From positions 1 to 43,257 of IMG/VR virus record IMGVR_UViG_3300021197_000784: 43,257 nucleotides of DNA; one strand, given 5' to 3'. The position numbers were made by a program, and so were the translations under genes. This DNA is from a virus. Each line of letters opens with the position of its first letter. The stretch's first letter is position 1. Positions 1 through 43,257 of the stretch are shown piece after piece. Below the pieces are notes generated by a model that was not told the origin of the DNA, did not search any database, and was given only the letters and a program-made list of their open reading frames with translations.

Positions 1-112
1 CTCTCACAAATCAATATTATTCGATGCTGTTAATAGTAGTTATCCTATAACTAATGTTACAGGTATCCAGATAAGAAGACATTTGACGACGCATACAATT
101 TCGTCTGATTAA
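1..112 (+). CDS. 3' end of an unidentified protein
   Basis: An open frame enters from the left edge (first complete codon at base 2) and stops at TAA 110-112. Only the last 36 residues are present; they end in RRHLTTHTISSD. The stretch is too short to recognise a family. Codon use and the following A-rich leader resemble the downstream genes, so it is probably the last part of another co-oriented phage gene. The start lies outside the window. Confidence 0.5.
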   Translation, partial: SHKSILFDAVNSSYPITNVTGIQIRRHLTTHTISSD

Positions 113-182
113 CCTAAACCAGAAACCTAAAACCTAAAACTTAAAACATTAAACAAATTATTAACTAAAAAAAACAAAAATT
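113..182 (+). repeat. A-rich leader with short cctaaaa repeats
   Basis: The 70-base gap before the first complete gene holds several imperfect copies of a 9-11 base unit of the form aaacctaaaac (about 114-146), then an almost pure A/T stretch that runs into the ATG at 183. There is no GGAGG-like ribosome site. A-rich untranslated leaders are usual for strongly translated Bacteroidota genes, so I read it as a leader. The short repeat has no assigned function. Confidence 0.4.
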
Positions 183-611
183 ATGGCAGAAAACACAATG
201 TTATACTTCAGATCAGTTGCTGACGAAGATAACGATGATGGAGCGGAATCAGCTGCAACTAATCTAACGTCGCTGTTAATACCAGCTTCAAGATTAAGAG
301 CAATGAATCCTACTAGTGATACGCTTTTATCATTAAGTTTTGATAGTATTAAAAATACATCAGGAGCAGATAATACTGTAACTGAAGTTACTGTAGCTGA
401 CACAGTTGCGCTAACTATTAATTCTAATCAACATAGAGAAGTTATGAACGGTATTGTTAGAGCTATCAACGCTAATAAAACTGGTTTAATAGTGGTTGCA
501 GACGATGCAACAACTAATGTAGCTGGTACTACGGTTGCTGCAACGTATATCCACGGGGATATAACTGGAATAGCAACTGATGCAATTGTTTGTGCAGCTG
601 TACATTCATAG
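183..611 (+). CDS. small acidic phage protein, paralogue A
   Basis: This 142-aa protein is related to the next gene. Both open with an aromatic patch (LYFRS here) followed by an acidic ADEDxDD stretch. They share an (M/L)IPxxRxR segment, a hydrophobic beta-rich middle, and a C-terminal VVxxDDATTxxxGTTxAAxYxH block (about residues 102-125). No signal peptide or membrane segment is visible. I do not recognise a named family. Small beta-rich proteins of this kind beside phage structural genes are often minor or decoration virion proteins, so a virion role is an inference. The ATG lies behind an A-rich leader; a second ATG five codons in is possible. Confidence 0.75.
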   Translation: MAENTMLYFRSVADEDNDDGAESAATNLTSLLIPASRLRAMNPTSDTLLSLSFDSIKNTSGADNTVTEVTVADTVALTINSNQHREVMNGIVRAINANKTGLIVVADDATTNVAGTTVAATYIHGDITGIATDAIVCAAVHS

Positions 612-645
612 TCAAATTAATTATTAACATAAAAAATTATCAAAA

Positions 646-1062
646 ATGAGAAAATATTTTTATTTCAGAACAGACGCTGACGAAGATGATGATGATGCGA
701 ATAGTAATTCGGTTATGATACCAGTTGATAGGTTTAGAGGCGCAGTGCCTTCTAACTCTTCAGCAGGAACTTCAGCTAACGTTATTACATTATTCTTCGA
801 ATCAGCTTTAAACACAGCTGCAGCGGGTGACAACGAGCACATTATACAAGATACTGTTGTATTGAACGTGACTGTTGGACAAGCAAAAAACGTATTAGTA
901 GCAATAGCAGAAGCTGCCAATGGACATCCACACTCAGACGGTGTTGTTGTTATTGGTGACGACGCGACTACTGATTTTGATGGTACTACTAAAGCTGCGG
1001 TATATGTTCACTCAGGAATTACTTCTGTAGGAGCAATTACTCAAGCCGCTGCATTATCATAG
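646..1062 (+). CDS. small acidic phage protein, paralogue B
   Basis: This 138-aa protein is the tandem paralogue of the preceding gene. It starts KYFYFRTDADEDDDD, has the MIPVDRFRG counterpart of the IPASRLR segment, and ends with a GDDATTDFDGTTKAAVYVH block matching the neighbour. The acidic stretch could bind cations, but this is not shown. It begins after a 34-base A/T-rich gap and ends three bases before the next gene, consistent with one transcription unit. Function is unknown; a virion surface or accessory role is inferred only from location. Confidence 0.75.
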   Translation: MRKYFYFRTDADEDDDDANSNSVMIPVDRFRGAVPSNSSAGTSANVITLFFESALNTAAAGDNEHIIQDTVVLNVTVGQAKNVLVAIAEAANGHPHSDGVVVIGDDATTDFDGTTKAAVYVHSGITSVGAITQAAALS

Positions 1063-1065
1063 TAA

Positions 1066-1506
1066 ATGCGATTAACCGCGCAGGATCTGCGTGACATGAA
1101 TATCCTTAAGTATTACAGGCTCACTAGAAAGTGGGTCTGTAAAACTTACGGGTTAAAAGATGCAGATTTAGAATTATTAATTTATTTAGATTGTAAAGGA
1201 AGATTTACACGAAACGATTTTATCAACGGAGTTTATACATACTCATGGGATAAAAACAGATGGGAGAGATTAAAAAGAGAAGGTTGGATCGAAACCTGGA
1301 GACACAGAAATAGAACAACGATTAAGTACTCAGTATTTAAAACCTCATGGAAATGCTCTCAAATGATAAGTAGGATATATAGAATCCTATTAGGTGAGGA
1401 GGACTTACCCACTTCAGAGAGAAGTGTGTTTTATAAAAATAAATCATATACAGATAAAGTTTACAATAAAGCTATAGATGATATGATTAAAGATAAAGAT
1501 AGATAA
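1066..1506 (+). CDS. putative winged-helix DNA-binding protein
   Basis: This 146-aa basic protein has the size and pattern of a MarR-like or PadR-like winged helix: a helical stretch with LKDADLELLIYLDCKGRF (about residues 30-47), a WDKNRWERLKREGWIE segment (about 62-77) that would fit the recognition helix, then a RHRNRTTIKYSVF strand pair resembling the wing. It lacks obvious ligand or metal residues. The first ATG is used, three bases after the previous stop. Similar small winged-helix proteins occur among phage late genes, but whether it regulates transcription or has a packaging role cannot be told here. Confidence 0.6.
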   Translation: MRLTAQDLRDMNILKYYRLTRKWVCKTYGLKDADLELLIYLDCKGRFTRNDFINGVYTYSWDKNRWERLKREGWIETWRHRNRTTIKYSVFKTSWKCSQMISRIYRILLGEEDLPTSERSVFYKNKSYTDKVYNKAIDDMIKDKDR

Positions 1507-1508
1507 CT

Positions 1509-1691
1509 ATGCCAGGAAAACACTCAGGATTTAAAATGTACGGTAAATCACCGATGATGAAAAAGCTTATTGGTAAACAACATAATTTACCTGAAGAACT
1601 AAAAGCAAAAATTGAAGCCTCTCCACTTCCAATGTATGGAAAGAAAGCTGCTCCTGTAAAGAATTACAAGAAAGGCTACTACGGAGCGTAA
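1509..1691 (+). CDS. 60-aa basic protein, unknown
   Basis: This short, very basic protein is rich in Lys, Gly and Tyr. It has two similar tracts, FKMYGKSP near the N terminus and LPMYGKKA near residue 40, and ends KKGYYGA. The compact spacing (three bases after the upstream stop, and its TAA shares a base with the ATG of the next gene) supports a real translated gene. No family is recognised. High basicity could mean nucleic-acid binding, but this is a guess. Confidence 0.55.
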   Translation: MPGKHSGFKMYGKSPMMKKLIGKQHNLPEELKAKIEASPLPMYGKKAAPVKNYKKGYYGA

Positions 1692-2113
1692 TGGGATTTA
1701 AACTAGGTAAAAATAGAGGATTAGAAGCTACTAATGGTGAGATCAAAACTAAGTTAAGTTTTGGTAGACAACCTAGTGGTATAGAGTCTATTCCTGGAAC
1801 GCCTATTATACCTATGCCTTTAGAAGAAGGCATTATGGGTGAAGCTAATATGGATGGATCTATATACATTAATGAAAAAATAGATCCTAATAGCTTTGAA
1901 TACAGACAAACAATTAATCATGAAATGAGGCATGCTACCGATATGAAGATTGGTAAGTTGGCTTATGATGATGATCATATTACATATAATGGAGAAACTT
2001 TTCCTAGAATGGATATAGATGGAGTAGATTCTATATTAGTAGATGGAAAATGGAAGGAAGCTGGAGACACTGGTTTTCCTTGGGAAAATGATGCAAATAA
2101 CGGAAACGAATAA
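1691..2113 (+). CDS. small HExxH zinc metallopeptidase-like protein
   Basis: This 140-aa protein contains INHEMRHATD, giving a zinc-binding HExxH (H77, E78, H81) followed by D84, and a C-terminal FPWENDANN in which E132 could be a third ligand, as in minimal gluzincins. There is no signal peptide or membrane segment. The ATG overlaps the previous stop by one base, and the stop is three bases before a holin-like gene. That position makes a peptidase-type lysis enzyme possible. A virion maturation or tail peptidase is equally possible. The metallopeptidase fold is inferred from the motif alone; peptidoglycan cleavage is not shown. Confidence 0.65.
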   Translation: MGFKLGKNRGLEATNGEIKTKLSFGRQPSGIESIPGTPIIPMPLEEGIMGEANMDGSIYINEKIDPNSFEYRQTINHEMRHATDMKIGKLAYDDDHITYNGETFPRMDIDGVDSILVDGKWKEAGDTGFPWENDANNGNE

Positions 2114-2116
2114 ACT

Positions 2117-2509
2117 ATGGGTATATTAACAAAAATATTGTCTTCTGGTGCAAGTGAACTTATTAAAGGCGTTGGTGGGGTTATAGATAGTCTACACACG
2201 TCTGACGAAGAAAAGTTAGCAGCAGAACAGAAAGTAAAAGAATTAATCTCTAGTTACGAGATAGAGATGGAAAAAAATATAACTGAGAGATGGAAAATGG
2301 ATATGCAGTCCGACTCTTGGTTAAGTAAAAATATAAGACCACTAGTTTTAATATTCTTAGTAGTATCTACGGTATTGTTAGTATTTATCGATGCTGGAAT
2401 TATTTCTTTTGAAGTTAAATCATCTTGGGTGGATCTATTACAATTAGTATTAATAACCGTGATCGGTGCTTATTTTGGCGGTAGATCATTAGAAAAAGTA
2501 AAAAAATAA
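2117..2509 (+). CDS. holin, 3TM/GTA-holin-like family
   Basis: This 130-aa protein has an amphipathic N-terminal helix (about 10-24), a charged helical linker, then the segment WLSKNIRPLVLIF leading into a membrane helix (76-94) and a second one (104-121) ending YFGGRSLEK. The W-x-x-K-N-x-R-P entry and the FGGRSxEK exit match what I know of the phage holin family PF11351 (holin of 3TMs). It would form inner-membrane lesions at the end of infection. It directly follows the HExxH peptidase gene, so the pair may act as a lysis unit. No classical endolysin is seen in the window. Confidence 0.75.
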   Translation: MGILTKILSSGASELIKGVGGVIDSLHTSDEEKLAAEQKVKELISSYEIEMEKNITERWKMDMQSDSWLSKNIRPLVLIFLVVSTVLLVFIDAGIISFEVKSSWVDLLQLVLITVIGAYFGGRSLEKVKK

Positions 2510-2513
2510 AATT

Positions 2514-2846
2514 ATGGGACAAAATTCAACAGAGGTAGCTTATGGCTTTGGACAAATAGGTAGTGGGTTTAGTGACGAGGCTGTAGCCGTAACTCCTCCA
2601 TCTGGAAAAGTTATAATAGCTATGACATTCTTAGAAGATACTATTTTAAGCGCCATGGTAGCAGATGTACAGGATAACGCTGCTTATTTTAGTCACACAG
2701 CAGCTGTTGCTAATAATGGTGGTGGAGCTGCGGAAACAGACGCTGCCACGATTTTTCCTAAAGGAATAACTGTTTATGGTAGATGGACTAGTGTCACTCC
2801 TCCAGCGTCAACAACAGGTGGGGTAATATTCTATTACGGTATATAG
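2514..2846 (+). CDS. small virion-type protein (110 aa)
   Basis: This Gly/Ala/Thr-rich protein begins with STEVAYGFGQIGSGFSD and has a beta-rich pattern ending in FPKGITVYGRWTSV and GGVIFYYGI. There is no signal peptide, membrane segment or catalytic motif. The YGFGQxGSG start and the IxxYGRWTSV tail are familiar from small hypothetical proteins of marine phages near structural genes, and I infer a minor structural or capsid-decorating role. The last base of its stop codon is also the first base of the GTG start of the next gene. Confidence 0.65.
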   Translation: MGQNSTEVAYGFGQIGSGFSDEAVAVTPPSGKVIIAMTFLEDTILSAMVADVQDNAAYFSHTAAVANNGGGAAETDAATIFPKGITVYGRWTSVTPPASTTGGVIFYYGI

Positions 2847-3523
2847 TGTTAGGATTAGGCGTAGGATTTTACGGGGTTGGTGGTAAAACGTACCCTGGTG
2901 GCGGTTGGTTACCAACTGACGAATCATCTTTAGAAGCTTGGTATAAGTTTGGAACAGCAAGCATAAAAGCAAGTACTTTCAGTTGGGTGGATTCATCTGT
3001 CAATGGACACGACATGGTACAGGCAACCAGCGGTAATCAACCAAGTAACTCAGCTGGGGTTATCACGTTTGATGGTAGCGATCACCTTGAGTCGGTTACT
3101 GACATAACATTAACAGATGGCTTTACCGTCGGGATTAAGTTGAACACATCAGATCCCACTAATGTTTTTATTGGAGACAACGATAGTAATAATAATTTTT
3201 ATAAACAACTCAACTCTACTACTTTTAGATTTAGAAATGCAGATCCGGGCGGACTGGCTGATGTAGAGTTGGATGGGGGAAATAGCTTTGGTGATAATTA
3301 TCTTGTAATAACGAGAGATGGTAGTAATGCCTTTAAAGTATGGTTTAACGGAGTGGAGCAAGCGGATACCGATACAAGAGGAGGGGATTCTATTATAAAC
3401 GCTATAGGTGTCAAGAACCCTGATGCTGACGATTTCGTAGGAGACATATATGAAATACAAATATACAGTAGTACTAGTGCTGACTTAACAGCCAACATAA
3501 ATGCTAGACTAGCTGGATTATAA
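2846..3523 (+). CDS. LamG/concanavalin-like lectin domain protein
   Basis: This 225-aa protein starts with GTG overlapping the upstream TAG; no ATG occurs until far inside the domain, so GTG is the best start. After a Gly-rich lead (GLGVGFYGVGG) it shows the LamG-like jelly-roll pattern: LEAWYKFG, then WVDSSVNGHDMVQATSGNQP, GVITFDGSDHLES, DGFTVGIKLN, and a late FKVWFNGVEQ and GDIYEIQIYSS. Such domains bind glycans or proteins and are common in phage tail and capsid appendages. A role in surface glycan recognition is inferred. No protease or lyase residues are visible. Confidence 0.75.
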   Translation: MLGLGVGFYGVGGKTYPGGGWLPTDESSLEAWYKFGTASIKASTFSWVDSSVNGHDMVQATSGNQPSNSAGVITFDGSDHLESVTDITLTDGFTVGIKLNTSDPTNVFIGDNDSNNNFYKQLNSTTFRFRNADPGGLADVELDGGNSFGDNYLVITRDGSNAFKVWFNGVEQADTDTRGGDSIINAIGVKNPDADDFVGDIYEIQIYSSTSADLTANINARLAGL

Positions 3524-3557
3524 AAACAATTAACTTAAATTAAATTAAACAAACAAA

Positions 3558-3899
3558 ATGGCAACAAAAACAAAGAAAAAAGACAGTACAACTGCAAAGA
3601 TTAAAGAACTTAATGGCGTAGAGGATATTAGACCTCAAAAAATAAACGAACAAGAGTTAGCTCAACTACAATCAGCTATTAAAACTATTGACAACTTAAC
3701 AGCTGAGGTTGGAAGCATAGAGGTTAGAAAACACTCTTTATTAAAGGCAATGGAAAGCGTACACTCTCGTTTAGAAGCTCAGAGAGTAAATATACAGAAA
3801 GAGTACGGAACTGATAATATTAATCTTCAAGATGGGACTATTTCTTACCCTGAGACAAACGTTAACCCAAGCAATGGCGAAGTTAATAAGGAAGATTAG
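3558..3899 (+). CDS. coiled-coil protein (113 aa)
   Basis: This is a Lys-rich N terminus (TKTKKKDSTTAK) followed by a long predicted helix with heptad-like spacing, about residues 30-88 (ELAQLQSAIKTIDNLTAEVG and onward to RLEAQRVNIQKEYG), and a short polar tail. No enzyme motif is seen. An A/T-rich leader with attaaattaaa repeats precedes the ATG. Its last 26 bases overlap the next gene in another frame. Position upstream of the packaging genes suggests a chaperone or assembly factor, but function is unknown. Confidence 0.65.
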   Translation: MATKTKKKDSTTAKIKELNGVEDIRPQKINEQELAQLQSAIKTIDNLTAEVGSIEVRKHSLLKAMESVHSRLEAQRVNIQKEYGTDNINLQDGTISYPETNVNPSNGEVNKED

Positions 3900-4095
3900 T
3901 ATCGGTAAAGATTATAAGAATGACGCTATGCACTATGCCGTGGGGCAAGAAGTGTATGGTGGTCATACTATCTGCGATATTATAGAAGAAGACGATAAGT
4001 TTTCTGTCTATATCAAAAAAAATAAAGACGTATTACCTTGGAAAGACTTTAACAAGAATATGGCTGTATCTGTAGAATATAATCTACAATACTAA
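3874..4095 (+). CDS. 73-aa protein, unknown
   Basis: This compact protein begins MAKLIRKISIGKDYKND and is predicted mostly beta (EVYGGHTICDIIEEDDKFSVYIKK). I chose the ATG at 3874 over an in-frame ATG at 3832, because the upstream 14 codons lie inside the previous gene and add an unlikely leader, whereas MAKLIRK is a typical phage start. It overlaps the coiled-coil gene by 26 bases and its stop shares one base with the GroES-like gene. No family is recognised. Confidence 0.55.
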   Translation: MAKLIRKISIGKDYKNDAMHYAVGQEVYGGHTICDIIEEDDKFSVYIKKNKDVLPWKDFNKNMAVSVEYNLQY

Positions 4096-4685
4096 TGAAA
4101 AGCGTTTACAACTTTGTTGTAAAGCCAAAAGGAGAAAGATATAACAATACTAAAAAACTAGATGGTGGAGAGTTAATCCTCAACACAGAGATATTCAACC
4201 ATCAGTATGTTAATAGAGAAGCAGTGGTTATATCAACACCTATCATTGGTGATACAGACATAAAACCAGGAGATACAGTTGTAGTACATCACAATGTATT
4301 CCGTAGATGGCATAACGTAAAGGGTGTTGAGAAAAATAGTAAAGCCTATTTCAATGAAGATACCTACTTTATAAACGACGATCAAATCTTTTTATATAAA
4401 AGAGATGACAAGTGGATAGCTCCAAAAGGATATTGCTTTGTAATACCCTTAAAGGCTACAGATCAGTTTAACACTGAATCTGAAAAACCTTTACAAGGTA
4501 TCGTTAAATATTCTGACGGTACAGTTGAGGTTGGCGATCTGGTTGGTTATAGACCAAGTAGTGAATATGAGTTTATCGTTGATGGCGAGAGACTATTTCG
4601 AGTTTTATCTAATTTTATTACAATCAAATATGAACATCAAGGAAACGAAGAAACGTATAATCCAAGCTGGGCACAAAGCAGTTGA
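4095..4685 (+). CDS. GroES-like co-chaperonin, possibly two tandem GroES folds
   Basis: This 196-aa protein is about twice the length of GroES. The N-terminal half has a Cpn10-like pattern: VVKPKGE near the start, REAVVISTP (41-49), IKPGDTVVVHH (56-66), then NDDQIFLYK (95-102). The C-terminal half repeats the theme: GIVKYSDG (135-142), VEVGDLVGYR (144-153), VDGERLFRV (162-170), NFITIKYE (173-180), which parallels the VGDxV, VDGEEYxxL and DIxAxxE elements of GroES. It probably helps the host or phage chaperonin fold virion proteins such as the capsid protein, as T4 gp31 does. No GroEL partner is in the window. The assignment rests on pattern, not a search. Confidence 0.65.
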   Translation: MKSVYNFVVKPKGERYNNTKKLDGGELILNTEIFNHQYVNREAVVISTPIIGDTDIKPGDTVVVHHNVFRRWHNVKGVEKNSKAYFNEDTYFINDDQIFLYKRDDKWIAPKGYCFVIPLKATDQFNTESEKPLQGIVKYSDGTVEVGDLVGYRPSSEYEFIVDGERLFRVLSNFITIKYEHQGNEETYNPSWAQSS

Positions 4686-4908
4686 AGAACTTATTAAAGT
4701 AGGTGAAGAAGCTATTGTCACTGACTCTGAAGATGATCTAACAGCTGATAAGTTAAAGAATGCCGCAGCTTCTAAAAAACTAGCTATATTTGACGCATTT
4801 GAGATACTTAACAGAATTGAAGAAGAAGAAAACTTGCTTGAGGGTAAAACACCTGAAGAGGCAAAGGAAAAGACTTTTAAAGGATTCGCAGAAAGTAGAT
4901 CTAAATAA
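4630..4908 (+). CDS. candidate terminase small subunit
   Basis: This 92-aa helical protein ends one base inside the large terminase start. The ATG at 4630 is chosen because earlier in-frame starts lie deep in the GroES-like gene and add an implausible hydrophobic leader; even so it overlaps that gene by 56 bases. It contains ADKLKNAAASKKLAIFDAFE (about 39-58), a helix also familiar to me from small proteins directly upstream of TerL in marine phages, and an acidic helical tail. DNA recognition for packaging is the inferred role, from position and size. No helix-turn-helix is obvious. Confidence 0.5.
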   Translation: MNIKETKKRIIQAGHKAVEELIKVGEEAIVTDSEDDLTADKLKNAAASKKLAIFDAFEILNRIEEEENLLEGKTPEEAKEKTFKGFAESRSK

Positions 4909-7121
4909 TGTACAATCAAAGTTTAGTTAATACAGTAGAACCTGTTAAGAAAACCACTATTAGTAGACTTAACAAAGGTAAGAAATGGAAATACGGTTAC
5001 GATAAAGAACACGATATTATAGTGTTATCTCGCAGCGGTCAAATAGGCGAGATAGTAGAAATACAAGGACTAGTCATTGCGCTACCAAAAGCTCCTAAAG
5101 AAATATACAAAGATCCGAAGAACAAATGGGTGAAATTCGAGTACCCCAAGGAGTTGCAGAGAATTAAGAATATATTTGATTGGAGAAACTATCCGGAAAG
5201 CAGTAAAGAAAAATGGTACGATTATATAGACGAGGAGTTCAGAAGAAGGGAAGAAGGATTCTGGTTCACAAATAATGGTAAACCAACCTGGATAACAGGT
5301 ACGCAATATATGTACTTACAATGGAGCAAGATTGATGTAGGTGCTCCAGATTTTAGAGAGGCAAACAGATTATTTTATATATTCTGGGAAGCTTGTAAAG
5401 CAGATAAAAGATGTTACGGAATGTGCTACCTTAAAAATAGACGTTCTGGATTTTCTTTTATGTCATCAGCGGAAACAGTTAATTTAGCCACTCTTGCGAG
5501 TGATAGTAGATTTGGTATACTATCTAAAACTGGATCAGATGCAAAGAAGATGTTTACGGACAAAGTGGTACCTATATCAATTAACTATCCTTTCTTTTTT
5601 AAACCTATCCAAGATGGTATGGATCGTCCTAAATCTGAACTTGCTTACAGAGTACCTGCTAGTAAGTTTACAAGGAAGAAAATGTCAGCTACAGATGGGT
5701 TGGAGGAAATCGAAGGTTTGGACACGACGATTGATTGGAAAAACACTGGAGACAATAGTTATGATGGTGAGAAACTAGCTTTACTAGTTCATGATGAATC
5801 TGGTAAATGGGAGAGACCCGATAACATTTTAAATAACTGGAGGGTTACAAAAACATGTTTACGATTAGGTAGTAGGATTATTGGTAAATGTATGATGGGC
5901 TCAACTTCAAATGCTTTAGATAAGGGTGGAGAAAACTTTAAAAAATTATACAATGCCTCAGATGTCACGAGAAGAAATAGAAATGGTCAGACAAAGTCTG
6001 GCTTATACTCTCTTTTTATCCCAATGGAGTGGAACTACGAAGGATTTATTGACGAGTATGGAATTCCAGTCTTTACTACTCCTGATATCGACAGACTTAC
6101 ACCAGACGGTGAATTAATAGATGTAGGTGTAATAGATAGTTGGCAAAATGAAGTAGATGGTTTAAAAGATGATCAAGATGCTTTAAACGAGTTTTACCGT
6201 CAATTCCCTAGAACCACAGAACATGCATTTAGAGATGAGACTAAAAATAGTATATTTAACTTAGTTAAATTATACGAACAAATAGACTACAACGAAGAGA
6301 TGGTTAGGACCCTAGGAATTACAACTGGTAATTTTCAATGGGTTAATGGTATTAAAGATTCTCAAGTAATATTCTACCCAGATCCAAAGGGTAGATTTAA
6401 AACTAGTTGGGTCCCACCTCAACAACTGCAAAATAGAGTTGTACTTAAAAATGGTATTAAATACCCAGGTAACGAGCACATGGGTGCTTTTGGTTGTGAT
6501 AGTTACGATATATCAGGTACAGTAGATGGGGTTGGATCGAAAGGAGCTTTACACGGTTTAACTAGGTTTAGCATGGAAGATGCTCCGGCTAACAGTTTCT
6601 TTTTAGAATACTTGTCAAGACCACCAACAGCTGAGATGTTCTTTGAGGACGTTCTAATGGCTTTAGTATTTTACGGGATGCCTATACTCGCAGAGAACAA
6701 TAAACCCCGTCTCTTGTATTACCTGAGACGTAGAGGATACAGAGGGTTTAGTATGAATAGGCCTGATAAAATATGGAACAAATTATCTGTTGCAGAAAAA
6801 GAGGTTGGTGGAATACCTAACTCCTCAGAAGATATTAAACAAGCTCACGCGGCGGCAATTGAAATGTATATACAAGATCATGTTGGAATGAAGCAAGATG
6901 GAACATTTGGTGATTTGTATTTTAATGAACTGCTAAACGATTGGGCAAAGTTTGATATAAATAAAAGAACAAAGCATGATGCGTCAATAAGTTCTGGTTT
7001 AGCTATTATGGCTAACAATAGACATTTATACGCACCAAATGCTAAGGTTGAAAAACAACCATTAAATTTAAACATTTCCAAGTATACTAATACTGGAAGC
7101 AATTCACAAATAATCAAATAA
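4908..7121 (+). CDS. terL: terminase large subunit (TerL)
   Basis: This 737-aa packaging motor has an N-terminal ATPase and a C-terminal RNase H-like nuclease. The Walker A position reads KNRRSGFS (176-183), a deviant loop lacking the usual GK[ST]. Walker B is LLVHDE (D296, E297). Candidate nuclease acidic residues are D531 (AFGCDSYD), E596 (ILAENNKP) and D691 (KHDASISSGLAI), correctly ordered and spaced for TerL. QFPRTTEHAFR (about 427-437) is the coupling region found in many TerLs. The ATG overlaps the previous stop (TAATG). It is followed by the portal gene, the usual packaging order. Identification is firm; the assignment of individual catalytic residues is by eye. Confidence 0.92.
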   Translation: MYNQSLVNTVEPVKKTTISRLNKGKKWKYGYDKEHDIIVLSRSGQIGEIVEIQGLVIALPKAPKEIYKDPKNKWVKFEYPKELQRIKNIFDWRNYPESSKEKWYDYIDEEFRRREEGFWFTNNGKPTWITGTQYMYLQWSKIDVGAPDFREANRLFYIFWEACKADKRCYGMCYLKNRRSGFSFMSSAETVNLATLASDSRFGILSKTGSDAKKMFTDKVVPISINYPFFFKPIQDGMDRPKSELAYRVPASKFTRKKMSATDGLEEIEGLDTTIDWKNTGDNSYDGEKLALLVHDESGKWERPDNILNNWRVTKTCLRLGSRIIGKCMMGSTSNALDKGGENFKKLYNASDVTRRNRNGQTKSGLYSLFIPMEWNYEGFIDEYGIPVFTTPDIDRLTPDGELIDVGVIDSWQNEVDGLKDDQDALNEFYRQFPRTTEHAFRDETKNSIFNLVKLYEQIDYNEEMVRTLGITTGNFQWVNGIKDSQVIFYPDPKGRFKTSWVPPQQLQNRVVLKNGIKYPGNEHMGAFGCDSYDISGTVDGVGSKGALHGLTRFSMEDAPANSFFLEYLSRPPTAEMFFEDVLMALVFYGMPILAENNKPRLLYYLRRRGYRGFSMNRPDKIWNKLSVAEKEVGGIPNSSEDIKQAHAAAIEMYIQDHVGMKQDGTFGDLYFNELLNDWAKFDINKRTKHDASISSGLAIMANNRHLYAPNAKVEKQPLNLNISKYTNTGSNSQIIK

Positions 7122-7126
7122 TAAAT

Positions 7127-9547
7127 ATGGCAGAGTCTGGCATTAAAAGTTATTTCCCGAGTCAAACTGTAAGCGATGCTGAGAAGCTTAGCTATGAATA
7201 TGGTTTAAAAGTAGGTAAAGCTATAGAGCAGGAGTGGTTCAACAATGATAGAAGTTCTAATAGATATAGAACTAATCATAATAATTTTCATAATTTAAGG
7301 TTGTATGCAAGAGGCGAACAATCTATACAAAAATATAAGGATGAGTTGTCTATAAATGGTGATTTGTCCTATTTAAATTTAGACTGGAAACCAGTTCCGA
7401 TTATTTCTAAGTTTGTAGATATAGTTGTAAATGGAATTGCTGAAAGAACATACGATATAAAGGCTTATTCTCAAGATCCTTTTGGTATAAAACAACGAAC
7501 AGAATATATGGAATCTATAATCAGCGACATGCAAGCCAAAAGCTTTAACGATGCTGCTATGGAAGATTTCAATGTTGATCTTTACAAAAATAAAAAGAAA
7601 GATTTACCAGAATCTGAAGAAGAACTATCGCTTCACATGCAATTGAGTTATAAACAAGCTATAGAGTTAGCAGAAGAACAAGCTTTAAATGTTTTATTTG
7701 ATGGTAATAATTACGAGTTGATAAAGAAAAGGTTTTACTATGATTTAACGGTATTAGGTATCGGCGCTGTTAAAACGAACTTTAACACGTCTGAAGGAGT
7801 TACTATAGATTACGTTGATCCAGCAAATCTTGTATACTCTTATACAGACTCTCCTAATTTTGAAGACATATATTATGTTGGTGAAGTAAAAAGTATCCCG
7901 GTAAACGAATTAGCAAAACAATTTCCTCATTTGTCTGAAAGTGATCTTGAAGATATAATGAAAAATAAATCTAATAATAGATCTAATTATAACTCAAGAC
8001 ATAGTTACGATAAAGAAGACAATAACACTATTCAAGTTTTGTACTTCAACTATAAAACCTATATGAACGAGGTCTATAAAATGAAAGAAACTGGAACTGG
8101 AGCTGATAAGATTATACCCAAAGATGATTCGTTTGATCCTCCACAAGATAAAGAAGGTGGATATAGTAAGATGCTAAGATCTATTGAGTGTCTTTATGAA
8201 GGCGCTATGATACTTGGTACAGAAAAGCTGCTTAAATGGGAGATGTCAAAAAACATGATGCGTCCTAAAAGTGATTTTACTAAAGTTAAAATGAATTATA
8301 GTATTGTAGCCCCTAGAATATATGATGGTAGAATTGATTCGTTAGTAAAGCGTATAACAGGTTTTGCTGACATGATTCAGTTGACACATTTAAAGTTACA
8401 ACAAGTAATGTCTCGCATGGTTCCAGATGGTGTTTACTTAGATGCTGACGGTTTAGCTGAAGTTGATTTGGGTAATGGAACAAACTACAACCCGCAAGAA
8501 GCTTTAAACATGTTCTTTCAAACTGGATCCGTCATAGGTAGATCATTTACAAGTGAAGGTGATATGAACCCAGGTAAAGTACCTATTCAAGAAATTACAT
8601 CTGGATCTGGTGGTAATAAAATGCAAGCTCTTATTGGTAACTACAATTACTACTTACAAATGATAAGAGATGTAACCGGGCTTAACGAAGCTAGAGATGG
8701 TAGTATACCAGATAAAAATGCTTTAGTTGGAGTTCAGAAATTAGCAGCCGCTAATTCAAACACGGCAACTAGACATATATTACAAGCTGGTTTATTTTTA
8801 ACGGCTGAGACGGCTGAGTGCTTATCACTTAGAATATCTGATATCATAGAGTATTCACCAACTAAAGACGCTTTTATACAGGCAATAGGTACACACAACG
8901 TTGCTACATTAGAAGAAATGAAAAACCTTCATTTATATGACTTTGGTATATTTTTAGAGTTAATGCCAGATGAAGAAGAAAAAGGCATTTTAGAAAATAA
9001 TATTCAAATGGCTTTACAGCAACAAACTATAGAGCTAGAGGATGCTATCGATCTTAGGGAAATAAGGAACGTTAGGTTAGCTAATCAACTTCTTAAAATA
9101 CGTAGAAAAAAGAAGATGGATAAAGATCAGGCTATGCAACAGCAAAACATGCAACAACAAGCCCAGCTTAATCAACAATCAGCACAAGCAGCAGCTCAAG
9201 CCGATGTTCAAAAGAACCAGGCATTGAATGCTGGTAAAGCAGAGTTACTACAAATGGAAGCTCAAGTAGAATCTCAAAGAATGATGCAAGAGGTTCAAAT
9301 GAAAAAAGAGTTAATGGCTTTGGAGTTTCAATACAACATGCAACTTAAGGGCGTTGAAGTTGATGGTATAAAAGACAGGGAAAAGCAAAAAGAAGATCGT
9401 AAAGACGAAAGAACAAAAATACAAGCAACACAACAATCAGAGATGATTGAGCAAAGAAATAGTGGTAAACCGCCTAAAAACTTTGAGTCCGCAGGTAATG
9501 ATATACTAGGTGGAGGATTTGATTTAGGTTCGTTTGACCCTAGGTAG
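7127..9547 (+). CDS. portal protein
   Basis: This 806-aa protein lies directly between TerL and the scaffold/capsid genes. The first ~600 residues have the portal pattern: an N-terminal helix with YGLKVGKAIEQEW, WKPVPIISKFVDIVVNGI (about 86-103), GIGAVKTNF and VDPANLVYSY in the clip/wing, and a long central helical part. The last ~170 residues are a Gln/Met-rich and charged helix (MQQQNMQQQAQLNQQ, about 664-678, then KKELMALEFQYNMQLKG), likely a barrel or crown that reaches into the head. It would form the dodecameric ring through which DNA passes. About 800 residues fits the large portals of Bacteroidota podoviruses. Confidence 0.85.
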   Translation: MAESGIKSYFPSQTVSDAEKLSYEYGLKVGKAIEQEWFNNDRSSNRYRTNHNNFHNLRLYARGEQSIQKYKDELSINGDLSYLNLDWKPVPIISKFVDIVVNGIAERTYDIKAYSQDPFGIKQRTEYMESIISDMQAKSFNDAAMEDFNVDLYKNKKKDLPESEEELSLHMQLSYKQAIELAEEQALNVLFDGNNYELIKKRFYYDLTVLGIGAVKTNFNTSEGVTIDYVDPANLVYSYTDSPNFEDIYYVGEVKSIPVNELAKQFPHLSESDLEDIMKNKSNNRSNYNSRHSYDKEDNNTIQVLYFNYKTYMNEVYKMKETGTGADKIIPKDDSFDPPQDKEGGYSKMLRSIECLYEGAMILGTEKLLKWEMSKNMMRPKSDFTKVKMNYSIVAPRIYDGRIDSLVKRITGFADMIQLTHLKLQQVMSRMVPDGVYLDADGLAEVDLGNGTNYNPQEALNMFFQTGSVIGRSFTSEGDMNPGKVPIQEITSGSGGNKMQALIGNYNYYLQMIRDVTGLNEARDGSIPDKNALVGVQKLAAANSNTATRHILQAGLFLTAETAECLSLRISDIIEYSPTKDAFIQAIGTHNVATLEEMKNLHLYDFGIFLELMPDEEEKGILENNIQMALQQQTIELEDAIDLREIRNVRLANQLLKIRRKKKMDKDQAMQQQNMQQQAQLNQQSAQAAAQADVQKNQALNAGKAELLQMEAQVESQRMMQEVQMKKELMALEFQYNMQLKGVEVDGIKDREKQKEDRKDERTKIQATQQSEMIEQRNSGKPPKNFESAGNDILGGGFDLGSFDPR

Positions 9548-9575
9548 AATTTATTAATTATTATTATATTATATT
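9548..9575 (+). promoter_or_regulatory. A/T leader shared with the leader at 12271
   Basis: The 28 bases before the scaffold gene are pure A/T and end in ttatattatattATG. The leader before the gene at 12300 is nearly the same (ttattaatttatattatattatattATG). No Shine-Dalgarno sequence is present. They may be unstructured initiation regions or contain part of a late promoter. I see no convincing Bacteroidota -33/-7 pair. Confidence 0.3.
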
Positions 9576-10733
9576 ATGGAAGAAGAAAATGAAAAAGTAG
9601 TCGAAGAGACTACTCAAGAAACGACTGAACAAGTTGATGAAAGTAAATTTGAATCTGCTGGTGACGATAGCGTTATAAAAGTAGATTTAAACGCACCTCC
9701 ACAAGAAAAAGTAGAAACTGAAGTTGTGGCAGAAGAAAAAAATGAAGAAGTAGAAGCGGTGACAGAAGTTACTGAAGAGACAGAAACACAACCGGAAGCT
9801 GAAACACAAGAAACTCCAGTATTAGAAGAGATTACTGAAGAGGAAGTAGAAGAAGTTGAAGAACAAATCGAAGAAGCTGTTGCTGAAGCTGAGGCCACTG
9901 GAAAACCAATACCAGAAAATATCCAAAAGTTAATGGACTTTATGGAGGACACTGGAGGAGATTTAAGTGATTATGTTAAGCTTAACCAAGATTATTCAAA
10001 GTTAGATGATCAAAATCTATTACACGAATACTACAAGCAAACAAAACCTCATTTAAATAACGAAGAAATTAACTTCCTTATGGAAGATACATTCTCTTAC
10101 GACGAAGATGTAGACGACGAAAGAGATATACGTAGAAAGAAATTAGCGCTTAAAGAGCAAGTTGCCAGCGCTAAAAGCCACCTAGACGGGCAAAAGTCTA
10201 AATACTATGACGAAATCAAAGCTGGAAGCAAACTTACGGGTGAGCAACAAAAAGCAATTGATTTCTTTAATAGGTACAACAAGGAGTCAGAAGCAACTCA
10301 AAAAACAGTTAAAACAAACTCTGATATTTTTACACAGAAAACAAACAATGTTTTCAATGACAAGTTCAAAGGTTTTGAATATAACGTCGGTGACAAGAAA
10401 TACAGGTTTAATGTAAACAATGCTGAAGAGGTTAAAAACACTCAGAGCGACATAAGCAATTTCACCAAAAAGTTTTTGGATAAGAACTCTGCTTTAACAG
10501 ACGCTAAGGGTTATCATAAATCTCTGTACACAGCAATGAATGCGGACGCTGTTGCGAAACACTTTTACGAACAAGGAAAAGCTGATGCTATGAAAAATAG
10601 TATTGCTAAAGCCAAAAACGTTGACATGAACCCAAGACAAAGTCATGGGAAAATTGAAGCGGGTGGTGTAAAGGTAAGAGTGTTAGGTAATGATGCTAAC
10701 GACTTTAAGTTTAAAATAAATAAAAACAAATAA
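9576..10733 (+). CDS. capsid scaffold-like protein
   Basis: This 385-aa protein sits between the portal and the capsid protein. The first ~110 residues are extremely Glu/Val/Thr-rich (EEVEEVEEQIEEAVAEAEA), giving a long acidic coil. Then come helical segments (SKLDDQNLLHEYYKQTKP, IRRKKLALKEQVASAKSHL) and a basic, soluble C-terminal domain ending FKFKINKNK. Low-complexity acidic coiled coil with a basic C terminus directly before the capsid gene is the classical scaffold arrangement, in which the basic tail contacts the capsid protein. No protease motif is visible. Sequence families of scaffolds are too variable for a firmer name. Confidence 0.7.
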   Translation: MEEENEKVVEETTQETTEQVDESKFESAGDDSVIKVDLNAPPQEKVETEVVAEEKNEEVEAVTEVTEETETQPEAETQETPVLEEITEEEVEEVEEQIEEAVAEAEATGKPIPENIQKLMDFMEDTGGDLSDYVKLNQDYSKLDDQNLLHEYYKQTKPHLNNEEINFLMEDTFSYDEDVDDERDIRRKKLALKEQVASAKSHLDGQKSKYYDEIKAGSKLTGEQQKAIDFFNRYNKESEATQKTVKTNSDIFTQKTNNVFNDKFKGFEYNVGDKKYRFNVNNAEEVKNTQSDISNFTKKFLDKNSALTDAKGYHKSLYTAMNADAVAKHFYEQGKADAMKNSIAKAKNVDMNPRQSHGKIEAGGVKVRVLGNDANDFKFKINKNK

Positions 10734-10753
10734 CAATTTAAAAAAAATTTAAA

Positions 10754-12226
10754 ATGGCAATTACAGCAGGAGATAATTTAAACAGTGTTGCAACTTCTAC
10801 TCAGATGACGTTAGTTAATAACTATATTGACTTTACGGCGGCTGGTACAGCAGGTTGGGCACAGCAATACTTGCCTGACTTGATGGAAAAAGAAGCTGAG
10901 GTGTTTGGTAATAGAACAATTTCAGGATTCTTATCGCAAGTTGGAGCAGAAGAGGCAATGACCTCAGACCAAGTAATCTGGTCGGAACAAGGAAGATTAC
11001 ACTTAAGTTACAATGGTACATTAGATGTATCAGCTAATCAAATTACTATCGGTACTGATTTAGATGGTAACGCTGGAGCGGCAGCTCACGGTATTAGAGT
11101 TGGTGATACTATATTAGTATCTAGCTCTCGTGATGGAGCAACTACACAGTGTTACGTTAAAACTAGAACAGCTGGTGCTGCTACTATCGTGGCTTTACCT
11201 TACAAAGCTGCTCTTATGTCTGACGCAGCTGCAGGTACACTTACTGATGGTAGTTGTACTGTTATGGTATATGGATCTGAATTCGCGAAAGGTACTAGCG
11301 GGCAAACGTCTTCTAACGAGCCAGTTCACAAAAGTTTTACTAACAAGCCAATTATTTTAAAAGACTTCTATCAAATTAATGGATCTGATGCGTCTCAAAT
11401 TGGTTGGGTTGAGATCTCTGGTGAAGATGGTCAAAACGGTTACTTATGGTACTTAAAAGCTGAGGGTGATACTAGATCTCGTTTTTCTGATTACGTTGAA
11501 ATGTCAATGGTTGAATCCGTTAGAGCTCTAGCAGCTTCTACAATTCACGATGATGCGGTTTATGGTGGTGGTTCAGCTTCGTCTGTTATCGCTAACACGG
11601 ATCCTGGGACTGAAGGTTTATTTGCAGCTATCGAAGATAGAGGTAATATGACTTCAGGCGTTACAGGTGTTAATGCTGCTACTGATTTAGCTGAGTTTGA
11701 TGCTATCTTAGCTGAGTTTGACAAGCAAGGTGCTATTGAAGAAAACATGATGTTTGTAAACAGATCTACTTCGCTAGCGATGGATGACATGTTAGCTTCA
11801 ATGAATTCTTACGGAGCTGGTGGTACTTCTTACGGAGTATTTGACAACTCTGAAGATATGGCATTAAACTTAGGTTTTTCTGGTTTCAGAAGAGGTTCTT
11901 ATGACTTCTATAAAACTGATTGGAAGTACTTAAACGACAACGCTACGAGAGGTGGTGCTGTTGAAGCTTCTAGTGCAATTAGAGGTGTTGTTATACCAGC
12001 AGGTGTATCTACAGTTTATGACCAACAATTAGGAAAGAATCTTAAGAGACCTTTCTTACACGTTAGATATAGAAAAGGTCAAACGGAAGACAGAAAAATG
12101 AAGACGTGGATTACTGGTTCAGTTGGAGGGAATATTACAACTGATCTAGATGCAATGAACGTACATTATTTATCTGAAAGATGTTTAGTAGTACAAGGTG
12201 CAAACAACTTCATGTTAATGAACTAG
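10754..12226 (+). CDS. major capsid protein
   Basis: This 490-aa protein begins MAITAGDNLNSVATST after an A-rich leader and is followed by a strong terminator. Gene order (TerL, portal, scaffold, this gene) and length fit a HK97-fold capsid protein; about 490 aa is also typical of crAss-like capsid proteins. Features include LMEKEAEVFGNRTISGFLSQ (about 37-56), an Asp/Gly/Thr-rich beta region (about 90-190), a central AEFDAILAEFDKQGAIEENM helix (about 313-332), and a C-terminal LSERCLVVQGANNFMLMN. The codon choice looks regular, as expected for the most expressed gene. It would assemble on the scaffold around the portal. Fold assignment is inferred from context and size. Confidence 0.8.
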   Translation: MAITAGDNLNSVATSTQMTLVNNYIDFTAAGTAGWAQQYLPDLMEKEAEVFGNRTISGFLSQVGAEEAMTSDQVIWSEQGRLHLSYNGTLDVSANQITIGTDLDGNAGAAAHGIRVGDTILVSSSRDGATTQCYVKTRTAGAATIVALPYKAALMSDAAAGTLTDGSCTVMVYGSEFAKGTSGQTSSNEPVHKSFTNKPIILKDFYQINGSDASQIGWVEISGEDGQNGYLWYLKAEGDTRSRFSDYVEMSMVESVRALAASTIHDDAVYGGGSASSVIANTDPGTEGLFAAIEDRGNMTSGVTGVNAATDLAEFDAILAEFDKQGAIEENMMFVNRSTSLAMDDMLASMNSYGAGGTSYGVFDNSEDMALNLGFSGFRRGSYDFYKTDWKYLNDNATRGGAVEASSAIRGVVIPAGVSTVYDQQLGKNLKRPFLHVRYRKGQTEDRKMKTWITGSVGGNITTDLDAMNVHYLSERCLVVQGANNFMLMN

Positions 12227-12243
12227 CACAATTATTTTAAAGA

Positions 12244-12275
12244 GACTGGGATTAATTTCCCAGTCCCTTTATTTT
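12244..12275 (+). terminator. intrinsic-type terminator after the capsid gene
   Basis: An 8-bp perfect stem (gactggga 12244-12251 with tcccagtc 12258-12265) closes a 6-base loop and is followed by ccctttattttt. It lies 18 bases after the capsid stop codon, the most GC-rich spot in the surrounding gap. Termination here, or partial readthrough, would let capsid mRNA exceed that of downstream genes, as the terminator after gene 10 does in T7. Confidence 0.8.
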
Positions 12276-12299
12276 TATTAATTTATATTATATTATATT
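12276..12299 (+). promoter_or_regulatory. A/T leader between terminator and next gene
   Basis: Only ~25 pure A/T bases separate the terminator from the next ATG, so any promoter restarting transcription would have to overlap this tract or the terminator. The sequence nearly repeats the leader at 9548. I see no recognisable -33/-7 elements, so readthrough is the simpler explanation. Confidence 0.25.
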
Positions 12300-13139
12300 A
12301 TGGCAAAGAAAAAAGAAACAAAAAAGGTTGCAGAACCTTTAATAGAAAAAGACTTCGAAGAAGTTGAAACACCGGTTATGGAAAAACCAAAACCAAAAAA
12401 AGTTGAACCAAAAAAATCTAGTTGGGAAGTTAAAGATAGACAATATTATCTAACAGGTGGTCTAAGTCCTCTAAGTTATATCATTAAATCATCAAACATA
12501 TATTGGTTTGACGAGAAAAAAGGATACGAAAGAGAAATAAAAATTACTTCAAATCAAAGAACTCCTTTTGTTGATGAGATGGTGGGTGATCAAAGACTAC
12601 AACATGTTATATTTAGAAACGGAACTTTATTTGTACCTAAAAACAAAGTTATTTTACAAAAAATACTATCACTGTACCACCCAGACAAAGGGAGAAAGTT
12701 TCACGAGAAAGACTATCAACAAGAAGCGGTTAGTGATATACATGTATTGGAAACAGAAATATCAGCACTAAACGCCGCTCAATCTATAGATATAGATATG
12801 GCAGAAGCTGTTATGCGCGTGGAGTTAGGTTCTAAGGTGTCAGAGATGAGCTCTAAAGAACTTAAAAGAGATTTACTATTATATGCTAAAAGAAACCCAG
12901 GTTTGTTCTTAGAACTAGTAAATGATGAAAATGTTGTACTTAGAAACTTTGGTATTAAAGCAACTGAAATGGGGATATTAAAATTATCTTCTGATCAAAG
13001 AACTTTTTCATGGGGTTCTAATGATAGAAAGTTGATGAACGTTCCTTTTGATGAGCATCCTTACTCAGCTTTGGCCGCTTGGTTTAAAACTGACGAAGGC
13101 ATGGAGATCTACTCTAACATAGAGAAAAGATTGAATTAA
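12300..13139 (+). CDS. head/neck-region structural protein (279 aa), unknown family
   Basis: The first ~45 residues are a Lys/Glu/Pro-rich disordered tail (KPKPKKVEPKKSSWEVKDRQ). The rest looks globular: YYLTGGLSPLSYIIKS and IYWFDEKKGYEREIKITSNQ form a beta region (about 51-82), then FRNGTLFVPKNKVILQKILS, then a helical C-terminal part with SKELKRDLLLYAKRNPGLFL and RNFGIKATEMGILKLS. No catalytic motif. It sits between the capsid and neck genes, and similar proteins in this slot of Bacteroidota phages are usually virion or head-completion components; this is by position only. The first ATG after the terminator is used. Confidence 0.6.
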   Translation: MAKKKETKKVAEPLIEKDFEEVETPVMEKPKPKKVEPKKSSWEVKDRQYYLTGGLSPLSYIIKSSNIYWFDEKKGYEREIKITSNQRTPFVDEMVGDQRLQHVIFRNGTLFVPKNKVILQKILSLYHPDKGRKFHEKDYQQEAVSDIHVLETEISALNAAQSIDIDMAEAVMRVELGSKVSEMSSKELKRDLLLYAKRNPGLFLELVNDENVVLRNFGIKATEMGILKLSSDQRTFSWGSNDRKLMNVPFDEHPYSALAAWFKTDEGMEIYSNIEKRLN

Positions 13140-13146
13140 TCTAACT

Positions 13147-13183
13147 GTAGATGCGGTCGCTCTACGGGGCGATCGTAAACTAC
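13147..13183 (+). ncRNA. GC-rich stem-loop between genes
   Basis: The 58-base gap before the 63-aa gene folds as gtag/ctac (13147-13150 with 13180-13183) stacked across a small internal loop on tgcggtcgc/gcgatcgta (13152-13160 with 13169-13177, two G-T wobbles), with an 8-base loop tctacggg. It is conspicuously GC-rich in an AT-rich genome but has no T-run, so it is not a standard intrinsic terminator. It may be an RNA processing or stability element. Confidence 0.5.
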
Positions 13184-13197
13184 AAATATAATCTACT

Positions 13198-13389
13198 ATG
13201 AATAAACAAAATTTAAGAAACTATACTCGAAAATCCCAAGGATTAGGAGACACAATACATAAATTCACATCAATTACAGGTTTAGATAAAGTGGCACAAG
13301 GTTTGTCAACAAGACTAACTGGAAAAAAAGATTGTGGATGTAACAAAAGAAGACAAGCTTTAAACCAAGCTTTTCCTTATAAAAAATAA
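13198..13389 (+). CDS. 63-aa CxC-motif protein
   Basis: This small basic protein has KKDCGCNKRRQALNQAFPYK at its C terminus (Cys46 and Cys48). A DCGC-K-R-x-x-LN-x-x-FPY tail is one I associate with small proteins in Bacteroidota phages, beside virion genes. The N-terminal half has LRNYTRKSQGLGDTIHKFTS, an amphipathic helix. With only two cysteines, metal binding would need a dimer or partner. Function is unknown. It follows the stem-loop at 13147 and precedes the neck gene by five bases. Confidence 0.6.
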   Translation: MNKQNLRNYTRKSQGLGDTIHKFTSITGLDKVAQGLSTRLTGKKDCGCNKRRQALNQAFPYKK

Positions 13390-13394
13390 ACATA

Positions 13395-14102
13395 ATGATA
13401 AGTATAGATACTGTATATCAAAAAGTTTTGGCGCTAGCCAACAAAGAGCAAAGGGGTTATATAACACCTTTAGAGTTTAACTTATTAGCCAACCAAGCAC
13501 AAGAGCTAATATTTGAGCAGTATTTTTATGACTTAGATCAATTTAAAAGAAGGGATACAGACGAAACATCTTTTTCGGATATGGTAGAATTGATTGAAAA
13601 TAAGTTAACTGAATTTACTAGTATTGAGGTTGTGAGTAACGGTAACACATATCCAAACAACTATAGAATCGGTAGAATATTTGTTTTTGATGTTGATACT
13701 AATATGAATTATGAGGTGAAGCGTGTTGAAATGAATGAGATTAGAAACTATCTAGGTTCTGAATTTCACATGATGGGTTTAAAACAAAACCCAGTATACC
13801 ACAAGAGTAACGAAGTAACTTTTGATATAGAAGTATATAATCACGAAGGATTAGTAAATGGCACGGGTGTTACCTGTGAAGTGATAGATCGCCCTGTAAA
13901 AGTTGAATGGGGTTATGATGTGATAGCAGAAAAAGCTTTGTATAACGCAAGTAGAGCCACTGACTTTCAATTACACGCTTCGGAAGAAACAGAGTTAGTA
14001 TTCAAAATATTAGAATTAGCTGGTATTGTAATTAACAAAGTTGGACTAGTGCAAACAGCGGCTCAAGAAGATGCTAAGAAAATTCAATCTGAAAAACAAT
14101 AA
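13395..14102 (+). CDS. head-tail connector/neck protein
   Basis: This 235-aa protein starts MISIDTVYQKVLALANKEQRG and continues ITPLEFNLLANQAQELIFEQYFYDLDQFKRRD, a helical N-terminal region I associate with a conserved neck protein of Bacteroidota and marine phages. The C-terminal half is beta/alpha with VKRVEMNEIRNYL, VEWGYDVIAEKALYNAS and a final helix. In crAss-like genomes the analogous slot holds a P22 gp4-like tail tubular (ring) protein, the likely role here: closing the portal after packaging. The next gene follows by four bases and is the expected partner. Confidence 0.6.
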   Translation: MISIDTVYQKVLALANKEQRGYITPLEFNLLANQAQELIFEQYFYDLDQFKRRDTDETSFSDMVELIENKLTEFTSIEVVSNGNTYPNNYRIGRIFVFDVDTNMNYEVKRVEMNEIRNYLGSEFHMMGLKQNPVYHKSNEVTFDIEVYNHEGLVNGTGVTCEVIDRPVKVEWGYDVIAEKALYNASRATDFQLHASEETELVFKILELAGIVINKVGLVQTAAQEDAKKIQSEKQ

Positions 14103-14106
14103 ATAA

Positions 14107-15408
14107 ATGGCATTAACACAATCACAGCAAGCTTATTACGATGGAGACAACTTTGGTGGATACCAAGTTACATCATTACAAACTATTATTGATAACTTCT
14201 TAGCCACGTATGTTGGTGAGGGCAAGTTGTTACAAAACACTCTAGCGGCTGATGTAAGTTTTCACGCCCACAGAGCCTTACAAGAATTAAGTTTTGATAC
14301 TTTAAAATCCTGTAAGTCTCAAGAGATAGAAGTTGCACCGTCTTTAATCATGCCACTGCCTCAAGATTACGTAAACTACGTTAAATTGTCTTGGGTAGAT
14401 TCTTCTGGTATAAAACACATAATATATCCTACTAGCAAAACAAGTAATCCAACGCCTATATTACAAGATGCGGATGGTGATTATAAAATAACAACCGTGG
14501 GCACATTGGTAGTTGGAACTGATACAATAACACTAGATTCTTCTTACGCTAATATAACTGTGGGTATGAACGCTCACGCTCCTAGTATTACTCCTGGATC
14601 TACTGTTTTAGCAACATCTACAGTCAGTGGCGTTACCACTATTACGATATCCAGTCTTGCTGCTGACACAGCTACTGAGAGTGTAGTTTTTTATCCGGCT
14701 GACGGTAGCATACAGCAACAACCATCATCCTCTGAAATACTAACAGGTTTATCTTGGGTTGGTTTTGACAACAAAATAACAGCCGCTTCTACAGGTGATG
14801 CTAGTAAAATCACCGTTGGAATGCTGATATCCCACGAGGACTTTGCTGTTGGAACTACTGTTATCGATGTTAATGGTACTCAGATTACGGCTTCTACAAA
14901 TTCTCTTAATACAGAAACTTCTGGAAATGCTAACTTCGTATCTTATGAACTAATATCAGATACTTGGTCTAGCTACAAATCAGCAACGCCATCTGAAAAC
15001 AATAATGACGACTATGAAGATGATACTTATTGGCCAGCGGAAGGATCAAGATTTGGATTAGATCCGCAGCACGCTCAAGTTAATGGTTCTTTTTATATGG
15101 ATTGTAGCGCTGGAAAAATTCATTTTAGCTCTAATATTTCTGGAAAAACTGTAATCTTAGAATATATAAGTGACGGACACGGAACTACAGAAGAAATGGT
15201 TGTCCATAAATTTGCTGAAGAAGCGATGTACAAGTGGATAGCTTACGGGTGTTTATCCGCTAGAATTGATGTTCCAGAATACGTTATCAATAGATATAAA
15301 AAAGAAAGATTTGCTACGACTAGAAAAGCAAAACTAAGGCTTTCTAATGTTAAATTAGAAGAGCTTACTCAAATTTTAAGAGGTAAATCGAAACAAATAA
15401 AACACTAA
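14107..15408 (+). CDS. neck/tail adaptor protein with inserted repeat domain
   Basis: This 433-aa virion protein has ends resembling a conserved phage neck family. The N terminus has TSLQTIIDNFLATYVGEGK and SFHAHRALQELSFD. The C terminus has LDPQHAQVNGSFYMD, VILEYISDGHGT, VHKFAEEAMYKWIAYG and a basic RKAKLRLSNVKLEELTQILR helix ending KSKQIKH. Between them, about residues 130-284, sit two copies of a beta-rich unit with ITVGM, then G(S/T)TV, then TTITIS or TQITAS. They look like an insertion into the conserved frame. I infer a short-tail adaptor that joins the neck ring to the giant tail protein encoded next. The stop is three bases before that gene. Confidence 0.65.
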   Translation: MALTQSQQAYYDGDNFGGYQVTSLQTIIDNFLATYVGEGKLLQNTLAADVSFHAHRALQELSFDTLKSCKSQEIEVAPSLIMPLPQDYVNYVKLSWVDSSGIKHIIYPTSKTSNPTPILQDADGDYKITTVGTLVVGTDTITLDSSYANITVGMNAHAPSITPGSTVLATSTVSGVTTITISSLAADTATESVVFYPADGSIQQQPSSSEILTGLSWVGFDNKITAASTGDASKITVGMLISHEDFAVGTTVIDVNGTQITASTNSLNTETSGNANFVSYELISDTWSSYKSATPSENNNDDYEDDTYWPAEGSRFGLDPQHAQVNGSFYMDCSAGKIHFSSNISGKTVILEYISDGHGTTEEMVVHKFAEEAMYKWIAYGCLSARIDVPEYVINRYKKERFATTRKAKLRLSNVKLEELTQILRGKSKQIKH

Positions 15409-15411
15409 TAC

Positions 15412-18400
15412 ATGCCGGATTTAAATCATAGACTGCAGTCGGGGAGAATGAATAAAGACCTCGACGAGAGGTTGGTTCCCAATGGAGAGTATAGAGACGC
15501 GATGAATGCGCAGGTAGGCACGTCTGACGGTTCTGATGTTGGTTCACTGCAAAATATATTAGGTAATATTGATCTATCTTCTACTATCATAAGTCCCAAA
15601 GGAAATTTAAGTAATTTTTACTGTGTGGGTAGTATTAAAGATTCTAAAACAGACAGGTTATATTGGCTGTTAAGTGGTGATGGAATCGACATAATAGCAG
15701 AGTATGATTACAACACGGAGGTAGTAAGTCCTATAGTTGTAGATATTTTCCCTATTAACGTAAGCCCTATGGGTGATAATGATCGAGTGTTAAATTTCGA
15801 TAAGTCATTTTTAATTACTGGTATAAATATTATAGAAGATATACTTCTTTGGACAGATAACAACTCTGAGCCTAAAAAAATCAACATACCTCAAGTAAGG
15901 ATTGGAAGCGTTGATTTCTTCACCCACACAGAATTTCACGTACCCAATCCAGATGTTACTTCTTCAACGCCGTATGTATCAGTGGGACCAATAATACAAG
16001 AACATATTACAGTTATCAAGAAGGGTCCTAAAACAGCACCTAGACTTGAGATGAAGAATACTAATCGAGCAGATCTAAACGAGGATGGAACTCCAGGAGA
16101 TATTGAAACAACTTTGACAAATCCAGATCTAACTGGCTTTTTTGACCAAAACGCCGGGGAGTATATTACAACTCCAATAAGTGTTACTTTTGATACAGCA
16201 CCTGATTTTAAGTTAAATGACATGCTTGTTATAGAGGCTGTTAACTCAACAGGAACTTCAAAGAAACAACAAATGATTGTTCAAATTGTTGGAGGTGGGG
16301 GATTTGATGTTAATGGCAATCCAATAGCAGTGCCGTTTGGCAGTGGTTGGAATGGGACATGTGATATAGAGATTCAAAGTTGGGATTTAAATATTGATTT
16401 AACTCAAGAAAATTGGGATGTTACTTTAAAACAAGAAGACCCGTTATTTAAGTTTAAGTTTCCAAGGTTTGGATATAGATATAAGTATAGCGACGGAGAA
16501 TACTCAACATTTTCTCCATTTTCAGAGGTAGCATTTTTACCCGGTGATTTTGATTACATACCTAAAGAGGGTTATAATTTAGGAGTGGTTAATAACGTTA
16601 GATCTTTAGGGGTTTGTGATTTTGTAGATTTAAGAAGTATCCCAGATGATGTTGTATCTATCGACATTCTTTACAAGGAATCTAACTCACCCGTGGTATA
16701 TTCTGTTAAAACTATAAAAAGAGTTTCTATTGATCCGGGTGGTAAGTATGATGAGTGGAACGCTATCAACTCTTCAACATTGACTACCGGAGTTATTAAT
16801 AACACCACCGGATATTTAAATATAAAATCAGAATTAATTCACGCTGCAATCCCGGCTAATCAATTATTAAGAGGTTGGGATAATGTACCTAGAAAAGCTT
16901 TAGCGCAAGAGATAGTGGGTAATCGAGTTGTATATGGAAACTATTTACAAAACTACAGCTTGACTAACGCTCGAGCTCAATATCCAACAGCGCTTAGATA
17001 TGCTAATAATAATTCCCAAGTCATACTACCTCATTCTAAAAATATAATAGTTGACGCAAAGCTTGTTGCAAAATCACGTGATATTGGAGAGTTGATCCCA
17101 GAGCAATTAGACGCTGGAATAGTATATAATTACAATTCAGCTAAAACAATAAAATCATTAAGGACATATCAACTAGGAGTTGTTTACATAGATGAATTTG
17201 GAAGAGAAACACCAGTTTTTTCTAGCTCTAAGATAAATCAAAACACAGTACAAATAGAAAAGAAGAATGCTCCGCTACAAACAAAGTTAAAAGCGCAAAT
17301 ACATAGTGCAAAACCAGATTGGGCTAAGCATTTTAAGTTTTTAATTAAGGAGACATCTAACGAGTATTACAATCTAGCAATGGATAGATGGTATCTAGCT
17401 GAAGACGGAAATATCTGGTTATCATTCCCGTCCTCTGAAAGAAATAAAGTTCAAGCTGGAGATTTTTTAACACTTAAAAAAGCACACGATTCTGACGAAG
17501 CGGTAACTGATACAGCGAAATATAAGATACTAGATATCGATAATGAAGCTCCTTTATTCTTAAAAACTAAACGTCAACCAAAAGGACAACTTACCGATGG
17601 TGGAGTTGATCCTTCTAACCCTGGATCACCTTTAGAACTTATTGGAGGGCCAAATGGTACTGGTGGTGTGGGTTTTCCAGCTCCTCAAGGAGCGTTTATA
17701 ACCGTTGACAAACCTGCGATCGAAACTATAGTCGAAAGAATATTTGAAGAAGGTACTGCTGATTACGAGTTTAGATTAGTTTCTGTAGATGGTGCTAGTG
17801 GCTGGTATGGTATTAAGAATATAACAGAAGATCCTACCGGTTTCTATAAAATAACCTCTAAAAAAGGATTTGGAGTTGACATGTCTATTACGTCAGCGCC
17901 AGGTGGAACAGGATATGGTAACTGTACAATTGAATTTGTAAAAAAAGAAATTGTAAACAAACCTGAGTTTGACGGTAGATTCTTCGCCAAGATATTAAAA
18001 GACGCTACACTACAAGAGTATATAATAGGGTACCAACTTGGGGCTCAGAATCAATATTTAATATCTAATGCTATTCAAGCACAATATATAAATCCAGACC
18101 ATACTTACGGTGGGTTCACAGCAGGAGGTGATTGGTATGGATTTGATTCCGGTCATTCTTCAGGAATCAGCAAAATATCTTTATCTAATGCTAATGACAA
18201 TTCGGATTACAATGTAGGGGGCGCAGGAGAGGCGTTTCAATATTGGGAGAGAGCGGCAAATACCCCCTCCGCAGATAGTTCTTCGTCAGGATGGTTTATT
18301 GATAAGGTTGAAGGGTTTAGAGCCTTTAGATATACAAAACACTTTTACAACAAGGACAATAGCTCTGTAACCAACCCTAGTAGTGGAGATACTTTTAGCT

Positions 18401-21400
18401 TTCTTAATTCACAGGCCATTGGGTATAGTGACCCGAATCCAACGAAGCAGTTACAAGTCATTGGAACAAACACCAGCCTAGCGGGCGGGAACACTTCTTA
18501 CCTGGGAATTCCTAATTGTAGAAAACCTTTAGACACGTTAAGAGACGCTCCAGTGAGCAAGTACGGACATATTACGCCTTCTGAGGGGATAAATCCAAGC
18601 ACTGGAATTATACATTTATCCTATGCGGGTACTGGAACCGACGTTGGAGGAGGACCTTTATCTGGTTTAGGGAGTTTAAAATCGTGGTTTGGAGATTGGT
18701 CTAGTACTCAGACTTATGTGGATGAGATAGCTTTTGTTAATGCAATAACTACTCCGGGAACGATATGGAGGTGGAAAGAAGATCCAGGAAGCGTTGTTTA
18801 CAAAACTAAAGCAAATAACCCAGCGGTAACAGACTATACTACGCCTGAATGGAATGCAAATCAAATTGATAAGCGAGATGGAAAGTTGGGAACTGAACTC
18901 TGGAACTACACTAAACTTAGTGACTATGGTGTTAGATGGTCTTATAGGTTTGGACACATGTCATGGCCAGGAGGGAATTGGGTGCAAGACGCTTCAACCA
19001 TACACACCGCATTTGTTTCGCAGGGAGCGCCAGATATTTATCGAAATTTTGGTACGGCTATTCCTCCAGTAGTTGGTCCTACCGGGTTGGTTGGTGGTCA
19101 AGCTGCCGCACTTCTTGCTTACGCGTCATCCTACCCAAACCCTGTTTTTTATGTGGATCGGTATTTAGCATCGCTCAATAACCACCCTCCACAGGTTGAT
19201 CAGTTTGGTGACAATAACAGGTGGCCAATGTTCACTGAAGACTGGCATAAAGCTCGTAATAGAAGAAGAAGATTTACTATTCACGCAGATACACATGAGG
19301 TTGATGGAAATGGTGATGGGTATGGGTTGGGTGGTACTTGGTCATCTGCCACGGGTCAAGGATATGGATATTTACCAACCAATGACCCTTCTACAGATGC
19401 TTATTTTGACGAGAACGGAGCTTTGCTAACAACGCTGCCAACAACATTGCCTCCTGGAATTCGTCCTGACGGTATGTATTCTGGGTATGATAACGGAGAT
19501 TCATATACTCTCGATGGAGTTACTAAGACTACAATACCATCATTAAAGATGAATGATGGTGTAAATGCATACCAACCAGCACCTGGAAGTGTTACATGGC
19601 AAATTTTAGATACATATATTGAAGATGGAAACGACGAAGGATATTTTAGTACTAATCCAGCTATTTGGGAGACAGAGCCTAAAGAAGATATAGGATTAGA
19701 TATATACCATGAGGTTGGGCAGATATACCCTACAGAATTAAACGCGTCTACAATAGGTCAATTCTTTGGACCTATACATGATAATCTAGCAAGAAATAGT
19801 CAAGTGACTTGTTGGATGCCAGGCACAGGTGGTGGTATGATCGACTTGGAAACAGATGCTGGTGGCAAGGACATTAGACTTTTCAATGTTATCGACGGGA
19901 CACAACTTAGTGGATCAAGTGATGAGGTGTTTGTCATTATGTATGACATCGACGGTAATCCACTAGATGTTAACAATGCGGTTGAACTTCCAGTAGAGGG
20001 ATCAAGATTAATGTTTACAAGAGCTGATGGTAGTAGAACGGAGGTTTCGGTTAAAACCGTCCCTGTATCTGGTGTATTCGGTGGTACTATATTTGAAGTT
20101 GAGACAGACGCTCATAATTACGAAGTAGTTTTACCTTGGTTTAATGCTTATTCATTTGGAAATGGAGTTGAATCTAATAGAATTAGAGATGATTACAATC
20201 AAGTTGTTATTGACAAAGGACCTAAAGTATCAACTGTATTAGAAGAACCTTATAGCGAGGAGCATAGATCTAGTGGCTTAATATATTCTGGTATATACAA
20301 CTCAATGAGTGGGGTTAACAATCTAAATCAATTTATCCAAGCTGAAAAAATTACAAAAGATCTAAACCCTAGCTACGGTAGTATTCAAAAACTATTTACT
20401 AGAAACACAAACCTTGTTACGCTCTGTGAAGACAAGGTGTTTAAAATACTTGCTAATAAAGACGCTTTATACAACGCTGATGGTGATATAAATTTAACTG
20501 CTTCGGAGAATGTATTAGGGCAAACAATACCTTTTTCTGGTGATTATGGTATTTCAACAAACCCAGAGTCATTCTCATCTGATGCTTACCGAGCGTATTT
20601 TGCAGATAGAACAAGAGGAAGTATATTAAGGTTGTCGCAAGATGGATTAACCCCTATATCTTCAGTAGGTATGACAGATTGGTTCGCTGACAACTTAAGT
20701 GATAGCAATAGAATTGTAGGTACATTTGATGGTAAGAAAAACGAGTATAACATTAGTTTAAGCTATTACAACTATAGTTCAACGGTTGGAGGTATTATTG
20801 GTATTTCTAAAAATGGAGGCGCTCCATACACACCAACAAACCAACTATCTGTTACTTACTCTGAGGCTTTAAAAATAAGTATAGGTGATGAAATAATTGG
20901 ACCTGGATTTCCACCTCAAACCTTCGTGTGGGAAAAAATAAATCAAAGCGGTGGTATTGTTATAGTTAAATTAACACAAACTCCATCACCCACAGATGTG
21001 GCACCGTTAGGAAATCCTGATGAAGACTTATTAGGTGGCTTTAAAAAATGCTTTTGGAAAACTAGATTCTCATCATCAGCACCTGAAATAGACCCATTAA
21101 CGTTATCTTTCTCTGAAGTTAACAAAGGTTGGGTTAGTTTTAAATCTTTTCACTTTGAAGATGGTTTAAGTTTAAATAATGATTATTTCACGTTTAAAGG
21201 TGGACAACTATTTAAACACCACTCAAACCCTCTTCACAATACGTTTTATGGCGATTTTACAGAGTCTAGTGTTGAAGTGCTATTTAACGAGATACCTGGA
21301 TCTGTTAAGAGTTTCCAAACATTAAATTACGAAGGTAGTCAATCAAAAATAACAGCTGACGTAGATAACTCTGGTGAATACTGGGATAATAACGATAAAC

Positions 21401-24400
21401 TAGGTTGGTATGTAGACAACATGTATACTAACCTACAAGAAGGTGATAGACACGAGTTTAAAGATAAAGAAGGTAAATGGTTCTCTCAAATTAAAGGTGT
21501 AGCTACAGAGTGGCTGGACGATGGAAAAGCTGGTAATATAGATACTAATGAATTTTCTTATCAAGGAATTGATGAGGCTGGAGCTCTAGATGGAGGCGAT
21601 CAATATACTTCTTGGGACTGCCTTCCAATAGGTGGAACCATAACATGTACACAAAGTACTGGTGTTATTATAGTTGATAACGTACCTAAGTTGATAAACG
21701 GAACTATAGACATAACAAATACCCCGTCTTGGATGCAGCCTATTGTTGATTGGGCAATTGACAATTTTCCTTCTGCTCCGCTTGCAAACTATTCTTTCAT
21801 GATAAACACCAACTCTGGAGTAACCTTTTACATACGCTTGACGTCGGTTAGTGGTGGGGCTGGAACAAGTTATTCGGGACAAGAGGTTTTGGACAACTTG
21901 GATGCGGCTGGGATTAGTAACGTTACAACCCCAATCCAAAGCGGTTTAATATATTATTACGTGGCATCTGGTTCAACTGACAACTGTGATCCAGGGACGA
22001 TAACCTCTGGACAACACTCTTGTACAGAAGTCCAAGGTTTAGTTGGTACAGTAGACGGCGGTCCTTACGCTACAAAAGCTATTTGTCAAGCTGATGTCAC
22101 GGTGCCTTGTTATGAAGGGTGTATAATTCCAAACACGGTTGTACCTCACGTTAACAATGCTACTCAAGGTGGTGGTTGTGCTGATGGAGATGCTGCTGTT
22201 GAGGTTACTTTAATGCACGCAGGAGCTACAGAGTGGACAGTTGAATATATTGATTCAAATACAGGTAACGTTGTTTACACTGACCCAACAACATATAATT
22301 TCAGTCCTGGTTGGTCTGATGCAGCACCACTAGCCGAGGGTTCATACGCAGCTAGAGTAACGGATAACTCAGCATGTGATCCAGTTGAAGTGCCATTCCC
22401 TGTTGAATGTTTAACTATTGCTTGCCCACCTAATCCCCACGTGATAAACCCTACAGTTAAAAACGCTACTTACTTTCAAGATTCAATGGGTTGTGTGGCT
22501 GATGGTGGAGTTGAACTAGAAATAATTAGTCTTGGTAATGGTGCTGGTTATATTGATCAAATAGAGTTATTTAGTGTTGCTGGTGCAGTTTCTACATCTA
22601 TACAGGTTGTCACGACAGATTACTTTGTTGGCGGTATAATTACCTTTCCTAATTTAGCTGAAGGAGATTATGAGTACACTATAACTGACGATGTTTTCTG
22701 TTCATACACGGAGTCATTTACTGTTGAGTGCATGGTACCCGTGCCTGGTTGTACGGATCCTACTGCGTCAAACTATGATCCGTTAGCAACGGTTGACGAT
22801 GGTTCATGTGTTTTTCCGTGTGACGGTGGTTTAACTTATGATGCAAATCGAGGTGTGTTTGTTTCTACAGTGCCGTATACAAACTTTATTGAATTAAAAA
22901 TAGACAATATTGTATCTGATGACTGTGGGGCTAACCCTATTTCAATGATCTCTAATGCAAACATGGAGCTTGAAATACTTTCTATACCCCCAGCGGCAAC
23001 AACGTTTAGCTTTGAAGTTGCTCCTGGTAACAATGTAGATTCGTATTTTCCAATATCTAGTGGCTATAACATACCATGGACAGGGTCTCACACTTGGTCT
23101 TACGCTGTTCCTTCGCAAGCGCCTCCTGCAACTGGAGATTGGTCAATTATAATAACAGACGATGCTGGAAATACAGAGTGTTATCCATTTACAATAGGTT
23201 GTGACGAGCCACCACTATGTACTCAGGGTTCTGGAATTCAGTATTTACCACCTAATGCCCAAGATTACAGAATTGCTAATGGTAATTTTGGACTTGGTAT
23301 TGATAATATTGACTTTTATATTGATTTTAATGATGTTCATTTACAAAGCTGTATGCTACCAAGTGGCATGGCTGGTAACTATACTGGTGGAGCTGCTTCT
23401 ATTAGCGTTAATATCACAGCTGTTAACAACGGAGTGACTACATGGGACTACGATTTAATTTACAACTCTACTGGCCCTCAATATCAAAGTGAAATAAGTG
23501 CTATGACTACCCAACAAGGAGTTGGGATATTTGGACAATCGCCTCAAGTGTTTACAGGTGCTACAACACTAACTTGGCCGGGCACTGAAAAGTGGCGTGG
23601 AGACTGGACTATTAAAATGAAAGATGATCTAGGTAATGAAATTTGTTATGACTTTACAATTCCGTGTGTTGGGAGTATGAACCCATGGAGTCAACCAGAC
23701 GACTGTGAAGGTAGCGCTACTAATCCAGGTAGCAATCCAGGTACTACGGGAGATTGTGCTTCACTACCCGCGGGAGCTACAACTGTTATTCCAGATGTGC
23801 AATTTGAACGTGCTATTGGTAAAGCAGTTTATGATTGGAGTCATTCGGCTTTTCAAAATATCTGGGGTGTTAATAATCCCTCCATACCAGGTTGGCCTAA
23901 TGGAACAGCGCCAACAGAATTGTTATGCTGTGGATGTATGAGCACTGGAGCAGGTGGTGGTAGTGGAGGTACTATACGGTTTGCGCTATCTCCAAATGTA
24001 GGTTATAACACGGTTAGCAATATGCAAGGAATTGAAGATTTTACATGTATGCAGTATCTTGATATAAGAAGGCAAAAAGATATTAGTTCTTTAGATTTAA
24101 GAGGTCAAGGTATGGAATTTTATAAATTATATGCTACTAAAACCAGTATAGTAGAACTTTGGATGCCTTGGAATTTAAATTATCCTGGTACGCCCGGAGG
24201 TGGATTAGCTATGGATTTATCGTGGGAGAGTAATTTCCTAACTAACAATCCAAATGGAACTATAATAATTCATTGTGCACACCCTTTTCCAGATTCAATA
24301 AATCCAACCACAGCAGACCGTATAGCAAGAGTACAGTATTTAATAAGTTCTGCTAACGCTTTTGGTGGGATTGATTTGTTCAACATACCAAACTACACTC

Positions 24401-24411
24401 TTGTCCCGTAA
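15412..24411 (+). CDS. giant tail (nozzle/stabilization-like) protein with Bacteroidota adhesin-type C terminus
   Basis: This 2999-aa protein is encoded by 9 kb. The N terminus (MNKDLDERLVPNGEYRDA, then GTSDGSDVGSLQNILGN) matches a family called tail stabilization protein in crAss-like phages, probably the tail nozzle. Other conserved-looking stretches are LLRGWDNVPRKALAQEIVGN (about 484-503), PESFSSDAYRAYFADRTRGS (about 1720-1739) and GWVSFKSFHFEDG (about 1904-1916). From about 2060 it becomes Cys-rich. Four Ig/SprB-like units (about 2236-2340, 2340-2445, 2470-2600, 2603-2760) end in TITDD, VTDN or IIITDDAGNTEC strands; one GCTDPTASNYDPLATVDDGS repeat starts at 2446. The last ~215 residues carry a flavobacterial LRR leader (VIPDVQFERAIG) and GIEDFTCMQYLDIRR with SSLDLRGQG. 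The C terminus probably binds the host surface. No enzymatic motif was recognised. Confidence 0.75.
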   Translation: MPDLNHRLQSGRMNKDLDERLVPNGEYRDAMNAQVGTSDGSDVGSLQNILGNIDLSSTIISPKGNLSNFYCVGSIKDSKTDRLYWLLSGDGIDIIAEYDYNTEVVSPIVVDIFPINVSPMGDNDRVLNFDKSFLITGINIIEDILLWTDNNSEPKKINIPQVRIGSVDFFTHTEFHVPNPDVTSSTPYVSVGPIIQEHITVIKKGPKTAPRLEMKNTNRADLNEDGTPGDIETTLTNPDLTGFFDQNAGEYITTPISVTFDTAPDFKLNDMLVIEAVNSTGTSKKQQMIVQIVGGGGFDVNGNPIAVPFGSGWNGTCDIEIQSWDLNIDLTQENWDVTLKQEDPLFKFKFPRFGYRYKYSDGEYSTFSPFSEVAFLPGDFDYIPKEGYNLGVVNNVRSLGVCDFVDLRSIPDDVVSIDILYKESNSPVVYSVKTIKRVSIDPGGKYDEWNAINSSTLTTGVINNTTGYLNIKSELIHAAIPANQLLRGWDNVPRKALAQEIVGNRVVYGNYLQNYSLTNARAQYPTALRYANNNSQVILPHSKNIIVDAKLVAKSRDIGELIPEQLDAGIVYNYNSAKTIKSLRTYQLGVVYIDEFGRETPVFSSSKINQNTVQIEKKNAPLQTKLKAQIHSAKPDWAKHFKFLIKETSNEYYNLAMDRWYLAEDGNIWLSFPSSERNKVQAGDFLTLKKAHDSDEAVTDTAKYKILDIDNEAPLFLKTKRQPKGQLTDGGVDPSNPGSPLELIGGPNGTGGVGFPAPQGAFITVDKPAIETIVERIFEEGTADYEFRLVSVDGASGWYGIKNITEDPTGFYKITSKKGFGVDMSITSAPGGTGYGNCTIEFVKKEIVNKPEFDGRFFAKILKDATLQEYIIGYQLGAQNQYLISNAIQAQYINPDHTYGGFTAGGDWYGFDSGHSSGISKISLSNANDNSDYNVGGAGEAFQYWERAANTPSADSSSSGWFIDKVEGFRAFRYTKHFYNKDNSSVTNPSSGDTFSFLNSQAIGYSDPNPTKQLQVIGTNTSLAGGNTSYLGIPNCRKPLDTLRDAPVSKYGHITPSEGINPSTGIIHLSYAGTGTDVGGGPLSGLGSLKSWFGDWSSTQTYVDEIAFVNAITTPGTIWRWKEDPGSVVYKTKANNPAVTDYTTPEWNANQIDKRDGKLGTELWNYTKLSDYGVRWSYRFGHMSWPGGNWVQDASTIHTAFVSQGAPDIYRNFGTAIPPVVGPTGLVGGQAAALLAYASSYPNPVFYVDRYLASLNNHPPQVDQFGDNNRWPMFTEDWHKARNRRRRFTIHADTHEVDGNGDGYGLGGTWSSATGQGYGYLPTNDPSTDAYFDENGALLTTLPTTLPPGIRPDGMYSGYDNGDSYTLDGVTKTTIPSLKMNDGVNAYQPAPGSVTWQILDTYIEDGNDEGYFSTNPAIWETEPKEDIGLDIYHEVGQIYPTELNASTIGQFFGPIHDNLARNSQVTCWMPGTGGGMIDLETDAGGKDIRLFNVIDGTQLSGSSDEVFVIMYDIDGNPLDVNNAVELPVEGSRLMFTRADGSRTEVSVKTVPVSGVFGGTIFEVETDAHNYEVVLPWFNAYSFGNGVESNRIRDDYNQVVIDKGPKVSTVLEEPYSEEHRSSGLIYSGIYNSMSGVNNLNQFIQAEKITKDLNPSYGSIQKLFTRNTNLVTLCEDKVFKILANKDALYNADGDINLTASENVLGQTIPFSGDYGISTNPESFSSDAYRAYFADRTRGSILRLSQDGLTPISSVGMTDWFADNLSDSNRIVGTFDGKKNEYNISLSYYNYSSTVGGIIGISKNGGAPYTPTNQLSVTYSEALKISIGDEIIGPGFPPQTFVWEKINQSGGIVIVKLTQTPSPTDVAPLGNPDEDLLGGFKKCFWKTRFSSSAPEIDPLTLSFSEVNKGWVSFKSFHFEDGLSLNNDYFTFKGGQLFKHHSNPLHNTFYGDFTESSVEVLFNEIPGSVKSFQTLNYEGSQSKITADVDNSGEYWDNNDKLGWYVDNMYTNLQEGDRHEFKDKEGKWFSQIKGVATEWLDDGKAGNIDTNEFSYQGIDEAGALDGGDQYTSWDCLPIGGTITCTQSTGVIIVDNVPKLINGTIDITNTPSWMQPIVDWAIDNFPSAPLANYSFMINTNSGVTFYIRLTSVSGGAGTSYSGQEVLDNLDAAGISNVTTPIQSGLIYYYVASGSTDNCDPGTITSGQHSCTEVQGLVGTVDGGPYATKAICQADVTVPCYEGCIIPNTVVPHVNNATQGGGCADGDAAVEVTLMHAGATEWTVEYIDSNTGNVVYTDPTTYNFSPGWSDAAPLAEGSYAARVTDNSACDPVEVPFPVECLTIACPPNPHVINPTVKNATYFQDSMGCVADGGVELEIISLGNGAGYIDQIELFSVAGAVSTSIQVVTTDYFVGGIITFPNLAEGDYEYTITDDVFCSYTESFTVECMVPVPGCTDPTASNYDPLATVDDGSCVFPCDGGLTYDANRGVFVSTVPYTNFIELKIDNIVSDDCGANPISMISNANMELEILSIPPAATTFSFEVAPGNNVDSYFPISSGYNIPWTGSHTWSYAVPSQAPPATGDWSIIITDDAGNTECYPFTIGCDEPPLCTQGSGIQYLPPNAQDYRIANGNFGLGIDNIDFYIDFNDVHLQSCMLPSGMAGNYTGGAASISVNITAVNNGVTTWDYDLIYNSTGPQYQSEISAMTTQQGVGIFGQSPQVFTGATTLTWPGTEKWRGDWTIKMKDDLGNEICYDFTIPCVGSMNPWSQPDDCEGSATNPGSNPGTTGDCASLPAGATTVIPDVQFERAIGKAVYDWSHSAFQNIWGVNNPSIPGWPNGTAPTELLCCGCMSTGAGGGSGGTIRFALSPNVGYNTVSNMQGIEDFTCMQYLDIRRQKDISSLDLRGQGMEFYKLYATKTSIVELWMPWNLNYPGTPGGGLAMDLSWESNFLTNNPNGTIIIHCAHPFPDSINPTTADRIARVQYLISSANAFGGIDLFNIPNYTLVP

Positions 24412-24463
24412 AAAATTAAGCGTGAAAATAAACAAAAACACATAATATAAATAAACAAATAAT

Positions 24464-26146
24464 ATGTCATACCATACAGTAGTGCCTCCTAGTGGAGAAG
24501 AAGAAGAAGGAGGAGGAGAAGGAGGAGGTAAAGCAAGAGGAGGAGACGCATCAGCGGGAGCATCTAATAGCGTGGGCTATTTAGGTGAAACTACTAGTGC
24601 GACGGGTATAACCTCTGCACCGGGTAGATACGTGAGATCATTACAAGTACAAGATGCCGATAGATTAATAAACTCTAGAGGAGATTCTCGTGAAATCAAG
24701 GTGATTGGTACTCCAGGTGCTGGATTTAATTTAGAAATAAATGATAGCAGCGGATGTAGTATATTAGAAGAAAGTTTAAATCAAATTGGGATACCTAAAA
24801 GTGGTATTTACAAACTTAAACAAAGATTCCCGGATATCACCACTAGCGCCCGAGGTGGTTTAGTTAATGAGCGTTATGATATAATATTAACTCCTAACGC
24901 TGATTCAACATACACGCCACCCAAGGTTGATATAGATGAAAATTCTACAGAAGAAGAGGTTCAAAGATTTATAGAGAAGACTAGAAATAATCCAGCTCCA
25001 AACTACAAGATAGGTGAACCCTCTGTAACTTTATACCAATATCCAGATCCCACAATAACCGTAACAAATTCATCAACACAAACATCACCTGCATTATCCG
25101 TAAGTGGAGCTGATATTACAAAAACCAGCCCAGCCGAACATTCTAGTGGTCAAAATGTTACCTACACCTTAGTGGTTACAGAGGACAGCGTGACGTCAGG
25201 GTATTTTTATGTTAATGAGGGTAATTTTAATAAAGCAGTAACTAAAAATAGTACTTTTACCAAGGTTATTTCTAGACCCGAGGGTGAAGGTGAAACTAAT
25301 CAAATTGTTTTAAAACCTGGAACCACTAGAGTAGTTGACGGGGTAATAACCTCTGAGGTAACTCCTGGAATGAAAGTTTACGGAGAGGTTATCAAATCTA
25401 AAATTGTTACTAAAAGTCTAGAGGTTCCTTCTTGCAAAAGAGCAACTAATAAATTTAGCTTAAGTAATACTTTAGGTTTGTTTCCAGGGATGGTTGTAAA
25501 AATACCTGGAATGCCAGTAACAGAACTAGTTTCAATTGACTGCGCTGAGAATGTAACGTTAGAACGTAAAGTTATAATACCAGAAAATACAGACATTGAA
25601 TTTAAGTACTCAACTCACACTACTGTAAACAAAGTGATGAGTCAAGTTAACAGTAGAGGCGAGACTTGTATTGAGGTTGGTATACCATTCAATGCTGTTG
25701 ATGGAATGGTATTATCTTTTGACGACGACACATCTAGAGTGAGCGGTTCGTTTAGATTTAGTGGAAGTGGAAGTAAAGAGGTAACTTTAATATCGGAAGT
25801 AAACTTCTCTAAGTTTGGAAGGAAAGATGTTGAATACGCTTGGAATTTGGATGATGTTATTACTAGAATCCCTAACGCTAGAGACTACAATATAGAAGTG
25901 CCAAGAAGTACCGCATCGGTACGCACATATACTATTGATGTAAAAAGCGGAGATTATGATGCTAACTCTGCATCAAAAACCACGGCTATAACTAGACAAC
26001 CTTCCAATGGGACGGCTTCAGTGATTTCAAACAACATAGCGTATGTTATGGCCCCTGGTTTTAGAGGTAGTGATGAGATCTTATTCACACGTAGAGATGG
26101 GACAAACACCAGCGCGGAGAAACGAATAACAATAACTGTAAAATAA
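24464..26146 (+). CDS. virion protein with C-terminal Ig/cadherin-like domain
   Basis: This 560-aa protein has a Glu/Gly low-complexity N terminus (GEEEEGGGEGGGKARGGD). Beta-rich domains follow, including VTPGMKVYGEV and LGLFPGMVVKIPGMPVTEL (about 305-345), which resemble the GM-x-V-x-G repeats inserted in the neck adaptor. The last ~90 residues (YTIDVKSGDYDANSASKTTA, QPSNGTASV, AYVMAPGFRGSDEILFTRRD, ITITVK) form an Ig/cadherin-like beta sandwich of the type that contains the P-NGTAxV and YxPxxGFxGxDxFxY pattern. It is likely a tail-associated fibre or appendage downstream of the giant tail gene. No catalytic residues and no signal peptide. Confidence 0.65.
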   Translation: MSYHTVVPPSGEEEEGGGEGGGKARGGDASAGASNSVGYLGETTSATGITSAPGRYVRSLQVQDADRLINSRGDSREIKVIGTPGAGFNLEINDSSGCSILEESLNQIGIPKSGIYKLKQRFPDITTSARGGLVNERYDIILTPNADSTYTPPKVDIDENSTEEEVQRFIEKTRNNPAPNYKIGEPSVTLYQYPDPTITVTNSSTQTSPALSVSGADITKTSPAEHSSGQNVTYTLVVTEDSVTSGYFYVNEGNFNKAVTKNSTFTKVISRPEGEGETNQIVLKPGTTRVVDGVITSEVTPGMKVYGEVIKSKIVTKSLEVPSCKRATNKFSLSNTLGLFPGMVVKIPGMPVTELVSIDCAENVTLERKVIIPENTDIEFKYSTHTTVNKVMSQVNSRGETCIEVGIPFNAVDGMVLSFDDDTSRVSGSFRFSGSGSKEVTLISEVNFSKFGRKDVEYAWNLDDVITRIPNARDYNIEVPRSTASVRTYTIDVKSGDYDANSASKTTAITRQPSNGTASVISNNIAYVMAPGFRGSDEILFTRRDGTNTSAEKRITITVK

Positions 26147-26150
26147 TATT

Positions 26151-26570
26151 ATGCCATTAATACAATTACAATTTCCAAATCCATTAAACACGTCGGTTCA
26201 AGAAGGTGATGTAGCTTACTTTACAAACCCTGTTGATGTTGGAACGCCACAAGGTTGGCCAGCAACAGTGACTCCACACAAAACAGCAGAACAACAGGGT
26301 ATTTTAAAAATAGGTGTTATCACGTTTATCACTCCTTGGGATGGAACTATGAGTATCATTACATGTGATATGGATCAGGTTCTATACAACGCATACTTTG
26401 CTCAAATTCGTATAACAGATCCTAAAAGTTTTATAATGTTTAGTAAAGACAACAAAGTAAACCTTAGTAGTATATTGGGTTATTATGCTAGTGTAACGTT
26501 TAAAAACGATTCTAAAGAAAAAGCAGAGTTGTTTAATATTGGCGCTAGCGTTTTTGAAAGTAGTAAATAA
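26151..26570 (+). CDS. 139-aa virion-region protein, unknown
   Basis: This beta-rich protein starts MPLIQLQFPNPLNTSVQEGD and includes DVAYFTNP, KIGVITFITPWDGTMSIITCDM and ILGYYASVTFKNDSKEKAEL near the C terminus. The segment LGYYASVTFKNDS is also familiar from small hypothetical proteins in marine phage tail regions. No membrane or catalytic motif. It starts four bases after the previous gene, supporting co-translation with the tail genes. A structural or assembly role is inferred from position only. Confidence 0.6.
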   Translation: MPLIQLQFPNPLNTSVQEGDVAYFTNPVDVGTPQGWPATVTPHKTAEQQGILKIGVITFITPWDGTMSIITCDMDQVLYNAYFAQIRITDPKSFIMFSKDNKVNLSSILGYYASVTFKNDSKEKAELFNIGASVFESSK

Positions 26571-26614
26571 ATAGCGTAAACTGTGACTATATTAGATATA
26601 AATTAAATTAAATT

Positions 26615-27106
26615 ATGTCTAAAGAAATAGATAAAAGAAAGAGTAACGAAGTTTCCGTTAATTCCAGGGAAAAGATATTAGAATTTGAAAGAACTTTAAT
26701 AAGCGCTGCTGACGGGGTTAATATAGAAGGCGATGGTAAACACGTTATGACAGAAAGTAAAATAGCTCCAATAAAACATACTTTTGCTGATGGTGTTTAT
26801 ATCAGACAGATGGATATGGCAAAGGGAACTGTTGTTGTAGGAGCAATACATAAGCATTTACATGTCTGGTTTCTATTGGCTGGTGATGTTACAATTGCTA
26901 CTGAAGACGCAACAGAAGATTATGTAGCTCCATGTTATGTGTTATCAACACCTGGGGCAAAAAGAGTTATACTTGCAAATGAGGATTCAATATTTGTAAA
27001 TGTACACAAAAACCCTTCTAACACTCAAGATATTGACGAGTTAGAAAAAGAAATAGTAGCTTTGAGCTACGAAGAATATAAAGAATATACTAATAAAAAG
27101 AAATAG
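26615..27106 (+). CDS. cupin-fold protein
   Basis: This 163-aa protein has a charged N-terminal helix (1-28) followed by a single cupin barrel. The first cupin motif is HKHLHVWFLLAGDVTI, with H79, H81 and H83 as candidate metal ligands. The second is AKRVILANEDSIFVNVHKNP with H131. A helical tail (about 138-163) follows. Metal-binding cupins can be small-molecule enzymes or sugar-binding proteins, but stand-alone cupins also occur among phage tail and ejection genes with unknown roles. It stands between tail and internal-protein genes, after a 44-base leader with an attaaattaaatt run. Confidence 0.7.
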   Translation: MSKEIDKRKSNEVSVNSREKILEFERTLISAADGVNIEGDGKHVMTESKIAPIKHTFADGVYIRQMDMAKGTVVVGAIHKHLHVWFLLAGDVTIATEDATEDYVAPCYVLSTPGAKRVILANEDSIFVNVHKNPSNTQDIDELEKEIVALSYEEYKEYTNKKK

Positions 27107-27109
27107 ATT

Positions 27110-27898
27110 ATGAGTTTTATGATAACCGCCATTGTTGGGGTTGGGATCGCCGCTACAGCTGCAACCGCTAAACTTGGTATGTCTTTAGCTGGACGTAAAA
27201 AGAGAATAGAAGAGCAAAAGAAAGCTAAAGAAGAGATGGAAAAACGTATGAAAGATTACGAAAATCTAGACACTAGTAATCTTAATGCTGGAGTAGAAAA
27301 TCAATTTGAAAATCTAGAGAACACATACGAAGATCTTACCGTTAACCAACAACAAGCTCAATTCGAAGCTCAACAAGGAGCTCAACAAAGGGCGAATATA
27401 ATGGGTCAAATGAAGGGTGCCGCCGGCGGATCTGGTATCGCTGCTTTAGCGCAAACGATGGCAAACCAAGGTCAACTAGCAACTCAAAGAGCTAGCGCGA
27501 GTATTGGAATGCAAGAAGGTAGAATAAATCAATTAAGAGCTGGCGAGGCTAGTAGATTACAACTACAAGAAAGAAGAGGTGAGCAGTATGCTGAGAGTCT
27601 AAGATTATCAGGTGCTGAAACAGCTAGAGGATTAGATTGGAGTAAAACTGGAACTTTACTCGGTATGTCTCAACAAAGAGTTGGTGCAGCTAATAAAGCT
27701 AGAGCAGATGCTAAAGCACAACAAATGCAAGCGGTTGGCGATATTGGAGAATCTGGAATGCAGTTAGCAAAATTAGGCGCAGGCCAAATGGGTGGTGGTG
27801 GAGGTGGAATGTCATATAGGCAAGATTATGATCCTGATTTTGACACTTCTGGCACAGGTACATTAGCGGATGGCACGCAATACACAGTAAGTGGTTAA
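27110..27898 (+). CDS. internal virion (ejection-type) protein, 262 aa
   Basis: A short hydrophobic N-terminal segment (about 4-26, Gly/Ala-rich) is followed by a charged coil (KKRIEEQKKAKEEMEKRMKD) and a long Ala/Gln/Gly-rich helical body (QQQAQFEAQQGAQQRANIMG, MANQGQLATQRASASIGMQE, RLQLQERRGEQYAESLRLSG) with a Gly-rich tail. This composition is that of T7 gp14-like internal core proteins, which are packed in the head and ejected to form a channel through the envelope. It starts three bases after the cupin gene and precedes two more internal-type proteins. Assignment is by composition and order, not homology. Confidence 0.65.
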   Translation: MSFMITAIVGVGIAATAATAKLGMSLAGRKKRIEEQKKAKEEMEKRMKDYENLDTSNLNAGVENQFENLENTYEDLTVNQQQAQFEAQQGAQQRANIMGQMKGAAGGSGIAALAQTMANQGQLATQRASASIGMQEGRINQLRAGEASRLQLQERRGEQYAESLRLSGAETARGLDWSKTGTLLGMSQQRVGAANKARADAKAQQMQAVGDIGESGMQLAKLGAGQMGGGGGGMSYRQDYDPDFDTSGTGTLADGTQYTVSG

Positions 27899-27919
27899 TT
27901 CTGTAATTAAAATATAAAT

Positions 27920-29206
27920 ATGGCAAAATATACAAGTGATACAAAATTGATAGAGGGCGCTGCTACAGCATATAAGAACTGGGATAATGTTCCTGGTATG
28001 TATAAAGGTTTAGAAGATTTATCTAAAGCAGGGCGAGACATGACTAAAACCGCTATCGCGGACCAGAAGGCTGAGAAGAAAAAACTAGAAAGCGAAGCTA
28101 AGGCTGCTGAAAAAAAACTAGAAGACGAAGCTAAAGCTGAAAAGAAAAAGCAACAAAAGCAAAATAACGATTGGTATAAGGCAGCTGGGACAACATATGA
28201 AAATGCTGGTTCTTTTATGAAGGATGTTGAATTAAAAGATGTTATAGGCAAGCTAAATGACTTACAACCAAGATGGACTGAAGCTATGGAAAACGGTACC
28301 GCTGAAGAAAAAATGGCTGTTAACGCGGAGTATAACAATATAAAACAAGCGATTGATGACCACAAGGGATTTAGAGAAGACGTTGCCAATGGAGAGTTTG
28401 GTGTGTCTGATGCAATAATGAATTCTGGAGTAGTAGGGGGTAATGACGGGAGGGATCAAGCTTTTTTAACAAGTTTTTTAAAAGAAGATTACAAGATCGA
28501 TGTAAAAGACGGTAAAACTTATTACACTGTTGCTGGTGAGCGTGAGCATGATACTTATGATGAGTATTTTGAAAGCATGCAAGAACAGCGCATGGATAAT
28601 TATATCATAGATGAGGACAAGTGGAATAAAGCGCCGGAAACGTCTTACACAATGTCACAAATCAAGGAGCTAGCTATCATGAAAGATCTAGTTCCTTTTA
28701 ACGCGTATGATGATTTACTCAAGAAGAAAGCTGATCCAGATGGTTTTAAAAAAGACACGATAGTTAGTACTGTTGGTAATATTGTACCGAAAGACTATAA
28801 AAAACTTAGGGCTTTTGTTGCTGACAAGGGTTTTAGTGGTGGTAGAGAAAGTATGGCTGATTTACTACGTAAAGATTCTAAGAATATTAAAAATGAAATT
28901 GAAACGGTACTAAATTTAGAGGAAAAATACGGAAAAACGGTTGATCTAGATGTTTTTGACGATGGGTCTGGCGGTGGAACAAAGGGAGATGGTGTTTTAA
29001 GTGATGATGAATTTGAAAAATTTGTACAAGCTGTAGTCGATCCATATCATAAAATGTGGCAAACAGATGAAGGAGCAGTGGATAAAGAAAAGTGGATGGA
29101 ATACACTAGAAATATTGCTATTGAAAGATTAACAAATGGTATTCAAAATAATAGTTATAGTGAGGGAGGTGGTGGTGACGACGATATTGATAACATTGGC
29201 AATTAA
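27920..29206 (+). CDS. internal virion protein, 428 aa
   Basis: This is a mainly helical soluble protein. Residues about 40-85 form a Lys/Glu/Ala coiled coil (KKLESEAKAAEKKLEDEAKA). The centre has MQEQRMDNYIIDEDKWNKAP and SYTMSQIKELAIMKDLVPFN helices. Residues 344-365 (DVFDDG, then GDGVLSDDEF) look like an EF-hand loop whose first half is separated from its second by a Gly/Ser insert. The C terminus is Gly/Asp-rich. Between the gp14-like gene and the 3378-aa gene it is likely a second ejected protein. Calcium binding is possible but unproven, since canonical positions 1 and 3 are lost if the loop is read continuously. Confidence 0.6.
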   Translation: MAKYTSDTKLIEGAATAYKNWDNVPGMYKGLEDLSKAGRDMTKTAIADQKAEKKKLESEAKAAEKKLEDEAKAEKKKQQKQNNDWYKAAGTTYENAGSFMKDVELKDVIGKLNDLQPRWTEAMENGTAEEKMAVNAEYNNIKQAIDDHKGFREDVANGEFGVSDAIMNSGVVGGNDGRDQAFLTSFLKEDYKIDVKDGKTYYTVAGEREHDTYDEYFESMQEQRMDNYIIDEDKWNKAPETSYTMSQIKELAIMKDLVPFNAYDDLLKKKADPDGFKKDTIVSTVGNIVPKDYKKLRAFVADKGFSGGRESMADLLRKDSKNIKNEIETVLNLEEKYGKTVDLDVFDDGSGGGTKGDGVLSDDEFEKFVQAVVDPYHKMWQTDEGAVDKEKWMEYTRNIAIERLTNGIQNNSYSEGGGGDDDIDNIGN

Positions 29207-29220
29207 TAATAAAATTTAAT

Positions 29221-32200
29221 ATGAGTGAAGTATTTATAGATAATAAATATCAAGGCGGTTACGTTGGAGATTTAGAAACTTTAGCAAATCATTTTCAAGG
29301 TGGAGATATAAACAATCCATTAGATGTAGATGATATTGAAGCTTTAATTTCTTCTCAAAACAATATTGATTTAATAATAGATAATAAAATACCATTAACT
29401 ACCGAGGCTAGAGGCACTTTAGACAAGTTGTTAAAATTCCATGATAAAGATTATATAAATAATTTTAGATCTACCTATTTCACTGAGCAAGAAAATGATA
29501 CGCTTCCAAAACCAACCGTTGAAGAGGTTGCAGAAACTACAGAAGAACCTACTTCAGAACCAAGCTTTAAAGAACAACTATTCAACGCTTTAAAGAGTAA
29601 AAACCTTTATAGTAGTGATTATAACGCTTTCCAAGAGCAATTTTCTACGCCTGAAAATCAACAAGAATTATTTAAAGTACTTAAAAGAAAAAAACTATAC
29701 AGCAAAGACGCTGGTGCTTTTATGAATACATTTTTCCCAATCACAGATGAAACTATCGAAGAAGTAGAAACTACGGAAGAGGTAGAAACGCAGGTTGATC
29801 CTCATATAACCTACGATAAACTTACAAACCTTGATGCTTACGAGAGTACATTTCAATCAGAAGAGGTTTTTGGAGGCTCTTTACTTATAGATAAAGAAAA
29901 AGCTATGGTTAAGAATCTACAAGATCATTACGGAGAAGAATTTTCCTTTACGGTTCAAGATGAGTTTGGTAGAAACGATGTTGTTGTTGCAACAACTGGA
30001 GATTCTAAAACGGCAACGGTGAAGAATGGAAGAAAACATGAAATTGACACTAGCAACAAGATGTACAAAAACAACCCTGAAAAATATCTACAAAGATTTT
30101 ATGGCTGGGTAGAGCAAAGTAAAAAAGACAGTAAGGTGGAAGCGGTAACCAACAGAGAGGTTGACGCTGTGACAGGTGAAATATCTAAAACGGCTGGACT
30201 TGCCCCAACAGAATCAAATGATGAGAAAATAAAATCTCTTGAAAAAGTTATTGAAAATGAAGTTGGTCCTTCTCAAAAGAAAGCCGATGCTGAGGCTGAG
30301 TTAGTTGAATATAAAGAAACTAAAAGAGAAAAGGAATTTGATCAAACAGCTATTAAAGAAAAAGAATTAACTGAACAGTATAACACAGAACTACAACAGA
30401 AACAAGATACTCATTTTGAGTATTTGAAAAACGAGGGCATTAACGAGGATTCTTCTGAGTGGCGTGCTGAGATGGATAAAATCAGAAAACAACATGACAA
30501 AAACTTTGGAAAACGTAGACTCGCTATAGTTAACGATTATCAAGGTACTTATGAGGATAGAAAAACTTCTAAAAAAGAAAAGACTAAGTTTAGTCATCTA
30601 GACAAAAAAACACACACTAAAGAAGAAATATACACAGCAGCTATAGCAAACTTAAAAAAAGATATACCTCGTGGTTATGGTTTAGGTTTTGTTGGTGAAG
30701 AAGGAGAAAACACATTTGATTGGCTACCTTCTGAGGACGAATGGAAGCTATTGGATGGAATGTCTTTTCAAGAAATAGAAGAGTTGGCTGGGGTGCGTTT
30801 AGATGGAGATGATGCGGGTATGGATGCAACTCTTTGGGATTCTAGAAAAAAGAGAGATCAAGTCGACGCTATTAGATTTAAGCTAACTAAGCAAGACGCA
30901 AGAGACGCTTCTAGAAAACTTAAAGTTTTAGAAGATGAAATTAAAGTTATACAACAAGAGAAAGAAGATCTTGATGGAGTAAGAAGTGATTTAGATGCTA
31001 GAGCTGAAGAGTGGAAAACAGGTGGGTTGGTAGACTTAGAAAATCTATCTAAAGAAATTGATGGTTTACCACAACCAACGACACAAGAGGAGTTAGATTA
31101 CTACCAAGACAAGGTTGATCAATATAACATGTTAAGGGAAGAGGGTTTAGCGCTCCAAAGAGATACAGATAATTACAACACATCTTTAGAAGCTTATAAC
31201 AAAAAAACTACAGAGTTTGGTGTGCAGGTTGAAGCCGCTGAAGCGATGAAAAGTGATGCAATTGGTAAGTATGGATTTGAAATTGTAGAAGGCGTATGGA
31301 AAGATAATAGTACAAATTTCAAAAGTATTAAGGACTATGAAAAATGGAGAAAAGAACATAAAATAACACATAGTTTCTTTGATAAAGATGCTTGGGCTGT
31401 CCTAGGGCAAGGCTTAGTTAATACGGCTGCTAAATACTATACTGGCACGTCTTTATGGGCGTTAAATGGTTTGGACGCCGCAACAGGCGGCGCTTTTAGT
31501 ATGGGTGATGAAAGATATACTAGGTTAGACGCTTTAAATAGCATGTATGAAAAATACACTGATTATGATTATTTTGGCAAGGCAACAGCAGAAGACTATG
31601 GAGAAAAAGGAGGTCCTTCAGGTTTTCTTAACAAAGGATCTTTAGCTATAGCCGAAGGGCTGCCATTTATGTTGGCGATAGCCGCTTCATCTGGTAGATC
31701 GGGCTTTAAACCAAACATGTTTACTAGAACTTTAGGTAAAAAACTTTTAGATGTAGAATTTGCAAACAAAATACGAATGGCACAAACCGCTTTTCATATT
31801 ACAGCTATGGATAACACTCTTGAAGGTAAAGCTATGGGGCTTAATGATAAGCAGGCTTGGGCGTATGGTGGTATTGTAGGTACTGTTACCGGTATGACAC
31901 AGATGATAATGCCAGATGCTCAGTTTTTTAAAGGAGGTGTTATTGATAAAGTGCTAAAAGACGGTTTAGGCACAACGTTAAAAGGGTTTACCACAAAAGA
32001 GGGATTAGAGTTTGCTGGTGAAAGATGGGCAACAAACGTGCTTAAGGAGATAGTTGAGGAAGAAGCTGAGATGGTTTTAAGTGATGTAGCTAAAGCCAGT
32101 TTTGGTCTTGGACACTCGTTAGAATCTACAGAATTAAAAAACCACTTAAAACTAATACATGACACTGCTTGGCTGTCAGGCGGTATGGGCGCGGTTGGTG

Positions 32201-35200
32201 CTAAAAAGGATTTTAAAAATATTGAAAAAAGCGTAAATAACCAACTAAAAGGAGATCTTGCAGAACACATGAAGACTATAGATTACATGGCTTCAGAGAT
32301 GACTAAAAAACTTCAAGAAGCTCAGGTAAACGGAGACACAGAGGCTATAGCCGCTTATGAGTTTGAATTAGGCAGATTAAAAGATGCTGCTGAGTACGCT
32401 AATAATTTTAAAGCAGCAATCAATGTTGCTCCTGAAAATGTTACTGATGAAGATTTAACTCTATTAACTGAAAAAATAAGATTAGAAAATTTAAAGAAAA
32501 ACCAAGATCCCGCTTTTCACGCTGCTATTGATCAGCAGTTAGAGAAGATAAACGAGAAGATAGAAAAATCTACCATACAGCAAAAAGCCGCTGAGACAAG
32601 TAAAAAACTACTTGAGAGAACAACTAATAATATAAAAAAATTAGCTGGCGCAAACGGTAGTCAAGTAAAAGAGTTTGGTAGTGGAGACAATCTTGATACT
32701 GGTGGAGAGGGATTCGCCCCTGGTTCACCACCTGCTAAAACAGCTAAAGAAGAGATAGACGATTATATAAGTCTAAAAGACGAAAACGGTGAGTATATTT
32801 TTGATGAGAGTACTAGAGATCAAGTATTAAATAATGATTTTTATGGAACTTACGTTAAAGATAGAAAAGGCAATAAGATTTTATTGGTAAACAAGGATGC
32901 TTCACAAGTTGGTGAGGGTGTTAATGTAGCTGCTCATGAATTCTTACACCAAATGTTAGAAACTACTTTCGCGCAAACAGACGCCAATGGAGATATTATT
33001 AGAGATCAAGATGGTAATATAAAAGTTGATAAAAAGAAAGCTATAGGTATAGGTATGGAGCTTGGTAAGTGGGTGGCTGAGGTACAAGGTCAAGATTTTA
33101 TTAACAGTGAGATGAATAAAAGATTGCAGAGAGCTTATAGTGGCGCTGATGCAAACGTTCAAATGCAAGAAGTATTAACGACATTATCCGATGCTTTAGT
33201 AAGTGGTGATATGGTGTTTGAAGAAACTGCTTTCGAAAAGTTAGGTGGAGCGCTTAGAAGGACTTTCCAGAAAATGGGTATGGATATAAAGTTTAACACT
33301 GGTAAAGACGTATTTAATTTCATAAAAGATTATAATAAAACAGTCTCACAGGGTAAAAAACTTAGTAAAGCTCAGAAAAAAGTAATGACACAAGGCGCTC
33401 AAGTTGGTGGGGCTATTGCAAAAACCATAAGCGGAGAACAAGTAGCGGAAATACAACAGGCTGAGGATTTAAACTATAAAAAACAATTATTATTTGACAA
33501 CGGTATTGATCCGGACTCTGAGCTTGGAAGAACATTTCTTATGTCAAAACCAAGTAACGTTGGTGCTTTGTTAAATAGATTTGACGGGAACAAAAGAAAA
33601 ATGATAAGTGAATCTATATCTAAAACAAAAGACGGTAGAGATGTCATGGATCTTAAAAATAGAAAAGGAGAATACGCTGAAGATAATTTCTTTCAATCTG
33701 AATTTGGACAAGAGATAGCACCAATAACCGAGACTATAGCTAAAAGATTATTCGATCCAATACCAGTTAACTTAAGAAATGGAGTAACGCGAGCTAGATA
33801 TTTAAACGAATTAACCGTGATAGCTTCAAGTTTAGTAGAAAGAGAGTTCGATCCAGCTAAACAAGATATAGACAAGTTTATAAGTAATAGATTAAACCTA
33901 AGAGCTAATAAACTTGCTTCAGATTTAGGTATTGAATCAACAGTTGAAGAGGGAGGTTTAGGTGCAGCAGTAGGGCTTGAGGCGGTTGCTGAGCTAACTA
34001 CTGAGGAGTCTGGTCCAACAGCTATTGATAAGAATAAAATTATATTATCTGACAGGTTAGGGGTTAAAAATAAAGTTGATAAAGCTATTAAAGCAAAGCT
34101 GTCTGGATTAGATATTGAAAACTTAAACTTCAAAACTTTAAAAGATCAAGCTCCAGAGGTTACAGGTGAAATGTTTGGTATATCTCCTAAAAAACTTATC
34201 AGCGGAGCTAATATAACTAAAAAAGAACTACAGTCCGCACAAATGTTTATTAGTAAAAATGCAGATGTGTTAATATCAATGTTACCTGAAGGTGCAACTG
34301 CAAGTGGTACGGCTACTGGAGTACCTAAAACCTTATTAACGCCGTTTTATACTAAAACTGATAGAGCTAAAATGGCTAAAACTGGTACTAAAGCTGGTTT
34401 AGCAGTTCAAGTTAAAAAACCTAATATAAGTAAAGCAGAATTTTTAGAGGTATTTGGTATCGTAGATGGAGTTCCTAATCGTACGGATAGAAATACATCG
34501 GCCAGAGTATTAGCTATAGCTAATCAAACTGGTAAGATAATGACTAATCAAGCTGTAAGACAAGAGCTCTTAAAACAAGGTAAACCGTTACAATCGTTAA
34601 GTCATTTGGCTGATGGTAAGTCCATGATTATGTTTAGCAAAAAATCAGGTCAAAAAAACATGCAGGTTATTGGTAACATGGATAGATCTTTGAGCCAGGA
34701 AGCTAAAGTATTGTTTTGGAACGATATATCGGCTTTTGCTAACGAAAATATTTTAGATAGAAATCTAGAAAGTATTAAAATAGGATTAAGAAATGTTTAC
34801 GAAAATATACCTGAGATTAATAGTAACATTGACGAATTAGCAGCGGCTATTCACGGTACTATTAATAACTTTAAAGATCCTATATTAAAAAACCCAATAA
34901 AATTAGTTGATAAGCTATTGGAGGCTAACAACAGACAATTGTCTAAGGTAAAAGAATTTTTTAACAGTAACATAACAGCTGCAGATCTTTTTAGAGATCC
35001 GCAAAGAGTTAAAAACTTTGTTGCTACTACAAGTGTATTGTCTAACAGGCTTTTTGATCCTAAAAACCCTGGTAAGTCTATAGCTACAATAATATCGATG
35101 AAAGGTCATTTGGCTTCATCAAGCAGAAACTCTTATTTAGATAGAAAACAACCGTTTCCGGGTAATCCAGAATTTTTAAAAGCAACGCTTGGATCTATAC

Positions 35201-38200
35201 CTGGAATTGAGTTTAAAACGAAAAAAAGTAAAGACGGCAAAATATCGTTAGATAAAAATAGTGTTAAGTACAATGGAATACCTGTAAAATTACCAGGTAT
35301 TACATCTGCGCAAAGTAGTAAGAGCGCACTAAGTGATGCTAACAATAGTGTAAAGCTTGATGAGCGAAGTAAAAACGAAGATATAGCTCAAGAGCTTTTA
35401 GATGAAATAACAGATTTTTATGTTGGATTATATAACGATGGTGAGATTGATAATGGAGACTTACAGATGGTTTCCGCGTCATTATTGTCAAACATGGATT
35501 CTGTTTTGGCTAGAGCTGCTAAATTAAAATACGTGTCTGACAATGCTTATGACTTTAAGAATCCTGGTCAGGAGGTAAAATACGAGCACATGCAACCTAG
35601 AGTTGCTGTTCTTTTAAACTTATGGAATGCTAAAATAAACGGAGGTGGCGTTTCTAACATTAAAGACTTTCTTAAAAACTACACTATACAAGTAATACCA
35701 AATACGATGGACAAGGTTATTACAGATTCAAAACTAGGTGAATCCTTATACATAGGCCAAACATTAGAAATGCCTTCATGGATAAGAACTTATAACGAAA
35801 CTACAAAAGAGAACGATAAGGGTAGGTTACGACCCTTGGTGGACGTTTATACTAAAGAGGTTTTAAAACCTTCTGAAGCCATTGTTAAGGGCTTAAGAAT
35901 ATTAAAACCAGATATTAAGAAAAACCAAATGTTTAGTAAGGCCGTTAATATCTCTAGAACAGTCAACCCCGTTAGAGGTATTACTGTTTTAGATTTTGAT
36001 GACACACTAGCCACGACTAAATCTGGTGTTAGAGCAAAAATACCAAATACAGACGGGACACCAAAACCAAAAAGAAAAGTTATATTTTTGGCTGGTGGAG
36101 CTGGCAGTGGTAAAGGTAATGTTATTAGTAAGTTAGGTTTAGAAGATCAAGGATTTAAAGTGGTGAACTCTGACATATCTTTAGAGTGGCTTAAGAAAAA
36201 CAATGGATTACCAGAGAACATGAATGATTTTACTAAAGAACAAAGAAGTAAGTTGGGTTCTTTACAACATCAAGCAAGGGGTATTGCTAAAAGAAAAATG
36301 ACAAAGTATAAAGGCAACGCTGATGGAGTTGTTGTTGATGGAACCGGTGGATCTATTAAGTCAATGGAAAAACTAGTTAACGAGTTTAAGGATAAAGGAT
36401 ACGATGTTAGTATGATGTTTGTTGAAACGTCGTTACCAGTGGCATTACAAAGAAACGCTGCTAGAAAAGAAAGATCTTTATTAGATAAAATTGTTACAAA
36501 AAACCACGAAGCAGTTCAAGGTAACAAAGATGGTTTTAAAACTATGTTTGGTGATAGGTTTATGGAAGTTAATACTGACAATCTAAGCCAACAAGATGCA
36601 ATGCCTACTAAACTTACAGAACAAATGAATGACTTTGTTAGCGGTTACGAGAACAGACGATTAGACGCTGAGGAGTTTGCTAGTGAGGGGGCTGATATAT
36701 TGGATCAAGGTGGAACATTTGATTTTTCAGAGTTTAATAAAGTTGTTGAAGGTCAGACAGCACCATTGTTTGAGAAGGCAATGAAGTTGCAAGGTAAGTT
36801 TGGTAACAAGGATATGTTTGTGTTAACAGCTAGGCCAGCTGAGTCAGCTCCAGCTATATTTGAATTTTTAAAAGCTAATGGTCTAAATATACCTATAGAG
36901 AACATTACTGGCTTAGCTAACTCTACACCTGAATCTAAAGCTCTTTGGATGGCTGATAAAGTTGGTGAAGGTTATAATGATTTTTACTTTGCAGATGATG
37001 CTTTGCAGAATGTACAAGCTGTTCAAAATATTTTAGATCAAATGGATGTTAAATCTAAAGTTCAACAGGCTAAAGTTAAGTTTTCTAAAGGTGCAAGTCA
37101 AACTTTTAACAACATACTAGAATCAACAACTGGTGTTGAATCTATAAAAGAATTTTCTAACGCTCAAGCGAAATTAAGAGGTCAGAAAACTAAATATAAA
37201 TCTATAATACCAGCATCTGCTCAGGATTTTCAAGGGTTGTTATACAACTTCTTAGGTAAGGGTAAAAAAGGAGAAGCAGATATGGCTTTCTTCAAGAAAG
37301 CTTTAATAGATCCGTTTGCTAGAGGTATTAATGAGTTAAACGCATCAAGGCAAGCAGCTGCAAACGATTTTGAAAATCTAAATAAACAATTTCCTGATGT
37401 TAAGAAAAAATTAAACAAAAATATAAAAGATTTAGATTATACTTATGACCAAGCCATGAGAGTTTATCTTTGGAATCAATCTGGGTTTGAAATTCCTGGT
37501 TTGTCAAAAAGAGATTTAGCAGCTTTAACTAGTCTTATAGAAAATAACCCTGAAATGAAGGCTTACGCTGACGCTATAGGTTTAATTTCTAAAAAAGAAG
37601 ATGGTTATTCACAACCTAAAGACTATTGGTTAGCTGAAAGCATTGCTTCTGATTTATTGAGTGATGGTGCAATTGGAGATAAAAGATCTGATTTTCTTGC
37701 TGAATGGAAGCAAAATAAAGACACAATATTCTCTGCTGAAAATCTAAACAAAATAGAAGCTATATATGGCTCTAAGTTTAGAGAGGCTTTGGAAGATATA
37801 TTGTATCGTATGGAAACTGGTAGAAACAGACCAATGGGTGGCGGTAGGTTAGTAAATGGCTTTATGAACTGGACAAATAACTCTGTTGGAGCTATCATGT
37901 TTTTAAACTTACGTTCTGCTACATTACAAACTATATCAGCTGTCAATTATGTTAATTGGACTGACAATAATCCTGCTAAAGCAGCCGCGGCATTTGCTAA
38001 TCAACCACAGTTTTGGAGAGACTTTTCTTATATATTTAACTCTGATTATTTAAAGCAAAGAAGATCTGGTAATCAAAGAGGTGTGAATGAATCAGAGTTA
38101 TCTGAAGCGGTTGCTGGTAGTGACAATAAAGCTAAGGCAGCTATAGCTTGGTTACTTAAAAAAGGATTTACACCAACACAGATAGCGGATAGTTTTGCGA

Positions 38201-39357
38201 TATCCATGGGTGGTGCTACGTTCTACAGAAATAGAATTAAAACGTATGTTAAAGAAGGTATGACTACAGAGCAAGCTGAAAGTAAAGCTTTTTTAGATCT
38301 TCAAGAAACAACAGAGGTAAATCAGCAATCAGCAAGACCCGATATGATATCGCAGCAACAGGCGTCTCCACTTGGTAGATTAATACTAGCGTTTCAAAAT
38401 ACTCCAATGCAGTATGCTAGAATAATGAATAAAGCTACTAGAGATTTAGCAAATGGTAGAGGTGATTACAGAGCTCACATATCTAAGATTGCTTATTATG
38501 GCTTTGTACAAAGTGTAATATTTGGTGCTTTACAATCTGCATTATATGCTTCACTTGGAGATGATGATGAAGAGGATTTTGATAGAAAGAAAGAGAGAAT
38601 ATTAAATCAAATGGTAGATTCTTGGTTAACTGGTATTGGTTATGGTGGTAAAGCTATAGGTACAGTTAAGAATACTATAATGGAATATTTAAAGCAAAGA
38701 GATAAGGGTTTTAACTCCGATCACGCTTACACGCTGTTAACTCTACTTAGCTTTTCTCCACCAATAGGGTCTAAATTACGTAAAATATATTCATCAATAC
38801 AAACTGAAGAGTTTAATAGAGGTGTTTTTACCAAAAGAGGATTTACTTTAGACAATCCTATTTGGTCTGGTGTTGGTAATGTTATTGAAGGTGTTACAAA
38901 TGTTCCGCTTGGTAGAATCTCTAATTTAATGCTACAACTAGATAATGCTATGGATCCTGCTCATAAGTGGTGGCAGAGAGTAGCTTTGCTATTAGGACAA
39001 AACACTTGGGATTTAGGTATTAAAGATCCAGATATCGAAGCTATTAAAGGTGAGATAAAGGAAGAGAAGAAAGAAGCATCTAAAGAAAAGCAAAGAATAA
39101 AAAAAGAGCAAAAGAAGAAAGAAAAAGAAGCTGAAGGCATTGAAAAGCAAAAGAAAGAAAAGAAACAAGGTAAGGAATTGACGTGTCTTGTTTGTAAGCT
39201 TCCTGTTGTTAAAGGTAAAAAGTATTGCACAATCCACGAAAAGAAAGAACAAAACAAAAGTGGTAAGAAAAAGCAGTGTAGAAAATACAAAAGTGATGGT
39301 AGTAGATGTAAAGTAAAAACATCTAATAAAAGTGGGTATTGTTACTACCACGATTAG
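29221..39357 (+). CDS. 3378-aa multidomain internal/polyvalent virion protein
   Basis: This is the largest gene here. Residues about 118-175 hold two similar units (LFNALKSKNLYSSDYNAF and LFKVLKRKKLYSKDAGAF); about 327-680 is coiled coil; about 790-900 is hydrophobic. HEFLH (H1239, E1240, H1243) is a metallopeptidase motif. A HAD phosphatase-like domain has motif I DFDDT (D2258, D2260), motif II T2536 (VLTARP), motif III K2573 and motif IV D2592-D2593. Between motifs I and II lies a P-loop kinase-like module (GGAGSGKG 2292-2299, VVNSD, VVVDGTGG, VETSLPVALQRNAARK). About 2660-3280 resembles the conserved end of giant proteins of marine podoviruses. The end has two zinc-binding motifs (C3322-C3325-C3336-H3339; C3353-C3363-C3374-H3377). 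It is probably packaged and ejected, acting early in the host. No RNA polymerase or transglycosylase motif was found. Confidence 0.75.
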   Translation: MSEVFIDNKYQGGYVGDLETLANHFQGGDINNPLDVDDIEALISSQNNIDLIIDNKIPLTTEARGTLDKLLKFHDKDYINNFRSTYFTEQENDTLPKPTVEEVAETTEEPTSEPSFKEQLFNALKSKNLYSSDYNAFQEQFSTPENQQELFKVLKRKKLYSKDAGAFMNTFFPITDETIEEVETTEEVETQVDPHITYDKLTNLDAYESTFQSEEVFGGSLLIDKEKAMVKNLQDHYGEEFSFTVQDEFGRNDVVVATTGDSKTATVKNGRKHEIDTSNKMYKNNPEKYLQRFYGWVEQSKKDSKVEAVTNREVDAVTGEISKTAGLAPTESNDEKIKSLEKVIENEVGPSQKKADAEAELVEYKETKREKEFDQTAIKEKELTEQYNTELQQKQDTHFEYLKNEGINEDSSEWRAEMDKIRKQHDKNFGKRRLAIVNDYQGTYEDRKTSKKEKTKFSHLDKKTHTKEEIYTAAIANLKKDIPRGYGLGFVGEEGENTFDWLPSEDEWKLLDGMSFQEIEELAGVRLDGDDAGMDATLWDSRKKRDQVDAIRFKLTKQDARDASRKLKVLEDEIKVIQQEKEDLDGVRSDLDARAEEWKTGGLVDLENLSKEIDGLPQPTTQEELDYYQDKVDQYNMLREEGLALQRDTDNYNTSLEAYNKKTTEFGVQVEAAEAMKSDAIGKYGFEIVEGVWKDNSTNFKSIKDYEKWRKEHKITHSFFDKDAWAVLGQGLVNTAAKYYTGTSLWALNGLDAATGGAFSMGDERYTRLDALNSMYEKYTDYDYFGKATAEDYGEKGGPSGFLNKGSLAIAEGLPFMLAIAASSGRSGFKPNMFTRTLGKKLLDVEFANKIRMAQTAFHITAMDNTLEGKAMGLNDKQAWAYGGIVGTVTGMTQMIMPDAQFFKGGVIDKVLKDGLGTTLKGFTTKEGLEFAGERWATNVLKEIVEEEAEMVLSDVAKASFGLGHSLESTELKNHLKLIHDTAWLSGGMGAVGAKKDFKNIEKSVNNQLKGDLAEHMKTIDYMASEMTKKLQEAQVNGDTEAIAAYEFELGRLKDAAEYANNFKAAINVAPENVTDEDLTLLTEKIRLENLKKNQDPAFHAAIDQQLEKINEKIEKSTIQQKAAETSKKLLERTTNNIKKLAGANGSQVKEFGSGDNLDTGGEGFAPGSPPAKTAKEEIDDYISLKDENGEYIFDESTRDQVLNNDFYGTYVKDRKGNKILLVNKDASQVGEGVNVAAHEFLHQMLETTFAQTDANGDIIRDQDGNIKVDKKKAIGIGMELGKWVAEVQGQDFINSEMNKRLQRAYSGADANVQMQEVLTTLSDALVSGDMVFEETAFEKLGGALRRTFQKMGMDIKFNTGKDVFNFIKDYNKTVSQGKKLSKAQKKVMTQGAQVGGAIAKTISGEQVAEIQQAEDLNYKKQLLFDNGIDPDSELGRTFLMSKPSNVGALLNRFDGNKRKMISESISKTKDGRDVMDLKNRKGEYAEDNFFQSEFGQEIAPITETIAKRLFDPIPVNLRNGVTRARYLNELTVIASSLVEREFDPAKQDIDKFISNRLNLRANKLASDLGIESTVEEGGLGAAVGLEAVAELTTEESGPTAIDKNKIILSDRLGVKNKVDKAIKAKLSGLDIENLNFKTLKDQAPEVTGEMFGISPKKLISGANITKKELQSAQMFISKNADVLISMLPEGATASGTATGVPKTLLTPFYTKTDRAKMAKTGTKAGLAVQVKKPNISKAEFLEVFGIVDGVPNRTDRNTSARVLAIANQTGKIMTNQAVRQELLKQGKPLQSLSHLADGKSMIMFSKKSGQKNMQVIGNMDRSLSQEAKVLFWNDISAFANENILDRNLESIKIGLRNVYENIPEINSNIDELAAAIHGTINNFKDPILKNPIKLVDKLLEANNRQLSKVKEFFNSNITAADLFRDPQRVKNFVATTSVLSNRLFDPKNPGKSIATIISMKGHLASSSRNSYLDRKQPFPGNPEFLKATLGSIPGIEFKTKKSKDGKISLDKNSVKYNGIPVKLPGITSAQSSKSALSDANNSVKLDERSKNEDIAQELLDEITDFYVGLYNDGEIDNGDLQMVSASLLSNMDSVLARAAKLKYVSDNAYDFKNPGQEVKYEHMQPRVAVLLNLWNAKINGGGVSNIKDFLKNYTIQVIPNTMDKVITDSKLGESLYIGQTLEMPSWIRTYNETTKENDKGRLRPLVDVYTKEVLKPSEAIVKGLRILKPDIKKNQMFSKAVNISRTVNPVRGITVLDFDDTLATTKSGVRAKIPNTDGTPKPKRKVIFLAGGAGSGKGNVISKLGLEDQGFKVVNSDISLEWLKKNNGLPENMNDFTKEQRSKLGSLQHQARGIAKRKMTKYKGNADGVVVDGTGGSIKSMEKLVNEFKDKGYDVSMMFVETSLPVALQRNAARKERSLLDKIVTKNHEAVQGNKDGFKTMFGDRFMEVNTDNLSQQDAMPTKLTEQMNDFVSGYENRRLDAEEFASEGADILDQGGTFDFSEFNKVVEGQTAPLFEKAMKLQGKFGNKDMFVLTARPAESAPAIFEFLKANGLNIPIENITGLANSTPESKALWMADKVGEGYNDFYFADDALQNVQAVQNILDQMDVKSKVQQAKVKFSKGASQTFNNILESTTGVESIKEFSNAQAKLRGQKTKYKSIIPASAQDFQGLLYNFLGKGKKGEADMAFFKKALIDPFARGINELNASRQAAANDFENLNKQFPDVKKKLNKNIKDLDYTYDQAMRVYLWNQSGFEIPGLSKRDLAALTSLIENNPEMKAYADAIGLISKKEDGYSQPKDYWLAESIASDLLSDGAIGDKRSDFLAEWKQNKDTIFSAENLNKIEAIYGSKFREALEDILYRMETGRNRPMGGGRLVNGFMNWTNNSVGAIMFLNLRSATLQTISAVNYVNWTDNNPAKAAAAFANQPQFWRDFSYIFNSDYLKQRRSGNQRGVNESELSEAVAGSDNKAKAAIAWLLKKGFTPTQIADSFAISMGGATFYRNRIKTYVKEGMTTEQAESKAFLDLQETTEVNQQSARPDMISQQQASPLGRLILAFQNTPMQYARIMNKATRDLANGRGDYRAHISKIAYYGFVQSVIFGALQSALYASLGDDDEEDFDRKKERILNQMVDSWLTGIGYGGKAIGTVKNTIMEYLKQRDKGFNSDHAYTLLTLLSFSPPIGSKLRKIYSSIQTEEFNRGVFTKRGFTLDNPIWSGVGNVIEGVTNVPLGRISNLMLQLDNAMDPAHKWWQRVALLLGQNTWDLGIKDPDIEAIKGEIKEEKKEASKEKQRIKKEQKKKEKEAEGIEKQKKEKKQGKELTCLVCKLPVVKGKKYCTIHEKKEQNKSGKKKQCRKYKSDGSRCKVKTSNKSGYCYYHD

Positions 39358-39391
39358 GTAAACAATTTAAAAAATAGGTGATAATAAAAAG

Positions 39392-40471
39392 ATGGTAAGA
39401 AAACTAATAATTTTGCTGGTACTTGTTTCTAACATGGTAACAGCGCAAACAATTGGAAACATTGACTTTAAGGGCTTATTAAAGTACTCTACTTTTTATA
39501 CGGCTGTTAACGGTGGAACGTCACTTTCTGATGTTGATGTATTCTCTGTGGATAACGGTTTATCTACACAGACTATTTCAACTCCTTATGATTATAATTT
39601 TACCATAGGTTTACGTAAGATCGCTAGGTTTGGCTATGAAAACAAAGCTCAAACATTTTACGATGGAACAGAATCTAATTACAGTGATGCGGCCACTGTC
39701 GGTAAAGTCAAGGGAGTTGAATACTTATTTGAGGTTGATTATAAAAGACAAGAAGGTGTTGACTACTTAGATCAACATCACTTTATTAGATTTAGTTCTG
39801 ATGACGGTTGTCCAGATGAGTTCTGTATAAACTTCTTTGCTTTAAAATTAGAGTACTTAGAAGATGGTTTTGCTGATATTAAATATTTTGAAGCATCGGA
39901 AAGATACAGACAACGTAAAGGTAAAAATCTATCATGGAATGTTGGGTTGACACATCGACTTGCTGAACCATACGGTTATAACGCTTTGGATGAGTGGATA
40001 TTAGATAATGGTAATTTACATTACACTTACTTAGCATTGCAAGAAGGTTACACGGTGGATGTGTATAGCAACGAATACTTTAACCCTAATGGAGAGTTGG
40101 TTGCTACTAGCGCTGAAGTTTGGGAGGCTGTTGTAATACCTGAAGTGCTATCAGATTACACTGAAAAGAAAAGAAACGAATTAAAGAAAACTATACAACA
40201 CTCATTTGTTGTTGGTTTTGATTACTATAAGTATAATAAGTCAACTTGGCTACACGCTTGGGGAAGTTTAATGCCTTATCATTATGACGATGGTAGTGAG
40301 TTTAGCTATCACAATTATGTTGACGGGCAATGGTATGATTATTCTGGTGGATTAATATACGGGATAAAAGTAAACAAAAACTTAGGATACTTTGTAGAAG
40401 GAAAATATAACAAGTACTGGAATAGAGAATGGTACGACTTTAAATTAGGATTAAACTACACGATTTTTTAA
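39392..40471 (+). CDS. exported outer-membrane beta-barrel candidate
   Basis: This 359-aa protein has a clear signal peptide (VRKLIILLVLVSNMVTA, cut before Gln19) and then an aromatic, beta-rich body with many alternating Tyr/Phe/Trp strands, such as IQHSFVVGFDYYKYNK, STWLHAWGSLMPYHYDD, WYDYSGGLIYGIKVN, LGYFVEGKYN. The C-terminal YDFKLGLNYTIF ends in Phe, the usual last-strand signal for BAM-mediated insertion. This points to a phage-encoded outer-membrane barrel of the infected cell, possibly involved in receptor masking, superinfection exclusion or lysis. A secreted virion-associated protein is the alternative. A purine-rich aggtgataa precedes the ATG. Family not recognised. Confidence 0.65.
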   Translation: MVRKLIILLVLVSNMVTAQTIGNIDFKGLLKYSTFYTAVNGGTSLSDVDVFSVDNGLSTQTISTPYDYNFTIGLRKIARFGYENKAQTFYDGTESNYSDAATVGKVKGVEYLFEVDYKRQEGVDYLDQHHFIRFSSDDGCPDEFCINFFALKLEYLEDGFADIKYFEASERYRQRKGKNLSWNVGLTHRLAEPYGYNALDEWILDNGNLHYTYLALQEGYTVDVYSNEYFNPNGELVATSAEVWEAVVIPEVLSDYTEKKRNELKKTIQHSFVVGFDYYKYNKSTWLHAWGSLMPYHYDDGSEFSYHNYVDGQWYDYSGGLIYGIKVNKNLGYFVEGKYNKYWNREWYDFKLGLNYTIF

Positions 40472-40753
40472 ATGGCAAAAGAGTTAAACGAAGACACAGG
40501 TTTTGTACTTAGTGTAAAAACATTAATAGCTATAGGATTTGCAATGGCAACTTTAATAAGCATGTGGTTCATGTTGCAAGCAGATATTGCTGAAGCAAAA
40601 GAACTACCAATTATACCACCAGATGAGGTTACTCGTATGGAGTTTAACATGAAAGATCAAATGATCCGTAACACTATTTTAGATACGCAAAAAGACGTAG
40701 AAGAAATTAAAAATACTCTAGAAAAGATAGAGGATAAATTATATAGTAGATAA
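40472..40753 (+). CDS. 93-aa single-TM, coiled-coil membrane protein
   Basis: A short cytoplasmic-like N terminus is followed by one membrane helix (about 16-36, VKTLIAIGFAMATLISMWFM) and a periplasmic linker with Pro-rich LPIIPPDEVTR, then a coiled coil (about 65-91, NTILDTQKDVEEIKNTLEKI). This inner-membrane anchor plus coil is the architecture of an i-spanin, but the gene order (no lipoprotein partner) does not prove it. The ATG starts right after the previous stop, and its TAA overlaps the next ATG by one base, so it is translationally coupled to the thioredoxin-like gene. Confidence 0.65.
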   Translation: MAKELNEDTGFVLSVKTLIAIGFAMATLISMWFMLQADIAEAKELPIIPPDEVTRMEFNMKDQMIRNTILDTQKDVEEIKNTLEKIEDKLYSR

Positions 40754-41112
40754 TGGAAGAAACTGTCACTTGGAGAATATTCAGCGTTTACATGCTAATA
40801 CTTTTGTTTATTTTAATAGCTAGCACTGCTTTTGGTCAAATACAAGTAACTCAATTTAATGCTGGTTGGAACAGTTCTAATGATGTTGCTTGGGTTAACG
40901 GTTTATCTGACTGTAAAACTATAGCATATTCAGATATAGCTACAGATACAGAGGCACAAACAAAACACAAAATAGCTGTTGTGCCTACTATTATAATATT
41001 TAAAGACGGAGAAGAGGTTGCTAGATTTCAAGCTGATCTTAGTTTTAAAATGCTAGCAACAAAAGAAGAAGTACAAGAAGAAATAGATAATCAATTAATG
41101 AGTGACTTTTAA
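40753..41112 (+). CDS. exported thioredoxin-like protein lacking the CxxC active site
   Basis: This 119-aa protein has a hydrophobic signal or anchor segment (about 9-27, YMLILLFILIAS, ending AFG before Gln29). The rest follows the thioredoxin fold: VTQFNAGWNSSNDVAWV aligns with the active-site strand and loop, where W39-N40-S41-S42-N43 replaces W-C-x-x-C; VVPTIIIFKDGEEVARFQ contains the cis-proline (P78) and the following hairpin. Only C54 remains in the mature part. A redox-inactive thioredoxin fold would bind partners rather than reduce disulfides, as T7 uses host thioredoxin structurally. Export to the periplasm is predicted. A TM/coiled-coil protein is encoded just upstream. Confidence 0.65.
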   Translation: MEETVTWRIFSVYMLILLFILIASTAFGQIQVTQFNAGWNSSNDVAWVNGLSDCKTIAYSDIATDTEAQTKHKIAVVPTIIIFKDGEEVARFQADLSFKMLATKEEVQEEIDNQLMSDF

Positions 41113-41123
41113 AACAATAAATT

Positions 41124-41207
41124 ATGAAAAAAGGATTTTGTAAAATTATAAAGAAAATAACTTTTGGTAAAGTGTGTCTTGGATGGTGTGCTTGTAAAGT
41201 AAAGTAA
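41124..41207 (+). CDS. 27-aa cationic Cys-rich microprotein
   Basis: An open frame encodes MKKGFCKIIKKITFGKVCLG followed by WCACKVK: 27 residues with four Cys and many Lys. It starts 11 bases after the previous stop behind an acaataaatt leader like the leader of the 81-aa gene (acaataatt), and stops one base before the next ATG, filling the gap exactly. That packing and the leader support translation. It could be an amphipathic membrane-active or metal-binding peptide, but no function is established. Confidence 0.5.
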   Translation: MKKGFCKIIKKITFGKVCLGWCACKVK

Positions 41208-41208
41208 A

Positions 41209-41598
41209 ATGCCTGGTAGCGATAAGCAAAACAGTATGTTTAAAAAAACTAAAGGATACGTTCAAAAAGGTAATCCTTTTGCTGTCACTAGCTGTGGTCG
41301 TAGAAGAAATACTGGTGAATCTATTGTTGAAAGCGACTCGCCATTAGAAAAAAGATTAAGAAAAACTACAAAAGGTAAGGGTCGTAACTTTAGAACAACG
41401 AAAGAAGGTGCTGGGATGACTTCTAAGGGAGTTAAAGCTTATAGACGTAAAAACCCAGGAAGTAAACTTAAAACAGCCGTTACGGGTAAAGTTAAACCAG
41501 GTAGTAAAGCAGCTAAACGTAGAAAATCATTTTGTGCTAGATCCAAAGGCTGGACTAGCGAAAGAGGTAAAGCAGCGCGTAGACGCTGGAAATGTTAA
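41209..41598 (+). CDS. basic DUF6321-like protein
   Basis: This 129-aa protein is strikingly Lys/Arg-rich. The block GAGMTSKGVKAYRRKNPGSK followed by LKTAVTGKVKPGSKAAKRRK and SFCARSKGW, ending ARRRWKC, corresponds to what I know as the DUF6321 family found in phages and marine genomes. The strongly basic character suggests nucleic-acid binding, for instance DNA condensation in the virion, but that function is not established. The N terminus (SDKQNSMFKKTKGYVQKGNP) has no signal peptide, unlike its upstream neighbours. The ATG is one base after the 27-aa gene's stop. Confidence 0.7.
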   Translation: MPGSDKQNSMFKKTKGYVQKGNPFAVTSCGRRRNTGESIVESDSPLEKRLRKTTKGKGRNFRTTKEGAGMTSKGVKAYRRKNPGSKLKTAVTGKVKPGSKAAKRRKSFCARSKGWTSERGKAARRRWKC

Positions 41599-41608
41599 AA
41601 CAATAATT

Positions 41609-41854
41609 ATGGCGGATAAAAAATTTAAACCACACATGATGTATAAGGGTAAAGAAGCTGAAAATGCAGAAACTTACCAAGAGCATTTAAAATTAAAAAA
41701 AATGTGGTTTGGTCACAAAAAAGGCCCATTTAAAATGAAGTACTCTCCATTAACTAAAAAAGTACCAAACTGTGTGCCAAAAGGTAAACTTAAAAAAGAA
41801 AAAGGAGATCCTTGTTGGAAAAACTACGTTCAAAGAGGTATGAAAACAAAATAA
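41609..41854 (+). CDS. 81-aa basic protein, unknown
   Basis: The start chosen is ATG 41609, preceded by the acaataattATG leader. An upstream in-frame ATG at 41534 would lie inside the DUF6321-like gene. The protein begins MADKKFKPHMMYKGKEAENA, has a central KKMWFGHKKGPFKMKYSP, and two Cys (VPNCVPKG and GDPCWKNY). No family or membrane segment is recognised. Its composition resembles the 60-aa basic protein at 1509 and the preceding DUF6321-like protein, so a nucleic-acid or virion-core role is conceivable only. Confidence 0.6.
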   Translation: MADKKFKPHMMYKGKEAENAETYQEHLKLKKMWFGHKKGPFKMKYSPLTKKVPNCVPKGKLKKEKGDPCWKNYVQRGMKTK

Positions 41855-41855
41855 A

Positions 41856-43257
41856 ATGAAAAAGTTACTACTACTATTATTACCGTTCATAACGCTAGCG
41901 CAAGGTCCACCTAACTGCGTGCCTACAACTATTATTATAAACCTTGATCAATATCAAAGTGAAACATACTGGGGTATAACTGATACTAACGGTGTTTTGT
42001 TAACTTATGGTCAAAACTATGGATCAGAACCTGATTATGGCGTTGTTATAGAGCAAAGATGTTTACCACCAGGTCCATTAACTTTTACAATATATGATAG
42101 TTATGGAGATGGTTTAAATGGAGCTTTATGGGGTGGTTTAGATGGTTCTTATTATGTAGTACAATGTTATGATACTATAATCACGGGTACTAATGCTGCC
42201 TTTGGTAGTGATACGGCCCACGTCTTGCTATCAGCACCTTGTCCACCTATATTTGGTTGTATGGATTCTTCTTATGTAGAGTTTAATCCTAGGGCAGATA
42301 CAAGTGACGGCTCGTGTTCTGAGTTAAAAGTATATGGTTGTATTGATTCTACTATGTACAACTATAATGACTCGGCAAACACAATGTCTTTGGTATCGGC
42401 ATGTGACTACATATTAACACTAACAGATTTAGTTGGTGATGGTTGGGCAGCATCAAACTTAGAGGTAACACAAGGCGATAGCACTTGGAACTTTACATTA
42501 GATACAGCTGCTTACTCTCAAGAGTACGTTATAAATTTAAAAGCACCTCAACCAGTTTCATTTAAGTTTTCAATATCACAGCAAGCATTTCAATCAGCTG
42601 CTCACTGTGGATTTAAACTAACAAACCCATTAGGTATGACTATGATAGAAGTTATACCACCTTTTATACAGCCTTTATTTAAACGTACTATACCAACTTA
42701 TTGTGGTAATTATTGCATCAACAAAGTATTTGGTTGTATGGATTCTTTAGCATTAAACTATGTAGATACAGCAAACACTGCTCTACCATGTTTTTATGTG
42801 CTTGGTTGTACTAACTCTTCTTACTTAGAATATTACACACAAGGTTTCACAGCTGATACTAGCGATGGATCTTGTCAAACACAAGCTGTTTGGGGTTGTA
42901 CTTCTTCAAGTGCTTTTAATTATGATCCGCAAGCTAACATAGATAACGGTGGTTGTATAGCTGTTGTAGTTGGCTGCATGATAAGTGGATCTTTTAATTA
43001 TAACCCACAAGCTAACACTCCTGGAACTTGCGTGCCGTTTATTTACGGATGTACTAGTGATATAGCTTTAAATTATAATCCTAATGCTAACACAGACGAT
43101 GGTAGCTGTATAGGTATTGTTTATGGATGCACTGATCCAAACGCATTTAATTTTGACCCATCTGCAAACGTAGATGATAATAGTTGTATAGATATAGTTT
43201 ATGGTTGTACAGATGCAACTATGTTTAACTACGATCAACTTGCAAACATAGACAACG
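41856..43257 (+). CDS. secreted Bacteroidota-type repeat protein (5' part, runs off the window)
   Basis: At least 467 codons are open to the right edge. A signal peptide (KKLLLLLLPFITLA, cut before Gln16) leads to a domain with FTIYDSYGDGLNG, a pattern common in secreted Flavobacteriia proteins; a similar LVGDGWAASNLEV recurs later. At least nine Cys-bounded units of the form GC-x-D-x-x-x-x-NY-x-x-x-AN-x-DDGSC follow, irregular at first (from about 42255) and tandem from 42894. The protein is therefore a modular cell-surface or secreted adhesin-like product, unusual in a phage late region. It could be a host-derived moron gene or a phage appendage. Whether it has a C-terminal secretion (T9SS) domain lies beyond the window. 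Confidence 0.75.
   Translation, partial: MKKLLLLLLPFITLAQGPPNCVPTTIIINLDQYQSETYWGITDTNGVLLTYGQNYGSEPDYGVVIEQRCLPPGPLTFTIYDSYGDGLNGALWGGLDGSYYVVQCYDTIITGTNAAFGSDTAHVLLSAPCPPIFGCMDSSYVEFNPRADTSDGSCSELKVYGCIDSTMYNYNDSANTMSLVSACDYILTLTDLVGDGWAASNLEVTQGDSTWNFTLDTAAYSQEYVINLKAPQPVSFKFSISQQAFQSAAHCGFKLTNPLGMTMIEVIPPFIQPLFKRTIPTYCGNYCINKVFGCMDSLALNYVDTANTALPCFYVLGCTNSSYLEYYTQGFTADTSDGSCQTQAVWGCTSSSAFNYDPQANIDNGGCIAVVVGCMISGSFNYNPQANTPGTCVPFIYGCTSDIALNYNPNANTDDGSCIGIVYGCTDPNAFNFDPSANVDDNSCIDIVYGCTDATMFNYDQLANIDN
42894..43257 (+). repeat. tandem ~78-bp coding repeat
   Basis: Units begin at 42894, 42972, 43047, 43125 and 43203 (78, 75, 78, 78 bp apart; the last is cut by the edge). Each encodes 25-26 residues such as GCTDPNAFNFDPSANVDDNS. 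The DNA copies are diverged at many positions while the Cys, Asn-Tyr/Phe and Asn-x-Asp positions are kept, so selection acts on the protein. Earlier degenerate copies occur at about 42255, 42345, 42733 and 42804. Confidence 0.85.

Follow-up and report, generated by a model that had tools for sequence, protein, structure and literature searches.

The Pnkp enzymes of phage T4 and the bacterium Clostridium thermocellum combine a P-loop kinase and a phosphatase in one chain; in T4 Pnkp the phosphatase is a HAD enzyme and follows the kinase end to end. A different way of joining an additional domain to a HAD is found in P-type ATPases, where the domain inserted into the flap binds ATP. P-type ATPases belong to the C1-capped HADs, in which a separate domain is inserted in the middle of the flap; for HADs of the open C0 type, PNKP among them, substrates tend to be macromolecules, for capped HADs small metabolites (PMC8069645). 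The polyvalent proteins of phages and conjugative elements (Iyer et al. 2017, PMC5512222) are very long multidomain proteins encoded near structural genes, which carry zeta-like kinases and ADP-ribosyltransferases (ARTs) in variable combinations.

The giant phage protein described here shares with the polyvalent proteins its length, its location near structural genes, a zeta-like kinase and a variable set of domains. However, the effectors of the polyvalent proteins are strung end to end, whereas here one effector is nested in the cap loop of another enzyme, a nesting of kinase and HAD that was not encountered in the searched passages of PMC5512222. The presence of a P-loop kinase and a phosphatase in one chain recalls Pnkp, but the kinase is located in the flap of the HAD. 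Such an insertion in the middle of the flap is common to P-type ATPases and other C1-capped HADs, but the inserted domain is a P-loop kinase, a fold that the literature searched does not list as a C1 cap. Nor did the same literature yield any account of a P-loop kinase in the role of HAD cap, although such a search cannot prove absence. The known kinds to which the protein can be assigned are polyvalent proteins and capped HADs, and a P-loop kinase in the place of the cap adds a new form to them.

The protein is encoded in the window, that is the whole 43-kb viral record analysed (43,257 nucleotides), and its features are listed in Table 1. The HAD module and the next ~650 residues are its best-conserved parts. 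In alignments of relatives, identity per 100 residues is mostly 0.12-0.35 within the N-terminal region and reaches 0.40 in its last block. The motifs of the original prediction, DFDDT, GGAGSGKG, VVNSD, VVVDGTGG, RNAARKERS and HAD motifs II to IV, were all recovered at their predicted residues within one uninterrupted ORF. D2260 of motif I and T2536 of motif II are indeed 276 residues apart, with the kinase between them.

Table 1. Features of the giant protein and of the muzzle-like protein (positions in the window)
Feature	Residues	Position	Strand	Remarks
Muzzle-like protein	2999 aa	15412-24411		crassvirus muzzle families
Giant ORF, uninterrupted	3378 aa	29221-39357	+	last very large gene in the head/tail gene block; polyvalent-type protein
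N-terminal region	~2200-2250 aa	29221-35976	+	poorly conserved, highly variable among relatives
HAD part 1	2253-2275	35977-36045	+	strand S1 with motif I and first flap-hairpin strand
HAD motif I, DFDDT	2258-2262	35992-36006	+	D2258/D2260
Nested P-loop kinase	~2283-2474	36067-36642	+	zeta/AAA_33/Pnkp-like; sits in the C1-cap position, on the tip of the flap hairpin
Walker A, GGAGSGKG	2292-2299	36094-36117	+	
VVNSD	2314-2318	36160-36174	+	aligns to T4 Pnkp D35 (general base); Leu at the R38 position
VVVDGTGG	2370-2377	36328-36351	+	conserved D-G-T-G aligns to the SDT segment of T4 Pnkp
Lid arginines, RNAARKERS	2411-2419	36451-36477	+	RNxxR common to T4 Pnkp R122-R126
HAD part 2	~2476-2617	36646-37071	+	second flap strand, helix, S2-S5
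HAD motif II, VLTARP	2534-2539	36820-36837	+	T2536
HAD motif III, lysine K2573	2572-2573 (SK)	36937-36939	+	position of K2573
HAD motif IV, FADDA	2590-2594	36988-37002	+	DD2592-2593
Conserved C-terminal region after the HAD		37093-39120	+	0.48-0.67 identity per 100 residues; found in essentially every aligned relative

The prediction that the kinase is nested inside the HAD fold was borne out by an AlphaFold2 model of residues 2248-2624 (pLDDT 89.7, pTM 0.80). In the numbering of this fragment, where residue 1 is residue 2248 of the giant protein, strand 6-11, which carries motif I, precedes strand 23-28; then come the kinase (about 36-227), strand 229-234 and the remaining HAD elements, in which strand 285-289 ends with motif II and strand 340-345 with motif IV. 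The flap strands thus flank the kinase, and HAD elements are located on both sides of the P-loop fold. In a separately modelled kinase-less HAD, the equivalent two strands (22-26 and 32-36) form a plain hairpin with a short turn. The order of strands and helices in the models is that of a Rossmannoid core with squiggle and flap hairpin. By these models, residues 2253-2617 make up a single HAD phosphohydrolase, with a flap hairpin that opens around a complete and conserved zeta/Pnkp-like P-loop kinase in the place of a C1 cap.

By sequence the HAD scores below the Pfam cut-offs. Motifs I to IV nevertheless provide the aspartate nucleophile, the second aspartate two positions further, the Thr/Ser, the lysine and the acidic pair, and, in fragment numbering, D11, D13, T15, T289, K326, D345 and D346 do not vary among 48 relatives, whether these have a kinase or not. 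The solved folds closest to the kinase-less model are mostly HAD phosphatases (phosphoserine phosphatase, Lem4, EYA2; E 6e-4 and weaker) and Pnkp is absent among the best 50, ranks that serve just to confirm the HAD superfamily, since this model is weaker (pLDDT 73). To the phosphatase of T4 the HAD could be aligned at motif I only. The kinase-less form gives a weak match (22 bits) to phrog_415, a family named polynucleotide kinase.

The inserted domain was identified as a zeta/AAA_33/Pnkp-like P-loop kinase by its Walker A motif, an aspartate after strand 2, the lid arginines and its fold. Residues 2281-2419 match the Pfam families AAA_33 (E=2.5e-8) and Zeta_toxin (E=5.4e-8, 33 bits), both passing the cut-offs. 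Among PDB folds, the whole model is best matched by the C. thermocellum Pnkp kinase domain (E 6.5e-8, TM 0.73 on the target), followed by epsilon/zeta (zeta/PezT) and T4 Pnkp; searches of PDB sequences with the fragment, the kinase or the HAD gave weak matches only. A kinase profile built from nested and free-standing relatives could be aligned over 144 columns with T4 Pnkp (E=3.6e-8). The kinase has the fold, P-loop, general base and RNxxR lid of Pnkp, with the positions of K15 (the P-loop lysine), D35 and R122/R126 of T4 Pnkp retained in the profile. In T4 Pnkp, R38 contacts nucleic acid; the corresponding column of the profile is leucine, so that an arginine of the R38 type is absent, and apart from the weak phrog_415 match no similarity specific to the Pnkp phosphatase was found in the HAD. 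With Zeta/PezT toxin kinases (PF06414) the domain shares the Pfam match, the fold and the DGT(G) segment, but it differs from them in being part of a giant phage protein. Zeta and Pnkp could not be separated by family or fold scores in the Pfam, PDB and PHROG comparisons.

To the same kinase family belong phrog_12810 and the free-standing kinases of phages HTVC008M, Melnitz and Atu_ph07 (34-40% identity). Elsewhere in viral contigs, members of the family stand alone or are fused to a DUF5824 or nucleotidyltransferase domain; none of these known members lies in a HAD. A related kinase is located within a cyanophage minor head protein. Searches of bacterial and archaeal genomes for homologues yielded two remote kinases only, with 27% identity. 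Across nested, tandem and free-standing kinases there is no or almost no variation in the Walker A lysine, the catalytic aspartate, DGTG and the lid arginines.

Natural controls for the nesting were obtained by surveying the spacing of motifs I and II in viral contigs. The survey gave 250 distinct sequences, two of which were false starts, leaving 248 distinct HADs. The spacing is 78 residues in 157 and 79-80 in 45 of them, and 277 with a kinase in 44; a short hairpin without kinase is thus present in 202 of the 248 and a kinase at identical spacing in 44. In two relatives, each represented by a single locus, another insert is found at the same flap site. One (L080, HAD at 7989-8930) has 136 extra residues matching ART-PolyVal PF18760 (E=0.0011, 20 bits, against a cut-off of 31 bits) and provides a further likeness to polyvalent proteins, in which such domains are described (PMC5512222). 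The other (L327) has 88 extra residues with no assigned family. In L185, L199 and L245 the kinase is placed in tandem directly after a kinase-less HAD, 199-200 residues past motif I, the assignment of L245 being made from spacing. In L198 a kinase without HAD follows a HExLH region. The nested arrangement is genuine and recurrent, and it is evolutionarily active. Since relatives lack the kinase or have a swapped one or a different domain at this site, the flap hairpin resembles a socket for exchangeable parts.

When the HAD tree is built without the insert, three changes of the nested state are required, at least two of them enforced by well-supported branches; because this tree is unrooted, gain and loss of the kinase are indistinguishable. 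Exchange of the kinase is indicated by discordant identities. Compared with L009, the window shows 86% identity in the HAD and 61% in the kinase; compared with L005, the values are 66% for the HAD and 86% for the kinase. Block identities shift close to the domain borders. The kinase tree groups the window with L001, L002 and L005 (support 99/94), whereas the HAD tree places L005 with L167 and L177, beyond a strongly supported branch. L197 forms a long branch and its placement is unsure. By these discordances, modules are exchanged in place. Values of dN/dS are 0.03-0.21 for kinase and HAD alike; both enzymes are under purifying selection and keep their catalytic residues. Together, the comparisons show the HAD and the C-terminal ~650 residues as the constant part and the kinase as an optional module, whose presence has changed at least twice and which has been exchanged in place between phages.

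Terminase, portal and a virion structural protein of the window match PHROGs. The terminase is closest to that of an uncultured podovirus (63%), followed by those of Flavobacterium and Cellulophaga phages (38-46%), and on account of this kinship a flavobacterial host is likely. The muzzle-like protein matches PF25729 (E=3e-7, above the cut-off) and, just under the cut-off, PF25731. In addition, the gene order corresponds to that of Flavobacterium and Cellulophaga phages and is crAss-type, which, with the muzzle protein, identifies the window phage, which is marine, as a relative of crAss-like phages.

The giant gene follows the muzzle gene and small virion genes, as do in elemoE and phi38:1 the genes for gp18 and gp101, which carry structural annotations (gp101 by similarity to phi18:1). 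The giant proteins of cultured relatives gave no significant sequence match to that of the window. For crassviruses, an ejection of large cargo proteins is assumed (PMC10172136). From the place of the gene and this kinship, ejection of the giant protein with the DNA is plausible. The polyvalent character is reflected in a very long chain with unrelated effector domains in variable combination, namely a variable N-terminus, kinase and HAD, a HExxH-type motif and the ART-PolyVal-like insert of one relative.

The reading we favour, and consider somewhat more probable than its negation, is that of a HAD with a nested, optional and exchangeable catalytic kinase cap in a polyvalent-type internal virion protein. 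The giant protein would enter the cell together with the phage DNA; there the kinase would transfer phosphate to a nucleic-acid hydroxyl or a small molecule, and the HAD would dephosphorylate a substrate of its own. By covering the HAD active site, the kinase could narrow or regulate access to it. The tip of the hairpin would act as a socket for plug-in domains, such as the ADP-ribosyltransferase-like domain of one relative, and by the relation between caps and substrates (PMC8069645) kinase-less phages would have an open HAD. A nucleotide or nucleotide-sugar type molecule can be put forward tentatively as substrate of the kinase; 5'-OH ends of nucleic acids rank behind it and seem unlikely. 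It is doubtful, but conceivable, that the hairpin is a standing socket, with a fixed phosphatase shell, swapped catalytic effectors such as P-loop kinases and ADP-ribosyltransferases, and an active cap giving a nested, mutually regulated effector delivered with DNA.

End repair of the Pnkp type, raised as a possibility in the original prediction, was supported in part only. A Pnkp-type end-healing enzyme converted from end-to-end to nested order would phosphorylate 5'-OH and remove 3'-phosphate at tRNA or DNA ends, to be sealed by a ligase. The Pnkp folds and the T4 profile alignment with its conserved catalytic positions and RNxxR lid uphold the kinase side of this proposal, and the phrog_415 match and an RNA ligase in three records with nested kinase point in the same direction, but the leucine in place of R38 and the resemblance of the HAD to the T4 phosphatase at motif I only speak against it. 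A kinase that serves RNA repair might be expected to occur together with an RNA ligase. The RNA ligase PF09414 is present in 11/16 members of a kinase-less clade with DFDETL, in 0/11 of the other kinase-less clade and in 3/30 nested records, the last count being a lower bound since most nested records are shorter fragments. The ligase follows the clade and not the kinase, and an RNA-repair context was rejected on this ground. No other AAA_33 kinase was found in 18 records of kinase-less phages, and PF09511 had no match in relatives and none in control genomes either. The distribution of ligase and kinase lends end repair no support, and end healing appears rather improbable.

We give a similarly low rank to a zeta-toxin-like kinase, which would phosphorylate UDP-N-acetylglucosamine and weaken the cell wall at entry, with a HAD that is unrelated or reverses the product. 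The Zeta_toxin match, the zeta/PezT folds and the kinase inside the cyanophage minor head protein favour it, as does a published precedent, proposed for the zeta-like kinases of polyvalent and MuF proteins (PMC5512222), but sequence and fold scores do not set zeta apart from Pnkp. Its position at the cap and its optional presence would also suit a kinase that merely shields the HAD as a passive structural cap; the conservation of the catalytic residues in nested, tandem and free-standing members makes a non-catalytic role very unlikely. That 44 distinct relatives have the same spacing and 157 the exact short spacing argues against a chance arrangement of motifs. An assembly artefact was rejected by the 44 distinct occurrences, and with these coming from many metagenomes and with the residues of both domains conserved, the probability of a chimera or of chance motifs is negligible.

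HAD caps help to set the substrate of the enzyme. A full kinase in the cap place, together with natural kinase-less, tandem and swapped versions, provides a ready comparison set for the control of a host enzyme by an inserted one. It also shows that phage polyvalent proteins diversify by plugging domain into domain, beyond the addition of beads on a string.

Several minor observations concern the same region. PF09414 RNA ligases were found in L398-L401 and in records G002, G005 and G008. The giant protein contains a metallopeptidase-like HEFLHQ motif of the HExxH type (window 32935-32952), and around and just after this motif lies its only, weak similarity to a giant protein of cultured relatives, elemoE gp18. 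Its Cys/His-rich tail (window ~39175-39354) weakly matches DUF5763 and is possibly zinc-binding. The muzzle-like protein is about twice as long as its counterparts in elemoE and ctfjg026. At 41856-43256, an ORF cut by the end of the window has a signal-peptide-like start, followed by repeated units of the type GC-D-x-NYNPxAxxDDGSC.
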